Shown here piece by piece: positions 1-64,000 of a DNA stretch of 64,000 nucleotides. The notes beneath the pieces are model-generated. The model worked only from the letters and a program-made list of their open reading frames with translations. It was not told where the DNA came from and ran no database searches. Position numbers and translations under genes: made by a program. This stretch comes from Pseudacidovorax sp. (GTDB lineage: Bacteria > Pseudomonadota > Gammaproteobacteria > Burkholderiales > Burkholderiaceae_C): NCBI RefSeq assembly GCF_017991995.1, contig NZ_JAGOPN010000015.1:62001-126000 (forward strand). Reading direction: 5' to 3'. Numbering within the stretch: the stretch's first letter is position 1; every line of letters begins with the position of its first letter.

Positions 1-1953
1 CAGGCCTTCGCCGTTCAGCGTGGTGCGGCCCGAGGTGCCGCCCAGCAGGAAGCCGCGGGCCTGCATGTCGCCGGCCGCCCAGGCCAGATCGCCGATGCGC
101 TGGAAGCCGAACATCGAGTAGTACACGTAGAACGGCACCATGATGCGGTTGTTCGTGCTGTACGAGGTGGCGGCGGCGATCCAGCTGGACATGCCACCGG
201 CCTCGTTGATGCCTTCCTGCAGGATCTGGCCGGCCTTGTCTTCCTTGTAGTACATGACCTGGTCCTTGTCGACCGGGGTGTACTGCTGGCCATGCGGGTT
301 GTAGATGCCGACCTGGCGGAACAGGCCTTCCATGCCGAAGGTGCGGGCCTCGTCGACCAGGATGGGCACCACACGCGGGCCCAGGGCCTTGTCGCGCAGC
401 AGCTGCGTCAGGAAGCGCACGTAGGCCTGGGTGGTCGAGATCTCGCGGCCTTCGGCCGTGGGCTCGAGCACGGCCTTGAAGGTGTCGAGCGAAGGCACGG
501 TGAAGCTCTCGTCGGCCTTGGTGCGGCGGTGCGGCAGGTAGCCGCCCAGTGCCTTGCGGCGCTCGTGCAGGTACTTCATTTCCGGCGTGTCGTCGGCCGG
601 CTTGTAGAAGGGCAGGTCCGCGATCTGGCTGTCGGGGATCGGGATGTTGAAGCGGTCGCGGAAGGCCTTGATGTCCTCGTCGCCCAGCTTCTTGGTCTGG
701 TGGACCGTGTTCTTGCCCTCGCCAATCTTGCCCATGCCGAAGCCCTTGACCGTCTTGACCAGCAGCACGGTGGGCTGGCCGGTGTGGTTTTGCGCGGCGT
801 GGAAGGCGGCGTAGACCTTCTGCGAATCATGGCCGCCGCGCTGCAGGTTCCAGATCTCGTCGTCGGTCATGTGCTCGACCATCTTGGCCGTGCGCGGATC
901 GCGGCCGAAGAAGTGCTTGCGGACGTAGGCGCCGTCGTTGGCCTTCATGGCCTGGTAGTCGCCGTCGTTGCACTCCATCATGATCTTGCGCAGGGCGCCG
1001 TCATGGTCCTTGGCCAGCAGGGCGTCCCAGCCCTTGCCCCAGATGAGCTTGATGACGTTCCAGTTGGCGCCGCGGAATTCGCCTTCGAGCTCCTGGATGA
1101 TCTTGCCGTTGCCCCGCACCGGGCCGTCCAGGCGCTGCAGGTTGCAGTTGATGACGAAGATCAGGTTGTCGAGGTTCTCGCGCGCGGCCAGACCGATGGC
1201 GCCCAGCGATTCGACCTCGTCCATTTCACCGTCGCCGCAGAAGACCCAGACCTTGCGGTTGGCGGTGTCGGCGATGCCGCGGGCATGCAGGTACTTGAGG
1301 AAGCGCGCCTGGTAGATGGCCATCAGCGGGCCCAGGCCCATGGACACCGTCGGGAACTGCCAGAACTCCGGCATCAGCTTGGGGTGCGGGTAGCTCGACA
1401 GGCCCTTGCCGTCGACTTCCTGGCGGAAATTCAGCAGTTGCTCTTCGGTGAGGCGGCCTTCGAGGTAGGCGCGCGCATAGATGCCGGGCGAGACGTGGCC
1501 CTGGATGTAGAGCAGGTCGCCGCCGTGCCCTTCGGTTTCGGCGTGCCAGAAGTGATTGAAACCGGCGCCGAACATGCTGGCCAGCGAGGCGAAGGAGCCG
1601 ATGTGGCCGCCAAGGTCGCCGCCTTCAGGGGGATGGTGACGGTTGGCCTTGACCACCATGGCCATCGCGTTCCAGCGCATGTAGGCGCGCAGACGCTGCT
1701 CGATCTCGAGGTTGCCGGGGCTGCGGGCTTCCTCGCTGGGCTCGATGGTGTTCACATAGCCGGTATTGGCCGAGAAAGGCATGTCCACCGTGTTCTGGCG
1801 CGCATGCTCCAGCAGCTCTTCAAGCAGGGCATGCGCCCGATCGGCGCCTTCGTTCTGGATGACGGCCGACAGCGCGTCCTTCCATTCCTGCATCTCTTGC
1901 ACGTCAGCTTCGTTTGCTGCGGCGCCAGTGGGTTTCTCGGGGTTGGCCGACAT
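1..1953 (-). CDS. aceE: Pyruvate dehydrogenase E1 component (N-terminal 651 residues, runs off the window)
   Basis: Thiamine-diphosphate-dependent decarboxylase of the homodimeric, AceE-type pyruvate dehydrogenase complex, which converts pyruvate for transfer to the E2 lipoyl domain. The frame is open from ATG at 1953 to the left edge. It shows family blocks such as GGDLGGHIGSFAS, the ThDP/Mg motif GDGEMDE (about residues 238-245) followed by the matching Asn, and RTFGMEGLFRQVGIY. The usual length is about 890-900 residues, so roughly the last 240 lie outside. The start follows an AGGAGACC-like site. It is divergent from the histidine kinase at 2145. A short palindrome (GTACG-TGG-CGTAC, 1976-1988) lies in the leader. 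Family assignment is certain; regulation is not shown. Confidence 0.97.
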   Translation of the reverse strand, partial: MSANPEKPTGAAANEADVQEMQEWKDALSAVIQNEGADRAHALLEELLEHARQNTVDMPFSANTGYVNTIEPSEEARSPGNLEIEQRLRAYMRWNAMAMVVKANRHHPPEGGDLGGHIGSFASLASMFGAGFNHFWHAETEGHGGDLLYIQGHVSPGIYARAYLEGRLTEEQLLNFRQEVDGKGLSSYPHPKLMPEFWQFPTVSMGLGPLMAIYQARFLKYLHARGIADTANRKVWVFCGDGEMDEVESLGAIGLAARENLDNLIFVINCNLQRLDGPVRGNGKIIQELEGEFRGANWNVIKLIWGKGWDALLAKDHDGALRKIMMECNDGDYQAMKANDGAYVRKHFFGRDPRTAKMVEHMTDDEIWNLQRGGHDSQKVYAAFHAAQNHTGQPTVLLVKTVKGFGMGKIGEGKNTVHQTKKLGDEDIKAFRDRFNIPIPDSQIADLPFYKPADDTPEMKYLHERRKALGGYLPHRRTKADESFTVPSLDTFKAVLEPTAEGREISTTQAYVRFLTQLLRDKALGPRVVPILVDEARTFGMEGLFRQVGIYNPHGQQYTPVDKDQVMYYKEDKAGQILQEGINEAGGMSSWIAAATSYSTNNRIMVPFYVYYSMFGFQRIGDLAWAAGDMQARGFLLGGTSGRTTLNGEGL

Positions 1954-2144
1954 CCGGGTCTCCTTGAATCGGTGTGTACGTGGCGTACGTTAATTGAGAG
2001 AGGAAGAAAGGCCGCATCGCGCGGGCGGCGCAGTGTCTCATAAAAAAAAGGCGATTCCAAATGGTGCCATGGCGTTTCTTAATACGAAATTCATGCTGCT
2101 TTGCAGCAGAAATTGCGGGGCAGGCGCTCTTCTAAACTCGCGTG

Positions 2145-4739
2145 ATGCGTTCCCCCCCCGAGCCCACCGCCGGCCATCCTCTCCCACTCGTGTCGTGGTG
2201 GCAACGCTGGTGGAAACGCCAGACCCCGCCGCTGCAGGACAGTGTGGCGATGCTGGTGCCGATGGCGGCGGTGCTGCTCTTCCTGGCCGCCATCGTGGCG
2301 GCCTTCTGGTATCTGCGTGCCGAGGAACTGGAGCGCGAACGCGAATCCGTGCGCCGCGATGTCGAATATGCGCAGCAGCGGCTGCGCCTGCGCCTCCTGG
2401 AGCGGCAGGAGCAGCTGATGCGCCTGGCGCGCGACGCCAGCAACCATGAAGTCGACGCCATCGAATTCACCAGCCGCGCCGAGTCGCTGGTCAGCCAGTT
2501 CCCGGAGCTGCAGTCGGTCAGCTGGATCGACGACCGGCGGGTCTGGCGCGCAACCTATGCCTCGCCCAGCGTGCCGCCCGCGCAGCAGCACATGGCCGGC
2601 GACCTGCTGCGGCCAGGCGACATCGAGACCCACTACGCGCTCGCGCGCGAGCTGGCCCAGCCGGTCTACTCGCAGCCCAACGCCACAGGCGACCGCACTG
2701 CGCCGCTGCAGCTTCACATTCCCCTGTTCGACCAGGGCCTGTTCGCGGGCACGGTGCTGGGCGAGTTCTCGGTCGACGGGCTGCTGCGCTATGGCATCCC
2801 GCCCGAGGTCTCGGCCAAGTACGCCGTCTCGCTGCTGGACAGCACCGGCAAGCTGCTGGCCGGCACGACGACCAACAGCCGCAGCCCGGCCGAATCGCGG
2901 CCGCTGCCCTGGGCGGAGCCCACCAATGAATACGAGGTGCCCGTCTCTCCGGTCGGCAACAGCCTCGTGCTGCGTGCGCAGGCCTGGCGAACCTCGCTCG
3001 GCCTGATCGGCAACGGGCTGTTCTGGCTCGTGGCGGCCCTGTCGGTGCTCACCAGCGGCCTCTTGATCGGCACCTGGCGCCACACCCGCCGGCGCCTGGC
3101 CGCTCAGCAGGCGCTACAGGCCGAGACCAACTTCCGCCGCGCCATGGAAAACTCCATGCTGACCGGCATGCGCGTACTCGACCTGGACGGCAGCATCAGC
3201 TACGTCAACGCCGCCTTCTGCACCATGACCGGCTGGAGCGAGGAAGAGCTCGTCGGTCGCAAGCCGCCCTTCCCCTACTGGCTGGAGACCGACACCGAAC
3301 TCATGAATGAGCGCCTGGAGGAGGAGATCCACGGCCGGGCGTTGCCGGGCGGCTTCCAGGTGCGGGTGCGGCGCAAGAACGGCACGATCTTCCCGGCCCG
3401 GCTGTACGTGTCCCCACTGGTCGACGCCCACGGCCACCAGACCGGCTGGATGACGTCGATGACCGACATCACCGAGCCGACCCGTATCCGCGAGCAGCTG
3501 TCGGCCTCCCACGAGCGTTTCACCACCGTGCTGGAGGCGCTGGACGCCTCGGTGTCGGTGGCGCCGCTCGGCAGCGAGGAACTGCTTTTCGCCAACAAGA
3601 TGTACCGGGCGTGGTTCGGCTCGGACACGGTGGGCCACCTGGGCATGGTGGCGCAGGCCGGGGCCGCGCCCTCGCCCAGCAACGAGAACGATCTTGACGA
3701 TGTCGACCCGCTGGCCGGTCTGCCCACCGACACGCTCACCGCGGCCCAGCCCGCCAACAACGAGATCTTCGTGCCGCACCTCAACAAGTGGCTGGAGGTG
3801 CGTTCGCGCTACCTGACCTGGGTCGACGGCCGCCTGGCGCAACTGGTGATCGCCACCGACATCACGGCCCGCCGCGATGCCGAGGAGCAGGCCGCCCAGC
3901 AGGCCGACCGCGCCCAATCCGCCAGCCGCCTCATCACGATGGGCGAGATGGCCTCCAGCGTGGCGCACGAACTCAACCAGCCGCTCACGGCCATCAGCAA
4001 CTACTGCAACGGCATGATGTCGCGCATCCGTGGCCAGCAGATCGACACCGAGGCCCTGCTCGGGGCGCTGGAGAAGACGGCCAAGCAGGCCCAGCGGGCG
4101 GGGCAGATCATCCAGCGCATCCGCACTTTCGTGAAGCGCAGCGAGCCCAACCGAACGCCGTCCGAGGTCGCCACCATGGTGGGCGAGGCGGTGGAACTGG
4201 CCGGCATCGAACTCAAGCGGCGCAACGTGCGGCTCAACCACTATGTGGCGGCACGGTTGCCGACGGTGCATGTCGACCCCATCCTCATCGAGCAGGTGCT
4301 GGTCAACCTGATGAAGAACGCCGCCGAGTCCATCGACATGGCCCAGCGCCCGCCGGCGCGCCGTACGGTGGAGTTGCGTGTGGTGCCGCGCAAGGTCGAG
4401 GGCCACCAGGCCATCGAGTTCGCCGTTCAGGACACCGGCAAGGGCCTGGCGCCCGAGGTGATGGAGCGGCTGTTCGAGGCCTTCTTCTCCACCAAGGCCG
4501 AAGGCATGGGCATCGGCCTCAATCTCTGCCGCAGCATCGTCGAGTCGCACAGGGGCAGGATGCAGGCGGAGAACCTCTACAATGGATCGGAGGTCGTCGG
4601 CTGCCGTTTCTCCTTCTGGATTCCAGTGGACGGCGCTCCGGATTCCGTAGCGACCGACGACCGTTCCCCCGACTGGACCGCCACCGGCCAACCGCCCGCC
4701 GCGGCAGGCAAGGCCGGCGCAGGCTCCTCGATTTCCTGA
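2145..4739 (+). CDS. Membrane PAS-domain sensor histidine kinase
   Basis: Sensor kinase of a two-component system, about 864 residues. Order: membrane helix (about 35-58), a periplasmic sensor region, a second helix (about 286-310), one clear PAS domain (about 325-445), a second PAS-like region (about 455-575), then HisKA and HATPase_c. The phospho-acceptor is the His in VAHELNQP (about residue 608). The N box (NLMKNAAES), G1 (DTGKGLAP) and G2 (GMGIGLNL) are all present, so it should be catalytically active. Architecture resembles DctS/FixL-type kinases paired with FixJ-family regulators, which is exactly the partner found 17 bp downstream. A GTG immediately before this ATG (2142) is an alternative start; neither has a clear ribosome site. 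The ligand is unknown. Position opposite aceE suggests a link to central carbon supply, which is inference. Confidence 0.93.
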   Translation: MRSPPEPTAGHPLPLVSWWQRWWKRQTPPLQDSVAMLVPMAAVLLFLAAIVAAFWYLRAEELERERESVRRDVEYAQQRLRLRLLERQEQLMRLARDASNHEVDAIEFTSRAESLVSQFPELQSVSWIDDRRVWRATYASPSVPPAQQHMAGDLLRPGDIETHYALARELAQPVYSQPNATGDRTAPLQLHIPLFDQGLFAGTVLGEFSVDGLLRYGIPPEVSAKYAVSLLDSTGKLLAGTTTNSRSPAESRPLPWAEPTNEYEVPVSPVGNSLVLRAQAWRTSLGLIGNGLFWLVAALSVLTSGLLIGTWRHTRRRLAAQQALQAETNFRRAMENSMLTGMRVLDLDGSISYVNAAFCTMTGWSEEELVGRKPPFPYWLETDTELMNERLEEEIHGRALPGGFQVRVRRKNGTIFPARLYVSPLVDAHGHQTGWMTSMTDITEPTRIREQLSASHERFTTVLEALDASVSVAPLGSEELLFANKMYRAWFGSDTVGHLGMVAQAGAAPSPSNENDLDDVDPLAGLPTDTLTAAQPANNEIFVPHLNKWLEVRSRYLTWVDGRLAQLVIATDITARRDAEEQAAQQADRAQSASRLITMGEMASSVAHELNQPLTAISNYCNGMMSRIRGQQIDTEALLGALEKTAKQAQRAGQIIQRIRTFVKRSEPNRTPSEVATMVGEAVELAGIELKRRNVRLNHYVAARLPTVHVDPILIEQVLVNLMKNAAESIDMAQRPPARRTVELRVVPRKVEGHQAIEFAVQDTGKGLAPEVMERLFEAFFSTKAEGMGIGLNLCRSIVESHRGRMQAENLYNGSEVVGCRFSFWIPVDGAPDSVATDDRSPDWTATGQPPAAAGKAGAGSSIS

Positions 4740-4756
4740 GAGGCAAAGGTAAGCGC

Positions 4757-5380
4757 ATGAGTTTGATCCCCAAGAAGGGCACGGTCTATGTGGTGGACGA
4801 CGACGAGGCCGTCCGCGACTCGCTCCAGTGGCTGCTCGAAGGCAAGGACTACCGGGTCCGCTGCTTCGAATCCGCCGAGTCCTTCCTGGCCCGCTACGAC
4901 CCGCGCGAAGTGGCCTGCCTGATCGTCGACATCCGCATGGCCGGCATGTCGGGGCTTGAGTTGCAGGACAAGCTCATCGAGCGCAAATCGCCGCTGCCCA
5001 TCGTGGTCATCACCGGGCACGGCGACGTGCCGATGGCGGTCGATTCGATGAAGAAGGGGGCGATGGACTTCATCCAGAAGCCCTTCAACGAAGAAGCCCT
5101 GGTGTCGCTGGTCGAGCGCATGCTCGAACACGCCCGCACCGCCTTCGCGCAGTACCAGCAATCGGCCAGCCGCGACGCCCTGCTGTCCAAGCTCACTGGC
5201 CGCGAATCGCAGGTGCTCGAGCGCATCGTCGCCGGCCGCCTCAACAAGCAGATCGCCGACGACCTGGGCATCAGCATCAAGACGGTGGAGGCGCACCGCG
5301 CCAACATCATGGAAAAGCTCAACGCCAACACGGTGGCCGATCTGCTGAAGATCGCCCTGGGCCAGACCGCCAAGGCCTGA
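4757..5380 (+). CDS. FixJ/NarL-type response regulator
   Basis: DNA-binding response regulator of 207 residues, partner of the kinase ending 17 bp upstream. The receiver domain has the acidic pocket VVDDDEAVR, phospho-acceptor Asp about 58 in [10 protein letters not shown], the switch Thr in VITGHGD and the conserved Lys in IQKPF. A LuxR-type helix-turn-helix occupies about 143-200 ([12 protein letters not shown]... [19 protein letters not shown]). This is the FixJ/DctR/TodT layout. The start at 4757 is chosen because the protein begins just before the receiver fold; the frame is open far upstream only because it is antisense-free GC-rich sequence inside the kinase gene. It is followed by a strong terminator at 5412-5443, so kinase and regulator form a two-gene unit. 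Target genes are not shown; aceE next door is a reasonable candidate. Confidence 0.93.
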
Positions 5381-5411
5381 CGCCGCCGCTACGCCCCGCC
5401 GCTCCCTCACC

Positions 5412-5443
5412 ACGCCCGTTCGGCCTTGGCCGCGGGCGTTTTT
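5412..5443 (+). terminator. Rho-independent terminator after the response regulator
   Basis: Outer arms ACGCCCG (5412-5418) and CGGGCGT (5433-5439) plus inner arms CGGCC/GGCCG form a strong GC-rich hairpin followed by a run of five T (5439-5443). It lies between the response regulator and folD, separating the two transcription units. Confidence 0.85.
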
Positions 5444-5466
5444 CATTCCACTTTCCAGCAAATCCC

Positions 5467-6321
5467 ATGACCGCACAACTCATCGACGGCAATGCCGTGG
5501 CCCGCACGATCCGCGCCGAAGTGGCCGAGCGCACTGCCGCCCTCAAGGCCCGCGGCATCACGCCGGGCCTGGCGGTGATCCTGGTCGGCGAAGACCCGGC
5601 CAGCCAGGTCTACGTCGGCAAGAAGGTCGACGCCTGCCAGCAGGCCGGCATGCACTCGGTGCTGGAGCGCTACGAGGCCACGATGACCGAGGCGGACCTG
5701 CTGGAGCGGGTGCGCGCCCTCAATGCCGATCCGGCGATCCACGGCATCCTGGTGCAACTGCCGCTGCCGAAGCACATCGATGCCGACAAGGTCATCGAGA
5801 CCATCGCGGCCGAGAAGGACGTGGACGGCTTCCACGTGGCCAGCGCCGGCGCGCTGATGACCGGCCTGCCGGGCTTCTGGTCCTGCACACCCTACGGCTG
5901 CATCAAGCTGCTGGAGAGCACCGGCGTGCCCATCAAAGGCAAGCATGCGGTGGTCATCGGCCGCAGCAACAACGTGGGCAAGCCGATGGCGCTGATGCTG
6001 CTGGCCAAGAACGCCACCGTCACCATCTGCCATAGCGCCACCGCCGACCTGGCCCACCATGTGCGCCAGGCCGACATCGTGGTGGCCGCCGTGGGCCGCC
6101 GCAACACGGTGACGGCCGACATGGTCAAGCCTGGCGCCATCGTCATCGACGTGGGGATGAACCGCAACGAGCAGGGCAAGCTCTGCGGCGACGTGGACTT
6201 TGCGGCCGTCAAGGAGGTGGCCGGCTGGATCACGCCGGTTCCCGGCGGTGTCGGCCCCATGACGGTGACCATGCTGCTGGTCAACACGCTCGAATCCGCC
6301 GAGCGCGTCGCCGCAGCCTGA
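5467..6321 (+). CDS. folD: Bifunctional methylenetetrahydrofolate dehydrogenase / methenyltetrahydrofolate cyclohydrolase
   Basis: FolD interconverts 5,10-methylene-, 5,10-methenyl- and 10-formyl-tetrahydrofolate with NADP, supplying one-carbon units for purines, formyl-Met and related pathways. The 284-residue length is standard. Visible blocks are the substrate region [17 protein letters not shown] with the catalytic Lys, VQLPLP, the DVDGFH loop, and the Rossmann motif [14 protein letters not shown] followed by the C-terminal [13 protein letters not shown] signature. It stands alone behind the terminator of the two-component genes; the next gene starts 97 bp downstream. Confidence 0.97.
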
Positions 6322-6418
6322 GCCACCGCGGATGCCGGGGCCGCAATAGCCGGCCTGCATCGCGGCCATGGCGATGTCCGCCGCTTGAAGCGCCGGGCTT
6401 TGCCTCAAAATCGGCAGC

Positions 6419-8494
6419 ATGACCTCCAATCCGCTGCTCGACTTCTCCGATCTGCCCCTGTTCGACCGCATCCAGCCCGAACATGTGGCCCCCGCCATCG
6501 ACGCGCTGCTGCAGCAGGCCGAAGCGGCACTGGAGGAGGTCACGGCCCCCGCCTTCCCCGCCGAATGGGGCGCCATCGCCCGGGTCCTGGACGTGGCCAC
6601 CGAGCGCCTGGGCCGGGCCTGGGGCGCCGTAGGGCATCTCAACGCCGTGGCCGATACGCCTGCGCTGCGGGCGGCCTACAACGAGGCCATGCCGCGCGTC
6701 ACCGCCTTCTGGACGCGCCTGGGCGCGGACGAGCGCCTCTACGCCAAGTACAAGGCCATCGACGTCGCCACACTCAACGCCGAGCAGCGCAAGGCCCACG
6801 CCAACGCGATGCGCAACTTCGTGCTGGGCGGCGCCGAGTTGCAGGGCGCGGCACGCGAGCGCTATGCAGAGATCCAGGAACGCCAGGCCGAGCTCAGCCA
6901 GAAGTTCAGCGAGCACGCGCTGGACGCCACCGACGCTTTCGCCTTCTATGCCGAGCTGTCTGACCTGGACGGTGTACCAGCAGACGTGGTGGCGGCCGCG
7001 CGCGCTGCGGCAGAGGCTGACGGCAAGGCCGGCTACAAGCTCACGCTCAAGATGCCCTGCTACCTGCCGGTGATGCAGTTCGCCCGCAGCAGTGCGCTGC
7101 GCGAACACCTCTACCGCGCCTATGTCACCCGCGCCAGCGAGTTCGGTGATCCGGCCTTCGACAACACCCCGCTCATCCTCGAGATCCTGAAGCTGCGCCA
7201 GGAAGAGGCGCAACTGCTGGGCTACCGCAACTTCGGCCAACTGTCGGTGGTGCCCAAGATGGCGGAATCGCCCGAGCAGGTGATCGGCTTCCTGCGCGAC
7301 CTGGCGGCCAAGGCCAAACCCTACGGCCAGCGCGACGTGGTGCAGCTGCGCGACTTCGCCAGCCGCGAACTGGGTATCGCCGATCCGCAGCCCTGGGACT
7401 GGAGCTACATCGGCGAGAAGCTGAAGGAAGCCCGCTACGCCTTCAGCGAGCAGGAGGTCAAGCCCTACTTCCCGGCGCCCAAGGTGCTCGACGGCCTCTT
7501 CAAGATCGTGCAGAACCTGTTCGAGGTGCAGATCCGCCGCGACGAGGCACCGGTGTGGCATCCGAGCGTGGTCTTCTACCGTATCGAGCGTCAGACGCCC
7601 CAGGGCGCGCAGAAGGTGGGCCAGTTCTACCTGGACCCCTCGGCCCGCGCGGCGAAGCGTGGCGGCGCCTGGATGGATGACGTGCGCGCACGCTGGCTGC
7701 GCCCCGACGACCAGCGGCTGCAGACGCCCGTTGCGCACCTCGTGTGCAATTTCGCCGAGGGCGTGGACGGCAAGCCGCCGCTGCTCACGCACGACGACGT
7801 GATCACCCTCTTCCACGAGTTCGGCCACGGCCTGCACCACATGCTGACGCAGGTGAACGAGCACGACGTCTCGGGCATCAGCGGCGTGGAGTGGGACGCC
7901 GTGGAGTTGCCCAGCCAGTTCATGGAGAACTTCTGCTGGGAATGGGACGTGCTGCAGAACATGACGGCCCATGTCGATACCGGTGCGCCGCTGCCGCGCG
8001 CGCTCTACGACAAGATGATCGCCGCCAAGAACTTCCAGAGCGGCATGCAGACGCTGCGCCAGATCGAGTTCGCGCTGTTCGACATGCTGCTGCACACCCA
8101 GCTCGACGCCAGCCAAGCCAAGCCCGGCGCCGTGATGGCGCTGTTGAACGAAGTGCGCGCCGAGGTGGCCGTGCTGCCCTCGCCCGAATTCAGCCGCACG
8201 CCCATGACGTTCACCCACATCTTCTCGGGCGGCTATGCGGCCGGGTACTACAGCTACAAGTGGGCCGAGGTTCTGTCGGCCGACGCCTATGCGGCCTTCG
8301 AGGAGACGGTCGATGCCCAGGGCCTGCCCAGCGTGGAGACCGGCCGCCGCTACCGCAAAGCGATCCTGGAAGCGGGCGGCAGCCGCAGCGCGATGGAATC
8401 GTTCAAAGCCTTCCGTGGCCGCGAGCCGAGCATCGACGCCCTGCTGCGCCACCAGGGCATGAGCGAGCCGCTCGCAGAAGAAGCGTTGGCGTGA
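6419..8494 (+). CDS. prlC: M3-family zinc oligopeptidase (oligopeptidase A / PrlC type)
   Basis: Cytoplasmic zinc metallopeptidase that trims short peptides, including products of signal-peptide and protein turnover. It has 691 residues, typical for oligopeptidase A (about 680). The catalytic zinc motif is HEFGHGLHH at about residues 466-474 (His466, Glu467, His470), with a downstream zinc-ligand Glu in the GVEWDAVELPSQFMENF block. The N-terminal motif NPLLDFSDLPLFDRIQPEHV is characteristic of the family. No signal peptide is visible. Its stop overlaps the start of the next gene by 4 bp (GTGA), indicating translational coupling with an exported thiol-redox protein, an unexpected partner for a cytoplasmic peptidase. 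Confidence 0.95.
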   Translation: MTSNPLLDFSDLPLFDRIQPEHVAPAIDALLQQAEAALEEVTAPAFPAEWGAIARVLDVATERLGRAWGAVGHLNAVADTPALRAAYNEAMPRVTAFWTRLGADERLYAKYKAIDVATLNAEQRKAHANAMRNFVLGGAELQGAARERYAEIQERQAELSQKFSEHALDATDAFAFYAELSDLDGVPADVVAAARAAAEADGKAGYKLTLKMPCYLPVMQFARSSALREHLYRAYVTRASEFGDPAFDNTPLILEILKLRQEEAQLLGYRNFGQLSVVPKMAESPEQVIGFLRDLAAKAKPYGQRDVVQLRDFASRELGIADPQPWDWSYIGEKLKEARYAFSEQEVKPYFPAPKVLDGLFKIVQNLFEVQIRRDEAPVWHPSVVFYRIERQTPQGAQKVGQFYLDPSARAAKRGGAWMDDVRARWLRPDDQRLQTPVAHLVCNFAEGVDGKPPLLTHDDVITLFHEFGHGLHHMLTQVNEHDVSGISGVEWDAVELPSQFMENFCWEWDVLQNMTAHVDTGAPLPRALYDKMIAAKNFQSGMQTLRQIEFALFDMLLHTQLDASQAKPGAVMALLNEVRAEVAVLPSPEFSRTPMTFTHIFSGGYAAGYYSYKWAEVLSADAYAAFEETVDAQGLPSVETGRRYRKAILEAGGSRSAMESFKAFRGREPSIDALLRHQGMSEPLAEEALA

Positions 8495-9144
8495 GCGCCG
8501 CGCTTACCGCCCCCGCCCTGCGCCGCCGGACTGCGTGGCTGCTCGCTGTGGGCCTGGCCGCCGCCGGGCTGTGGGGCGCGGCGTGCGCCCAGCCCCTGTA
8601 CCGCTCCATCGACGCGCAGGGCCGGGTCACTTTCTCGGACCGTGCGCCCTCCACGGCCGCCCGGCCGGTCGAAGCGCCCAGCGGCAACGACATCGACACG
8701 GGCGCCGCAGCCCTGCCCTTCGAGCTGCGGCAGCTTGTGCAACGCTACCCGGTCACGCTCTATACCCAGCGGGACTGCGCCCCCTGCGATGAAGGGCGCT
8801 CCATGCTCCGCAGCCGCGGCATCCCCTTCCAGGAGCGCACGGTCAATACCAATCTGGAGATCGAGGCGCTGCAGCGCCTCAGCGGCCAGACCGGCCTGCC
8901 GCTGCTGGCCATCGGCAGCCAGCAGCTGCGCGGCTATGCCGATGCCCAGTGGTCGCAGTATCTCGATGCGGCCGGCTATCCGGGCCGCAACAGTCTGCCG
9001 CCGGGGTACACCCCGCCCCAGGCCCGTCCGCTCATTGCACCCGTAGCCACACCCGCTGTGCCGGCGGCCCCCGAAGCGCCAGCGCCCATCATCCCGCCAC
9101 CAATCGGGCCGACGCCTGCCAATCCGGCAGGCATCCGCTTTTAA
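8491..9144 (+). CDS. Exported DUF4124 / glutaredoxin-like thiol protein
   Basis: Protein of 217 residues starting with GTG that overlaps the M3 peptidase stop. Residues 1-about 34 form a signal peptide (RRR followed by an Ala/Leu-rich core, ending AACAQ). A DUF4124-like stretch follows (YRSIDAQGRVTFSDRAP), then a glutaredoxin fold with active-site motif CAPC inside LYTQRDCAPCDEG and the cis-Pro region TGLPLLAIGSQQLRGY. The last 45 residues are Pro/Ala-rich and probably disordered. Inferred role: periplasmic or envelope-bound disulfide chemistry. The Cys near the cleavage site could be read as a weak lipobox, but position -3 is Gly, so ordinary cleavage is more likely. The substrate is unknown. 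Confidence 0.85.
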   Translation: MSAALTAPALRRRTAWLLAVGLAAAGLWGAACAQPLYRSIDAQGRVTFSDRAPSTAARPVEAPSGNDIDTGAAALPFELRQLVQRYPVTLYTQRDCAPCDEGRSMLRSRGIPFQERTVNTNLEIEALQRLSGQTGLPLLAIGSQQLRGYADAQWSQYLDAAGYPGRNSLPPGYTPPQARPLIAPVATPAVPAAPEAPAPIIPPPIGPTPANPAGIRF

Positions 9145-9174
9145 GCACCGAGGCGGGAGTGCCCCGGCTGGCGG

Positions 9175-9861
9175 TCAGTAGCGCAGCGTCTGCACGCCTT
9201 CCGGCGTGGCCAGCAGGCACAGGCTGGCCTTCTGGTGCGCAAAGACGCCCACGGTGACCACGCCCGGCCACTGGTTGACCTCCGACTCGAAAGCGAGCGG
9301 CTCACGGATCGACAGGCCGTTCACGTCCAGGATGTGCTGGCCGTTGTCCGTCACCAGCGGCTGGCCGTCCTTCGTGCGCAGCGTGGCCGTGCCGCCCTGG
9401 GCCGCAAACTGGCGCACCACCCGGCGCGCCGCCATCGGGATCACCTCCACCGGCAGCGGAAAGCGGCCCAGCACCTCCACGCGCTTGGAGGCGTCCGCGA
9501 TGCAGACAAAGCGGCGCGACTGGGCCGCGACGATCTTCTCGCGGGTCAGCGCCGCGCCCCCGCCCTTGACCATGTAGCCGCGGCCGTCGATCTCGTCCGC
9601 CCCGTCGATGTAGACCGCCAGTTCATCGACCTCGTTGCTGTCGAACACAGGAATGCCCAGGGCCTTCAGGCGCTGCGTCGAGGCTTCCGAACTGGACACG
9701 GCGCCCTTGATCTGGTCGCGGATCGTGGCGAGCGCCTCGATGAACTTGTTGACCGTGGAGCCCGTGCCAACGCCCACGATCTCGCCCCGGACCACGTGGT
9801 CGAGGGCGGCGCGGCCCACCTGGGCCTTGAGTTCATCCTGGGTCATGGCGGCGTTGGGCAT
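9175..9861 (-). CDS. rpiA: Ribose-5-phosphate isomerase A
   Basis: Interconverts ribose 5-phosphate and ribulose 5-phosphate in the non-oxidative pentose phosphate pathway. It has 228 residues. Family signatures are [32 protein letters not shown], the catalytic region YIDGADEID and the phosphate-binding [12 protein letters not shown]. The start at 9861 is preferred over an internal ATG (9846) because an AGGA sits at proper distance upstream. It is convergent with the glutaredoxin-like gene and divergent from pyrD, whose start is only 42 bp away, so the two promoters must lie within or overlap these ends. Confidence 0.97.
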
Positions 9862-9903
9862 CGGGGAGAATCCTGGGTTGTCCGAAAAAACGCGAATTAT
9901 CAG

Positions 9904-10965
9904 ATGCCCGCTCCCGCCACCGGCCTCTACGGCCTTGCCCGCCCCTTCCTGTTTCGCATGGATGCGGAAGCGGCCCACGAGCTGACGCTGGCGCAACTGG
10001 CAAGGACGCAGAACACGCCCCTGGCCGCGCTGTACACGGCCAGGCGGGTGGAAGACCCCATCGAACTGGCGGGCCTGCGCCTGCCCAACCGCGTGGGACT
10101 GGCCGCGGGCCTGGACAAGAATGCCCGCTGCATCGACGCCTTTGCGGCGATGGGCTTCGGCTTCGTGGAGGTGGGCACGGTCACCCCCCGGGCGCAGCCG
10201 GGCAATGTGCGCCCCCGCATGTTCCGGTTGCCGACGGCCGAGGCCCTGATCAACCGGCTCGGCTTCAACAACGAAGGCCTGGACAGCTTCGTGACCAACG
10301 TGAAGCGCGCGCGTTTCCGCCAGCGCCGCGGCGGCCTGCCGATGCTGCTCGGACTCAACATCGGCAAGAACGCGAGCACGCCGATCGAGCGGGCTGCCGA
10401 CGACTACCTCGCCTGCCTGGACGGCGTCTATGCCCACGCGGACTACGTGACCGTCAACATCTCGAGCCCCAACACGGCCAACCTGCGCAGCCTGCAGAGC
10501 GACGAGGCGCTCGACGCCTTGCTGGGAGCGATGGCCGACCGGCGGGCGCAGTTGCACGAGCGCACCGGCAAGCGCACGCCCATCTTCCTGAAGATCGCCC
10601 CTGACCTGGAAGACGCGCAGGTGGCCGTCATTGCCGGCGCTCTGCGTCGCCAGGGGATGGACGGCGTGATCGCCACCAACACCACGCTCGCGCGCGATGC
10701 GGTGCAAGGGCTGCCGCATGGGCAGGAAGCTGGCGGGCTTTCCGGGGCACCGGTGCGCGAAGCGAGCAACCGCGTGATCCGGCAACTGCGGGAAGCGCTG
10801 GGCGCCGATTTCCCGATCATCGGCGTCGGCGGCATCCTGAGCGGTGCCGATGCGCAGGCCAAGATCGCCGCGGGCGCCGATGCGGTGCAGATCTACACGG
10901 GTCTGATCTACCGCGGTCCGGGCCTGGTGACCGAGGTGGCCAAGGCGCTGCGCGGCGCCCGCTGA
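9904..10965 (+). CDS. pyrD: Quinone-dependent dihydroorotate dehydrogenase (class 2)
   Basis: Oxidises dihydroorotate to orotate in pyrimidine synthesis, passing electrons to membrane quinone. At 353 residues it carries the N-terminal extension of class 2 enzymes ([22 protein letters not shown]), which docks to the membrane. Core motifs: [27 protein letters not shown], the NISSPNT loop with the catalytic Ser, KIAPDL, TNTT, and the FMN-phosphate motif GVGGI plus [11 protein letters not shown] at the end. The ATG at 9904 begins the family N-terminus exactly; the longer open frame upstream is antisense to rpiA and is ignored. Confidence 0.97.
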
Positions 10966-11023
10966 CCTACACGGCGGCCGGAAAAAAGCGCGAGACCGGC
11001 GCTGGGGCCGGCCTCGGCGGCAT

Positions 11024-11728
11024 TCAGCGCAGTTTCCAGAGGATCGGCAATGCCCAGCCGGCCCAGCGGACCAGCCGCCGCGGGCCCAGCACCGCAACCA
11101 TGGCAGCGGCTGCGGCACCGGTCGCGATGGGATGCTCACGCGCCATGCGCATGGCAGTGGCCGACAGAGGCTGCGTTGGCGGTTGCGCTGCAGCACGGGC
11201 TGCGGCCTCGGCCTCGGCGGCCGCACGGCGCTCCTGCAACAACGCCCGCCGCGCGCGTTGCTCGGCGATCCGGGCCAGGACTTCTTCACGCATTGCCGCG
11301 ACTTGAACGGGATCGGGCCGCGCCGGGGCGGCGTCGGGCTCTGCACCGCCGGACAGGTCGCGCCGCAGTTCCTGCGCCAAGGGATGGACAGCCTGCGAGG
11401 TCTGCCTCACCCGCGCCAGCAGCAACGCCAGCAGCACGACCCAGACGACGGTCCACGCCAGAGCCACCCACCAGGCCGCGCGGACACGAAACGGGCCATC
11501 CCAGTAGTGGACGACCACGGCCGCCGAAAGAACGACACCCACCACAACACTGACCAGGGCCAGCAGCGCCGACAGCAGCGCCGATTGCGCCAGCGGCGCA
11601 CGGGCATCCTGCCAGGCGAGGCCCGCCAGTTGCGCACGGTCGTGGACACCCAGCGCGGCCTCCGCACCGGCCGCCTTCCAGCGCCGCAGCCGCGGACCCA
11701 GGCCCAGCATGTCGAGCAGTCGGCTCAT
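11024..11728 (-). CDS. YqjE-type phage-holin-like membrane protein with YqjK-like tail
   Basis: Protein of 234 residues. The N-terminal half has two adjacent membrane helices (about 44-72 and 84-106), as in YqjE/holin-superfamily-III proteins. The C-terminal half is a long charged Ala/Arg/Glu-rich helix followed by [30 protein letters not shown], which resembles YqjK. In E. coli yqjD, yqjE and yqjK are separate consecutive genes; here the order is yqjD-like then this gene, so it looks like YqjE and YqjK combined. A very strong ribosome site (GGAGGAGG) precedes the ATG. Inferred role: inner-membrane stress or stationary-phase protein. No biochemical function is established. Confidence 0.72.
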
Positions 11729-11777
11729 GCCCGACCTCCTCCGCAGGGGCGCGGGTGGCGACTCAGGATGGTCGCCA

Positions 11778-12089
11778 TCAACGGCGGCTGCCGATCAGCA
11801 GGCCCACCAGCACGCCGACGGCCAGGGCCGCACCGGCGATCTGCCAGGGCTCATCGTGCGCATAGGCATTGGCGGTCTGGGCAGCCTCCTTGGCCTTCTT
11901 GGCCGCTACCTTGCTCTTCTCGGCGGCCAGCTCACGGGCGATCGCGAGCTTGGTGTCGACGCGCTGCTTCAGCGCCTTGAGCTGGGGAACGCCTTCGAGG
12001 TCCTTGTTGGACAGAACGCCGCGGACATCGCTGGCAAGGTCTTCGACCACGGCGTTGGCAGCGGCTTCGAGATTCTGGGTGACGGACAT
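11778..12089 (-). CDS. yqjD: ElaB/YqjD (DUF883) family membrane-anchored protein
   Basis: Small protein of 103 residues: an N-terminal helical region (about 1-80) rich in Ala, Lys and Glu, then a single C-terminal membrane helix (AGAALAVGVLVGLLIG) ending with SRR. This is the ElaB/YqjD/YgaM layout; the E. coli members are inner-membrane-anchored and ribosome-associated in stationary phase. The start at 12089 is fixed by GGAAGG 7-8 bases upstream. An in-frame upstream extension to 12248 is rejected because it adds a low-complexity segment with no family similarity. It lies 49 bp before the YqjE-like gene, probably one operon. Confidence 0.85.
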   Translation of the reverse strand: MSVTQNLEAAANAVVEDLASDVRGVLSNKDLEGVPQLKALKQRVDTKLAIARELAAEKSKVAAKKAKEAAQTANAYAHDEPWQIAGAALAVGVLVGLLIGSRR

Positions 12090-12291
12090 GAAATACCTTC
12101 CCTCGTATTCAGGACATCGGCGACGCGCCGACAACGAAAACCACCTGAAGGCGGTATGGAAGGATATTAATCCCCGCATCGCATCACATTGCCCACGGAC
12201 AGGCACACGGTCGGCATTAGTGACCCGGCTTGCGTCGGCATTCACCACCTGTTAGGCCAGCACAAAGCTGGCCCGACGATGGCGCCGGCGC

Positions 12292-12504
12292 TCAGAGGGT
12301 GCGCCACCTGAAGGCGGCGGCACGCATGAAGGAGTGATGCACCCGCATGCGCAGGGACACCTTGCCACGCATGGCCGGCACCACCGGCGACGGGGGCAAC
12401 TGCCCGGGCGTCGGTGGCGTGCCGCGGTCGGGCTGGACCGGCAATTCGGCCGGGTCGGCTGGCGGCGTGCTCATCGTGGACAGGCGGGCAGAGACTTGCA
12501 GCAT
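12292..12504 (-). CDS. Small proline-rich hypothetical protein
   Basis: ORF of 70 residues in an otherwise gene-free 700-bp gap between yqjD and the YitT gene. It has an excellent ribosome site (AAGGAG) ending about 10 bases before the ATG at 12504; a GTG directly upstream is an alternative. The middle is Pro-rich (about residues 14-43); the end is basic with aromatic residues and ends FRWRTL. I recognise no family. The rest of the gap (12090-12291 and 12505-12793) shows no other convincing ORF or RNA. It may be a real small protein or a chance ORF; the ribosome site is the main argument for it. Confidence 0.4.
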   Translation of the reverse strand: MLQVSARLSTMSTPPADPAELPVQPDRGTPPTPGQLPPSPVVPAMRGKVSLRMRVHHSFMRAAAFRWRTL

Positions 12505-12793
12505 CACGGTCGAACTCCTTCAATGGTCGGCTCTGGGCAAGGCGGTCACAGCGGACTTTCTTGCGGGGTGACCACACTGTTGCCCCTCGCCGGCGCCTAC
12601 AGGCCGGGCGTTGCGCGCCAAGACGTGTCAGCAGGCAAAACCATTGCCTGAGGCAGGGTCACCCACGGGCATGAAGGTCATTTCTGGCAAGCCGTGCCGT
12701 CGGCGGCGCAAGTCGTGGATTTCCCGGATTGCAATCCGTAAATTTCATTCGGAAGCGAAGGCACTCGGCGCACTTCTTGCGTAGCATCCCCCC

Positions 12794-13417
12794 ATGGACA
12801 TCTCCGGTCGCCCTCCCTTGCCGTCGCTGCGTCATTCCCGTTTCGAGGATATCCAGGCCCTGTGCGCCGGCACGCTGTTCGTGGCCATGGCGCTGGTGCT
12901 CTTCGGCCAGGCGGGTCTGCTCACGGGCGGCACCGCCGGTGCGGCCTTCCTGCTGCACTACGCCACCGGGATCGGGCTCGGACAGGGGTTTTTCCTGCTG
13001 AATCTGCCCTTTTACGGCTTTGCCTGGAAGCAGATGGGCGGCGAGTTCACCGTCAAGACCTTTGCGGCGGTGCTGCTGCTGTCCGTGCTGACGGAGTTGG
13101 CGCCCCGCTTCATCTCGATCCAGGCGCTGCACCCGGCCTTCGCCGCCGTGTTCGGCGGCCTGATGCTGGGCACAGGTTGCCTGTTCCTGGCCCGCCACCG
13201 GGCCAGCCTGGGCGGAGCCACGGTCATCTCGCTCTATCTGCAGGAGCGCCGCGGCTGGCGGGCCGGCAAGGTGCAACTGGCCATCGACTGCGCCGTGCTG
13301 CTGGCCGCCCTGTTCGTGGTGGAGCCGGCACGGGTCGGCTGGTCGATCCTCGGCGCCGTGGTGATGGGCGGGTTCCTCTGGATCAACCACCGGCCGGGCC
13401 GCTACGTCGGCAGCTGA
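12794..13417 (+). CDS. YitT family membrane protein
   Basis: Integral inner-membrane protein of 207 residues with five or six predicted helices and the YitT/DUF161 pattern (GLLTGGTAG.AFLLHYATGIGLG, FVVEPARVGWSILGAVVMG). Members are widespread, but transport substrates are mostly unproven. The start is ATG at 12794, immediately before the conserved region. It stands alone, 158 bp upstream of phaZ, in the same direction. Confidence 0.88.
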   Translation: MDISGRPPLPSLRHSRFEDIQALCAGTLFVAMALVLFGQAGLLTGGTAGAAFLLHYATGIGLGQGFFLLNLPFYGFAWKQMGGEFTVKTFAAVLLLSVLTELAPRFISIQALHPAFAAVFGGLMLGTGCLFLARHRASLGGATVISLYLQERRGWRAGKVQLAIDCAVLLAALFVVEPARVGWSILGAVVMGGFLWINHRPGRYVGS

Positions 13418-13575
13418 ACGCCCGATTTCTGCGGCGTTCAAGGACGCGGGCGACCCTTTCACATCCTGATCCGCGACTTGTGCCGCGCGGCGCCACTGCC
13501 GCAGCCGCCCGCGCGCCCTCACGTCAGGACCCGCTGCTATATTGCGGCGCAGCGAAACTTGCGCCTCCAGACCCC

Positions 13576-15081
13576 ATGCTGTACCACCTCTATGAAGCCC
13601 AGCGCTCGTTGATGGAGCCCTTTGCGGACTTCGCACGGGCCGTCTCCAAGCTCTACGGCAACGGCTCCATGTTCAGCCAGTTGCCGATGGCCCAGCGGGT
13701 GGCCGCCGGCTACGACCTGCTCTACCGACTGGGCAAGGACTACGAGAAGCCCGAGTTCGGCATCCAGTCCGTCGAGGTGGACGGCGCCGACGTGGTCATC
13801 CACGAGATCGTAGAGGTGGACAAACCCTTCTGCCAACTGCGCCGCTTCAAGCGCTACACGGACGACCCGGAGGTGCTGGCCACGCTCAAGAGCCAGCCCG
13901 TCGTCCTGATCGTGGCGCCCCTGTCGGGCCACTATGCCACGCTGCTGCGCGACACCGTACGCACCATGCTGCAGGGCCACAAGGTCTACATCACCGACTG
14001 GAAGAACGCCCGCACGGTTCCCCTGTCCGATGGTGAGTTCCATCTGGACGACTACATCAACTACGTGGAGGAGTTCATCCGCCACGTCCAGGCCGAATAT
14101 GGCAACTGTCATGTGATGAGCGTGTGCCAGCCCACAGTGCCCGTACTGGCCGCCATCTCCTTGATGGCCAGCCGCGGCGAGGCCACGCCCCTGACGATGA
14201 CGATGATGGGCGGCCCCATCGACGCCCGCCGCTCGCCCACCGCCGTCAACAACCTGGCGATGAACAAGAGCTTCGAGTGGTTCGAGAACAACGTCATCTA
14301 CCGCGTGCCGCAGGGCTTTCCTGGCGAAGGGCGCCGGGTCTACCCCGGCTTCCTGCAGCACACCGGCTTCGTGGCGATGAACCCCGACCGCCACGCCACC
14401 AGCCACTACGACTATTTCAAGGATCTGGTCAAGGGCGACGATGCCAGCGCCGAGGCCCACCGCAAGTTCTATGACGAGTACAACGCCGTTCTCGACATGG
14501 ATGCGGACTACTACCTGGAGACGATCAGCACGGTCTTCCAGGAATTCAAGCTGGTGCATGGCACCTGGGACGTGCGCAACGAGGCAGGCCAGATCGAGCG
14601 CGTGCGGCCACAGGACATCCGCCAGTCGGCGCTGCTGACCGTGGAAGGCGAACTGGACGACATCTCCGGCTCGGGCCAGACCCGTGCCGCACACGACCTG
14701 TGCACGCAGATCCCCGCGGAGCACCGCGAGCACTACGAAGTCGCAGGCGCCGGCCACTACGGCATCTTCAGCGGCCGCCGCTGGCGCGAGAGGGTCTATC
14801 CGAAGGTGCGCGCCTTCATCGCCGCGCATGACCAGCCCCAGACGCGCGATGACGCTCCGCTGGCCGCGGAAGATGTTCGCCGCCGCCCCCCACGTGCGGT
14901 CACGCCCGCCGCTGTGCCGGCCGAGCAAGCAGCGCCCGCCCCTTCTGCAGCGGCCCCGGCGCCCCGCAAGGCGGCCGTCCGCAAGACGTCACAGCCCGCC
15001 CGCAAGGTGGCCGAGCCGCCGCCTGTGGCAGCTGACGCTGCCCCCCGCAAGTCCCCCGCACGCCGGCGCACCCGCGCCTGA
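13576..15081 (+). CDS. phaZ: Intracellular polyhydroxybutyrate depolymerase with basic C-terminal tail
   Basis: Degrades intracellular PHB granules. Residues 1-about 415 match the Ralstonia PhaZ1 type. The nucleophile is a Cys rather than Ser: Cys184 in SVCQPTVP. The acid is probably Asp361 in VEGELDDISGSGQT and the base His394 in GAGHYGIFSG; spacing agrees with the known Cys-Asp-His triad of Ralstonia PhaZ1 if one 5-residue insertion is allowed. No signal peptide, consistent with a granule-bound cytoplasmic enzyme. The known enzyme is about 419 residues; this one has 501 because of an Ala/Pro/Lys/Arg-rich tail (about 421-501) ending in a cluster of six basic residues. The tail resembles histone-H1-like or PhaM-type basic tails. 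It could instead be an ordinary disordered linker. Confidence 0.95.
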   Translation: MLYHLYEAQRSLMEPFADFARAVSKLYGNGSMFSQLPMAQRVAAGYDLLYRLGKDYEKPEFGIQSVEVDGADVVIHEIVEVDKPFCQLRRFKRYTDDPEVLATLKSQPVVLIVAPLSGHYATLLRDTVRTMLQGHKVYITDWKNARTVPLSDGEFHLDDYINYVEEFIRHVQAEYGNCHVMSVCQPTVPVLAAISLMASRGEATPLTMTMMGGPIDARRSPTAVNNLAMNKSFEWFENNVIYRVPQGFPGEGRRVYPGFLQHTGFVAMNPDRHATSHYDYFKDLVKGDDASAEAHRKFYDEYNAVLDMDADYYLETISTVFQEFKLVHGTWDVRNEAGQIERVRPQDIRQSALLTVEGELDDISGSGQTRAAHDLCTQIPAEHREHYEVAGAGHYGIFSGRRWRERVYPKVRAFIAAHDQPQTRDDAPLAAEDVRRRPPRAVTPAAVPAEQAAPAPSAAAPAPRKAAVRKTSQPARKVAEPPPVAADAAPRKSPARRRTRA

Positions 15082-15101
15082 GCAACGAACCTGCGAAGCC
15101 C

Positions 15102-15755
15102 ATGCCCCGCATGCATAGGGACCGCCTGCTCGACGCCCTGCCCCAGACGCAGTGCACCCGATGCGGCTACCCGGACTGTGCCGGTTATGCGGCGGCAATG
15201 GCCGATGGCAGCGCCGACATCGACCGCTGCCCACCGGGCGGCGCCGAGGGCGTGCGGCGGCTGGCGCAACTGCTCGGCCGGGACGAACGCCCACTCGACC
15301 CCGAATGCGGCAGTGAGGGCGCCCGAACCCTGGCCGTGATCGATGAAGCCTGGTGCATCGGCTGCACCCGCTGCCTGGAGGTCTGCCCCACGGACGCCAT
15401 CCTGGGGTTCCACAAGCGCATGCACACCGTGATCGAAGCCCACTGCACGGGCTGCGAACTGTGCGTGCCGGTGTGCCCGGTGGATTGCATCGGCCTGGAA
15501 GTGGTCACGCCTGGCCTCAGCGGCTGGGCCGCATGGTCACAGAAGCAGGCGGACCATGCCCGCCAGCGATACCTTGCGCGCACACATCGGCTGGAAATGG
15601 GGAACGCGGTTGCTGGTCAGTCGCCGCCCGACAATGCGCCCGCGACGCAGGGGTCGCAGCAGATGCCGGATGAGACCGCGGAACGCAAACGCCGTACCGT
15701 CGAGGCGGCAATGGCCCGCGCCCGCGCCGCGCGGCAGCCGAGCTCGCACCACTGA
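15102..15755 (+). CDS. rnfB: Stand-alone RnfB-type ferredoxin (three Fe-S clusters)
   Basis: Electron-transfer protein of 217 residues. The N-terminal [4Fe-4S] Fes-type motif is C-T-R-C-G-Y-P-D-C ... RCPPGG (about 19-46), followed by two ferredoxin motifs, CIGCTRCLEVCPTDAI and CTGCELCVPVCPVDCI. The tail is charged and Ala/Arg-rich. The membrane anchor and the other Rnf subunits (A, C, D, G, E) are absent from the neighbourhood. Such orphan RnfB-like proteins are common in Burkholderiales, and their partners are not defined. The start at 15102 has only a weak ribosome site; ATG at 15111 is the alternative. It follows phaZ by 20 bp and may be co-transcribed. Confidence 0.9.
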   Translation: MPRMHRDRLLDALPQTQCTRCGYPDCAGYAAAMADGSADIDRCPPGGAEGVRRLAQLLGRDERPLDPECGSEGARTLAVIDEAWCIGCTRCLEVCPTDAILGFHKRMHTVIEAHCTGCELCVPVCPVDCIGLEVVTPGLSGWAAWSQKQADHARQRYLARTHRLEMGNAVAGQSPPDNAPATQGSQQMPDETAERKRRTVEAAMARARAARQPSSHH

Positions 15756-15768
15756 GCACGCCAGAGGC

Positions 15769-16404
15769 ATGGCTGCGGACACCCTCGCCCTCTACGCGCT
15801 GACCTCCGCCATCCTCGCGATCACCCCGGGCCCGACGATGCTGCTGGCCCTGTCCAACGGGATTGCAGGCGGCATGCGGCGGGCTGCGTGGGGCATCGCC
15901 GGTGCAAGCCTTGGAAGCACGGTGGTCATCAGCGTCGTGGCGCTGGGCCTGGGCTCGGTCCTGGCGGCCTCCCGCTGGGTCTTCGATGCGCTGCGTGTGG
16001 CAGGGGTGCTTTACCTAGCGTGGCTTGGCCTCAGGATGTGGCGCAGCGCCGCGCCCGACCTGCGCACCGCCATCGCTGCCACACCCGACGGTCCGGCCCA
16101 GGGCAGCAAGGCCCTGTTGCGCAGCCTGGCAGTGGCCCTGACGAATCCGAAGGCCCTGCTCTTCTTCGCAGCCTTCCTGCCGCAGTTCGTGGACGTGCAT
16201 GCGCCTCAAGCAGCGCAGTACCTCGTCCTGGGTTGCGTATTCATCGCCATCGACACGGCAGTGATGCTCGCCTACGCCGGCGCGGGGACGCAGGTCGTGC
16301 GCTGGTTGTCGAAGCGCAGCCTGCAATGGCTCAACAAGGGCTGCGGCGCAGGCATGTGGCTGCTTGCAGGCGCGCTCGCCCTCTGGCGCCGCCCCGGCGT
16401 CTGA
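15769..16404 (+). CDS. LysE/RhtB family amino-acid exporter
   Basis: Inner-membrane exporter of 211 residues with about six hydrophobic segments. The family signature ITPGPTMLLALSNGIAGGMRRA is at the N-terminus, and VALTNPKALLFFAAFLPQFVD is the conserved central motif. Family members export amino acids such as homoserine, threonine, lysine or leucine; the substrate cannot be read from sequence. ATG at 15769 has an AGAGG ribosome site and follows rnfB by 13 bp. Confidence 0.93.
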   Translation: MAADTLALYALTSAILAITPGPTMLLALSNGIAGGMRRAAWGIAGASLGSTVVISVVALGLGSVLAASRWVFDALRVAGVLYLAWLGLRMWRSAAPDLRTAIAATPDGPAQGSKALLRSLAVALTNPKALLFFAAFLPQFVDVHAPQAAQYLVLGCVFIAIDTAVMLAYAGAGTQVVRWLSKRSLQWLNKGCGAGMWLLAGALALWRRPGV

Positions 16405-16476
16405 GACTACCGCCACCGGTAGGCAAACAACCTGCGCACCAGCGCTTGTCTGCCGCCCAGGACGGCGCGGGCGGCC

Positions 16477-16965
16477 TCAGCCAGCGCTCGCCGCCAGCGC
16501 GCCGAAGGCCTTCACCACCTCCGGCGGTGCCTGCACCAGCTCGATCAGCACGCCCTCGCCGGAGATGGGGAATTCCTCGTTGCCCTTGGGATGCAGGAAG
16601 CAGATGTCGAAGCCGGCCGCGCCGCGGCGGATGCCGCCCGGCGCGAAACGCACGCCCTGCGCCGTCAGCCATTCCACGGCGCGCGGCAGGTCGTCGATCC
16701 ACAGGCCCACGTGGTTCAGCGGCGTGGTGTGCACGGCTGGCTTCTTCTCGGGGTCCAGCGGCTGCATCAGGTCGACTTCCACCTTGAAGGCACCGCTGCC
16801 GATGGCGCAGATGTCCTCGTCGACGTTCTCGCGGTCGCTCTTGAAGGTGCCGGTCATCTCCAACCCCAGCATGTCGACCCACAGCGTGGCCAGGCGCCGC
16901 TTGTCGATACCGCCGATGGCGATCTGCTGGACGCCCAGGACCTTGAACGGACGTTGGGTGCTCAT
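16477..16965 (-). CDS. VOC-fold protein, candidate methylmalonyl-CoA epimerase
   Basis: Vicinal-oxygen-chelate protein of 162 residues with two beta-alpha-beta-beta-beta modules. The second module, [19 protein letters not shown] ... FLHPKG ... GVLIELVQ, resembles methylmalonyl-CoA epimerase. Probable metal ligands are Gln14, Glu63 or Asp65, His85 and Glu142; Gln at the first site replaces the His of Propionibacterium epimerase but matches human glyoxalase I. The start at 16965 overlaps the bioB stop (ATGA) and has AAGGAG 7 bases upstream; ATG at 16971 lies too close to that site. As last gene of an operon with the mutase and propionyl-CoA carboxylase, epimerase is the best guess. A glyoxalase-like enzyme is the alternative. 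Confidence 0.8.
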
Positions 16966-18014
16966 TCGCATGCTCCTTCATTGGCAGCCACGTCATGGCC
17001 GCGCAGACCCAGCCTGGCCAGCAACTGCCGGTCGGCCTCCACATCGGGATTGCCGGTGACCAGCAGCTTGTCGCCGTAGAAGATCGAATTGGCGCCAGCC
17101 AGGAAGCACAGCGCCTGCACCGCGTCGCCCAGCTGCTGTCGGCCGGCCGACAGCCGCACGCGGGCCTTGGGCATCAGGATGCGCGCGACAGCGATCACGC
17201 GCACGAAGTCCAGCGGATCGATGGGATCGCTGTCGGCGAGCGGCGTACCCGGCACGCGCACCAGGCTGTTGATGGGCACCGACTCCGGATAGGGATCGAG
17301 GTTGGCCAGTTGCGCCAGCAGGCCGGCGCGGTGCACCGGCGCCTCGCCCATGCCCACGATGCCGCCGCAGCAGACGCTGATGCCGGCCGCGCGCACGTGG
17401 GCCAGGGTGTCGAGCCGGTCCTGGTAGGTGCGGGTGTCGACGATGTCGCCGTAGTACTCGGGCGCGGTGTCGAGGTTGTGGTTGTAGTAGTCCAGGCCGG
17501 CGTCGCGCAGGGTCCGGGCCTGATGGGCTTCCAGCATGCCCAGCGTGGCACAGGACTGCAGGCCCAGGCCCTTCACGGCCTGCACCAGTTCAGCCACCTT
17601 CTCGATGTCGCGGTCCTTGGGTGCACGCCAGGCGGCGCCCATGCAGAAGCGCGTCGCACCGGCCTCCTTCGCAGCCTGGGCGGCGGCGGTGACCTCTTCA
17701 ACGCTCATCAGCTTCTGCGCCTTGACGCCGGTGTCGAACTCGGAGGACTGCGGACAGTAGCCGCAATTCTCCGGGCAGCCCCCGGTCTTCACGGAGAGCA
17801 GCGTCGCCAGCTCGATGTCGCCGGCCGGCCAATGTTCGCGGTGCACGGTCTGCGCGTGGAACAGCAGCTCGTTGAAGGGCAGGTCCAGCAGGGCCTGCAC
17901 CTCCTCGACGCGCCACCGCGGGGCGGTGGTACCCGAGGCCGCAGGTGCCGCACGGCGCAGCACCACGGGACGTTCAAGGGTCGTGGCCATGCGCTCGGTC
18001 GTAGGCACGCCCAT
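16962..18014 (-). CDS. bioB: Biotin synthase
   Basis: Radical-SAM enzyme inserting sulfur into dethiobiotin. It has 350 residues. The SAM-cluster motif is CPENCGYC (Cys80, Cys84, Cys87). Other family blocks: [22 protein letters not shown], and the Arg of the second cluster in RLSAGRQQ, with [16 protein letters not shown] near the end. The ATG at 18014 directly abuts the pccA stop. The first about 30 residues are low-complexity, and ATG at about 17991 would give a more usual N-terminus. It is placed between the biotin-carrying carboxylase subunit and the VOC gene; other bio genes are absent, so this locus pairs cofactor synthesis with its consumer. Confidence 0.96.
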
Positions 18015-20069
18015 TCAGTTGAACTCCAGGATCACCTGATCGACCGCCAGCGATTCGCCCTTGCCGGCGGTGATCTTGCCCACCACGCCGTCCTGCGCCG
18101 CGAAAAGCACGTTCTCCATCTTCATGGCCTCGATGACGGCGAGCTTTTCGCCGGCCTGCACCTGTTGGCCTTCCTTGACGGCGACGTCCACCAGCAGCCC
18201 GGGCATGGGCGAGAGCAGGAACTTGCTCATGTCCGGCGGTGCCTTGTAGGGCATCAGCGACTGCAGGCGCGCACCCAGCAGGGACAGCACCATGGCCTCG
18301 ATCTGCGTGCCGTTGTGCTGCACGCGCAGGGCCAGCGGGTTCTTGCCGGCTCCGCGCTCGACCTGGGCCGTGAACGGCTGGCCGTTCACGCGCCCTTCGA
18401 CGCGGATGCCGCCGAGCGGCGAGCGGCTTTCGAGCTGGTAGCTGCGGCTCCCGACCTGCACCGCGCTCGCGCCCGTGGCGCCCTGGAAGTCGGTCACGCT
18501 CACCGGCGTGTGGCGATGCTCGCCGTCTGCGGCCAGCGTGACGACCACGAACTGCTCACCCACCTTCACGCCATGGCCCGCCAGCTGGCCGCTGATGCCC
18601 GAGGCGCGCGCGCGGTAGCGGCGGTGCGCATAGGCAGCCAGGGCGACGAGGAAGTCCGGGTCATCGTGCGGCACGTCCTCGGCCCGGAAGCCATGGCCAT
18701 AGTGCTCGGCGATGAAGCCGGTGTTGAAGTCACCGCTGACGAACTTGGGATGCGCCAGCAGCGCCGCCTGGAAGGGGATGTTGCTGTGGATGCCGCGGAT
18801 CGCGAAGCCGTTGAGCGCCTCGCGCATCAGCGCGATGGCATGCGCGCGGTCGCGGCCGTGCACGATGAGCTTGGCGATCATCGAGTCGTAGTACATGGGG
18901 ATCTCGCCCCCCTCGTACACGCCCGTATCCACGCGCACGCCATAAGCGTCGGGCGCATTTGGCTCGGAGGCCGACAGCGATTCGGCCGGCGGCTGGAACT
19001 TCACCAGCCGGCCGGTCGAGGGCAGGAAGTTGCGGAACGGGTCTTCCGCGTTGATCCGGCATTCGATGGCCCAGCCGTCGCGCTTCACGTCGGCCTGGGT
19101 CAATGGCAGCGGCTCGCCGGCCGCGACGCGGATCATCAGCTCCACCAGATCCAGCCCGGTGATGCACTCGGTGACCGGGTGCTCCACCTGCAGGCGCGTG
19201 TTCATCTCCAGGAAGTAGAAGTCCTGGTTCTTGCCGACCACGAACTCCACCGTGCCGGCGGACTGGTAGTTCACGGCCTTGGCCAGCGCCACGGCCTGCT
19301 CGCCCATGGCCTTGCGCGTCGCATCGCTGATGAAGGGCGACGGCGCCTCCTCGATGACCTTCTGGTGGCGGCGCTGGATCGAGCACTCGCGCTCATTGAG
19401 GTAAATGACGTGGCCCTGGCTGTCGCCCAGCACCTGGATCTCGATGTGCCGCGGCTGCTCCACGAACTTCTCGATGAAGATGCGGTCGTCTCCGAAGGAA
19501 TTGCGGGCCTCGTTGCGGCAGGAGGTGAAGCCCTCCAGCGCCTCCTTGTCGTTGAAGGCGACACGCAGGCCCTTGCCACCGCCGCCAGCACTGGCCTTGA
19601 TCATCACCGGATAGCCGATGCCCTTGGCGATCTCCACCGCCTGCTCGGGCGTGTCGATGGCCTCGTTGTAGCCGGGAATGGTGTTGACCTTGGCCTCGTT
19701 CGCCAGCTTCTTGGAGGCGATCTTGTCGCCCATGGCTGCGATGGAATAGTGCTTGGGGCCGATGAAGACGATGCCCTCTTCTTCCACGCGCTTGGCGAAG
19801 GACTCGTTCTCCGACAGGAAGCCGTAGCCCGGGTGCACCGCCTCGGACCCGGTCTTCTTGCAGGCCTCGATGATGCGGTCGGCCATCAGGTAGGACTCGC
19901 GCGACGGCGCGGCACCGATGTGCACGGCCTCGTCGGCCAGCTCGACATGGCGGGCGTCGCGGTCCGCGTCCGAGTACACGGCCACGGTCTGGATGCCCAT
20001 CTTGCGGGCCGTCTTGATGACGCGGCAGGCGATTTCGCCACGGTTGGCGATCAGGATCTTCTTGAACAT
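18015..20069 (-). CDS. pccA: Propionyl-CoA carboxylase alpha subunit (biotin carboxylase + biotin carrier)
   Basis: Carboxylates its own biotin with ATP and bicarbonate, then hands CO2 to the beta subunit to make methylmalonyl-CoA. It has 684 residues. The biotin carboxylase domain (1-about 450) starts FKKILIANRGEIACRV and shows the ATP loop ASAGGGGKGLR and the FLEMNTRLQVEHPVTE block. A connecting (BT-like) region follows. The C-terminal biotinyl domain carries Lys650 in EAMKMEN. The start at 20069 has GGGAG upstream and gives the standard N-terminus; a longer frame to 20120 overlaps pccB and is rejected. The operon context with mutase and MeaB supports propionyl-CoA over acetyl- or methylcrotonyl-CoA. 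Confidence 0.95.
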   Translation of the reverse strand: MFKKILIANRGEIACRVIKTARKMGIQTVAVYSDADRDARHVELADEAVHIGAAPSRESYLMADRIIEACKKTGSEAVHPGYGFLSENESFAKRVEEEGIVFIGPKHYSIAAMGDKIASKKLANEAKVNTIPGYNEAIDTPEQAVEIAKGIGYPVMIKASAGGGGKGLRVAFNDKEALEGFTSCRNEARNSFGDDRIFIEKFVEQPRHIEIQVLGDSQGHVIYLNERECSIQRRHQKVIEEAPSPFISDATRKAMGEQAVALAKAVNYQSAGTVEFVVGKNQDFYFLEMNTRLQVEHPVTECITGLDLVELMIRVAAGEPLPLTQADVKRDGWAIECRINAEDPFRNFLPSTGRLVKFQPPAESLSASEPNAPDAYGVRVDTGVYEGGEIPMYYDSMIAKLIVHGRDRAHAIALMREALNGFAIRGIHSNIPFQAALLAHPKFVSGDFNTGFIAEHYGHGFRAEDVPHDDPDFLVALAAYAHRRYRARASGISGQLAGHGVKVGEQFVVVTLAADGEHRHTPVSVTDFQGATGASAVQVGSRSYQLESRSPLGGIRVEGRVNGQPFTAQVERGAGKNPLALRVQHNGTQIEAMVLSLLGARLQSLMPYKAPPDMSKFLLSPMPGLLVDVAVKEGQQVQAGEKLAVIEAMKMENVLFAAQDGVVGKITAGKGESLAVDQVILEFN

Positions 20070-20089
20070 GTGTAGCGCTCCCGGGCTCA

Positions 20090-21622
20090 TCAAAGAGGAA
20101 TGTTCCCGTGCTTGCGCCACGGGTTCTCCAGCTTCTTCTCGCGCAGCATCACCAGGCTGCGGCAGATGCGCTTGCGCGTCTCGTGCGGCAGGATCACGTC
20201 GTCGATGTAGCCGCGTGCGCTGGCCACGAAGGGGTTAGCGAAGCGGGCCTTGTACTCGGCCTCGCGGGCGGCGAGCTTTTCGGGGTCCTTCTTCTCCTCG
20301 CGGAAGATGATCTCCACCGCGCCCTTGGCGCCCATCACCGCGATCTCTGCGCGCGGCCAGGCCAGGTTCACGTCGCCGCGCAGGTGCTTGGAGGCCATCA
20401 CGTCGTACGCACCGCCATAGGCCTTGCGCGTGATGACCGTGATCTTCGGCACCGTGCATTCGGCATAGGCATAGAGCAGCTTGGCCCCGTGCTTGATGAT
20501 GCCGCCGTATTCCTGGCTGGTCCCGGGCATGAAACCGGGCACGTCCACGAAGGTGACGACCGGGATGTTGAAGGCATCGCAGAAGCGCACGAAGCGCGCC
20601 GCCTTGATCGAGCTCTTGATGTCCAGGCAGCCGGCCAGCACCAGCGGCTGGTTGGCGACGATACCCACGCTCTGGCCTTCCATGCGCGCGAAACCGATCA
20701 CGATGTTCTTGGCGTAGTCGGGCTGCAGCTCGAAGAAGTCGCCGTCGTCCACGACCTTGAGGATCAGCTCCTTCATGTCGTAGGGCTTGTTGGCGTTGTC
20801 GGGCACCAGCGTGTCCAGCGAGAGGTCGGCCCGGTCGGCCGGATCGCCGCTGGGGCGCACCGGCGGCTTCTCGCGGTTGGACAACGGCAGGTAGTTGTAC
20901 AGGCGGCGCAGCATCATCAGCGCCTCCACGTCGTTCTCGAAGGCCAGGTCGGCCACGCCGCTCTTGGTGGTGTGGGTGACGGCGCCGCCCAGTTCCTCGG
21001 CCGTGACGCTCTCGTGCGTCACCGTCTTCACGACCTCGGGGCCGGTGACGAACATGTAGCTGGAGTCCTTCACCATGAAGATGAAGTCGGTCATGGCCGG
21101 CGAATACACCGCGCCGCCGGCGCAGGGGCCCATGATCAGGCTGATCTGCGGCACCACGCCCGAGGCCATGACGTTGCGCTGGAACACATCGGCATAGCCG
21201 CCGAGCGAGGCCACGCCCTCCTGGATGCGCGCGCCACCCGAGTCGTTGAGGCCGATGACGGGTGCGCCGACCTTCATGGCCTGGTCCATCACCTTGCAGA
21301 TCTTCTCGGCGTGGGCCTCGCTGAGCGCGCCGCCGAAGACGGTGAAGTCCTGGCTGAAGACGAACACCAGCCGGCCGTTGATCATGCCGTAGCCGGTGAC
21401 CACGCCGTCGCCGGGGATCTTGTTGTCTGCCATGCCGAAGTCGGTGCTGCGGTGCTCGACGAACATGTCCCATTCTTCGAAGGTGCCGTCGTCCAGCAGC
21501 AGTTCAATACGCTCGCGCGCCGTGAGCTTGCCCTTGGCATGTTGCGCGTCGATGCGCTTCTGGCCGCCGCCCTGGTGCGCCTGCGCACGGCGGCGTTCGA
21601 GTTCTTCGAGGATGTCCTTCAT
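20090..21622 (-). CDS. pccB: Propionyl-CoA carboxylase beta subunit (carboxyltransferase)
   Basis: Transfers the carboxyl group from biotin to propionyl-CoA. It has 510 residues, the normal length. Both crotonase-like halves are present: N-terminal acyl-CoA region ([40 protein letters not shown]) and C-terminal region ([51 protein letters not shown]). The AYGGAYDVM motif is typical of propionyl-CoA carboxylase. ATG at 21622 overlaps the meaB stop by 4 bp (ATGA); pccA starts 20 bp downstream. Confidence 0.96.
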
Positions 21623-22725
21623 GGTGTCCTGTCGGTTGGGGATGAGGTGGGCGGCGCATCGGTCGCCGTCCGGGATTCGGGGGATGGGAGCTCCGCGGCC
21701 AGGGCGAGCAGCTGGCGCGCGGCGGTCGACGCGGCGACATGGCCGGCGGCCACCCCCGCGGACACGCCGGCCAGCCTTTCGCGCACCTGCGGATGCTGGC
21801 GGAAGGCCTGGCGCAGGCCGGCCTCGATGCGCTCCCACATCCAGGCCAGGGCCTGCTTCTCGCGACGGGCGGCCATCCGACCGTTGGCGGTCTGCAACTG
21901 GCGGAACTCGGTCACGGCGGCCCAGAAGCGGTCCACGCCGGCACCCGTCAGGGCGCTGAGCTGCATCACGCGCGGCAGCCAATGCCGCACTTCGGCGCCG
22001 GTGTGCGCGTCGTGCATCGCCTGCGCATGCTGCGGGTTGCCGTGATGGCCGAAGAGCCGCAGCGCCGAGGTGATCTGCGCCTGCGCACGGGTGGCGGCAT
22101 CGGCATCGATGTCCGCCTTGTTGATGACGACCAGGTCGGCGATCTCCATCACGCCCTTCTTGATGGCCTGCAGGTCATCACCGGCATTGGGCAGTTGCAG
22201 CAGCACGAACATGTCTGTCATGCCGGCCACGGCCGTCTCGCTCTGGCCCACGCCCACGGTCTCGACGATCACCACGTCATAGCCCGCGGCCTCGCAGACC
22301 AGCATGGCCTCGCGCGTCTTCTCGGCCACGCCGCCGAGCGTGCCCGACGAGGGGCTGGGACGGATGTACGCCTGCTCGTGCACCGAGAGACGCTCCATGC
22401 GCGTCTTGTCGCCGAGGATCGAGCCACCCGACACAGTGGACGACGGGTCGATGGTGAGCACCGCCACGCGGTGGCCGTGCTCGATCAGGTGCAGGCCCAG
22501 GGCCTCGATGAAGGTGGACTTGCCGACACCTGGGACGCCCGAGATGCCGAGGCGGAAGCTCTGGCCGGTGTGGGGCAGCAGCGCCGTGAGCAACTCGTCG
22601 GCCTGGGCGCGGTGGTCGGCGCGGGTCGATTCGAGCAGCGTGATGGCCTTGGCCATGGCGCGACGCTGGGCAGGGCCAGCTAGGCCAATGATGGCCTCGA
22701 CCGAGACCTTGAATGGCGCTCCCAT
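21619..22725 (-). CDS. meaB: Methylmalonyl-CoA mutase-associated G-protein chaperone
   Basis: P-loop GTPase of the MeaB/ArgK family, which loads and protects adenosylcobalamin on methylmalonyl-CoA mutase. It has 368 residues. Walker A is [10 protein letters not shown]. Other family blocks: [53 protein letters not shown], and the guanine-specificity NKAD. The C-terminal 30 residues are Thr/Pro/Ser-rich. The ATG at 22725 comes 11 bp after the mutase stop; an open frame extending to 23007 lies inside the mutase gene and is not used. The ribosome site is weak, consistent with coupling to the upstream gene. Confidence 0.95.
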
Positions 22726-22736
22726 GCGGACAGCAA

Positions 22737-24890
22737 TCAGGCTGCGACAGCCGCCCGGATCTGCTCCAGCACATCCTTCGCACTGGCTGGGATCGGCGTG
22801 CCGGGCCCATAGATGCCCTTCACGCCCGCCTCGTACAGGAACTCGTAGTCCTGCCGCGGAATGACACCACCGACGAAGACGATGATGTCGTCCGCGCCCT
22901 GCTTCTTCAGCTCCTCGATGATGGCCGGGACGAGCGTCTTGTGGCCGGCGGCAAGCGTGCTCACGCCCACGGCATGCACGTCGTTCTCGATGGCCTGGCG
23001 GGCGCATTCCTCGGGCGTCTGGAACAGCGGCCCCATGTCCACGTCGAAGCCCAGGTCGGCGAAGGCCGTCGCCACCACCTTGGCGCCGCGGTCGTGGCCA
23101 TCCTGGCCCAGCTTGGAGATCATCACGCGCGGCCGGCGGCCCTGGTCCTCGGCGAAGGCGTCGATCTCCTTCTTGAGCGCCTCCCAGCCTTCGGCCGAGT
23201 CGTAGGCGGCGGCATAGACGCCCGTGACCTTCTGCGTGTCGGCGCGGTGACGGCCGAAGGCCTTTTCCAGCGCGTCCGACACCTCGCCGACCGTGGCGCG
23301 CAGGCGGATGGCCTGGATGCTCAGGTCCAGCAGGTTGCCCTCGTTCTTCTCGGCCGCGGCCGTGAGCGCATCGAGCGCCGCCTGCACCTTGGTGCCGTCG
23401 CGCGCGGCGCGGACCTGCTGCAGACGCGCCACCTGCTGGTCGCGCACCTTCATGTTGTCGATGGCGAGGATCTCGACCGGGTCCTCGTTCTTGAGCTTGT
23501 ACTTGTTGACGCCGACGATGACGTCGCGGCCCGAGTCGATGCGCGCCTGCTTCTCGGCCGCCGCGGCCTCGATCTTGAGCTTGGCCCAGCCGCTGTCCAC
23601 CGCCTTGGTCATGCCGCCCATGGCCTCAACCTCCTCGATGATGGCCCAGGCGGCGTCGGCCATGTCCTGGGTGAGCTTCTCCATCATGTAGCTGCCGGCC
23701 CAGGGGTCGATGACGTTGGTGATGTGCGTCTCTTCCTGGATGATGAGCTGGGTGTTGCGGGCGATGCGCGCGCTGAACTCGGTGGGCAGCGCGATGGCCT
23801 CGTCCAGCGCATTGGTGTGCAGCGACTGCGTGCCGCCAAACACCGCGGCCATGGCCTCGATGGTGGTGCGCACGACGTTGTTGTACGGGTCCTGCTCGGT
23901 GAGCGACCAGCCCGAGGTCTGGCAGTGCGTGCGCAGCATCAGGCTCTTGGGGTTCTTGGCGTTGAAGCCCTTCATGATCCGGCACCACAGCAGGCGCGCG
24001 GCCCGCATCTTGGCGACTTCCAGGTAGAAGTTCATGCCGATGGCCCAGAAGAAGCTGAGCCGCCCGGCGAAATCGTCCACGTCCATGCCCTTGGCGATGG
24101 CGGTCTTCACGTACTCCTTGCCATCGGCCAGCGTGAAGGCCAGCTCCAGCGCCTGGTTGGCGCCGGCTTCCTGCATGTGATAGCCGGAGATCGAGATCGA
24201 GTTGAACTTCGGCATGTTCTTGGCCGTGTACTCGATGATGTCGCCGATGATCCGCATGCTCGGCTCGGGCGGGTAGATGTAGGTGTTGCGGACCATGAAC
24301 TCCTTGAGGATGTCGTTCTGGATGGTCCCGCTGAGCTTGTCCTGCGACACGCCCTGCTCTTCCGCCGCCACCACGTAGCCGGCCAGCACGGGCAGCACGG
24401 CGCCGTTCATGGTCATGGACACACTGACCTTATCCAACGGGATACCGTCGAACAGGATCTTCATGTCCTCCACCGAATCGATCGCCACACCGGCCTTGCC
24501 GACGTCGCCGGTCACGCGCGGATGGTCGCTGTCGTAGCCGCGGTGGGTGGCCAGGTCGAAGGCGACCGACACGCCCTGACCGCCCGCTGCCAGCGCCTTG
24601 CGGTAGAAGGCATTCGACTCTTCTGCAGTGGAAAAGCCCGCGTACTGGCGGATGGTCCAGGGCCGCACGGCATACATGGTGGCCTGAGGGCCGCGGATGT
24701 AGGGCTCGAAGCCCGGCAGCGTGTCGCTGTGGCGCAGGCCCTGCAGGTCGGCCGCCGTGTAGAGCGGCTTGACCGTGATGCCGTCGGGGGTCGTCCAGTT
24801 GAGCGCCGAGACGTCGCCGCCGGGGGCCGACTTGGCCGCGGCGCGCGCCCAGTCTTCGAGGGTGGAGGGCTTGAATTCGGAATCCGCCAT
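22737..24890 (-). CDS. scpA: Methylmalonyl-CoA mutase (single-chain)
   Basis: Adenosylcobalamin-dependent isomerase converting (R)-methylmalonyl-CoA to succinyl-CoA. It has 717 residues with both parts in one chain: the N-terminal TIM-barrel (about 1-560; [53 protein letters not shown]) and the C-terminal B12-binding domain with base-off motif DGHDRGAK (DxHxxG). First gene of the operon scpA-meaB-pccB-pccA-bioB-VOC. The start at 24890 gives the standard N-terminus; an upstream frame to 24962 runs into the promoter. It is divergent from the GntR regulator across a short AT-rich region. Confidence 0.97.
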
Positions 24891-24982
24891 GCTTCGTCTC
24901 TCTCGCTTGACCTCTGGTGCCGGAAGTGCGGCCACGCTGGCCGACCCCGGGGAATCCCGCAAGTCTAGCCGGCTGTAATTAT

Positions 24983-25000
24983 TAATTCAATTATGAATTA
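24983..25000. promoter_or_regulatory. AT-rich palindromic operator between scpA and gntR
   Basis: Perfect inverted repeat TAATTC-N6-GAATTA in the 139-bp divergent region. It sits in a conspicuous AT-rich block (about 24975-25000) within very GC-rich DNA, about 30 bp from the gntR start and about 93 bp from the scpA start. Inferred to be the binding site of the adjacent GntR/FCD regulator, controlling the methylmalonyl-CoA operon and itself. Confidence 0.6.
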
Positions 25001-25029
25001 GGGGCTGCATCTGCGATACAGTCGCGCCC

Positions 25030-25677
25030 ATGTCTGCCCTGACCCTCACCCCGCGCGCCCTCTATGAAGAGGTGGCGGAGCTGCTGCGCCAGCGCATCTT
25101 CCGCCGCGAACTGGAGCCCGGCAGCTGGATCGACGAGCTGCGCATCGCGGAAGAACTGGGCATCAGCCGCACACCATTGCGCGAGGCGCTGAAGGTGCTG
25201 GCCGCCGAAGGCCTGGTGACGATGAAGCCGCGCCGCGGCGCCTATGTGACCGAGGTGTCCGACCGCGACCTGGCCGACGTGTACCACCTGCTCGCCCTGC
25301 TGGAGAGCGACGCAGCCGGCGTGGTCGCCACCCGCGCAACCGAGACCCAGATCACCGAGCTGCGCGCCCTGCACGAGGAGCTGGAGGCCGCAGCCCGCCC
25401 CGGACACGTCGACCGGGAGCATTTCTTCGCCGTCAACGAGCGCTTCCACATGCGGCTGCTGGCCATTGCCGACAACCGCTGGCGCGACCAGATGGTGGCC
25501 GACCTGCGCAAGGTGATGAAGCTCAATCGCCACAACTCGCTGCTGAAGGCGGGGCGCATCGAGGAATCGCTGGCGGAACACCGCGCCCTCGTGGCTGCCA
25601 TCGAAGCGCGGGACGCGCAGGCGGCCGAGGCGCGCATGCGCGAGCATTTCGCGAACGGGCTGGAAGCCGCCTCCTGA
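25030..25677 (+). CDS. GntR family regulator with FCD effector domain
   Basis: Transcription factor of 215 residues. The N-terminal winged helix (about 8-75) contains the classic SWIDELRIAEELGISRTPLREALKVLAAEGLV recognition region and the MKPRRGAYV wing. The C-terminal FCD domain (about 80-210) has metal-ligand-like His and Asp residues (RFHMRLLAIADN, LAEHRALVAAIEARD). Divergent from scpA, so it probably regulates the methylmalonyl-CoA operon, perhaps in response to propionyl-CoA, methylmalonate or a related acid; the ligand is inference. It converges with dusA over a long hairpin at 25683-25727. Confidence 0.92.
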   Translation: MSALTLTPRALYEEVAELLRQRIFRRELEPGSWIDELRIAEELGISRTPLREALKVLAAEGLVTMKPRRGAYVTEVSDRDLADVYHLLALLESDAAGVVATRATETQITELRALHEELEAAARPGHVDREHFFAVNERFHMRLLAIADNRWRDQMVADLRKVMKLNRHNSLLKAGRIEESLAEHRALVAAIEARDAQAAEARMREHFANGLEAAS

Positions 25678-25682
25678 GGCGC

Positions 25683-25727
25683 GCCGCGCCCCGCTTTTCC
25701 TGACGCTTGGAGGCGGCGGGGCGCGGC
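25683..25727. terminator. Long hairpin between convergent gntR and dusA
   Basis: Perfect 12-bp arms GCCGCGCCCCGC (25683-25694) and GCGGGGCGCGGC (25716-25727) with a 21-nt loop. There is no T-run on either side, so it may act as a bidirectional stop or stabilise 3' ends. Confidence 0.5.
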
Positions 25728-25775
25728 ATCAGCCACCCGCCGCCAGCACGATCGGAGGACCGGCCTCTCCCCGCG

Positions 25776-26789
25776 TCACACTTCGGCCGTGGCGGACACA
25801 TGCGCCCGGGCCATCACCTCGTGCGGATCGAGCTCGCGCAGCCGGTGATCGCTCCACACCTGTCGCCAGCGGCGCGCGCCCGGCAGGCCGTTGCGCAGCC
25901 CCAGCATGTGCCGCGCGATCGACTGCCACGACGTGCCGTGCGCCTGTTTCTCGCGACGCATGTAGTCGCACATCTGCGCCTCCACCTCCTCGCGCGTCAC
26001 CTCACGCGGCGCATCACCGAAGAAGGCGCTGTCCCACTGCGAGAGCCACCACGGGTTGTGGTACGCCTCGCGGCCCACCATCACGCCGTCGAGCAGGCGC
26101 AGTTGCGCGTGCACCTGTTCGTCGGTCTGGATACCGCCGTTGATGGCGATGAACAGCTGAGGAAAGTCGTGTTTGAGCCGGTGCACCAGCTCGTAGCGCA
26201 GCGGCGGAATCTCCCGGTTCTGCTTGGGACTCAGGCCCTTGAGCCACGCGTTGCGCGCATGCACGATGAAGTGGCGGCAGCCGGCGTCGGCCACGGTGCC
26301 GACGAAGTCGCGTACGAAGTCGTAGCTCTCCACCCGGTCGATGCCGATGCGGTGCTTGACGGTCACGGGCACGCTCACCACGTCCAGCATCGCCTTCACG
26401 CCATCGGCCACCAGCGCCGGCTCCGCCATCAGACAGGCGCCGAAGGCACCGCGCTGCACCCGCTCGCTGGGGCAGCCGCAGTTCAGGTTGATCTCGTCGT
26501 AACCCCACTGCTCGCCCAGCCGCGCGCTGGCCGCCAGGTCGGCGGGCTCGCTGCCGCCCAGTTGCAGCGCGACCGGGTGCTCGGTCCCGTCGAAACGCAG
26601 ATGCCGCGCGGCATCGCCGTGCAGGATGGCGCCGGTGTTCACCATCTCGGTGTACAGCAGGGCGTGGCGGCTGAGCAGGCGGTGGAAGTAACGACAGTGG
26701 CGGTCCGTCCAATCGAGCATCGGGGCCACGGAGAGGCGGCCGACGGGCAGCGACGCCTGCAGTGATGAGGAAAGGTCCTTGTCGTTCAT
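25776..26789 (-). CDS. dusA: tRNA-dihydrouridine(20/20a) synthase DusA
   Basis: FMN enzyme that reduces uridine 20/20a in the tRNA D-loop using NADPH. It has 337 residues. Markers: SVAPMLDWTDRHCRYF at the N-terminus (the DusA form), LQLGGSEPADLA, NLNCGCPSERVQRGAFGACLM with the catalytic Cys, VKHRIGID, FIVHARNAWLKGLSPKQNREIPPL, and INGGIQT with VMVGREAYHNPW for FMN-phosphate binding. The N-terminus before PVGRLSVAPM is variable; the ATG at 26789 has no strong ribosome site. DusA 3' regions are known integration sites for some elements, but nothing of that kind is seen here. Confidence 0.96.
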   Translation of the reverse strand: MNDKDLSSSLQASLPVGRLSVAPMLDWTDRHCRYFHRLLSRHALLYTEMVNTGAILHGDAARHLRFDGTEHPVALQLGGSEPADLAASARLGEQWGYDEINLNCGCPSERVQRGAFGACLMAEPALVADGVKAMLDVVSVPVTVKHRIGIDRVESYDFVRDFVGTVADAGCRHFIVHARNAWLKGLSPKQNREIPPLRYELVHRLKHDFPQLFIAINGGIQTDEQVHAQLRLLDGVMVGREAYHNPWWLSQWDSAFFGDAPREVTREEVEAQMCDYMRREKQAHGTSWQSIARHMLGLRNGLPGARRWRQVWSDHRLRELDPHEVMARAHVSATAEV

Positions 26790-27012
26790 GAGGTGGGCAG
26801 AGGCGCCGGTCGAAAGAGGGGCCGGCGAAGGGCGTCAACGTCGACGCTCGTTCCACGGGAAAGAAAACAGGAAGCCGCGCCACGCAGGGAGTACATGGAG
26901 CGGGAAGAGGCCGGCATTTTCCCAGGTCCCAGCGATACGCGCGGCAAAGCCGGCCTTGGCGGCGGCCGAGAACCGCCGCCCAAGTGCGGCGCGAGCCAGT
27001 CAGGCTCATTTA

Positions 27013-27041
27013 ATAAACACACTTACGATATAGATGTTTAT
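27013..27041. promoter_or_regulatory. Inverted repeat overlapping the marR start
   Basis: Arms ATAAACA (27013-27019) and TGTTTAT (27035-27041), 22 bp centre to centre, in a short AT-rich patch. The right arm covers the marR start codon. MarR proteins commonly bind such repeats to repress themselves and the linked efflux gene; binding here is inferred. Confidence 0.5.
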
Positions 27042-27552
27042 GAAAATCGACCCCTCCAAGCGCTTCAGCTTTCTGGTCAACCAGGTGGCCAAGCTGCACG
27101 GCGCCCACTTCGACCGGCTGGCCCGCGAGCGCATGGGCCTGTCCCTGGCGCAATGCCGACTGCTCTGGGCGCTGGCACATCCCGAGCAGCCCGAGCCGTT
27201 GTCGCAGGCTGCCGTGGCCCAACGCCTGGAAACCAGCGCCATGGCCGTCGCCACGCTCTGTGACCGCATGGAGGCCGGTGGCTGGATCCGGCGCGAGCCC
27301 TCGCCCAATGACCGCCGCGTCAAACTCATTCACGCCACGCCCCGCGCCCTCGATGCCATGGACCAGGCCCTCGCCATCAGCGACGAGGTGCTGGCCCATG
27401 GTCTCGTCACCCTCAGCGCCGACGAGCAGGCCCAGCTCATGGCATTGCTGGCCAAAGCCCGCGAGGGCCTGCTCGCATGGCAACCTGAGGCGGCGCCGGC
27501 TTCGCTGCACGACGGCGGCGCGACCCGCGGCCCCGAGGAGACCGCCCCATGA
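27034..27552 (+). CDS. MarR family transcriptional regulator
   Basis: Winged-helix repressor of 172 residues. The N-terminal dimerisation helices are followed by PLSQAAVAQRLETSAMAVATLCDRMEAGGWIRREPSPNDRRVKLIHAT, which holds the recognition helix and the DxR wing motif (NDRR). The start is ATG at 27034; ATG at 27040 is also possible and no ribosome site is visible. The stop overlaps the efflux gene start by 4 bp (ATGA). Expected role: drug- or phenolic-responsive repressor of the downstream efflux pump. Confidence 0.92.
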   Translation: MFMKIDPSKRFSFLVNQVAKLHGAHFDRLARERMGLSLAQCRLLWALAHPEQPEPLSQAAVAQRLETSAMAVATLCDRMEAGGWIRREPSPNDRRVKLIHATPRALDAMDQALAISDEVLAHGLVTLSADEQAQLMALLAKAREGLLAWQPEAAPASLHDGGATRGPEETAP

Positions 27553-29075
27553 CCCCCACCCCCCAGAACCCCGTGCCCCACCGCGGCATGATCACCGTCT
27601 CGATCATGCTGGCGACGATCATGCAGGCACTGGACACCACCATCGCCAACGTCGCCCTGCCCCACATGCAGGGCAGCCTGCAGGCCTCGCAGGACCAGAT
27701 CACCTGGGTGCTGACCTCGTACATCGTCGCGGCAGCCATCACCCTGCCTCTGACCGGCTGGTTCTGCGGCCGGTGGGGCCGGCGGCGGGTCTTTCTGGTG
27801 TCGGTGGTGGGCTTCACGGTGGCGTCGGCGCTGTGCGGCATCGCGGGCTCGCTGGTCGAGATCGTCGGCGCGCGACTGCTTCAGGGCGTCTTCGGGGCGG
27901 CCCTGGTGCCGCTGTCGCAGGCCGTGCTGCTCGACATCAACCCGCGCGAGAAGGTGGGCCAGGCCATGGCCATCTGGGGCGCGGGCATCATGATCGGCCC
28001 CATCCTGGGCCCGCTGCTGGGCGGATGGCTGACGGATCAGCTGGACTGGCGCTGGGTGTTCTTCATCAACCTGCCGGTGGGCATCGTGGCCTTCTGGGGC
28101 ATCGCACGCTACCTGCCCGAGAGCCGTCCGAAGGCCGAGAAGCTCGACGTGTTCGGCTTCGCGACGCTCAGCCTGGGCATCGGCCTGCTGCAGCTCTTCC
28201 TGGACCGCGGCGAACAGCTGGACTGGTTCGACTCGTGGGAAATCCGTCTGGAGGCGATCGGCGCCGTGGTCGCCCTCGCCTTCTTCGCCGTCCACACCTG
28301 GACCGTGCAGGGCGTGAGCTTTCTCAACCGCGACCTGCTGAAGGACCGCAACTTCGTCACCGGCCAGTTCTTCGCGTTCGTCGTCGGCATCATCCTGTTC
28401 GCGACCACCTCGCTGCTGCCCAACTTCCTGCAGGGGCTGATGGGCTATCCGGTCGTCTATACCGGCGCGGTCACAGCGCCCCGCGGGGTGGGAACGATGA
28501 TCGCCATGATCGTGGTCGGGCGGTTGGTCCACCGGATCGACGTGCGCGCCATCATGGCCGCCGGCTTCGGCCTGACGGCCTTCTCGCTGTGGCAGATGAC
28601 GCGCTTCACGCCGGACATGGACAGCACGCTGATCGTCACCTCGGGCTTCATCCAGGGCCTTGGCATCGGCTTCACCTTCGTGCCGCTGTCGACGGCCACC
28701 TTTGCCACGCTGCCGGCGCGGCTGCGCAACCAGGGCACGCCGATCTTCAGCCTCCTGCGCAACATCGGCAGCAGCGTCGGCATTTCGGTGGTGCAGACGC
28801 TGCTCACAGAAGGCTCGGGCCGGGCGCATGCCAATCTGGCCGCGCTGGTGTCGCCGGGCAACCAGGGGCTGCTGGCGCTGCCCCCGGCCATGGACCTGGG
28901 CACCCAGACCGGCCTGGCCGTCCTGAACGCCGAGGTCACGCGTCAGGCGACCATGGTGGCCTACCTCGACGACTTCTGGATCATGATGGTGCTGACCGCG
29001 GTGACCATCCCGTTGCTCCTGCTCATCCGCAGGCCACCCAAGGCCGCGGGCGGCTCGGCCGAGATTCCGCACTGA
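27549..29075 (+). CDS. EmrB/QacA-type (DHA2) major facilitator efflux pump
   Basis: Proton-driven drug exporter of 508 residues with 14 predicted helices. Motifs: LDTTIANVALPHMQGSL (motif D1), WVLTSYIVAAAITLPLTGWFCGRWGRRRVF (motif A), GARLLQGVFGAALVPLSQA, and motif C GIMIGPILGPLLGGWL. Translationally coupled to marR. No EmrA membrane-fusion protein or outer-membrane channel gene lies nearby, although the sequence is EmrB-like, so partners, if any, must be elsewhere. The substrate is unknown. Confidence 0.93.
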   Translation: MTPTPQNPVPHRGMITVSIMLATIMQALDTTIANVALPHMQGSLQASQDQITWVLTSYIVAAAITLPLTGWFCGRWGRRRVFLVSVVGFTVASALCGIAGSLVEIVGARLLQGVFGAALVPLSQAVLLDINPREKVGQAMAIWGAGIMIGPILGPLLGGWLTDQLDWRWVFFINLPVGIVAFWGIARYLPESRPKAEKLDVFGFATLSLGIGLLQLFLDRGEQLDWFDSWEIRLEAIGAVVALAFFAVHTWTVQGVSFLNRDLLKDRNFVTGQFFAFVVGIILFATTSLLPNFLQGLMGYPVVYTGAVTAPRGVGTMIAMIVVGRLVHRIDVRAIMAAGFGLTAFSLWQMTRFTPDMDSTLIVTSGFIQGLGIGFTFVPLSTATFATLPARLRNQGTPIFSLLRNIGSSVGISVVQTLLTEGSGRAHANLAALVSPGNQGLLALPPAMDLGTQTGLAVLNAEVTRQATMVAYLDDFWIMMVLTAVTIPLLLLIRRPPKAAGGSAEIPH

Positions 29076-29094
29076 CCGTTCGGGACCGCAGCGC

Positions 29095-29682
29095 TCAGCC
29101 GAACTGCCCGAACGAGGTGCGCAGCCCCTGGTAGTCGGTAGGCCCACTGTTTTCCGGCGGATGGCCGTACAGCGCCAGCCAGCCGGCAATGCTGGGCAAG
29201 CGCTTCTCGAAGTAGCGATGCAACTGGTGCCAGTCGCCCTGCGGGGTGTGGCTGGCCACCATCTCCAGCCCTTCCACCGCCATGGCCCGCAGGCTGGTCA
29301 CCATGGCCAGGCCCGAGCCGTCGATCTGCTGCAGGCTCACTTCGCGGCCCTGTGCCAGCACCTCCTGCAGAACACGCCGATGCACGGCAAAGTCGGCCCA
29401 GGCGCGCTTGATGCAGGCGTCGCTGAGCTCACGGAACACCCAATGCATGTTGGCGGCAAAGAGCGTCGCCACCTGCTCCGCCTGGCGCGCGGCCTGCCGA
29501 CCCGCCACATACTGCAGGCGCAGCGCCAGACACAACGCCACCAGTACCGACGCCGCCTGGACCCACGCCGCCCATTCCCCGGAGGTTCGCGGCGGCGCGA
29601 TCCACAACGCCGCCGTCGCACCGGCCAGAAGGCCGCCGATCCCGACGCAAGGAAGCCAACGAAACGCTACACCGCTTTTCAT
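29095..29682 (-). CDS. Hypothetical membrane protein
   Basis: Protein of 195 residues with no recognised family. Two hydrophobic helices near the N-terminus (about 8-30 and 39-60) precede a soluble helical region rich in Arg, Ala and Gln with several Trp and His (NMHWVFRELSDACIKRAWADF, GDWHQLHRYFEKRLPSIAGWLALYG). It could be a small inner-membrane protein with a cytoplasmic domain. ATG at 29682 has AGGA about 9 bases upstream; a longer frame to 29757 is less likely. It converges with the efflux gene (19-bp gap). Confidence 0.6.
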   Translation of the reverse strand: MKSGVAFRWLPCVGIGGLLAGATAALWIAPPRTSGEWAAWVQAASVLVALCLALRLQYVAGRQAARQAEQVATLFAANMHWVFRELSDACIKRAWADFAVHRRVLQEVLAQGREVSLQQIDGSGLAMVTSLRAMAVEGLEMVASHTPQGDWHQLHRYFEKRLPSIAGWLALYGHPPENSGPTDYQGLRTSFGQFG

Positions 29683-29897
29683 GCCGCCAATCCTAGGCGC
29701 CGAAGTCACTTCAAAGGTAGCGAAAACTTCACAATTAGAAACACGTTTCGCAACCAAACTGCAGTTATTAACAAATCCGGGCGTCCCGCAAGGGCCGATT
29801 CCTACAGGACGACGGGATGGGGCTCCCTACGTTCACAACTCCAGCCGACCTGCCACACCTTCCGGTGCCGGGCCGGCGCACGACCTCTGGAGACCCC

Positions 29898-30302
29898 ATG
29901 AAGCCTTTCGCCCTGACCCCGGACATGCTGTCGACCCTCGGCAAGACCTTCTATCCGACCGGGCACGCACTGCTGATGTTCCGGGATGCCGAGGCGGCAC
30001 GGGCTGCGGCAGAGGCCCTCGCCCAGGGCGGCGTGACCAGCGACGACATCGCATTCGTTCCTGCCGAGGCCATCACTGGACCGATCGGCGCCACGGCATC
30101 GGACGCCGACGATCCGCTGCCCTCCCCCGGCACCGAAGGCGCGACCGTTCGCGCCTACGTGCGCCTGGCCCGCGAGGGCCATGCCGGCCTGCTGGTGCGC
30201 ACCGAGGACGACGAGGACGCCGAGCGGATCCGCAGCCTGCTGCGCGAGAACCCCTTCGTGATGGGACAGCGTTACCGCGCGTTGGTCATCGAGGACCTAT
30301 GA
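29898..30302 (+). CDS. Conserved hypothetical protein, GSP17M-like fold suspected
   Basis: Soluble protein of 134 residues. The pattern FYPTGHALLMFRDAEAARAAAEALAQGGVTSDDIAFV followed by a second half LAREGHAGLLVRTEDDEDAERIRSLLRENPFVMGQRYRALVIEDL suggests two alpha/beta half-repeats, similar to the general-stress-protein 17M group. I do not recognise a named function. ATG at 29898 has GGAG 6 bases upstream; an extended frame from 29817 is rejected for that reason. Its last 6 bp overlap the stop of the antiporter gene on the other strand. Confidence 0.7.
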   Translation: MKPFALTPDMLSTLGKTFYPTGHALLMFRDAEAARAAAEALAQGGVTSDDIAFVPAEAITGPIGATASDADDPLPSPGTEGATVRAYVRLAREGHAGLLVRTEDDEDAERIRSLLRENPFVMGQRYRALVIEDL

Positions 30303-32015
30303 CGCTGCCGCCGGCACCGGTGGCAGCGCCCGGCTGAGTACGTCGCTCGCCATGGCCTGGGCGAGTTCATGCTCTCCCAGATAGACCGTCGCCGCCAGTT
30401 CCTGCCGCAGCAGTTGCGCCTCGTCCTCGTTGTGGCTGCGCAGGACGACCTCCACTTCGGGATTGAGCGCGCGGGCCGTGTCGATCATCTGACGCACGTT
30501 CAGTGGATCGGCGATGGCCACCACCAACACCCGCGCCCGCGCGATGTGGGCCTGGATGAGCACGGACGGCTCCGCCGCATCGCCCCAGACCGCCGCACCG
30601 CCTTCCTCGCGCAGCCGCTCGATCAGCTCGCGGTTCTGGTCCGCCACCACGAAGGGGATGTCGTGGGCGCGAAGCTGCGCCGCAATGCGCCGGCCAACGC
30701 GGCCATAGCCCACCAGCACCACCTGCCGTGAAAGGTAGCGCGCCGCCGTGGTCGCAGGCAGTTCCGCCAGCGGGTCGTCGCGCGCCTCCAGCCGCCGGGC
30801 CAGCGAGGAATGCAGCCGCAACCAGTTCAGGATCGGCTGGATCGCGCTGAACCACAGCGGATTGGTCGCGATGGACACCAGCGCTCCGGCCAGCACCAAG
30901 CTCTGCGCCTCCGGCGGCAGCAGTTCCATGCGCAGGCCCAGCGCCAGCAGGATGAAGGAGAACTCACCGATCTGCGCCAGGCTGGCACTCACCGTCAGCG
31001 CGGTCGCCAGCGGATAGCGGAAGGCGAGCACGAGCAGGCAGGCCGCCACCGACTTGCCCACCACGATCACCAGCACGACGGCCAGCACCTGCAGCGGACG
31101 GCTGAGCAGGACGCCGGGATCGAACAGCATGCCCACCGACACGAAGAACAGCACGGCGAAGGCATCGCGCAGCGGCAGCGACTCCTCCGCCGCCCGGTGG
31201 CTGAACTCGGACTCGCGCATCACCATGCCGGCAAAAAAAGCGCCCAGCGCAAAGGAGACGCCGAACAAGGAAGCCGACGCAAACGCGATGCTCACCGCCG
31301 CCGCCACCACGCACAACGTGAACAGCTCGCGCGAGCCGGTGCGCGTGACCTGCCACAACAGCCAGGGAAAGACGCGGCGGCCCACGATCAGCATCAGTGC
31401 GACGAAGCCACCGACCTGCAGCAGCGTGACGCCCAGCGTGCGGGCCAGCGACGCCATGGAGCCATCGCTGCCCTCCTCGGCACGGCCACCCAGCACCTGC
31501 GCCAGCGGTGGCAGCAGCACCAGCACCAGCACCATCGCCAGGTCCTCCACCACCAGCCAGCCGACGGCGATGCGGCCGGTGTGGGTGTCCAGGATGCCCA
31601 GGCTTTCGAGCGCCCGCAGCAGCACCACCGTGCTGGCCACCGACAGCGCCAGCCCGAAGACCAGTGCCGCCCCGAGGCTCCAGCCCCACCACAGCGCCAG
31701 AAGCCCACCCATGCAGGTGGCGGCCACGATCTGCACCAGCGCGCCCGGCAGCGCGATGCGCCGCACCTGCAGCAGGTCGTCCAGCGAGAAATGCAGGCCC
31801 ACCCCGAACATCAACAGCATCACGCCGATCTCGGCCAGTTGCGAGGCGATGTCGGCATCGGCCACGAAGCCGGGGGTGAAGGGCCCGATGATCACGCCGG
31901 CGAGCAGGTAACCCACCAGCGCCGGCAACCTCAGACGGGCGGCGATGAATCCGAGGGCGAGTGCCAGCCCCAGGGCGGCTGCGATCGTGCTGATGAGGGA
32001 GGCGCCATGGTGCAT
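30297..32015 (-). CDS. ybaL: Kef/YbaL-type cation:proton antiporter with RCK domain
   Basis: CPA2 antiporter of 572 residues. About twelve membrane helices (1-about 395) include the ion-site region VGWLVVEDLAMVL and GVSFALGAFFAGMVM; a TrkA-N/RCK nucleotide-binding domain (about 415-555) follows with QVVLVGYGRVGRRIAAQLRAHDIPFVVAD. This arrangement matches YbaL/RosB and KefB/C. Glutathione-gated Kef proteins usually have an accessory flavoprotein gene beside them; none is here, so YbaL/RosB is the better label. ATG at 32015 fits the family N-terminus. Inferred role: K+ or Na+ efflux and pH or electrophile stress. Confidence 0.9.
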   Translation of the reverse strand: MHHGASLISTIAAALGLALALGFIAARLRLPALVGYLLAGVIIGPFTPGFVADADIASQLAEIGVMLLMFGVGLHFSLDDLLQVRRIALPGALVQIVAATCMGGLLALWWGWSLGAALVFGLALSVASTVVLLRALESLGILDTHTGRIAVGWLVVEDLAMVLVLVLLPPLAQVLGGRAEEGSDGSMASLARTLGVTLLQVGGFVALMLIVGRRVFPWLLWQVTRTGSRELFTLCVVAAAVSIAFASASLFGVSFALGAFFAGMVMRESEFSHRAAEESLPLRDAFAVLFFVSVGMLFDPGVLLSRPLQVLAVVLVIVVGKSVAACLLVLAFRYPLATALTVSASLAQIGEFSFILLALGLRMELLPPEAQSLVLAGALVSIATNPLWFSAIQPILNWLRLHSSLARRLEARDDPLAELPATTAARYLSRQVVLVGYGRVGRRIAAQLRAHDIPFVVADQNRELIERLREEGGAAVWGDAAEPSVLIQAHIARARVLVVAIADPLNVRQMIDTARALNPEVEVVLRSHNEDEAQLLRQELAATVYLGEHELAQAMASDVLSRALPPVPAAAS

Positions 32016-32081
32016 CGACCCATTTTGCAGGACGCCGCCGGGCGCACCGCGACGCCGGGCTTTGCCTGGCCCCGGAAGCGC

Positions 32082-32104
32082 GAAGCCCGCGCAAGGCGGG
32101 CTTC
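32082..32104. repeat. Stem-loop between phaB and the antiporter gene
   Basis: Perfect 9-bp arms GAAGCCCGC (32082-32090) and GCGGGCTTC (32096-32104) with a 5-nt loop, 45 bp past the phaB stop on the minus strand. No T-run follows, so termination is possible but unproven. Confidence 0.45.
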
Positions 32105-32148
32105 GACGTGCCCCGGCGGCGCCGGGGCGGATGGGCACACGGCCCTGC

Positions 32149-32886
32149 TCAGTGCATGTGCAGGCCGCCGTTGACCGGGAAGTCGGCGCCCGTCGAATAG
32201 CCGCCTTCGCTGGAGGCCAGCCAGGAGATGATCGAGGCGATCTCGCTCGGCTCGCCCAGGCGCTTGACCGGGATGGTGCCGACGATCTTGTCCAGCACTT
32301 CCTGACGGATGGCCTTGACCATGTCGGTGCCGATGTAGCCCGGGCTCACGGTGTTGACCGTCACGCCCTTGGTGGCAAGTTCCTGCGCCAGCGCCATCGT
32401 GAAGCCGTGCATGCCGGCCTTGGCGGCCGAGTAGTTGGTCTGCCCGGCCTGGCCCTTGGCGCCGTTGACCGAGCTGATGTTGATGATGCGGCCCCAGCCC
32501 TTCTCGACCATGTCGCCCACCACCTGCTTGGTGACGTTGAACATGCTGTTGAGGTTGGTCTCGATGACGGCATTCCAGTCGTCGGGCGTCATCTTCACGA
32601 ACATGCGGTCGCGGGTGATGCCGGCGTTGTTGACCAGCACATCGATGCTGCCATGCTCGGCCTTGGCCTTGGAGAACGCCTCCACCGTCGACTCCCAGTT
32701 GCCGACGTTGCCGACGGAAGCGTGGAACTCGAAGCCTTCTTCCTTCTGCTCCGCAAGCCACTTGCTGAAATCGCGGGTCGGCCCGCAACCGGCGATCACC
32801 GTGAATCCATCCTGATGCAGGCGGCGGCAGATTGCGGTTCCGATGCCTCCCATGCCTCCGGTGACGTAAGCGACTTTCTTGCTCAT
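32149..32886 (-). CDS. phaB: Acetoacetyl-CoA reductase
   Basis: NADPH-dependent short-chain dehydrogenase making (R)-3-hydroxybutyryl-CoA for PHB synthesis. It has 245 residues. Cofactor motif VTGGMGGIG, structural NNAG, catalytic Ser-Tyr-Lys in ISSVNGAKGQAGQTNYSAAKAG, and PhaB-specific segments such as TNLNSMFNVTKQVVGDM and FPVNGGLHMH at the end. ATG at 32886 has AAGGAA upstream; an in-frame extension to 32934 is not needed. phaC and phaA are not adjacent, so PHB genes are scattered here; the depolymerase is about 17 kb away. Confidence 0.95.
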   Translation of the reverse strand: MSKKVAYVTGGMGGIGTAICRRLHQDGFTVIAGCGPTRDFSKWLAEQKEEGFEFHASVGNVGNWESTVEAFSKAKAEHGSIDVLVNNAGITRDRMFVKMTPDDWNAVIETNLNSMFNVTKQVVGDMVEKGWGRIINISSVNGAKGQAGQTNYSAAKAGMHGFTMALAQELATKGVTVNTVSPGYIGTDMVKAIRQEVLDKIVGTIPVKRLGEPSEIASIISWLASSEGGYSTGADFPVNGGLHMH

Positions 32887-33043
32887 TCCTGTGCTTTCCT
32901 TGGGTTGATCCGGCTTCCTTGCCGGCTTGGTCACTTTAGCGACATTTCTCCAGGTTTCAGTGGCATGGCCCCTCTAAAGAGATGAGGACAAACCGCAGGT
33001 CCAACCCAGGCAAGCAACGGCGTGCACACCCTCCGTGCATGCA

Positions 33044-33081
33044 AAAGCCCCGCCGGGCACATCGTGCACCACGGCGGGGCC
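33044..33081 (-). terminator. Rho-independent terminator of the sulfate/dsbB operon
   Basis: Read on the minus strand, arms GCCCCGCC (33081-33074) and GGCGGGGC (33055-33048) form a strong hairpin followed by TTTT (33047-33044). It lies 36 bp after the dsbB stop. Confidence 0.85.
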
Positions 33082-33116
33082 TTGGCGAGAGACAGGACGA
33101 TGTCTGGGCGCGCCGG

Positions 33117-33617
33117 TCAGCGGCGGCGCTGACGCTGGAAGAGCAGCGCCAGAAACACCAGCCCGAAGGCGACGAAGCACAGGAAGGACCAGTTGGCGAT
33201 CGACAGGCCCAGGAAGGTCCAGTCGATCTGCGAGCAGTCGCCGCTGCCGCGGAAGATCATGGGCACGACGCGCTGCAGCGGGAAGGTCTCGATCATTCCG
33301 TAGATGTCGCGGCCGCAGCTCGCGAATTCCGGCGGATGCCATTGCAGCCAGCTCTGGCGCGCCGCCGTGAAGGCGCCGCCTGCCGCGAACGCCAGGGCCA
33401 CGAAGCCCCAGAACTTGCGCAATCCACTGCCGCCGGTGGCGGCCGCCAGGGCGCTGAATACCGCCACCAGGATCAGCGCATAGCGCTGGACGATGCACAT
33501 GGGACAGGGCTCGAGCCCCACCACATGCTGCAGGTACATCCCAAATGCCAGCATGGCCACGCAGGCCGCGGCGATGAGCCCGTGAATGCGCCGGGGCGCG
33601 TCGAAGAGTTGGTTCAA
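33117..33617 (-). CDS. dsbB: Disulfide bond formation protein B
   Basis: Inner-membrane quinone reductase that reoxidises DsbA. It has 166 residues and four helices. The first cysteine pair is CPMC (Cys38, Cys41); the second pair is in ASCGRD and GSGDCSQ. The start is TTG at 33617: it overlaps the cysA stop (TTGA) and has AAGGA seven bases upstream, and no ATG precedes the first helix. It is the last gene of the sulfate operon, directly before a terminator. Its membership there is unusual, since DsbB is generally monocistronic or paired with thiol genes. Confidence 0.95.
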
Positions 33618-34720
33618 ATCCCTGATCCTTGGTCAACGAAGACGCGGGCCCGGCGCGGGCTCGCGACCACCGTGTCGCCCTCGCGCAGACCCAACTCGCG
33701 GAACTGCTGGGCAGGAATCTGCACCTCGATCACGGTTCCACCTCCGGGATTATCCGGATTCGTTTCCACCGGTTCGAGTTCCATCCGCGCGATCGGACCG
33801 ACCACGATGGCACGGGTGAGGCGCGCGACGATGCCGTGCGCCTGCGACTGGCCGCCCGCGTAGGGCGCGATGTCGAAGTCGTGCGGACGCACATAGGCCA
33901 GCGCCTTGGCGTCCTGAACACGGTCTGCCTCCGTCGCAGCAAAGCGCATGCCCTGCTGCAGCTCGACCTCGCCCTCGTGGGCCCGGCCGTGGAACAGGTT
34001 CACGTCGCCCAGGAAGCCGTAGACGAAGGGGCTGGCCGGATGGTCCCAGACCTCCTGCGGCGAGCCGACCTGCTCGATGTGGCCACTGTTCATCAGCACC
34101 ACGCGGTCGGCCACCTCCAGCGCCTCTTCCTGGTCGTGCGTCACAAAGATGGAGGTGACATGCAGCTCGTCGTGCAGCCGGCGCAGCCAGCGGCGAAGTT
34201 CCTTGCGCACCTTGGCATCCAGCGCGCCGAAGGGCTCGTCCAGCAGCAGCACCTTGGGCTCCACCGCCAGCGCACGCGCCAGGGCGATGCGCTGGCGCTG
34301 GCCGCCCGACAGCTGGGCCGGGTAGCGGTCGGCCAGCCAGTCCAGTTGCACCAGCTTGAGCAGGTCCAGCACCTTGGCCTTGATCTGCGCCTCGCTGGGC
34401 CGATCCCGGCGGGGGCGGATGCGCAGGCCGAAGGCGACGTTGTCGAACACCGTCATGTGGCGGAACAGCGCGTAGTGCTGGAAAACGAAGCCCACCTGCC
34501 GCTCGCGCACGTGCACGTCGGTGGTGTCCTCGCCGCTGAACAGGATGCTGCCTGTGTCGGCGGTTTCCAGGCCCGCGATGATGCGCAGCAGCGTGGTCTT
34601 GCCGCAGCCCGAGGGGCCCAGCAGCGCGAACAGCTCGCCCGAATCGATGTTCAGGCTGACGTCGCGCAGCGCATGGAAGTCGCCGAAGCGCTTGCTGACG
34701 TTGCGGATTTCGATGCTCAT
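33614..34720 (-). CDS. cysA: Sulfate/thiosulfate ABC transporter ATP-binding protein
   Basis: ATPase energising sulfate uptake. It has 368 residues. Walker [11 protein letters not shown]-loop [14 protein letters not shown], signature [15 protein letters not shown], Walker [14 protein letters not shown]-loop FVTHDQEEA. The C-terminal about 120 residues form the TOBE-like regulatory domain ([13 protein letters not shown]). The N-terminus [15 protein letters not shown] is the standard CysA start. Lies between cysW and dsbB, overlapping the latter by 4 bp. Confidence 0.96.
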
Positions 34721-34788
34721 GGTTTGGCTAACTCTTGTTCTGTTCGGGCGCCCGCCACGCGGGCGGCGGGCCACTCTGGAAGGCGGAC

Positions 34789-35694
34789 TCAGGCGGTGGG
34801 CGCCGGCCGCTCGGGTGGCAGTTCGGCCAGGGCCTTCATCTCCCGCTCGTGGCGCCACTCGGCCACCGTCTTGATCACCAGCGTGACCAGGGCCAGCACC
34901 GCCAGCAGCGAGGCCACGGCGAAGGCGGCGACGGACTGGTACTCGTTGTAGAGCACCTCCACGTGCAGCGGCATGGTGTTGGTCTGGCCGCGGATGTGGC
35001 CCGAGACCACCGACACCGCACCGAACTCGCCCATGGCGCGCGCGTTGCACAGGATCACGCCGTACAGCAGGCCCCACTTGATGTTGGGCAGCGTCACGTG
35101 CCAGAAGGTCTGCCAGCCGCTCGCGCCCAGCACGATGGCGGCCTGCTCCTCCTCGGTGCCCTGCGCCTGCATCAGCGGGATCAGCTCCCGCGCAATGAAC
35201 GGAAAGGTCACGAACACGGTCGCCAGCACGATGCCGGGCACGGCGAAGATGATCTTGATGTTGTGCTCGGACAGCCACGGCCCCAGCCAGCCCTGCGCGC
35301 CGAACACCAGCACGTAGATCAGGCCGGCGACGACGGGCGAGACGGCAAAGGGCAGGTCCACCAGCGTCGTGAGGAAGGCCTTGCCCTTGAACTCGTACTT
35401 GGCGATGGCCCAGGCCGCCGCCACGCCGAACACCAGGTTCAGCGGCACCGAGACGGCCGCCACGATCAGCGTCAGCTCGATGGCGGACCAGGCATCCGGC
35501 TCCTTCAGCGCTTCCACATAGGCACCCCAACCCTTGCGCAGCGCCTCGGTGGCGACGGCAGCCAGCGGCAGCACCAGGAAGAAGAACATGAAGACCAGCG
35601 CCAGGCCGATCAGCGTCCAGCGCACGGCGGGGGACTCGGTGGTCCCCGCGCGCTCCCGGCCGCTGCCGGCGCGCATTCCGGTCGCACCACTCAT
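34789..35694 (-). CDS. cysW: Sulfate ABC transporter permease CysW
   Basis: Second membrane subunit of the sulfate importer, 301 residues, six helices. The permease EAA-type loop is [33 protein letters not shown]. The N-terminal 25 residues are a variable cytoplasmic segment. CysW rather than CysT is assigned from [33 protein letters not shown] and the closing [22 protein letters not shown] block. Follows cysT by 61 bp and precedes cysA by 68 bp. Confidence 0.96.
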
Positions 35695-35755
35695 TTGAAT
35701 GCCTCCGCGCTGCGCGCTACGGCGCGAGCGCCCTTCGGGGCGGCCGTGCGGGTGC

Positions 35756-36643
35756 TCATGCCGACACCCCCCGCTTGCGCTGCCAGGCCTGCAGCGCGTT
35801 GATGACCAGCAGCATCAGGAAGGAGAAGACCAGCATCACCAGCGCCACGGCGGTGGCACCCTGGTAGTCGTACTGCTCCAGCTTGCCGATGATGATGAGC
35901 GGCGTGATCTCGGAAATCATGGGCATGTTGCCGGCGATGAAGATGACGGAGCCGTACTCGCCGATGGCGCGGGCGAAGGCCATGGCGAAGCCGGTGAGCA
36001 GCGCCGGCGTGATCGAGGGCAGGATCACCAGCCGGAAGGTCTGCCAGCGCGTGGCGCCGAGCGAGGTGGCGGCTTCTTCCAGCTCCTTCTCGGTGTCTTC
36101 CAGCACCGGCTGAACCGTGCGCACCACGAAGGGCAGGCCGATGAAGATCAGCGCGATCACCACGCCGGCCGGCGTGAAGGCGAGCTTGATGCCCAGTGGC
36201 TCCAGGTACTGGCCGATCCAGCCGTTGCCGGCCAGCAGCGCGGTGAGCGAAATGCCGGCGACGGCGGTGGGCAGCGCGAACGGCAGGTCCACCAGCGCGT
36301 CGACGAGCTTCTTGCCCGGAAACTTGTAGCGCACGAGCACCCAGGCCACCAGCAGGCCGGCGAAGAGGTTGACCAGCGCGGCCAGGAAGGAGGCGCCGAA
36401 GGTGAGCCGGTACGAAGCCAGCACCCGCGGCGCCGTGACGGCCACCCAGAACTGATCCCAGCTCATGGTGAAGGTCTTGAAGACCAGCGTGCTGAGCGGA
36501 ATCAGCACGATCAGGCACAGATAGAAGATCGTGTACCCGAGCGTCAGGTGAAAGCCCGGCAGCACCCGCTTGGCACCGCCGGCCCTTGAACGTGAAACCG
36601 GCGCTGCCGGGGTCGGCAGCGCCGGTGAGGTCACACCAGCCAT
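35756..36643 (-). CDS. cysT: Sulfate ABC transporter permease CysT
   Basis: First membrane subunit (CysT/CysU) of the sulfate importer, 295 residues. Markers: [44 protein letters not shown], and the coupling loop [49 protein letters not shown] at 36643 lies 4 bp after the sbp stop; a longer frame (to 36778) runs into sbp and is rejected. Confidence 0.96.
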
Positions 36644-36647
36644 GGAG

Positions 36648-37658
36648 TCAGCGCGCGCCGGGGGTGTAGAGCTTGTCGAACTGGCCGCCGTCGTTGAAGT
36701 GCACCTTCTGCGCTTCACCCAGGCTGCCGAAGAGCTCCTGCACCGTGAACAGCTGCAGCGGCTTGAAGGTGTCGGCATGCTTCTTCAGCACGGCCGGCGA
36801 GCGCGGGCGCAGCGCATGCTTGGCGGCAATTTCCTGCGCCTCGTCCGAGTACAGGTAGTTCAGGTAGGCCTTGGCCAGTTCGCCGGTGCCCTTCTTGGCG
36901 ACCGTGCGCTCGACCACCGCCACCGGGTTCTCGGCCAGGATGCTGATGCTCGGGTAGACGGCATCGACCTTGCCGGTGCCGAAGTCGCGGTCGATGGAGA
37001 CCACCTCGGACTCGAAGGTGATCAGCACGTCGCCGATGCTGCGTTGCAGGAAGGCCGTGGTGGCATCGCGGCCGCCGCGGGCCAGCACCGGCACGTTCTT
37101 GAACAGCTTGCCGACGAATTCGGCGGCCAGGGCGTCGGTGCCGCCCTTCTTTTTCACGTAGCCCCAGGCGGCCAGATAGGCATAGCGGCCATTGCCGCCC
37201 GTCTTGGGGTTGACGACCACGACCTGCACGCCGGGCTTGATCAGGTCGTCCCAATCCTTGATGCCCTTGGGGTTGCCGTTGCGCACCAGGAACAGCATGG
37301 TCGAGGTGGTGGGCGAGGCGTTGTCGGGGAACTTCTTGGTCCAGTCCTTGGCCACGACGCCCCTGTCGGCCAGGAAGTCGATGTCCGTGCTGGTGTTCAT
37401 CGTCACCACGTCGGCGTCGAGCCCGTCGGCCACCGAGCGGGCCTGGGCGCTGGAGCCGCCGTGCGATTGGTCGATCTTCACGTCCTTGCCCGTGGTCTTC
37501 TTGTAGTGCGCGACGAAGGCAGCGTTGTAGTCCTTGTAGAACTCGCGGGCCACGTCGTACGACGCGTTCAGCAGCTGGTTCTGGGCGAAGGCATTGCCGG
37601 CGAAGGCCGAAGCGGCCACCGTCAGGGCCGCGGCGAAGGTCTTGATCTTGGAATTCAT
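36648..37658 (-). CDS. sbp: Periplasmic sulfate-binding protein
   Basis: Solute-binding protein delivering sulfate to CysTWA. It has 336 residues, with a signal peptide ending NAFAQ (about residue 26). Family blocks: [44 protein letters not shown] (sulfate-binding loop), [40 protein letters not shown]. Its ATG overlaps the stop of the upstream hydrolase gene (ATGA), so the two are translationally coupled; no separate ribosome site is visible. A second homolog lies at 45924-46943. Confidence 0.97.
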
Positions 37659-38233
37659 AAGGTCGCGGAGTGTTGCACGGAAGACCGGTCCCCGGCCGTC
37701 AGACGGCTGGGGGCATCGGTCAGGGATTCGAGCAGCGCCAGGCCGAGCGGCCAGTCGCCGTGGCCCGAATCCACGTTGATGTGGCCCGCATTCTGGATGC
37801 GGACGAATTCGCTGCCCCAGGCCCGGGCATAGGCACCGGCCAGGCGCACCGGGCAGAAGGGGTCGGTGGTGCTGGCTACGACGATGCTGCGGTAGGGCAG
37901 GCGCGCGTAAGGAACGGGGGCGAAGTCGACCAGCGCGGCGCGGCGCTCCGGATCGGCCGGCGCCACCAGCAGCGCGCCCTCGACGCGGGCCGCGGCCTCG
38001 GCGCCCAGGTGGCTGGTCGCGATGCAGCCCAGGCTGTGCGCCGCGATCACCACCCTCTCCGGCCGCGCCAGGATCAGCTGCTCCAGCGTGCCGACCCAAG
38101 CCTCACGCCGGGGCGACACCCAGTCGTCCTGCACCACGCGCTCGGCGTCCTGCAGGCGCTCGGCCCACAGGCTCTGCCAGTGGCCAGGACCAGAGTCGCG
38201 CCAGCCCGGCACGATGATGATGCGCTGTGTCAT
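37655..38233 (-). CDS. RBBP9/YdeN family alpha/beta hydrolase
   Basis: Small serine hydrolase of 192 residues. Start IIIVPGWRDSGPGHWQSLW is typical of the RBBP9/YdeN family. The nucleophile is Ser in AAHSLGC; the acid Asp is probably in STTDPFC and the base His in NAGHINVDSGHGDWP. Physiological substrates of the family are not known. It sits between the peroxiredoxin gene (13 bp) and sbp (4-bp overlap), so it is fully embedded in the sulfate-transport operon. Confidence 0.9.
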   Translation of the reverse strand: MTQRIIIVPGWRDSGPGHWQSLWAERLQDAERVVQDDWVSPRREAWVGTLEQLILARPERVVIAAHSLGCIATSHLGAEAAARVEGALLVAPADPERRAALVDFAPVPYARLPYRSIVVASTTDPFCPVRLAGAYARAWGSEFVRIQNAGHINVDSGHGDWPLGLALLESLTDAPSRLTAGDRSSVQHSATL

Positions 38234-38246
38234 GGCCGCGGGCGGC

Positions 38247-38888
38247 TCACTTGTTGGGCTGCGGCGTCACGCGCAGATAGGGCCGCACGGCGTTCCAGCC
38301 CTTCGGGAAGCGGGCCTTCAGCTCTTCGGGGTCCTGGATGCTGGGCACGATCACGACGTCGTCGCCGTCCTTCCAGTTGGCGGGTGTCGCCACCTTGTGG
38401 CTGTCGGTGAGCTGCAGCGAGTCGATCACGCGCAGGATCTCGTCGAAGTTGCGGCCGGTGCTCGCCGGGTAGGTGATGGTGGCGCGCACCACCTTCTTCG
38501 GGTCGATGATGAACACGCTGCGCACCGTGGCGGTGGCCGACGCGTTCGGGTGGATCAGGTCGTACAGCTCGGCCACCTTGCGGTCGGCGTCGGCCAGGAT
38601 CGGGAAGTTGACGGTGGTGTTCTGCGTCTCGTTGATGTCGCCGATCCATTCCTTGTGCTTGTCCGCCGGATCGACGCTGATGGCGATGGGCTTGACGCCG
38701 CGCTTGGCGAATTCGCCGCCCAGCGCCGCGGTCTTGCCCAGCTCGGTGGTGCACACCGGCGTGAAGTCGGCGGGGTGCGAGAACAGCACCACCCAGGCAT
38801 CGCCCGCCCAGTCGTAGAAATGGAGCGCGCCCTCGGAGGAATCCTGGGTGAAGTCGGGGGCGGTGTCACCGAGTCGCAGCGTGGCCAT
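38247..38888 (-). CDS. 1-Cys type peroxiredoxin (Prx6/AhpC-TSA)
   Basis: Thiol peroxidase of 213 residues. The peroxidatic Cys lies in HPADFTPVCTTELG (about residue 46), with the Thr and the Arg (ASTGRNF) of the active site. The long C-terminal domain (VATPANWKDGDDVVIVPSI ... PYLRVTPQPNK) marks the Prx6 group. AAAGGA precedes the ATG at good distance. First gene of the seven-gene sulfate run; the upstream 154-bp AT-rich segment (38889-39042) probably holds the operon promoter. Such peroxiredoxins are often found beside sulfur-assimilation genes, perhaps protecting reduced sulfur metabolism. Confidence 0.95.
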   Translation of the reverse strand: MATLRLGDTAPDFTQDSSEGALHFYDWAGDAWVVLFSHPADFTPVCTTELGKTAALGGEFAKRGVKPIAISVDPADKHKEWIGDINETQNTTVNFPILADADRKVAELYDLIHPNASATATVRSVFIIDPKKVVRATITYPASTGRNFDEILRVIDSLQLTDSHKVATPANWKDGDDVVIVPSIQDPEELKARFPKGWNAVRPYLRVTPQPNK

Positions 38889-39042
38889 GGCGTGATCCTT
38901 TGTCAGGTGGAAGCAAGGGAGTCTGGATTCTGAAGACAAGCGCTTCGATCACAAACGAATATCTCCTTGTTTGGTTATGCGATCCCGACCATAAGCATCA
39001 CTCCGACGCTGGAAGACCCGGGCCGGCCCTGCGCAGCCGGCG

Positions 39043-39969
39043 TCAGGCCAGCGGACTGCGCTCGGGCGGCTCGGCCAGCACCTCGCCGAGGAAGTCCAGC
39101 ACCGCCCGGACCGCGGGGACCAGCGCTCGGCGCGGCGTGAACATGGCATGCACGAGGCCGGGCGGCGGCTGCCAGTCGGGCAACACCGACTGCAGCCGGC
39201 CCGCTTGCATGGCTTCGCGGCAGAGGTAGTCGGGCAGGAAGCCGATGCCCACGCCCTGCTCCACCGCGAAGCGGAGCGTCAGCAGGTCGTTCGCCAGGTA
39301 GCGCGGCGTCTGCATCAGCAGATGGGTGGCACCGCCCGGGCCCTGCAGCAGCGTGCCGGCGCGGGCATCCGCGGCCGACATCGCGACGCATTCCACCTGC
39401 TCCAGCGATTCGGGATGCGTCAGCGGCCCGTGCCGCGCCAGCAAGGCTGGCGTGCCGACCAGGAGCAACTTGCTGCGGCCGAACACGCGGGATGCGAGCG
39501 TGGCGCTGTTCTCGACCTCGTTGCGCACGCGCAGTGCGACGTCCACGCCCTCTTCCACCGGATCCACCGGCCGGTTCACCACCCGCATCTCCAGCTGCAC
39601 GCCGGGATGGCGACTAAAGAATTCCGGCAGCGCCGGGCCCACGTTGCTCTGCGCCAGCGTGACCGGGCAGCTCAGTCGCACCAGGCCTCGCGGCTCCTTA
39701 CGCACCTGGGCTACTTCGGCAGCGCCGGCCTCGGCGGCCTCGCGCACGGCGATGCAGTGGCGCAGGTAGACCTCGCCGGCGGGCGTGAGCGACAGCCGGC
39801 GCGTGCTGCGCTGGAGTAGCTGGACGCCCAGCGAGGCCTCCAGCTGTGCAATGCGGCGCGACAGGCGCGATTTGGGCACGTCCAGCGCGCGGCTGGCGGC
39901 GCTGAAGCCGCCGCGCTCCACCACTTCGGCAAAGAAAACCAGGTCGTTGAGGTCCTGTACTGGGCTCAT
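39043..39969 (-). CDS. LysR family regulator divergent from azoR
   Basis: Transcription factor of 308 residues. The N-terminal helix-turn-helix is [54 protein letters not shown]; the rest is the two-lobed effector domain. The [11 protein letters not shown] form is typical of the large AaeR-like LysR group in Burkholderiales. ATG at 39969 is chosen over TTG at 39981. It diverges from the azoreductase gene, suggesting it controls azoR in response to quinones or electrophiles (inference). Confidence 0.92.
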
Positions 39970-39970
39970 T

Positions 39971-39986
39971 GTTCCATCCAAAGAAC
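39971..39986. promoter_or_regulatory. Candidate LysR operator between lysR and azoR
   Basis: Inverted repeat GTTC-N8-GAAC directly beside the lysR start codon, in the 118-bp divergent gap. Short and imperfectly flanked, so only a candidate autoregulatory site. Confidence 0.35.
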
Positions 39987-40087
39987 GAATGGTCCCGATT
40001 TTGGCGACTTATCGTCCCGTTGTCCCAGTTTTAGACTTCTTTCATCGCTCGAATCCGTCGGGCCCGTCTCTCTCAGGAGTGAACAAC

Positions 40088-40711
40088 ATGAAACTGCTGC
40101 ACATCGATTCCAGCGTCCTCGGCGCCAATTCCGTCTCCCGCCTTCTCACGGCCGAAGTGGTCCGCGACTGGGTGGCCGCCCATCCCGGTACCGAGGTGGA
40201 CTATCTGGACTTGGCGGCCAACGCCCCGGCCCACTTCGGTGCCGACGCCCTGGGCGTGAAGGTCGGCGCCGAGCCGACCACCGAGGCGCAGAAGCAGGAG
40301 AACGCGGTCTCCGAAGCGCTGGTCAGCCAGTTCCTGGCTGCCGACGTGATCGTCGTGGGCGCACCGCTGTACAACTTCTCGATCCCCAGCCAGCTCAAGG
40401 CCTGGATCGACCGTCTGGCCCAGCCCGGCCGCACATTCAAGTACACCGAGAAGGGCCCGCAGGGCCTGGCCACCGGCAAGACGGCGATCGTCGTTTCCAC
40501 CCGCGGCGGCCAGTACTCCACCTCCGAAGCCGGCCAGGCGGCCGAGCACCAGGAAAGCTACCTGAAGGTGGTGTTCGGCTTCTTCGGCATCACCGACGTG
40601 CGCTTCGTGCGCGCCGAAGGCCTGGCCATGGGCGAAGCAGCACGCGCCGCAGCACTGGAGGCCGCCCGCGCCTCGATCCCGGCCGCGGCCGGGGCTGCGG
40701 TCGCCGCCTGA
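40088..40711 (+). CDS. azoR: FMN-dependent NADH:quinone/azo reductase
   Basis: Flavodoxin-fold reductase of 207 residues that reduces quinones and azo compounds by two electrons. Markers: [17 protein letters not shown] (FMN phosphate loop), [38 protein letters not shown], and [15 protein letters not shown] precedes the ATG. A strong terminator follows at 40751-40776, so azoR is monocistronic and divergent from its LysR neighbour. Confidence 0.96.
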
Positions 40712-40750
40712 GGCCGACGCCGCGCGCATGGCGCGGCGCCAACCAGCAAC

Positions 40751-40776
40751 AAGAGGGTCCTGCGGGACCCTCTTTT
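40751..40776. terminator. Rho-independent terminator between azoR and metE
   Basis: Arms AAGAGGGTCC (40751-40760) and GGGACCCTCTT with a 3-nt loop, then TTTT on the plus strand. On the minus strand a shorter T-stretch follows the same hairpin, so it may also serve metE. Confidence 0.85.
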
Positions 40777-40802
40777 CATGGGGCGAACAGCGCCAGCCCG
40801 CC

Positions 40803-43145
40803 TCAGGCTTCAGCCAGTTCAGTGCCGCCGGGTGCCGCGACCTGCGTACACAGACCCAGCTCCGCCCGCATCCGCTTCGCTGCGGCGACCATGTTGGCCA
40901 GGGCGGCCTCGGTCTCCGGCCAGCCCCGGGTCTTGAGGCCGCAGTCGGGATTGACCCACAGATGGCCCGGCGGCACCACGTCGGCGGCCTTGCGCAACAG
41001 GCGCAGCATCTCCTCGACCGGCGGCACGCGCGGCGAGTGGATGTCGTACACGCCCGGGCCAATCTCGTTGGGATAGCGCATCGCCCCCTCCCCGCCGAAG
41101 CCACGCAGCAGCTCCATGTCGGAGCGGCTGGTCTCGATGGTGATGACGTCGGCGTCCAGTGCGGCAATCTCCGCCAGGATGTCGTTGAACTCGGAGTAGC
41201 ACATGTGGGTGTGGATCTGCGTGTCGTCGCGCACGCCCGAGGCGCACAGGCGGAAGGCGCGGCCGGCCCAGTCCAGGTAGGCCTTCCAGCCGGCGCGGCG
41301 CAGCGGCAGGCCTTCGCGGAAGGCCGGCTCGTCGATCTGGATCATGCCGATGCCGGCGCGCTCCAGGTCGCACACCTCGTCGCGCAGTGCCCAGGCGATC
41401 TGCTCGCAGGTGAGGCTGCGCGGCTGGTCGTCGCGCACGAAGGCCCACTGCAGCATCGTGACCGGCCCGGTGAGCATGCCCTTCATCGGCCGCCGCGTGA
41501 GGCTCTGCGCATGGGCGGTCCATTCGACCGTCATGGCCGCGGGCCGGGCCACGTCGCCATAGATCAGCGGCGGCTTGACGCAGCGCGAGCCATAGGACTG
41601 CACCCAGCCGTTGGCCGTGAAGGCATAGCCGTCCAGCTGCTCGCCGAAGTACTCGACCATGTCGTTGCGCTCGGGCTCGCCGTGCACCAGCACGTCCAGG
41701 TCCAACGATTCCTGGGCCCTTACCACGCGGGCGATCTCATCGCGCATGGCCTGGGCATAGGCTTCGGCCGACAGCGCGCCGCGCCGATGCGCCGCCCGCT
41801 GCGCCCGGATGACGCCGGTCTGCGGAAAGGAGCCGATGGTGGTGGTAGGCAGCGGCGGCAGCGCGAAGCGGCGCCGCTGGGTCGCCTGCCGCTGCGCGAA
41901 GGGCGCGGCGCGGCGGTCGTCGCCGTCCACCCGGCGCGCGAGGCGCAGGGCGACGTCGGCCCGCCGGACCCGCGGGCTGTGGCGACGGCTGGCGATGGCG
42001 GCACGCGCTTCGGCCAGGGCGGGCTCGATGTCGGCATCGCCGGCCAGCGCCCGGCGCAGCAGTTGCAGCTCTTCCAGCTTCTCGCAGGCGAAGGCCAGCC
42101 AGCTGCGCAGTTCGGCATCCAGTCCCTGCTCGACCTGCAGCCCGAAGGGCACATGCAGCAACGAGCACGAGGGCGCCAGCCACAGCTCGCCCCGGTGCTT
42201 GGCGGCCACGGGCTTCAGCCGGCCGAGCGCCGCGTCCAGGTCGGTGCGCCAGATGTTGCGGCCGTCCACGATGCCGACCGACAGCACCTTGTGCGCGGGC
42301 AGCCAGTCGGCCACGCCGGTGAGCTCCTCGGGCGCCCGCACGGCGTCCACATGCAGCCCGGCCACCGGCAGCTGGCAGGCCAGACGCAGGTTCTCCTGCA
42401 GCGGCGAGAAATAGGTCGCCAGCAGCAGCCGCGGCGCGTTGCGCGCGATCTGCCAGTAGCTGCGCTCGAAGCTCTGCCGCCAGGACTCGGGCAGGTCCAG
42501 ACCCAGGATAGGCTCGTCGATCTGCACCCACTCCACACCCTGCGCCTTCAGCCGCGCCAGCACCTGTTCGTAGACAGGCAGCAGCGCGTCGAGCAGGGAC
42601 AGCCGGTCGAAGCCCGGGGCCTTCTCCTTGCCCAGCCACAGGAAGCTCAGCGGCCCCAGCAGCACCACCTTGACCGGATGGCCCAGCGCCTGCGCCTGGG
42701 CCACCTCGTCGAACAGGCGTTCGCTGGCGATGCCGCCGAACACGGTCGCCGGGCCGAACTCGGGGACGAGGTAGTGGTAGTTGGTGTCGAACCACTTGGT
42801 CATCTCCAGCGCATGCGTGCCGGCCGCTTCGCCGGTGCGCACGCCGCGGGCCATGGCGAAGGCCCGGGCCAGCTCCGGCTCGTCGGCGGACAGGCCGAAG
42901 CGCTGCGGCTCGCAGCCGAGCAACTGGATGTGGTTGAGCACCTGGTCGTAGAAGGCGAAGTCGCCGACGGTGACGAAGTCCAGGCCGGCTTGGCGCTGGA
43001 GCGCCCAGTGACGTGCGCGCAGTTCGGCGCCGACGGCCTCCAGCGCGGCCGCGTCGATGTCGCCGCGCCAGTGGGCTTCGAGGGCGAACTTCAGTTCTCG
43101 GTGGGCGCCGATGCGCGGGAATCCCAGGATGTGTGTGCGAGTCAT
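40803..43145 (-). CDS. metE: Cobalamin-independent methionine synthase
   Basis: Transfers a methyl group from 5-methyltetrahydropteroyl-triglutamate to homocysteine. It has 780 residues, full length. The N-terminal barrel starts [20 protein letters not shown]. The catalytic C-terminal barrel has [24 protein letters not shown], the zinc-ligand block HTHMCYSEF and the second Cys in [16 protein letters not shown] at 43145 is the family start. Divergent from metR across only 70 bp, which contains a MetR site and no cobalamin riboswitch. Confidence 0.97.
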
Positions 43146-43172
43146 GCCGGCATCATCCCGGCGCGCCAACTA

Positions 43173-43216
43173 TGATTCAAACGAAACTTTTTGCGGTATT
43201 GCTTGAATCAATTTCA
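43173..43216. promoter_or_regulatory. MetR-binding region between metE and metR
   Basis: A perfect match to the MetR consensus TGAA-N5-TTCA lies at 43204-43216, ending on the A of the metR start codon. In addition, 8-bp arms TGATTCAA (43173-43180) and TTGAATCA (43203-43210) form a wider inverted repeat across the metE/metR promoter region. Fits homocysteine-responsive MetR control of metE and itself. Confidence 0.75.
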
Positions 43217-44142
43217 TGACACAACCCATCCTGGAAATCCGCCACCTGCGCACCCTGGCCGCCTTGCGCGACACCGGCAGCCTGGTCCGGGCGTCGCAAC
43301 TGCTCAATCTCACGCAGTCCGCCCTGTCGCACCAGCTCAAGGCGCTGGAGGCGCATTACGGCTGCGCGCTCTTCGAACGCAAATCGCTGCCACCCCAGTT
43401 CACCGCCAGCGGCCTGCGTCTTCTGCAATTGGCCGACAGCGTTCTGCCGCAGATGGAAGCGGCCGACCGCGACGTCGCGCGGCTGGTGAGCAGCGGCGGC
43501 GGACAGCTGCGCATCGCCGTCGAATGCCACACCTGCTTCGACTGGCTGATGCCGGCCATGGACGCCTTCCGTCAGGCCTGGCCGGAGATCGAGCTGGACA
43601 TCGTCTCCGGCTTCCATCCCGACCCCGTCGCGCTGCTGCTGCAGGACAAGGCCGAGGTCGCCATCGTCTCGGAACAGGACGCCACGGAGCCGGTCGACCA
43701 TCATGCGCTGTTCCGCTTCGAGATCGTCGCGCTGATGGCCAACGGACATGCACTGACTGAAAAGCCGTATCTCACGGCCCTGGATTTCGCCGATCAGACA
43801 CTGATCACCTACCCGGTCCCGGACGAGATGCTGGACGTGCTCCGTCAGGTCATGCAGCCCGCCGGCCTTCAGCCCCGGCAGCGACGCACGACGGAACTGA
43901 CCGTCGCCATGCTGCAACTGGTGGCCAGCGGCCGCGGCATCGCCGCGCTGCCCTGGTGGGCGGTGCAGAGCTACCTGGAGCGCGGCTACGTGAGCGCCCG
44001 GCCCATCGGTCGCGACGGCTTGCGCGGCGAACTGCACATGGCCTGCCGGCCGGGACTGTCGGCGCAGGCCTGGCTGTCGGACTTCGTGCGGATCACGCGC
44101 GACAGCTGCTTCAAGCGGCTGCCGGGTATCGAGCTGCTGTGA
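43216..44142 (+). CDS. metR: LysR family regulator MetR
   Basis: Activator of methionine genes with homocysteine as co-effector. It has 308 residues. N-terminal helix-turn-helix (LEIRHLRTLAALRDTGSLVRASQLLNLTQSALSHQLKALE) and the MetR-specific effector region (IAVECHTCFDWLMPAMDAFRQAWPEIELDI, LYRFE-like FRFEIVALM, LPWWAVQSYLERGYV). Divergent from metE with a consensus MetR box over its start codon. Converges with the FMN reductase gene six bp downstream. Confidence 0.95.
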   Translation: MTQPILEIRHLRTLAALRDTGSLVRASQLLNLTQSALSHQLKALEAHYGCALFERKSLPPQFTASGLRLLQLADSVLPQMEAADRDVARLVSSGGGQLRIAVECHTCFDWLMPAMDAFRQAWPEIELDIVSGFHPDPVALLLQDKAEVAIVSEQDATEPVDHHALFRFEIVALMANGHALTEKPYLTALDFADQTLITYPVPDEMLDVLRQVMQPAGLQPRQRRTTELTVAMLQLVASGRGIAALPWWAVQSYLERGYVSARPIGRDGLRGELHMACRPGLSAQAWLSDFVRITRDSCFKRLPGIELL

Positions 44143-44148
44143 GAGCCC

Positions 44149-44706
44149 TCAGGCGCTCGCGTGTCGCTTCACCCAGGCCACGTACTTGTCCATCCAGCCC
44201 TGCAGGAACTGGCGCGTGGCCTCGATGCCGATGTGCCCCTTCTCATCGAACAGGTCGTCTTTGTTCTGGATGAAGGCCTCGGGCTGGCCCAGCGTCGGCA
44301 CGTCCAGGTAGGCCAGCACGTTGCGCAGATGCTGCTGCGCCAGCGCCGTGCCGATGGCGCCCGGCGAAATGCCGATCACCCCGGCCGGCTTGCCGCCCCA
44401 GGCGTTCTGGCCGTAGGGCCGCGAGCCGTGGTCCAGCGCATTCTTCAGCACGCCGGGGATCGAGCGGTTGTACTCGGGCGTGACGATCAGCAGGCCCTGG
44501 GCGCGGGCGATCTCGGTCTTGAGCTGCTGCACCTCGGCCGGCTGCTTGCCGTCGAGGTCCTGGTTGTAGAGCGGCAGGTTGTCGATGCGCAGGTGCTCGA
44601 AGGTGAAGTCCTCCGGTGCCAGCGCGGCCAGCGCCAGGGCCAGCTTGCGGTTGAGGGAATCCTGGCGAATGCTGCCGACCAGGACGGCGACGCGGTATTG
44701 GCTCAT
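44149..44706 (-). CDS. NAD(P)H-dependent FMN reductase (ChrR/YieF type)
   Basis: Flavodoxin-like reductase of 185 residues. FMN loop VGSIRQDSLNRKLA at the N-terminus and VTPEYNRSIPGVLKNALDHGSRP characterise the NADPH-dependent FMN reductase family, whose members reduce quinones and chromate. ATG at 44706 is the natural family start. It lies 127 bp downstream of the serine acetyltransferase gene in the same direction; co-transcription is uncertain. Confidence 0.93.
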   Translation of the reverse strand: MSQYRVAVLVGSIRQDSLNRKLALALAALAPEDFTFEHLRIDNLPLYNQDLDGKQPAEVQQLKTEIARAQGLLIVTPEYNRSIPGVLKNALDHGSRPYGQNAWGGKPAGVIGISPGAIGTALAQQHLRNVLAYLDVPTLGQPEAFIQNKDDLFDEKGHIGIEATRQFLQGWMDKYVAWVKRHASA

Positions 44707-44833
44707 TGAAGACGCTCCTCTTGCGGGATGGACACGAAAAACCTCGATGCTGGCGGCCGCTCGTGCGCGCGTCTGTCAGTCGCGGGCGCACGCACCGGCG
44801 GTTACACCCCGCCGGGCGCGCGATGCCTAGCGT

Positions 44834-45751
44834 TCAGCAATCGCCGGGACGGGATCCGCGGTTCTTCTGCAGACTGGCCTGCGTGACCGAGGCGCCCGGC
44901 AGCACGTCGTCTGTCACCCACACATTGCCGCCGATGGTGGCGCCCTTGCCGATGGTCACGCGGCCCAGGATGGTGGCCCCGGCGTAGATCACCACGTCGT
45001 CCTCCACCACCGGGTGGCGCGGCAGGCCCTTCTGCGGATGGCCGTTCTCGTCGGTCGGAAAGCGCTTGGCGCCGAGCGTGACCTGCTGGTACAGGCGCAC
45101 ATGCTGGCCGATCACCGCCGTCTCGCCGATCACGATGCCGGTGCCGTGGTCCATGAAGAAGCCGGCGCCGATGGTCGCGCCCGGATGGATGTCGATGCCC
45201 GTCTGCGCATGGGCGCGCTCGGCCACCATGCGCGCCAGCAGCGACAGCCCCAGCCGGTAGAGCGGATGCGCGATTCGGTGGTGGATCATGGCCGTCACGC
45301 CCGGATAGCACAGCAGCACCTCGTCCACGCTCTGCGCCGCGGGGTCGCCCTGGTAGGCGGCCATGACGTCGGTGTCGAGCAGCGCGCGGATGGCGGGCAG
45401 CTGCAGGGCGAATTCGCGGATCCGCTGCTCGGCGTCGGCCCGCAGTTCGGCCGGGGTCACGGCGTCGAGCCGACGCACGTGGCGCAGCTCCTGCACCGCC
45501 TGCTCCTGCAGCTGGCGCAGCGCCTGGTCGATGGTGTGGGCGACATAGAAGTCTTCGCCCTCCTCCCGCAGATGGGCCGGCCCCAGCCGCATGGGAAAGA
45601 GCGCGCCGATCAGGCTTTCGACCACCTCGTCGACGGCGGCACGCGAGGGCAGTTGCCGCTCGCCGCCGGCCACGCGCTGCTGCGCGCTGCGCCATTCGTT
45701 GCGCACCTGGCGCAGGGACGAGACGATTTCATCGATGGGGAAGGCGGACAT
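44834..45751 (-). CDS. cysE: Serine O-acetyltransferase (EpsC type)
   Basis: Makes O-acetylserine, the carbon acceptor for sulfide in cysteine synthesis. It has 305 residues. The N-terminal helical domain (about 1-170) is of the longer EpsC form, followed by the left-handed beta-helix hexapeptide repeats (GIDIHPGATIGAGFFMDHGTGIVIGETAVIG ... GATILGRVTIGKGATIGGNVWVTDDVLPGASV) with catalytic Asp-His in MDHGTG. The EpsC form is not always bound to the cysteine synthase complex. It stands between two sulfur-related blocks, sharing strand with the second sulfate binder upstream (172-bp gap). Confidence 0.95.
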   Translation of the reverse strand: MSAFPIDEIVSSLRQVRNEWRSAQQRVAGGERQLPSRAAVDEVVESLIGALFPMRLGPAHLREEGEDFYVAHTIDQALRQLQEQAVQELRHVRRLDAVTPAELRADAEQRIREFALQLPAIRALLDTDVMAAYQGDPAAQSVDEVLLCYPGVTAMIHHRIAHPLYRLGLSLLARMVAERAHAQTGIDIHPGATIGAGFFMDHGTGIVIGETAVIGQHVRLYQQVTLGAKRFPTDENGHPQKGLPRHPVVEDDVVIYAGATILGRVTIGKGATIGGNVWVTDDVLPGASVTQASLQKNRGSRPGDC

Positions 45752-45923
45752 AGGCGTGGGCGCGGCAGTGACACAGGGCCCCGCCCGGAAAGGCGGGGCG
45801 CCTATTCTGCGCGACTGGCCGCGGGCCCGCCTTGTCCCTCGCGCGGTGGGTGAATCCACCCGCCCTGCACAGCGGCGACGCAGTCCGTGGCAGGGCGCGG
45901 GGCGCGCCCTGCCCCACAACGCC

Positions 45924-46943
45924 TCACTTCTGCTTGTTGGTGTAGATCTGATCGAAGGAGCCACCGTCGGCAAAGTGCGCCTTGTCGGCCTTGGCCCAGC
46001 CGCCAAAGGCCTCGTCGATGGTGAACAGCGCCAGCTTGGGGAACTGTGCGGCGTACTTGGCCTTGGCCTTGTCGCCCGTGGGACGGTAGTAGTTGCGGCC
46101 GGCGATGTCCTGGCCTTCATCCGAGTAGAGGTACTTGAGGTATTCCTCGGCCACTGCACGGGTGCCCTTCTTGTCGACCACCTTGTCGACCACGGCCACC
46201 GAGGGCTCGGCCAGGATCGAGATGGACGGCACCACGATGTCGAACTTGTCCGGGCCGAACTCCTTCACGGCCAGGAAGGCCTCGTTCTCCCAGGCCAGCA
46301 GCACGTCGCCCACGCCGCGCTGCACGAAGGTGATCGTGGCGCCGCGCGCGCCCGTGTCGAGCACCGGCACGTTCTTGAAGAGATTGCCGATGTATTCCTT
46401 CGCCTTGGCGTCGCTGCCGTACTTGCGCTTGGCGTACTCCCAGGCCGCGAGGTAGTTCCAGCGGGCGCCGCCCGAGGTCTTGGGGTTGGGCGTGATCACC
46501 TGAACGCCAGGCTTGACCAGGTCGTCCCAGTCCTTGAGGCCCTTGGGATTGCCCTTCTTCACGAGGAAGACGATGGTGGAGTTGTAGGGCGCCGAGTTGT
46601 GCGGCAGGCGCTTCTGCCAGTCGGCCTTGACCAGGCCGCCATGCTCGACCAGCGCGTCGATGTCGCCGCCCAGCGCCAGCGTGGCCACGTCGGCGTCGAT
46701 GCCGTCGATGATCGAGCGGGCCTGCTTGCCCGAGCCACCGTGCGACTGCTTGACCACCACATCCTGGCCGGTCTTGCCCTTCCAGTACTTGGCGAAGGCC
46801 TTGTTGTAGTCCACGTACAACTCGCGCGTCGGGTCGTAAGAGACGTTGAGCAGCGTCACGGTCTGCGCCCAGGCGGGCAGGGACAAGGCCGCCGCGGCAC
46901 CGGCCGCGAGGGAAAGCTTGATAAAGTCACGGCGGAAATTCAT
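45924..46943 (-). CDS. sbp: Second periplasmic sulfate-binding protein
   Basis: Paralog of the protein at 36648-37658, 339 residues. Signal peptide with a Tat-like start ([26 protein letters not shown]); the twin Arg is followed by Asp-Phe, so Tat export is possible, Sec also. Conserved sulfate loop [25 protein letters not shown] and [24 protein letters not shown] at 46943 has AAGG 7 bases upstream; ATG at 46949 is too close to it. No permease genes are adjacent, so it probably feeds the CysTWA system about 8 kb away, perhaps with different affinity or for thiosulfate. Confidence 0.94.
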
Positions 46944-47106
46944 GTTCATGCCTTGTTGTGCATAAGGTCGATGAATTGAATTCTGGATATCGCATAAGGA
47001 AAGGGGAACGACGGAGTTCTCAGTTCTAAATAGCGAAATCAGCTAAGCCGGTCGTCACCCCCCGCACCGCACCCTTCCCACCGTTCTCTCTACAAGAAAG
47101 CCCCCC

Positions 47107-47382
47107 ATGGCACGCATGGTTCAATGCATCAAGCTCGGCAAGGAAGCCGAGGGCCTCGACTTCCCGCCCTATCCCGGCGAACTCGGCAAGCGCATCTGGG
47201 AGAACGTCAGCAAGGAGGCCTGGGCCGCCTGGCTCAAGCACCAGACCATGCTGGTCAACGAGAACCGCCTGAATCTGGCCGATGCCCGCGCCCGCCAGTA
47301 CCTGGCGCGCCAGATGGAAAAGCATTTCTTCGGCGACGGCGCCGACGCGGCCCAGGGCTATGTGCCCCCGCCGGCGGCCTGA
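47107..47382 (+). CDS. yggX: Probable Fe(2+)-trafficking / oxidative damage protection protein
   Basis: Small cytoplasmic protein of 91 residues, full length. [39 protein letters not shown] and the [26 protein letters not shown] block are the YggX signature. Family members protect Fe-S clusters during oxidative stress and are thought to handle labile iron. It lies 163 bp from the divergent second sulfate-binding gene and 36 bp before mnmC. Confidence 0.97.
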
Positions 47383-47418
47383 GCACCGCGCCCAGCCCGC
47401 CCCTTCCCGGCCGCGCCC

Positions 47419-49317
47419 ATGGTGCGCGGCACGGTCTTCGACATGAGCGACATCCTCACCTGGACCGATGAAGGCCAGCCCTTCAGCCCCCGCTTCCAGG
47501 ACGTTTATCACACCATCACCGGCGCGCTCGCCCAGGCACAGCATGTGTTCCTGGGCGGCTGCGGCCTGCCCGGCGCCTGGGCGGATGCGCCGCAGTGGCG
47601 CGTGCTGGAGACGGGCTTCGGTCTGGGCCTGAACTTCCTGGCGACCTGGCACGCCTGGCGCGAGGATGCGCAGCGTCCGCAGATCCTGCACTTCGTCTCG
47701 GTGGAGGCCTATCCGGTCTCGGCGGCCGACATCCGCCGCGCCGCTGCCCTTCATCCGGCGTTGCAAGCGCTGGGCGCACAACTGGCCGACCAGTGGCATG
47801 GCCTGCTGCCGGGCTTCCACCGCCTGGCCTTCGACGGCGGCCGCGTGCTGCTGACGCTGTGCATCGGCGACGCCCGATCCATGTTGCGGGCACACCAGCC
47901 CTTCGAGGCCGACAGCCTCTTCCTCGACGGCTTCAGTCCCGCCGTGAATGCCGACATGTGGTCGCCCGAGGTGTTCAAGGCCCTGGCGCGCTTCTGCCGG
48001 CCCGGCACCGCCGTGGCCACCTGGACCGTGGCGCGGGCCGTGCGCGATGCGCTCGTGCCCCTGGGCTTCGTGGTCGAGAAGGCGCCGGGCCTGCCACCCA
48101 AGCGCGACTGCCTGCGCGGACGCTATGCGCCGGCCTGGCCGGTGCGGCGCCGACCCCAGGCCGAGGACGCCGAGCGCGCGCCATCGCCCGGGCACTGCGC
48201 CGTGGTCGGTGCGGGCCTGGCCGGCGCCGCCGTGGCCCATGCGCTGGCCCTGCGCGGCTGGCGGGTGACCGTGCTGGATGCCGCGGACCATCCCGCCGCC
48301 GGCGCCTCGGCCCTGCCCCTCGGCCTGATGGCACCGCATGCCTCACCGGACGATGCGCTGCTCTCGCGCCTGACCCGGGCAGGCATCCGCGCGACCTGGG
48401 CGCAGCTGACCGCCCTCGGGCTGGTGGAAGGCATCGACTGGGCGCCCACGGGCGCGGTCGAGCGGCGCGAGGCGACCTCGCTGCGGCTGCCACCGTCCTG
48501 GGCGCAGACGGAGGGCTGGACCGAGACCACGCGCGCCACGGCCGCGATGCTCGCCGACGCGGGGCTGCCGGACGACACGCCCGCCCTGTTCCACGCCCGT
48601 GCCGGATGGGTGAAGCCGCACCGCCTGGTGGCCGCCTGGCTGGACCACGCCGCCATCGCCTTCCGCAGCGGCGCGCATGTGGAAGACATCGACGCCGTGC
48701 CGGGCGGCGGCTGGCGGCTCCGGGACGCCAGCGGCCAAGTGCTGGCGAACGCGGACCGCGTGGTCGTCGCCGCCGGCCCGGCCACGCGCCGGCTGGCGCC
48801 GAGCCTGCCGCTGCAGCCGGTGCGCGGCCAGATCGTCTGGGGCGAGATGCCGCCGGCCATGGCCGCACGGAGCCATCGCATCCCGGTCAATGGGGACGGG
48901 CACCTGATCGCAGGCGTCGGCGTGCCAGCCGGCGCCGGCCACCCGCTGCAGTGGATGACCGGCTCCACCTACGACCCCGGCGACACCGACACCGCCACCA
49001 GGCCGGCGGACCGCGCGCACAACCTCGCGCGTCTGGCCCGGCTGCATCCGGTGCTGGCCCCTTTCGCGCAGGATCCGCAGACCGTCCTGCACGACTGGGC
49101 CGGCGTGCGCTGCGCCTCGGCCGACCGCCGGCCGCTGGTCGGCCCGATCGACCCCGCCGAACCGTCCGGTCCCTGGGCCTGCACCGCGCTGGGCTCGCGC
49201 GGACTGAGCTTTGCCGCCCTGTGCGCCGAGCTGCTGGCCGCGCGCTGGCACGGCGAGCCCTTGCCCGTGCCAGCGGCCCAGGCCCGGGCGCTCGACACAC
49301 GTCGCCTCTGGCGCTGA
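47419..49317 (+). CDS. mnmC: Bifunctional tRNA wobble-uridine modification enzyme MnmC
   Basis: Completes 5-methylaminomethyl-2-thiouridine at tRNA position 34. It has 632 residues. The N-terminal methyltransferase domain (MnmC2/MnmD, about 1-240) has ETGFGLGLNFLATW (SAM site) and DSLFLDGFSPAVNADMWS. The C-terminal FAD oxidase (MnmC1, about 255-632) starts with CAVVGAGLAGAAVAHALALRGW and ends with GSRGLSFAALCAELLAA. ATG at 47443 (MSDILTW) is the alternative, perhaps better, start; neither shows a ribosome site. Confidence 0.96.
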   Translation: MVRGTVFDMSDILTWTDEGQPFSPRFQDVYHTITGALAQAQHVFLGGCGLPGAWADAPQWRVLETGFGLGLNFLATWHAWREDAQRPQILHFVSVEAYPVSAADIRRAAALHPALQALGAQLADQWHGLLPGFHRLAFDGGRVLLTLCIGDARSMLRAHQPFEADSLFLDGFSPAVNADMWSPEVFKALARFCRPGTAVATWTVARAVRDALVPLGFVVEKAPGLPPKRDCLRGRYAPAWPVRRRPQAEDAERAPSPGHCAVVGAGLAGAAVAHALALRGWRVTVLDAADHPAAGASALPLGLMAPHASPDDALLSRLTRAGIRATWAQLTALGLVEGIDWAPTGAVERREATSLRLPPSWAQTEGWTETTRATAAMLADAGLPDDTPALFHARAGWVKPHRLVAAWLDHAAIAFRSGAHVEDIDAVPGGGWRLRDASGQVLANADRVVVAAGPATRRLAPSLPLQPVRGQIVWGEMPPAMAARSHRIPVNGDGHLIAGVGVPAGAGHPLQWMTGSTYDPGDTDTATRPADRAHNLARLARLHPVLAPFAQDPQTVLHDWAGVRCASADRRPLVGPIDPAEPSGPWACTALGSRGLSFAALCAELLAARWHGEPLPVPAAQARALDTRRLWR

Positions 49318-49392
49318 ACGGCAGCTGCGGCGCGCCCCTTGCGCCGGCCTGTCCATCGCCCTTGTTTCATCGCGCCTGCCTACCATCGCCCC

Positions 49393-50307
49393 ATGGCCAC
49401 CCGCTACGACATCCTCCACACCACCACCTATCGCTACAACGAGGCGGTGAACTTCGGCCTGCACCGGGTGATGTTCCGCCCGCGCGACAGCCACGACCTG
49501 CGCGTGCTGGCCACCGACCTGCAGGTCAGCCCCGAGGCGCATGTGCGGTTGATCCAGGACCCGCATTCCAACTCGGTCGCGCTGGTCCAGCCCAAGGAGC
49601 CGGCGGCCGAGCTGACCATCGCCTGCGCCTTCACCATCGAGCATGTGCCGGCGCCCGAGGACGAGCTGCAGCTGGAGCCCAGTGCGGAGTTCCTGCCCTT
49701 CGCCTATTCGCTGCAGGAACGGCTGGATCTGGAGCACTACCTGCGCCCCCACCACGACGACCCGGACGGCACGCTGATCCGCTGGGCGCATCAGTTCCTG
49801 CACACCGATGCGCCCAACAGCACGCGCGAGACGCTCACGCGCATGAACGCCCACATCAGCCAGAGCCTGAGCTACCAGGCCCGCGAGGAGGAAGGCACCC
49901 AGACACCGCTGGAGACGCTGGCCATCGGTGGCGGCAGCTGTCGCGACTACGCCCTGCTCATGATGGAAGCCGCGCGGCGGCTGGGCATCGCCACCCGCTT
50001 CGTCTCAGGCTACCTCTACGACCCCATGCTCGACGACGGCAACGACGCGCAGGAGGACCAGGACGGCCCCGCCGAGCGCGTCGTCGGTGCCGGCAGCACG
50101 CATGCCTGGCTGCAGGCCTACCTGCCCGGCGCGGGCTGGGTGGCCTTCGACCCCACCAACAACATCATGGGCAGCGGCCGCCTGATCCGCGTGGGCGTGG
50201 CACGCGACCCGGCCCAGGCACCGCCCATCGCCGGCAGCTGGTTCGGCGAACCCGAGGCTTATGCGGGCATGGAGGTGGTCGTGAAGGTCACCAAGCGCCG
50301 CGACTGA
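49393..50307 (+). CDS. Transglutaminase-like protease-fold protein
   Basis: Protein of 304 residues. The N-terminal beta domain of bacterial transglutaminase-like proteins (YDILHTTTYRYNEAVNFGLHRVMFRPRDSHDLRV) is followed by a transglutaminase core with the Cys-His-Asp triad: GGGSCRDYALLMMEAARRLG, STHAWLQAYLPG and FDPTNN. No signal peptide, so cytoplasmic. Likely a cysteine peptidase or amidase rather than a crosslinking enzyme; the substrate is unknown. These proteins often neighbour alpha-E/circularly-permuted ATP-grasp genes; none is present here. Confidence 0.92.
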   Translation: MATRYDILHTTTYRYNEAVNFGLHRVMFRPRDSHDLRVLATDLQVSPEAHVRLIQDPHSNSVALVQPKEPAAELTIACAFTIEHVPAPEDELQLEPSAEFLPFAYSLQERLDLEHYLRPHHDDPDGTLIRWAHQFLHTDAPNSTRETLTRMNAHISQSLSYQAREEEGTQTPLETLAIGGGSCRDYALLMMEAARRLGIATRFVSGYLYDPMLDDGNDAQEDQDGPAERVVGAGSTHAWLQAYLPGAGWVAFDPTNNIMGSGRLIRVGVARDPAQAPPIAGSWFGEPEAYAGMEVVVKVTKRRD

Positions 50308-50458
50308 GCGGCCTCGTTCCGAAATCGCGCCGGCCTGTAGGACCCGTCCCCGACATGACACCGGCGGGGGCAAATCCCGAGCCCCCCGGCGCGACGCCGC
50401 GCTAGGCTGGCGCGCCGCTCGAGGGCGGAACGAATCACAAGTCTTGGAGACATTTCCC

Positions 50459-51991
50459 ATGGATGCATTTCAGCGCCAGCCCCTGCGGCTGATCACGGCT
50501 GCGGCCGTCCTTGCCCTGAGCGCCTGCGGCGGCGGGGGCGGCTCGAACGTCGCCTTTGCGCCCCTGCCGGCCCCGGCACCGAGCCCTGCGCCGTCGCCGG
50601 CCCCCACGCCGGCCCCGGCCCCCGTCCCCGAAGAAACCCGCCTGCAGGACGGCCGCAACAGCTTCGTGCCCGCCGAGCCCACGGCCACCACCTTCACGGC
50701 ACTGGCCGCCGCCCCGGGCGACGCGGTCGATGTCAGCACCACCAGCCGCTGGGCGGGCGTGATGGGCGGCGCCGCCTACCGCGTCGAGGTGCCCGCCAAC
50801 TGGAACGGCAAGCTGGTCATGTATGCCCATGGCTACGCCGGCACCGGCAACACGCTCGCGGTGACCAACCCGTCCATCCGCCGCTACCTGATCCAGAACG
50901 GCTATGCGTGGGCAGCCTCCAGCTACACCAAGAACTACTACGACGTGCGCGCCGGCGTGGAAGACACCAACGCCCTGGCCCTGGCCTTCACCGACATCGC
51001 CAAGGCACGCGGCCGCGCACTGGCCACGCCTTCGCGGGTCTACATCACCGGCCATTCGATGGGCGGCCACATCACGGCGTCGGCCATCGAGGCCGAGACG
51101 CAGGCCACCGCCGTGCACAAGGTGAGCTACGCCGGCGCGGTGCCCATGTGCGGCGTGCTGGGCGACACCGAACTCTTCGACTACTTCTCGGCCGCCCAGC
51201 TCACGGCCCAGGCTCTGGCCGGCGTGCCCAAGTACCCCCTGACGAACTGGAGCGACATCCAGAACCTGGTGCTCGGCCAGCTGTTCTCCACCGTCACGGC
51301 GACCACGCTCACGCCCACCTCACCGCTGGGCCTGCAGTACGCCTCGGTCATCAAGAACCTGACGGGCGGCGAGCGGCCACTGTTCAGCATCGGTTTGACG
51401 CAGGGCGGCTCCTTCCAGGCACCGCTGGGCCTGTTCGGCAGCGATGGCACGGTCGCGGGCATCCTGAACAAGAACGTGACGGACACCAACCGCTTCACTT
51501 ACACCATCGACGGCGATGCGACCGCCTCGGCGGCACTGAATGCGTCGGTGCAGAAGCTCACCGCCGACACCGACGCCAACCGCCTGCGCCGCGACGGCCT
51601 GCGCTGGATCCCGCGCAACAACGGCGACATCAAGATCCCGGTGGTCACGCTGCACACGCTGGGCGACCTGTTCGTGCCCTTCAGCATGGAGCAGATCTAC
51701 CGCCAGCGCGTGGTGGCCAAGGGCAACGGCAACTGGCTGGTGCAGCGGGCGATCCGCGGCATCACGCACTGCGACTTCACGGTCGCCGAGCAGGAGGCCG
51801 CCTTCGACGCCATGATCAAGTGGGAGCGCGACGGCGTGAAGCCCTCCGGCGACGACGTGCTGACCGCGGGCACCGTGGCCAACACCAACTATGGCTGCGT
51901 GTTCACCAACAACACCCTGGGCCAGGACGACAGCCAGCAGGTGGCCGCCATCCGGACCGTCCTGGCCGGCGCCGCCCCCTGCCCCCAGTGA
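50459..51991 (+). CDS. Secreted lipoprotein alpha/beta hydrolase
   Basis: Protein of 510 residues. Lipoprotein signal peptide with lipobox LSAC (Cys about 23), then a Gly run and a Pro/Ala linker (about 36-58) that spaces the enzyme from the membrane. The catalytic domain has the beta-strand/oxyanion region NGKLVMYAHGYAGTG and nucleophile Ser in TGHSMGGH; the base His may be in GITHCDF and the acid near HTLGDLFVPF. It could be an esterase or oligomer hydrolase; I cannot name a substrate. GGAG lies about 9 bases before the ATG; an in-frame TTG at 50444 is rejected. A hairpin follows at 52055-52078. Confidence 0.85.
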   Translation: MDAFQRQPLRLITAAAVLALSACGGGGGSNVAFAPLPAPAPSPAPSPAPTPAPAPVPEETRLQDGRNSFVPAEPTATTFTALAAAPGDAVDVSTTSRWAGVMGGAAYRVEVPANWNGKLVMYAHGYAGTGNTLAVTNPSIRRYLIQNGYAWAASSYTKNYYDVRAGVEDTNALALAFTDIAKARGRALATPSRVYITGHSMGGHITASAIEAETQATAVHKVSYAGAVPMCGVLGDTELFDYFSAAQLTAQALAGVPKYPLTNWSDIQNLVLGQLFSTVTATTLTPTSPLGLQYASVIKNLTGGERPLFSIGLTQGGSFQAPLGLFGSDGTVAGILNKNVTDTNRFTYTIDGDATASAALNASVQKLTADTDANRLRRDGLRWIPRNNGDIKIPVVTLHTLGDLFVPFSMEQIYRQRVVAKGNGNWLVQRAIRGITHCDFTVAEQEAAFDAMIKWERDGVKPSGDDVLTAGTVANTNYGCVFTNNTLGQDDSQQVAAIRTVLAGAAPCPQ

Positions 51992-52054
51992 AGTGAGGGC
52001 CGACGGTAGCCGGCGCGGGCAGCCGCGTCGATGGCTGCGATGACATGACAGCAG

Positions 52055-52078
52055 AACGCCGGCCCTCGGGCCGGCGTT
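52055..52078. terminator. Hairpin between the lipoprotein hydrolase and dadA
   Basis: Perfect 10-bp arms AACGCCGGCC and GGCCGGCGTT around a 4-nt loop, in the convergent gap. The T-run is minimal (two T), so it is likely a bidirectional terminator but not canonical. Confidence 0.6.
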
Positions 52079-52124
52079 GCGCATCTGGGGCTTCGCTCGG
52101 GGCGCCGCTCAGGTGTGCCGCGAC

Positions 52125-53426
52125 TCAGGCGGGCTGCACGCCGGCCGGCCGCGGCCGTTGAACGGACTGGCGGCCGCCGGCATAGCGGTCCACCGCCAGG
52201 CCGTCGGTGCTGATCTCCGGCCGCTGGCCGGTCACCAGGTCCGCGGTCAGCTTGCCCGAGCCACAGGCCATGGTCCAGCCCAGGGTGCCGTGGCCAGTGT
52301 TGAGGAACAGGTTGCCCCAGCGCGTGCCGCCGATGATGGGCGTGCTGTCGGGCGTCATGGGGCGCAGCCCGGTCCAGAAGCTCGCGGCCGGCAGGTCGCC
52401 GCCGGGGAACAGCTCGCCCACCACCTTCTCCAGCGTGGCCCGGCGCGCCGGCTTGAGGCTCAGGTCGAAACCCGAGAGCTCGGCCATGCCACCCACGCGG
52501 ATGCGGTCGGCGAAACGGGTCACAGCGATCTTGTAGGTCTCGTCCAGCACGGTGGACTGGGGCGCCAGCGATTCGTCCAGCAGCGGCACGGTCAGCGAAT
52601 AGCCCTTGACGGGGTACACCGGCAGGTCCAGGCCCAGCGGCTCCATGAGGGCGCGCGAGTAGCTGCCGAAGGCCAGCACATAGCGGTCGGCTTCGAGCCA
52701 TTGGCCGTCGACCTGCACGCCACTGATGCGGCCACCATCGGTGCCCAGCGCCTGAACCTGGCTGCCGTAGCGGAATTCCACGCCCAGGCCCCTGGCCAGT
52801 TCAGCCAGCCGGGTGGTGAAGAGATGGCAGTCGCCGGTCTCGTCGTTGGGCAAGCGCAGGCCGCCGACCAGGGCGCCGCCGGTGCGGGCCAGTGCCGGCT
52901 CCACGCGCGCCAGGCCTTCGCGGTCCAGCAGTTCATAGGGCACGCCGCATTCCTGCAGCACGGCGATGTCGCGCTGCACGGCATCGAGCTGCTGCTGCTT
53001 GCGGAAGAGCTGCAGCGTGCCGCCGGTGCGCTGCTCGTAGTCGATGCCGGTGTCCGCGCGCAGGCTGCGCAGGCAGTCGCGGCTGTACTCGGCCACGCGC
53101 ATCATCCGTTCCTTGTTCACGGCATAGCGCTCGGCCGAGCAGTTGCGCAGCATCTGGGCCATCCAGCGCAGCTGGAACAGGCTGCCATCGGCCCGGATGG
53201 CGAGCGGCGCATGCTTCTGGAACATCCACTTGATCGCCTTGGACGGGATGCCCGGCGCGGCCCAGGGCGTGGAATAGCCCGGCGACACCTGCCCGGCATT
53301 GCCGAAGCTGGTCTCCAGTGCGGCGCCGGGCTGGCGCTCCAGCACCGTCACCTGGGCGCCCGCACGGGCCAGGTAGTAGGCCGTGGTCGTGCCGATCACA
53401 CCGCCGCCGAGAACAATGACTTTCAT
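52125..53426 (-). CDS. dadA: D-amino acid dehydrogenase, small subunit
   Basis: FAD enzyme oxidising D-amino acids (chiefly D-alanine) to 2-oxo acids, feeding the respiratory chain. It has 433 residues, typical DadA length. FAD motif [29 protein letters not shown]; DadA markers [22 protein letters not shown] and [33 protein letters not shown] at the end. ATG at 53426 is the family start. Divergent from an Lrp-type regulator, the usual arrangement for dadA; the alanine racemase gene often found beside it is missing. Confidence 0.96.
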
Positions 53427-53466
53427 GGCCAATCCCGCTGAGAAAGAAGACTCCAGGAGTCGATTG

Positions 53467-53534
53467 CAGGACTTTATTCAGGCCACGCCCGAAGATTTGA
53501 TGGTTCTTCTGGTGATCTGCAGCAAAATCCGCTG
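53467..53534. promoter_or_regulatory. Candidate Lrp-type boxes between dadA and lrp
   Basis: Two 15-mers resemble the Lrp consensus YAGHAWATTWTDCTR: 53467-53481 (CAGGACTTTATTCAG, 11 of 15 by my count) and 53520-53534 (CAGCAAAATCCGCTG, 12 of 15). They lie in the 143-bp divergent gap and fit control of dadA by the adjacent Lrp-family protein. Confidence 0.4.
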
Positions 53535-53569
53535 ACCAACCCTGTGCATCCGCCCGCCGGCCCGACGAC

Positions 53570-54046
53570 ATGCCCGACTTCGCCACCCTGGACCGCATCG
53601 ACCGCAAGATCCTGGACATCCTCCAGCGCGAGGGCCGCATCGCGATCACCGACCTCGCCCAGCGGGTGGGCCTGTCCACCTCACCCTGTTCCGAGCGGGT
53701 CAAGCGACTGGAACGCACGGGCGTCATCAGCGGCTATCACGCCCGCGTGGCGCCGGAGGCGCTGGGCAAGATGCTGCTGGTGTTCGTGGAGATCAAGCTC
53801 TCGTCCAAGTCGGCCGATGTCTTCGACAAGGTCCGCAACGAGCTGCTGCACATGCCGGAGGTGCTGGAATGCCACCTGGTCTCGGGCGGCTTCGACTACC
53901 TGGTCAAGGCCCGGCTGCGCGGCATGGGCGAATACCGGCACCTGCTGGGCGACATCCTCAAGAAGCTGCCCGTGCCGGCCGAGTCGCACAGCTATGTGGT
54001 GATGGAAGAGGTCAAGGAGACGCTGGTCCTGCCGGTGGACCGTTGA
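53570..54046 (+). CDS. Lrp/AsnC family regulator
   Basis: Transcription factor of 158 residues. The N-terminal winged helix-turn-helix LDRIDRKILDILQREGRIAITDLAQRVGLSTSPCSERVKRLERTGVISGYHARV is followed by the ligand-binding RAM domain with the HLVSGGFDYLVKARLRGMGEYRHLL segment. The TSPCSERVKRLE form is of the Lrp/BkdR group that activates amino-acid catabolism. Divergent from dadA, so probably its activator, responding to alanine (inference). Convergent with the cyclase gene, 25 bp apart. Confidence 0.94.
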   Translation: MPDFATLDRIDRKILDILQREGRIAITDLAQRVGLSTSPCSERVKRLERTGVISGYHARVAPEALGKMLLVFVEIKLSSKSADVFDKVRNELLHMPEVLECHLVSGGFDYLVKARLRGMGEYRHLLGDILKKLPVPAESHSYVVMEEVKETLVLPVDR

Positions 54047-54071
54047 GCGCTGCAGCGCCGCCCGCGGCGGC

Positions 54072-55022
54072 TCACTGCGAGGCTTCTGCCTTCATCGCCA
54101 GCTGCACCCGGCCGCCGGCCGTGTGGAAGCTGATGGTCGGCGCGGTGAAGTCCGACAGCGGCGCACCCAGGCTGATCTCGCCGCTGCCATGCAGCATGCA
54201 CTCGTCCCGGCGCAGCGCGACCTCGCTGCTGCTGCCGTCGGCGTCGCGGAAGCGCACCCAGGTGCCGTAGCTGCTCACGTCGGTCAGGATGCAACTGCCG
54301 TTGCGGGCCTCGATGCGCGCATGCAGGCGCGAGACCCGCGGATCGTTGACCACGAAATCGGCCTCGTTCACCCGGCCCAGGTGGATGGGCAGGTCGCGCG
54401 CGCCGAAGGCGGCATGCACGTCCAGCCACGACAGCTCGATCTGCCCGAAGGCCGTGTCGATGCCGGGGCGCGCCAGCGTCGACAGCGCCGCCGGCAGCGT
54501 GAGCAGGTCCACCACCTCGTCCTGCCAGTCGATGCGGTGGACGGTCGGCGTCTCCTGCCGGCCGCGGATGCTGATCGGGCCCAGGCTGCGATGCCGCACC
54601 TCGGGGCCGATGCGCTGGTCCACCACCGATTCGGTCGCCCAGATCTGGCCCGGGCCCGCGAGGTCGCTCAGCCGCGAGGCCACGTTGACGGCGTCGCCAT
54701 AGAAGTCGCCATCGACCTCGACCACCTCGCCGCTGGCGATACCGATCTGCAGGTCCATGCGCAAGGCCTCGGGCCACTTGAGCAGGCGCTTGTGGTGGCT
54801 GCGCTGAACCTCGAGCATGGCGGAGATCGCCGGTGCACCGGCCGGGAAGAGCGCGAAGATGCCGTCGCCCAGCTTCTTGATCACCCGGCCGCCATGGGCT
54901 TCGCACACATCTCCGACCCATTGCACCAGCCGCGTGACGGTGTCGGTGGCCCGGGCGTTGCCCATCGCCTCGAAAACCCGCGTGCTGCCGGTCAGGTCCG
55001 CGAAAACGACCGTGGTTGCCAT
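54072..55022 (-). CDS. Class III adenylate/guanylate cyclase with C-terminal FHA domain
   Basis: Soluble signalling protein of 316 residues. The cyclase domain (about 1-165) begins almost at the first residue. It has the first metal Asp in VVFADLTGST, the second in KKLGDGIFALFP, and the transition-state Asn/Arg in YGDAVNVASRL, so it looks active. An FHA domain (about 205-300) follows, with the phospho-Thr binding pattern HLGRVNEADFVVNDPRVSRLHARIEARNG ... SYGTWVRF. No membrane or other sensor domain. ATG at 55022 is used; TTG at 55028 is an alternative. Inferred role: cyclic-nucleotide synthesis recruited or tuned by a Thr-phosphorylated partner. No Ser/Thr kinase or cyclic-nucleotide receptor gene lies in the window. 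Confidence 0.9.
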   Translation of the reverse strand: MATTVVFADLTGSTRVFEAMGNARATDTVTRLVQWVGDVCEAHGGRVIKKLGDGIFALFPAGAPAISAMLEVQRSHHKRLLKWPEALRMDLQIGIASGEVVEVDGDFYGDAVNVASRLSDLAGPGQIWATESVVDQRIGPEVRHRSLGPISIRGRQETPTVHRIDWQDEVVDLLTLPAALSTLARPGIDTAFGQIELSWLDVHAAFGARDLPIHLGRVNEADFVVNDPRVSRLHARIEARNGSCILTDVSSYGTWVRFRDADGSSSEVALRRDECMLHGSGEISLGAPLSDFTAPTISFHTAGGRVQLAMKAEASQ

Positions 55023-55305
55023 CGTCAAAGTTCAACGAATTGTTTCCAGCAATTATCTCCAGACGTACGAAATCGCGCGAGTGCGGGGCCTGAATTGACT
55101 TAAGTCAACTGCTTTGGATGTTGCTTTGTCCACAATGCCACCTTGATCCCCCGCTTGGGGGCGCGAAGTTTCCCCTGGATCCGCGTGGAATGCCCGCGCC
55201 GGCGCCAGCGGCCCATGGAAAGGCAAATTTGTGGAAACTTTTATCTACGTTGCGGTGGGCCGCGCGGCTGCGTAAGGTGTTCGTCAGGCGACCTCGCATC
55301 ACTCC

Positions 55306-55641
55306 ATGAAGTCCTTGAACGCGATCTCCCGCTGGCTCCGGGCTCCGGCCCAGATGGCCGCGCAGACAGGCACCGAGCGCACGCTCCAGCAGGTGCGCGC
55401 CGCCATGCTTGCCGCCCTCGAACGGCATGGCCTCCTGGCGCAGTGGCGCCGCCTGGCGGACCGGGTGACCTACGCCACCGAGCTCGAAGCGCTGTGGTAC
55501 CTGCGGCAGGATCTCCTGGCGGCGCTGATGCCCGCCTGCGGCGAAGTGCGCGCACGGCAGGAGATGCAGCCGATCAACGCCCTCTTCGGCCGCTCCGAGG
55601 CCTTCCGGCCCCGCTTGCGCGCCGGGCTGCGGATGCCCTGA
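55306..55641 (+). CDS. Conserved-looking hypothetical protein
   Basis: Protein of 111 residues, no recognised family. It is a mostly helical, soluble, Arg/Ala/Leu-rich protein (RTLQQVRAAMLAALERHGLLAQWRRLADRVTYATELEALWYLRQDLLAAL), with no signal peptide or membrane helix. No good ribosome site precedes the ATG. The 283-bp gap before it (55023-55305) is less GC-biased at 55025-55145 and may hold promoters for this gene and the cyclase; I see no other gene there. Codon pattern fits the neighbours, so it is probably real. Confidence 0.6.
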   Translation: MKSLNAISRWLRAPAQMAAQTGTERTLQQVRAAMLAALERHGLLAQWRRLADRVTYATELEALWYLRQDLLAALMPACGEVRARQEMQPINALFGRSEAFRPRLRAGLRMP

Positions 55642-55689
55642 GCGGCCTCGGCCGGGGATCGACGGCCGGCCGCGTGCCGGCGCCGCCCT

Positions 55690-56658
55690 TCAATGCGCGT
55701 GACCGTGATGGTCGTGCGTTGCGGCATGGCGGCTGCCACCCACGCCGTGCCCCCAGACGACAAAGGCTTCCTTGCCCTCCACCGCGAGATCGACGGTGGC
55801 CCCCACCGGCAGCAGCACCTTGGTCGGCACATGGCCGAAGGGCAGGCCCGTGAGCACCGGCGCCTTGAGCTGGCTGCGCAGCCGCTCCACCACCGTCTGC
55901 AGCTTGAAGCCCCGGTCGTGCGGCGCGGCGCGGTAGCCGGTGAACTGGGCTAGCACCACGGCCTTCTGACGGGCCAGCACACCGGCCAGGCGCAGCTGCT
56001 CCAGCATGCGCTCGATGCGGTAGGGATGCTCGCCCACGTCCTCCAGAAAGAGCACGCCCTTGTCCACCTGCGGGAAGTACGGCGTGCCCAGCAGGCTGCA
56101 CAGCACGGCCAGGTTGCCGCCCCACAGCGTCGCGCCGCGAATGGGCCTGAAGCCCGGCACCTCGTCACGTGCCGGCAGGCGCCAGCCGGTGCCTTCGCCG
56201 TAACCCTCGACCAGGTCGTCGAAGCAGGCGGCGGTGATCTCATCGATGCCTTCCTCGGCACCGAAGTCGCTGCACAGGGTCGGACCGGACCAGGTGGCGG
56301 CGCCCGTGCGCGCCAGCACCGCGAGCTGGAAGGCCGTGAAGTCGCTCATGCCGACGAAGGCCGTGCCGCGCTCGATGGCCTTGGCCACGGCCTTGTAGGG
56401 AAGGCCGTCGAGGATCCGGGTGAGGCCATAGCCGCCGCGCGAGGCCAATGCCACGTCCGCGCCGCTGGCCGCGGCCCGTGCGATGGCGGCGATGCGGGTG
56501 GCGTCGTCGCCGGCGAATCGCTGCTGCGCGGACAGCGCGGCCTCGTCGATCTCCACCTCATGGCCCTGGGCCCGCAGCCAGGCCACTCCGCGGCGGAAGG
56601 CCGGCTTCTCGCGCACGGCGCTGGAGGGGGAGTAGATGTAGATGTGCTTCTTGTTCAC
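55690..56658 (-). CDS. ldcA: LD-carboxypeptidase (muramoyltetrapeptide carboxypeptidase)
   Basis: Peptidoglycan-recycling serine peptidase (family S66) that removes D-Ala from muropeptide tetrapeptides in the cytoplasm. It has 322 residues. N-terminal IYIYSPSSAV; catalytic Ser in FVGMSDFTAFQLA; GGNLAVLCSLLGTPYFP; Glu in FLEDVGEHPYRIERML; base His probably in LPFGHVPTKVLLPVG. The start is GTG at 56658, which overlaps the tadA stop by 4 bp (GTGA). The extreme C-terminus is unusually His-rich (HAATHDHHGHAH), a possible metal-binding tail. Confidence 0.93.
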   Translation of the reverse strand: MNKKHIYIYSPSSAVREKPAFRRGVAWLRAQGHEVEIDEAALSAQQRFAGDDATRIAAIARAAASGADVALASRGGYGLTRILDGLPYKAVAKAIERGTAFVGMSDFTAFQLAVLARTGAATWSGPTLCSDFGAEEGIDEITAACFDDLVEGYGEGTGWRLPARDEVPGFRPIRGATLWGGNLAVLCSLLGTPYFPQVDKGVLFLEDVGEHPYRIERMLEQLRLAGVLARQKAVVLAQFTGYRAAPHDRGFKLQTVVERLRSQLKAPVLTGLPFGHVPTKVLLPVGATVDLAVEGKEAFVVWGHGVGGSRHAATHDHHGHAH

Positions 56659-57839
56659 TCGCGGGAGTATCCCATCGGCCCTTCGAGGGCCTGCCACCGG
56701 GCGGCCAGCGCGCGGGCCGCGTCTGCGGACAGGTCCTGCACGGGGCGGCGGCGCGCGGCCCACGCGCGCAGGGCGGCCTCGTGGCCCTTGTCGGGGAAGG
56801 GCGCCGCCCAGGCACGCGCCGCGTCCTCGGCGGCCGCACCCCGCACCACCAGCGCCGCGGGCGGGATGACGAGGCGCGGGCCAGCGATCGCGCCCTGCCC
56901 GGCCAGCAGGTCGGCCAGCCCGCTCATGTCGGGATGCAGGATCAGTCCGACCTCGCCGACGCCCAGCGCCGCCAACCACTGCCGCAGCACTTCCGCATGC
57001 CATTCGCGCGTGTGCAAGGCTTCCTTCTTGGGCTTGTCGCTGCGACCGAAACCGATCAGGTCAGGGATCAGCACGCGATGGCCCGGCAGCAGGTCCGGCA
57101 GGTGCCGGAACAGGTGGCCCCATTGGCCCGCACCGTGCAGGCACAGCACCACGGGGCGGCGTTGCGTGCAATCGCCCGCAACGCCGCCCCGGTCGACATA
57201 GGCCAGCCGCAGGCCGCCCAGCGCCGGCAGTTCGCTGACGAAGGCATGCGGCCCGTCGAAACCGGCGAAGCGCGCCTCGGGCGTGCGCAGCGCGTCGTCG
57301 CGCACCGGCTGCGCCTGCGCCCGGGCCTGGGCACGCCGCCCGCGGAAGAAGTCTTGCAGCAGCGCCCCGCATTCCTCGTCCATCACGCCGCCCTGCACCG
57401 CGGTGTGGTGGTTGAGCTGGCCGATGCCGAAGAGGTCGAGCACCGATCCTGCCGCGCCGGTGCGCGCATCGGCCGCACCGAAGACCACACGGTCCAGCCG
57501 CGCATGCAGCATGGCGCCGGCGCACATGGCGCAGGGCTCCAGCGTCACGTAGAGGGTGCAGCCGTCGAGCCGGTAGTTGCCCAGCGCCTGCCCGGCCGCC
57601 CGCAGCGCCGCCATCTCGGCATGGGCGCTGGGGTCGTGCGTCGCGACCGGCGCATTGCGCCCGGTGGCCACCATGCGGCCGTCGCGCACCAGCACGGCAC
57701 CCACCGGCACCTCGCCTGCGGCGGCGGCGGCGCGGGCCTCGTCCAGCGCCAGTGCCATCCAGCGATGGTCCTCATCCTGCGGTGCACCGTCCGCGGGCAG
57801 CCCGGCTGAGGTCTGGGACAGCGGCTCGACCATCGGCAT
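56655..57839 (-). CDS. tadA: tRNA adenosine(34) deaminase TadA fused to a haloalkane-dehalogenase-like domain
   Basis: Protein of 394 residues. Residues about 22-170 form TadA, which makes inosine at the wobble position: zinc ligands His73 (HAE, with catalytic Glu75), Cys103 and Cys106 (PCAMC). From about 184 (LRTPEARFAGFDGPHAF) a second domain resembles the DhmA-type haloalkane dehalogenase N-terminus and core: VVLCLHGAGQW, VLIPDLIGFGRSDKP, nucleophile-site Asp304 in LHPDMSG, and APFPDKGHEAALRAW at 345-360. It stops about 30 residues later, so the strand bearing the catalytic His is missing. Usual TadA is about 150-170 residues. The start overlaps the upstream paiB-like stop (TGATG) and the stop overlaps ldcA (GTGA). 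The second domain is probably non-catalytic as a dehalogenase. Confidence 0.93.
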   Translation of the reverse strand: MPMVEPLSQTSAGLPADGAPQDEDHRWMALALDEARAAAAAGEVPVGAVLVRDGRMVATGRNAPVATHDPSAHAEMAALRAAGQALGNYRLDGCTLYVTLEPCAMCAGAMLHARLDRVVFGAADARTGAAGSVLDLFGIGQLNHHTAVQGGVMDEECGALLQDFFRGRRAQARAQAQPVRDDALRTPEARFAGFDGPHAFVSELPALGGLRLAYVDRGGVAGDCTQRRPVVLCLHGAGQWGHLFRHLPDLLPGHRVLIPDLIGFGRSDKPKKEALHTREWHAEVLRQWLAALGVGEVGLILHPDMSGLADLLAGQGAIAGPRLVIPPAALVVRGAAAEDAARAWAAPFPDKGHEAALRAWAARRRPVQDLSADAARALAARWQALEGPMGYSRE

Positions 57840-58459
57840 CAGCGTCCGACGCCGGCCCGGTCCATCCAGGCCTCCAGCCCCGCGGCCTCGCCGCCCTGCG
57901 CGGCATGCAGGCGCCGCATCGCCGCATGGGCTTCGGGCCGATGCTGGTTGAGCTTGAGCTTGCATTGCCAGCCGACGACCTTCAGCTCGAAGGCGACGAT
58001 GCCGGCCAGCATGCGGCGCTGGTAGTCCTCGCCCAGATCGCGCCATTGCTGTGCATAGGGCGGCTCGTGCTGGCCGATGAGTTGCTTGAGCAGGGCGTCC
58101 TTCGTGTCGGCCTCCGGCAGCAGGGTGGCGCGCACGCGGCAATGGACGGCGACGTAGTTCCAGGTCGGCACCCGCTGGCGGTCCGGGTAGACCGTCGGCG
58201 AGACGTAGCCGTGCGGCCCCAGGAAGACCACCAGCGCCTCGGGCCGCGCCTGCAGCTGCTTCCACTGCGGATTGGCGCGCGCCACGTGGCCCAGCAGCGT
58301 CCACTCGCCCGTGTCGTTCGAGGTCAGCACCAGCGGCAGGTGGGTGACGAAGGGAAAGCCGTCGTCGTCGTTGGTCACGAGGCTGGCGAAGGGATGCTCG
58401 CGCATCAGCTGCTCGGCGAGCGCGGGATCCTCGGCGTCAAAATGGGCGGGCAGGTACAT
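57839..58459 (-). CDS. paiB: PaiB-type FMN-binding protein
   Basis: Split-barrel flavin-binding protein of 206 residues of the PaiB 'transcriptional regulator' family. MYLPAHFDAEDPALAEQLMREHPFASLVTNDDDGFPFVTHLPLVL, FLGPHGYVSPTVYPDRQRVPTWNYVAVHCRV and GIVAFELKVVGWQCKLKLNQHRPEAH are family blocks. Named after a Bacillus gene linked to sporulation and protease control; in proteobacteria the role is unclear. First gene of the operon paiB-tadA-ldcA, divergent from the DUF72 gene across 76 bp. Confidence 0.92.
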   Translation of the reverse strand: MYLPAHFDAEDPALAEQLMREHPFASLVTNDDDGFPFVTHLPLVLTSNDTGEWTLLGHVARANPQWKQLQARPEALVVFLGPHGYVSPTVYPDRQRVPTWNYVAVHCRVRATLLPEADTKDALLKQLIGQHEPPYAQQWRDLGEDYQRRMLAGIVAFELKVVGWQCKLKLNQHRPEAHAAMRRLHAAQGGEAAGLEAWMDRAGVGR

Positions 58460-58535
58460 GGCGGACCTTGAAAGGCGAAGCGGGCGATTGTCCCGCCTGC
58501 CATGCCCGAGCCCCGCACCCGCCCTCTCTCTTCGC

Positions 58536-59633
58536 ATGCAGGACTCACTTTTCGGCGACGACCTTCCCCTTCCCGCGCCCCCGCGCCCGGCACCGGCCGA
58601 CGTGGGGTCAACCGCCGCGCCGCCAGCCGCGGACGAGGCGGCCCCGCCCAAGCGCCGTGCCAAGGCCGGCATGCCCAAGGTGGAGCCGGCCGATGTCGAC
58701 GAGCGCCTGCGCGATCAGGCCGTGCGCCTGCCGCCGTTGCTGCGCCTGGGCAGCTCTTCCTGGCATTTCCCGGGCTGGGCAGGCCTGGTGTGGAACGGCG
58801 ACTACGAAGGCTCGGTGCTGTCGCGCCACGGCCTTGCGGCCTATGCGCAGCATCCGCTGCTGCGCACCGTGAGCCTGGATCGCAACTTCTACCGCGCGCT
58901 CACCGCCTCGCAGTTCGCCGCCTATGCGGCGCAGGTGCCGGAGGACTTCCGCTTCGTGGTCAAGGCGCCGTCGGCTGTCAGCGATGCCCTGGTGCGCGCC
59001 GAGGATGGCCGGGGCCAACGCCCCAACCCGGCCTTCCTCAACCCCCAACTGGCGGTGCAGGACTTCGTGGAGCCGGCCCTGCAGGGCCTCGGCACCAAGC
59101 TGGGTGCGCTGGTCTTCCAGCTCAGCCCCCTGCCGGGCACGATGCTGGCGCACATGCCCGAGGTGCTCGCGCGGCTCGACGCCATGCTGGCCGCCCTGCC
59201 CCCGCTTCAGCCCGCCGCGCCGGACGCGGTGGTGGCCGTGGAAGTGCGCAACCCCGAGTTCCTGACGCCCGACTTCGCACGCGTGCTCAAGGCCCGCGGC
59301 GCCACCTACTGCCTGGGCCTGCATCCGAAGCTGCCGCCCATCGAGGACCAGTTGCCACTCCTGCGCGCCCTGTGGCCCGGCCCGCTGGTCTGCCGGTGGA
59401 ACCTCAACCGCCTGCACGGCGCCTACGGCTACGAGGAGGCCAAGGGCCTGTACGAGCCCTTCAACCGCCTGGTCGATCCCGATCCGCATACCCGCGGCCT
59501 GCTGGCCCGCGTGATCGCGGGCACCACCGGCGCCGGCCATACGGCCTACGTGACCATCAACAACAAGGCCGAGGGCAGCGCCCCGCTGTCGGTGCAGGCG
59601 CTGGTGGACGCGGTGCTGGGCGAGACGTCCTGA
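58536..59633 (+). CDS. DUF72 family protein
   Basis: Protein of 365 residues. After a disordered Pro/Ala-rich N-terminus (about 1-60) comes the TIM-barrel-like DUF72 domain: LRLGSSSWHFPGWAGLVWNGDY, YAQHPLLRTVSLDRNFYRALTASQFAAYAAQVPEDFRFVVKAP, LGALVFQLSPLPG, VEVRNPEFL, and YVTINNKAEGSAPLSVQALV. DUF72 (YecE) proteins have no established reaction. ATG at 58536 is chosen because it precedes the variable N-terminus; no strong ribosome site is visible. It converges with the pqi operon. Confidence 0.9.
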   Translation: MQDSLFGDDLPLPAPPRPAPADVGSTAAPPAADEAAPPKRRAKAGMPKVEPADVDERLRDQAVRLPPLLRLGSSSWHFPGWAGLVWNGDYEGSVLSRHGLAAYAQHPLLRTVSLDRNFYRALTASQFAAYAAQVPEDFRFVVKAPSAVSDALVRAEDGRGQRPNPAFLNPQLAVQDFVEPALQGLGTKLGALVFQLSPLPGTMLAHMPEVLARLDAMLAALPPLQPAAPDAVVAVEVRNPEFLTPDFARVLKARGATYCLGLHPKLPPIEDQLPLLRALWPGPLVCRWNLNRLHGAYGYEEAKGLYEPFNRLVDPDPHTRGLLARVIAGTTGAGHTAYVTINNKAEGSAPLSVQALVDAVLGETS

Positions 59634-59693
59634 CCGCCTGACGGTCTCACTCCCTCGCCGCCTGATCGCATGGGCGCCTGGGAGACCGGGCGA

Positions 59694-60329
59694 TCAGCCC
59701 GGCGCCGCCGGGCACGCCGCCGGCTGACCCGCCTGCAGGGCCGCGATGTGCCGGGCGATGGCGTCGGACACCTTGGACACGATGCGCTGGCCCGCCTGCG
59801 CCACGCCGTCGATGCCGCCCGGCGCCGCTTCGCTGCCGCGCCAGCTGCAGGTGCTGCGCTGGCTGCTGTCGGCGCGGCGCACCGTCCAGCTCAGGGCCGC
59901 CTCGACCTGCGCGCCCTGCGTGGCATCGAAGCGCTGGACCTGCACCGCGATCCGCCAGGGCAAGACTCCGGCCACGCCCGGTCCGCGGGTCGCATCGGTG
60001 GCGCCGAGGCGCGCCGCCACGCCGGCAGCGAGCGCGTCGCGCAGTTCCTGCTCGAAGGAGGCCGCCCAGCGGCTCTGCTCCAGCACCTGCACTTCGGCGC
60101 CGGCCGGGCCGCGCACCACCATCTGCGGCCGCGCCAGGCGCTCCGGCACGGCCAGCGGCGCCATCTCGATGGCCAGGCCGCCGGCCGGCGGCGCCACCAG
60201 CGGCTGGGGCGCGGCCGGCTCTGCCAGCGTGTAGTAGCGGTCGGGCTCGGAGGCACAACCTCCGAGGACGGCCACGGCAAGCGCCAGGGCGGCGGTCGCG
60301 CCGATGCGTCGTGTTGCAAAGCGGCTCAT
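59694..60329 (-). CDS. pqiC: PqiC-type outer-membrane lipoprotein
   Basis: ABC-transport auxiliary lipoprotein of 211 residues. Lipobox LGGC at about residues 22-25, then CASEPDRYYTLAEP, which is typical of PqiC/DUF330. In E. coli PqiC sits in the outer membrane and caps the PqiB tube for lipid transport between membranes. Its start overlaps the pqiB stop by 4 bp (ATGA). Last gene of the pqi operon. Confidence 0.93.
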   Translation of the reverse strand: MSRFATRRIGATAALALAVAVLGGCASEPDRYYTLAEPAAPQPLVAPPAGGLAIEMAPLAVPERLARPQMVVRGPAGAEVQVLEQSRWAASFEQELRDALAAGVAARLGATDATRGPGVAGVLPWRIAVQVQRFDATQGAQVEAALSWTVRRADSSQRSTCSWRGSEAAPGGIDGVAQAGQRIVSKVSDAIARHIAALQAGQPAACPAAPG

Positions 60330-62014
60330 CGCTTCTTGTCCTCGGGTTTGCCGCGCAGCAGCGATTCGGGGTGGCGCTCCAGGTAGTCCGTCAGCACGCG
60401 CACCGAGCCGGCCGCGCGCGTCAGTTCCTGCAGCGTCGCGCGCAGGTCCTGCTGCACCGGTGCGTCCTCCGACAGCGTGCGGGTGGCGGCGTCGATGGTC
60501 TTGCGCGCGTCCTTGACGGCGGCGGCGATCTCGGGGGTTACGTCGTTGTTGATGCGCGTGACGGTGGCCTCTGCGCTGCCCAGCGTCTTGTCGAGCGTGG
60601 CGAGGGTCTTGCGCAGGTCGCCCGCGATCTCCTGGAAGGGAATCTTGTTGACCTTGGTCGCGATCTCCTGCAGCTGCTCCTGCAGCTCGTCGAAGCTGCC
60701 GGCCACGGTGGGGATCTGGATCGGGTCCTGGTTGGTGTCGACCTTGACCGGCTTCTCCTTGGGGAAGAAGTCCAGCGCCACATAGAGCTGGCCCGTCAGC
60801 AGGTTGCCGGTACGCAGCTGCGCACGCAGGCCGCGGCTGATGAGGAAGCGCGTGCGCTCCTGCTGCGTGAATCGCGGCTCCACCGGCAAGGGCGCCTGCT
60901 TGCCATCGCGCGTGTCGGAGCGGCGCAGACGGTCGGGGTAGACCGTGACCACAACCGGCATCAGGAACTCCCGCTCATTGCGGTCGAACTGCACGCCGAT
61001 GGACTTGACCTCGCCAATGATCACGCCCCGGAAGTCCACCGGCGCGCCGGGCGCCAGGCCGCGCAGCGACTGGTTGAAGTACATCAGCAGCGTCTGCGGC
61101 GGCCCGTCCGGCGGCTTCATGGCCGTGGCTTCGTCGTCGGCCAGACCGAAGACCGTGTTCTCGTCGGCCTGCGGGCCGCGCACGTCGTCAGGCGCGGCGA
61201 AGGCGATGCCGCCCAGCACGATCGAGGCCAGGGACTGGGTGCGCACCTCGAATCCGCTGGCGCCCGCCTGCACCTGCAGGCCGCTGGCATGCCAGAAGCG
61301 TGTGTTGGCTCCGACGAAGCGGTCGTAGGGCGCATCGATGAAGACGCGCAGCGCCACGCCGCGGCCATCGCCATCGAGTTCCACCGAGGCCACCTGCCCC
61401 ACCCGCACGCGTCGGAAGTACACCGGCGAGCCGATGTCGAGCGAACCCGCATCGCGCGAATGCAGCTGGAACTGCCGGCCGCTGGCGTCGCGCGTGATGA
61501 TCGGCGGCTGCTCCAGGCCGGCGAACTCGCTGGCGGTTTCTTCCTCGGCACCCGCATCCGCGCCGATATAGGCGCCCGAGAGCAGCGTGTTCAGGCCCGA
61601 GACGCCCGAGGTGTCGAAGCGCGGCCGCACCACCCAGTAGCGCGCGTCCTTGGCGGTGAAGCCCTCGGCGGCGTTCTTGTCCAGCTCGACCGTCACGCGC
61701 ACATGCGAGCGGTCGCGCGCCAGGCGGATGTTGTGCACGGTGCCGATCTGCACGTCCTTGTATTTCACGGCCGTCTTGCCGGCCTCCAGGCCCTCGGCAG
61801 TCTTGAAGGTGATGACGATCTCGGGCCCGCGGTTCCAGAGCACCTTGGCCACCAGCGTGATGCCCACCATCGCCGCGACGATGGGGATCAGCCAGATCAG
61901 CGAGGGCACCCAGTCGCGGCGGCGTACAACGCGGGGGCGTGCCAACGCAGGCGGCGCGGCGGGCGCGCCGGCATCGGCAGGGGTCTGGCCTTCGCGAGGC
62001 CCGGGTTCACTCAT
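60326..62014 (-). CDS. pqiB: Intermembrane transport protein PqiB (three MCE domains)
   Basis: MlaD/MCE-family protein of 562 residues. A single N-terminal membrane helix (about 38-60) anchors it in the inner membrane. Three MCE domains follow, with starts such as IVITFKTAEGLEAGKTAVKYKDVQIG, GSPVYFRRVRVGQVASVELDGDG and GAPVDFRGVIIGEVKSIGVQFD, and a long C-terminal coiled-coil (about 440-540) that builds the tube across the periplasm. This matches PqiB (546 residues in E. coli). It lies 8 bp after pqiA2. Confidence 0.96.
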   Translation of the reverse strand: MSEPGPREGQTPADAGAPAAPPALARPRVVRRRDWVPSLIWLIPIVAAMVGITLVAKVLWNRGPEIVITFKTAEGLEAGKTAVKYKDVQIGTVHNIRLARDRSHVRVTVELDKNAAEGFTAKDARYWVVRPRFDTSGVSGLNTLLSGAYIGADAGAEEETASEFAGLEQPPIITRDASGRQFQLHSRDAGSLDIGSPVYFRRVRVGQVASVELDGDGRGVALRVFIDAPYDRFVGANTRFWHASGLQVQAGASGFEVRTQSLASIVLGGIAFAAPDDVRGPQADENTVFGLADDEATAMKPPDGPPQTLLMYFNQSLRGLAPGAPVDFRGVIIGEVKSIGVQFDRNEREFLMPVVVTVYPDRLRRSDTRDGKQAPLPVEPRFTQQERTRFLISRGLRAQLRTGNLLTGQLYVALDFFPKEKPVKVDTNQDPIQIPTVAGSFDELQEQLQEIATKVNKIPFQEIAGDLRKTLATLDKTLGSAEATVTRINNDVTPEIAAAVKDARKTIDAATRTLSEDAPVQQDLRATLQELTRAAGSVRVLTDYLERHPESLLRGKPEDKKR

Positions 62015-62022
62015 TCACTCTC

Positions 62023-62772
62023 CTATGCCCTCGCGGGCGCACTTCGGCCGACCTGATCGGCGGCCTCTTCGTCGTCGGGCATGCCGGCGTCCCAGATCAG
62101 CCGCGGGTCGAAGCTCAGCGAGGCCAGCATGGTCAGCACAACCACGGCACCGAAGGCAGCAATCCCCACGCCAGCCTGCACCACGGCGAAGCCCTGGATG
62201 CGCACCAGCCCCGCCAGCAGCGAGACCACGAACACGTCGAGCATCGACCAGCGGCCGATGAACTCCAGCACCTGGTAGAGCCGCGCGCGCTCGCGCTGGC
62301 GCCAGCGGCTGCGGCGCTGCGTGGTAATCACCAGCACGGCCAGCGCCGCCAGCTTGAACAGCGGCACCAGGAAGCTGGCCGTGAAGATCAGCGCCGCGAG
62401 CCCGTAGGAGCCCGAGATCCAGAAGAAGATGATCCCGCTCAGGATGGTGTCCTGCTGCGTGCCGAGCAGGCTCTTGGTGATCATCACGGGCAGCAGGTTG
62501 GCGGGCAGGTACAGCACCACCGCGGCAAGCAGGTACGCCCAGGTGCGCCGCAGGCTGTCGGGCTTGCGGGCGCGCAGGCGTGTGCCGCAGCGGCCGCAGT
62601 GCTCACCCGGCTGGGCGCCTTCCCACACGGTGCCGCAGCGGTGGCAGTCCAGCAGGCAGGCGTCGTGCGCGGTGACGATCGCGCCGCCGCCCTCTTCCAC
62701 CGGCAGGTGCGGCGTGGCCTGGCCCGCGAGCCGCGCCAGGCGCTCGCGCGTGGCGCGGGTCCGGCTCCTCAA
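62023..62772 (-). CDS. pqiA: PqiA half protein 2
   Basis: Paraquat-inducible A-family membrane protein of 249 residues. A zinc-ribbon-like pair CHRCGTVW ... CGRCGTRL (about 43-66) precedes four helices, with LPANLLPVMITKSLLG and FIGRWSMLDVFVVSLLAGLVRIQGFA. The start is TTG at 62772, which overlaps the stop of the preceding gene (TTGA); no ATG precedes the cysteine motif in frame. E. coli PqiA carries two such halves in one chain of about 417 residues; here they are separate genes. Confidence 0.92.
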   Translation of the reverse strand: MRSRTRATRERLARLAGQATPHLPVEEGGGAIVTAHDACLLDCHRCGTVWEGAQPGEHCGRCGTRLRARKPDSLRRTWAYLLAAVVLYLPANLLPVMITKSLLGTQQDTILSGIIFFWISGSYGLAALIFTASFLVPLFKLAALAVLVITTQRRSRWRQRERARLYQVLEFIGRWSMLDVFVVSLLAGLVRIQGFAVVQAGVGIAAFGAVVVLTMLASLSFDPRLIWDAGMPDDEEAADQVGRSAPARA

Positions 62773-63440
62773 GGCGCGCCCCCGGCGGCGGCTTCGCGCT
62801 CGAAGGCCATTTCCCAGAAGCTGCGCGGATCGAAGGACAACAGCGTGGTCAGCAGCACCGTCAGGCCGACGAAGGCCCACAGCGCGGGGCCGAGCACCAC
62901 CGTCGCCATGCCGAAGAGCTTGACGATGGCCACCAGCACACCGAGCAGGAAGACCTCGACCATGCCCCAGGGCCGCAGCGACTGCAGTGCCCTCACCAGC
63001 ACGGCAAAGCCGGGGGGGCGCTGCGATGGCGCAGCCGCCGCATCGCCATCGGCCTGCCCGGCCTTCCACACCCGCGGCGCAACCTGCAGATAGAACAGGA
63101 TGCACAACTGCGCCAGCGGAAAGATCAGCGTCGTCGCCAGCACCAGCAATGCGACGGGCGACATGCCTTCTCCGGCCAGCACCACCACCGCACCGGCCAG
63201 CGTGGTCTGGCTCGTACGGCCCTGGAGTTCGATCTCGACGATGGGAAAGAGATTGGCGATGGCGAAGAGGATGAGGCTGGCCAGCGTCAGCGGCAGCAGG
63301 CGCTCGCGCTGCTGGCCAGGGTGACGCGCCAGCTCGGTGCCGCAGCGGGGGCAGTGCGCGATCTCCCGGGGACGAAGCCGCGGCGCGCGGAACACCGCGT
63401 CGCATCCTTCGCATACCGTCACGTCGGGCACCACATTCAT
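62769..63440 (-). CDS. pqiA: PqiA half protein 1
   Basis: First PqiA-family gene of the operon, 223 residues. N-terminal zinc-ribbon CEGCDAVF ... CPRCGTEL (about 10-36), then four helices with FAIANLFPIVEIELQGR, LRPWGMVEVFLLGVLVAIVKLFGMATVV and LSFDPRSFWEMAF. ATG at 63440 is used; an in-frame GTG at 63461 is possible. Together with the next gene it corresponds to one full PqiA, the inner-membrane partner of PqiB for lipid trafficking. Confidence 0.92.
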   Translation of the reverse strand: MNVVPDVTVCEGCDAVFRAPRLRPREIAHCPRCGTELARHPGQQRERLLPLTLASLILFAIANLFPIVEIELQGRTSQTTLAGAVVVLAGEGMSPVALLVLATTLIFPLAQLCILFYLQVAPRVWKAGQADGDAAAAPSQRPPGFAVLVRALQSLRPWGMVEVFLLGVLVAIVKLFGMATVVLGPALWAFVGLTVLLTTLLSFDPRSFWEMAFEREAAAGGAP

Positions 63441-63546
63441 CGGCGGGCATTCTGCCAACACGCCGTGAAGTCAGCGGGGCGGCAGGCGCACCAGCCCACG
63501 GCATCCGCCGGCCAGTCCTGCTGTAGGACGGTGGCTCGCCCTATTT

Positions 63547-63585
63547 TTACCCGGGCACATTGCATACTCGATTTCAGCCGGGTAA
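63547..63585. promoter_or_regulatory. Widely spaced inverted repeat upstream of the DUF2239 gene
   Basis: Arms TTACCCGG (63547-63554) and CCGGGTAA (63578-63585), 31 bp centre to centre (about three helical turns). The right arm is 13 bp before the DUF2239 start. It is in a less GC-rich patch and could be an operator for that gene or for the divergent pqi operon. Confidence 0.5.
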
Positions 63586-63598
63586 TATTCGACGCATC

Positions 63599-64000
63599 AT
63601 GGATGCTCCCAGTGCGCCGCAGCTGACGGCTTTTCTCGGCTACCAGCAGATCGCCCACGGTCCGCGCGAGTCGGTGCTCGCCGAATTGCGCCGCCGTCAG
63701 GACAACCCGCCCGCCATCGTGTTCGACGACCACAGCGGCGAGCGGGTGGAGCTGGAGGCGGCCCCCGGCTGCGGCACGCCCTGCCCCGCGGAGGCCGACA
63801 TCGCCGGCAGCACCCGCCACGCCCGTGGCGTGGGCCGGCCGCGGCTTGGCGTGGTGGCACGCGAAGTCACGCTGCTGCCGCGGCACTGGGAATGGCTCAG
63901 TCGCCAGCCGGGCGGCGCCTCGGTGGCGCTGCGCCGCCTGGTGGACGACGCCCGCCGCGTCTACGCGGACCGCGACGCGGTGCGCGCCTCGCGCGAATCG
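63599..64000 (+). CDS. DUF2239 family protein (N-terminal part, runs off the window)
   Basis: Open frame of 134 codons to the right edge. LTAFLGYQQIAHGPRESVLAELRR, IVFDDHSGERVEL and the strongly conserved RPRLGVVAREVTLLPRHWEWLSRQPGGASVALRRLVDDARR identify DUF2239, a family of about 200 residues with unknown function. The segment GRPRLGVVAREVTL resembles a DNA- or ligand-binding loop but nothing is established. It is divergent from the pqi operon; the frame continues outside the window. Confidence 0.88.
   Translation, partial: MDAPSAPQLTAFLGYQQIAHGPRESVLAELRRRQDNPPAIVFDDHSGERVELEAAPGCGTPCPAEADIAGSTRHARGVGRPRLGVVAREVTLLPRHWEWLSRQPGGASVALRRLVDDARRVYADRDAVRASRES

Follow-up and report, generated by a model that had tools for sequence, protein, structure and literature searches.

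On the reverse strand of the window, the stretch of 64,000 nucleotides of Pseudacidovorax sp. analyzed here, a single uninterrupted frame encodes a TadA-type deaminase followed by a decayed domain of the haloalkane dehalogenase (HLD) type. The host is a soil bacterium with a genome of 6.24 Mb, and HLDs are enzymes that degrade pollutants. The fusion gene overlaps both of its neighbors, an ldcA-like gene downstream and an FMN_bind_2 gene upstream, the product of which we take to be PaiB-like. The genes, domains, and motifs are given below with the residue numbers of the fused protein.

56655..57839 (−): tadA-HLD fusion gene, 394 residues, ATG start, TGA stop, frame uninterrupted
55690..56658 (−): gene for an ldcA-like LD-carboxypeptidase (Peptidase_S66), downstream neighbor
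57839..58678 (−): gene for an FMN_bind_2 protein, upstream neighbor; its TGA overlaps the tadA ATG (TGATG)
56655..56658 (−): GTGA overlap of the tadA stop and the ldcA start (GTG), read from the sequence
57309..57773 (−): TadA deaminase domain, residues 23–177; NF008113, 199.8 bits (cut-off 150)
57615..57623 (−): HAE motif, residues 73–75, read as a motif
57522..57536 (−): zinc motif PCAMC, residues 102–106, read as a motif
57333..57350 (−): FFRGRR, part of the C-terminal helix of TadA (154–175 in the model) that bears the extra domain
56658..57308 (−): decayed HLD domain, residues 178–394; NF002043 on 182–301, and the model matches HLD structures after TadA ones
57279..57305 (−): junction VRDDALRTP, residues 179–187; R, D, and A typical of fusions
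57120..57140 (−): LHGAGQW, residues 234–240; former oxyanion region, Asn of HGNP lost
57024..57065 (−): PDLIGFGRSDKPKK, residues 259–272; constrained loop with the fusion-typical KK
56919..56936 (−): HPDMSG, residues 302–307; once the nucleophile elbow (QDWGG in intact relatives), now relaxed
56760..56804 (−): APFPDKGHEAALRAW, residues 346–360; retained cap segment with the fusion-typical GH

The two halves of the fused protein

Profile, Pfam, and PDB-chain matches confirmed the original prediction of a TadA fused to a decayed HLD-type domain, with the reading frame and length as described. The first half is a complete deaminase: it passes the NF008113 cut-off, carries HAE and PCxxC, and is encoded in a genome that also contains tRNA-Arg(ACG), the tRNA recognized by bacterial TadA (PMC8216470). 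Residues H73, A74, E75, C103, and C106, as well as F164, F165, and R169, are invariant across the 82 rows of alignment A1. The fused gene was the sole TadA match in the genome at E ≤ 1e-40, and the idea that a second TadA had freed the fused copy was rejected; three weaker matches (E 2e-21 to 3e-10) were taken for other deaminases. With its motifs intact, the fused deaminase most likely performs the usual TadA chemistry. It differs from the TadA described by NF008113 in about 217 extra C-terminal residues of hydrolase descent. The enzyme had been called essential, which is not to be assumed here because TadA of B. subtilis is reported as dispensable (PMC10454642).

Similarity of the second half to α/β hydrolases lies well above chance. 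It matched NF002043 (PRK00870, haloalkane dehalogenase) with 93.1 bits (E = 2e-26; residues 182–301 on profile positions 2–121 of 302), Pfam Abhydrolase_1 with E = 1.7e-11 (44.7 bits, cut-off 25.8), and PDB chain 1b6g, a haloalkane dehalogenase, with E = 2.9e-19 over residues 182–330. The curated NF002043 cut-off of 265 bits was not reached. The domain had been described as the first two thirds of an HLD; the N-terminal part of an HLD is indeed present, but the contiguous alignment spans only about 120 residues, and a separate remnant of the cap, APFPDKGHEAALRAW, overlooked in that description, follows an internal deletion. Compared with the PRK00870 HLDs (PDB 1b6g, 2xt0, 7avr), the window protein shares the N-terminal part, the GxGxSDKP loop, and the cap segment, but has internal and C-terminal deletions and is without the nucleophile, both Trp residues, the acid, and the base. 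A frameshift at the 3′ end that hides the rest of the HLD was ruled out. The GTG of ldcA starts inside the tadA stop codon, leaving no hidden C-terminal half, and none of the 20 matches of the HLD subfamily profile in the window genome lay above the cut-off, the best being the N-terminal HLD stretch of the fused gene itself.

Fused relatives and the loss of the catalytic residues

The former HLD, presumably a member of HLD subfamily I, was scored at five catalytic residues, which we take to be those equivalent to Asp124, Trp125, Trp175, Asp260, and His289 of DhlA. In the window protein the columns of the cap Trp, the acid Asp, and the base His are all gaps, and the Asn of HGNP is lost from HGAGQW; the absence of the catalytic His and the altered oxyanion motif had both been noticed correctly. 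The view that Asp304 is a retained nucleophile did not survive alignment, in which Pro303 occupies the nucleophile column and Asp304 the Trp column, columns near the deletion varying with the alignment. An Asp close to the nucleophile position is what would speak for a protein that is still a dehalogenase by way of Asp304. The base His, the acid Asp, and both halide-binding Trp residues are missing, however, and Asp304 is not conserved within the genus, its position being Gly, Ala, or Ser in the same-genus relatives L021–L023, so that this reading is hardly credible.

The fusion was present in all 15 sampled genomes of the window genus, and at E ≤ 1e-40 the fused query had a match in 383 of 399 genomes of the family, a count that takes in matches to TadA alone or to the HLD alone. 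In an order-wide search (399 genomes, E ≤ 1e-75), four genomes outside the family, all in family f3, matched across both halves. Among the matches listed, the nearest named one was Pseudacidovorax sp. NFM-22, with 93% identity over the HLD half. Among the best 80 loci of 537 relatives, which are not a census and were scored apart from the set below, a decayed domain was found in Variovorax, Xenophilus, Comamonas badia, Hylemonella gracilis, and Acidovorax sp. Leaf160, and all five residues in Curvibacter delicatus, Hydrogenophaga pseudoflava, and Simplicispira hankyongi. A contig labeled Akkermansia muciniphila (L298) carries a fusion of the beta-proteobacterial type and is probably misbinned. 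No paper on a TadA-dehalogenase fusion was found in titles and abstract openings, and novelty is not proven since subscription journals lay mostly outside the literature searched.

The alignment comprised 201 rows: 57 intact, 129 dead, three excluded, and 12 that were TadA-only or short (L174 ends at a contig edge). Any departure from Asp-Trp-Trp-Asp-His was scored as dead, which includes nearly intact cases such as L189. Excluded from the dead class were L037 (a phosphatase fusion), L088 (a stop in frame), and L091 (badly trimmed); the duplicates L039 (of L025) and L078 (of L028) had been removed beforehand. L098 was left unscored; in this locus (genome G327) TadA is encoded in one frame and the HLD in another that overlaps it, either through a true frameshift or through an assembly error. 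The protein of L018 is identical to that of L017 and was kept within the 129 but excluded from the pooled pN/pS and the 97-row tree described below. All five catalytic residues were present in 57 of 186 fused proteins, so a full-length form with the catalytic His exists among the relatives, and the intact domain could be aligned to PDB chains 2xt0 and 7avr. The ratio 57:129 is not a frequency, as nearly all partial matches were included and 33 full-length matches lie outside the set.

Decay is extensive in the 129 dead fusions. The nucleophile Asp is missing in 121, the base His in 121, and all five residues in 78; retention amounts to 6% for the nucleophile Asp and the adjacent Trp, 8% for the acid Asp, 6% for the base His, and 29% for the cap Trp, and the Asn of HGNP is retained in none. 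Milder states were also seen. In the fused HLD of L189 (genome G354) the nucleophile Asp is replaced by Gly and the other four residues are intact. In that of Ramlibacter aurantiacus (L294), four of the five are kept and Leu replaces the base His (DWWDL), apparently a recent inactivation.

The intact fusions L025, L042, and L029 scored 317–347 bits, above the HLD subfamily cut-off of 265, and pN/pS at the intact elbow was 0.03 (15 pairs, 10 genera), a strong constraint. For these two reasons the intact fusions are probably working dehalogenases or related hydrolases. When the 74 scored genera were compared, 28 contained only intact forms, 35 only dead forms, and 11 both kinds. Provided that genus labels and bins are correct and that the active site was not regained, about 11 losses follow from the mixed genera alone. 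Tested on the TadA part, a single origin of the dead state was rejected (p-AU 5e-5; 50 dead, 44 intact, and 3 outgroup rows). The TadA-part tree of 197 rows gave 37 irreversible losses, and that of 97 rows, in which most inner branches are weak (53 of 94 open), gave 23 changes against a mean of 31 (range 21–37) in 200 label shuffles. A longer alignment, extended into the start of the HLD half, yielded 15 irreversible losses, a count not relied on because this alignment includes the decayed region itself.

How the domain came to be joined may be read from relatives. In three relatives without it (L183–L185), an ldcA-like frame, recognized by eye, directly follows tadA. The f3 fusions (L029, L313, L314, L315) have an internal ATG at the old HLD start, preceded by a GAGGAG-type sequence in three and by GGAGAG in the fourth, which in at least three of them resembles a ribosome-binding site, and may still make a separate HLD from it; in L025, GGGAGGA stands ahead of an ATG. 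This arrangement suggests that an HLD gene was inserted between tadA and ldcA and joined in frame, and that its own start has since disappeared from most members of the family to which the window belongs. The reverse step also seems to have occurred. In G186 (genus g48, L358), TadA alone is followed by an ldcA-like frame. The other sampled members of the genus are fused, and the L358 TadA is nearest to fused ones (73%–76% identity vs 63%–68% for six TadA-only rows), so that a complete secondary loss of the domain has apparently taken place.

Constraint on the disarmed domain

Substitution rates were obtained as simple counts (NG86 type). The HLD half of the window protein showed ω of 0.20–0.51 against its five nearest relatives, with 1.1–2.5 in shifted-frame controls. 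Within the genus, nine pairs tested gave 0.19–0.51 (shifted frames ≥1.11), and 11 pairs from other genera gave 0.20–0.43 (shifted frames ≥0.80). In 208 within-genus pairs of dead fusions from 23 genera, the true frame lay below both shifted frames in 206. Pooled pN/pS over these pairs was 0.57 for the whole HLD half and 0.29 for TadA; the dead half as a whole is clearly more relaxed than TadA. Across all degrees of kinship, and in a set that included rows later dropped, median ω of the HLD half was 0.65 in 3,726 dead pairs vs 0.24 in 666 intact pairs. The constraint is unevenly spread: pooled pN/pS was as high as 0.73 at the old elbow, and three islands had low values of 0.22 (junction), 0.35 (SDKPKK loop), and 0.27 (PxPDxGH). 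A sliding-window analysis of two subclades within the genus gave the same picture, pN/pS rising near the old nucleophile and being low at the junction, at APFPDKGH, and from HG through GFGRSDKPKK. By these counts the disarmed domain is not plain junk, and selected segments of it are under purifying selection.

These observations bear on the suggestion that the domain is a passive fossil of a gene fusion, its frame held open by translational coupling through the overlap of the tadA stop with the ldcA start and its amino acids mattering little. Such an overlap is indeed present in the window as GTGA, and a start codon is found between −4 and +3 relative to the stop in 49 of 162 fused loci with a recognized ldcA (186 fused loci examined). 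Coupling needs no domain, however, as the arrangement in L183–L185 illustrates, and it is the protein frame that is selected: islands of amino-acid constraint were observed at ordinary synonymous rates, and they match the former structure. Purifying selection in close relatives, together with the retention of the fusion-typical residues described next, disfavors the fossil, to which we assign a low probability.

The retained residues, numbered here as in trimmed L025, were compared between 56 intact fusions, 129 dead fusions, the four f3 fusions, and 28 standalone HLDs. R156 (within TadA), R172, D247, G250, G252, S254, and D255 are unchanged in all 129 dead fusions; in the loop PDLIGFGRSDKPKK of the window the corresponding D, G, G, S, and D are likewise constant in all 129 decayed relatives. 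In the FPDxG segment, P367 is kept in 94%, D368 in 95%, and G370 in 98%, the preceding residue being Phe or Tyr. As motifs, RxDA was found in 121 of 129, KK or KR in 123, PDxG in 122, and the last His in 106. A decayed yet conserved domain spans many genera, which the original prediction had named as support for a repurposed module. Many of the fully kept residues, and GxGxSDKP with them, are near-invariant in standalone HLDs too. R167, D169, A170, KK258–259, G370, and H371, on the other hand, are typical of intact and dead fusions alike, and each occurs in fewer than 30% of the standalone HLDs (each of the junction residues R, D, and A in at most 25%). The f3 fusions resemble standalone HLDs at most of these positions, with Asp169 in three of four.

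Since the fusion-typical residues are common to intact and dead fusions, the domain would have acquired a second role before catalysis was lost; this is the main argument for that order of events. The strongest rival is a domain that simply rides along, has no function, and is selected only for foldability, as misfolding would harm the attached TadA. Foldability alone could keep the GxGxSDKP residues shared with standalone HLDs, and most of the invariant residues are of this kind; the core is modeled with high confidence while the rest is relaxed, and one lineage, G186, is without the domain. This account fits less well with RxDA, PKK, and GH, whose retention is close to that of the shared structural residues, and a useless domain could be truncated, while one full loss is known and few candidates were examined. 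We regard the ride-along domain as rather unlikely, roughly a one-in-four prospect.

Another possibility is a new catalytic site built from those Asp, Lys, Ser, and His side chains that persist (SDKPKK, H276, H281, FPDxGH). The polar set D247, S254, D255, K256, K258, H263, H268, and D368 (trimmed L025) is conserved, each in at least 95% of the 129 dead fusions. Most of these residues are frequent in standalone HLDs too, however; no known catalytic template was recognized, and the last His is present in just 106 of 129. A new active site is accordingly very improbable.

Structure prediction pointed to a domain that still folds. AlphaFold2 was run on 82 rows, and the model of the decayed fusion has a mean pLDDT of 87.9 and a pTM of 0.74 (72–98 per ten-residue block over 181–390), vs 92.4 and 0.72 for an intact relative. 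The modeled decayed domain appears to keep a small α/β arrangement, and Pfam Abhydrolase_1 was still recognized in 75 of the 82 members of A1, eight of them intact. In a Foldseek search with the decayed model, TadA structures ranked first and HLDs next; the HLD matches 7avr, 1bee, and 2xt0 had E values of 4e-12 to 3e-11, and TM-scores of 0.37–0.49 with an rmsd of 8–9, values that refer to the two-domain model. DSSP assigned two-residue bridge elements at 183–184 (AL of the linker) and 269–270 (KP of the SDKP loop) in the decayed model, and the intact model has them at the corresponding sites, 163–164 and 249–250. The linker and loop elements may pair with each other, the DSSP strings naming no partners. 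The net charge of the dead domain has a median of 0 (+2 in the window), and a strongly RNA-binding surface is unsupported by charge.

A possible accessory role for TadA

Our preferred reading, held with moderate confidence, is that the window gene is the genome's TadA joined to what was once an HLD domain, which no longer catalyzes and persists as a noncatalytic accessory domain of TadA. The sequences show the in-frame joining of an HLD to tadA within a tadA-HLD-ldcA order, the loss of its active site on several occasions, and the retention of parts of it under selection. While still catalytic, the domain would have gained a further role linked to TadA. Arg and Asp of the linker and the two Lys of the loop, all charged and fusion-typical, could act as a clasp anchoring the domain where the TadA C-terminal helix ends, both the clasp and its use being inferred. 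So clasped, the domain might stabilize the C-terminal helix or the dimer, or help to position tRNA-Arg(ACG). With catalysis dispensable by then, its repeated decay would have spared the clasp and the fold that supports it.

Binding of the anticodon stem-loop requires the TadA C-terminal helix (PMC8216470), and a domain attached there would for that reason be well placed to brace the helix, the dimer, or the tRNA body. Perhaps, then, the dead domain braces the tRNA-binding helix. Counting against an accessory role, the zinc residues and the helix of TadA itself are retained, and TadA has no visible dependence on the domain; the apparent loss in G186 and the relaxation of the dead HLD half as a whole also speak against it. 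The structural or binding module that had been proposed for the extra residues would be of this kind.

A known parallel is ADAT3 of the eukaryotic ADAT2/ADAT3 deaminase, which likewise joins a TadA-type deaminase to an extra domain and may offer a counterpart in tRNA positioning. In ADAT3 the extra domain is N-terminal and the deaminase half inactive (PMC8216470). The extra domains are unrelated, and in the window protein the deaminase is intact and the added C-terminal enzyme dead. A second case, TadA-Y_phosphatase3 (L037:1462-2730, from another family; E = 4e-58), is an independent C-terminal enzyme fusion, the partner being unrelated to HLDs. More tentatively, and as a possibility we would put below even chances, the captured dehalogenase may serve as a tRNA- or dimer-positioning domain, matching the N-terminal domain of ADAT3 in role, though not by descent. 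The second role would have come first, after which at least some 11 lineages would have lost the chemistry independently and converged on much the same reduced domain.

For annotation the family calls for caution. The disarmed fusions tested matched the dehalogenase profile with 93–175 bits, below the curated cut-off of 265, and surveys at loose thresholds could therefore count them as dehalogenases. For biology, the family amounts to a replicated natural experiment, in which one fusion has undergone many independent losses of chemistry with much the same pieces kept. With intact and disarmed forms inside single genera, the step from enzyme to accessory domain in the translation apparatus would be directly testable.
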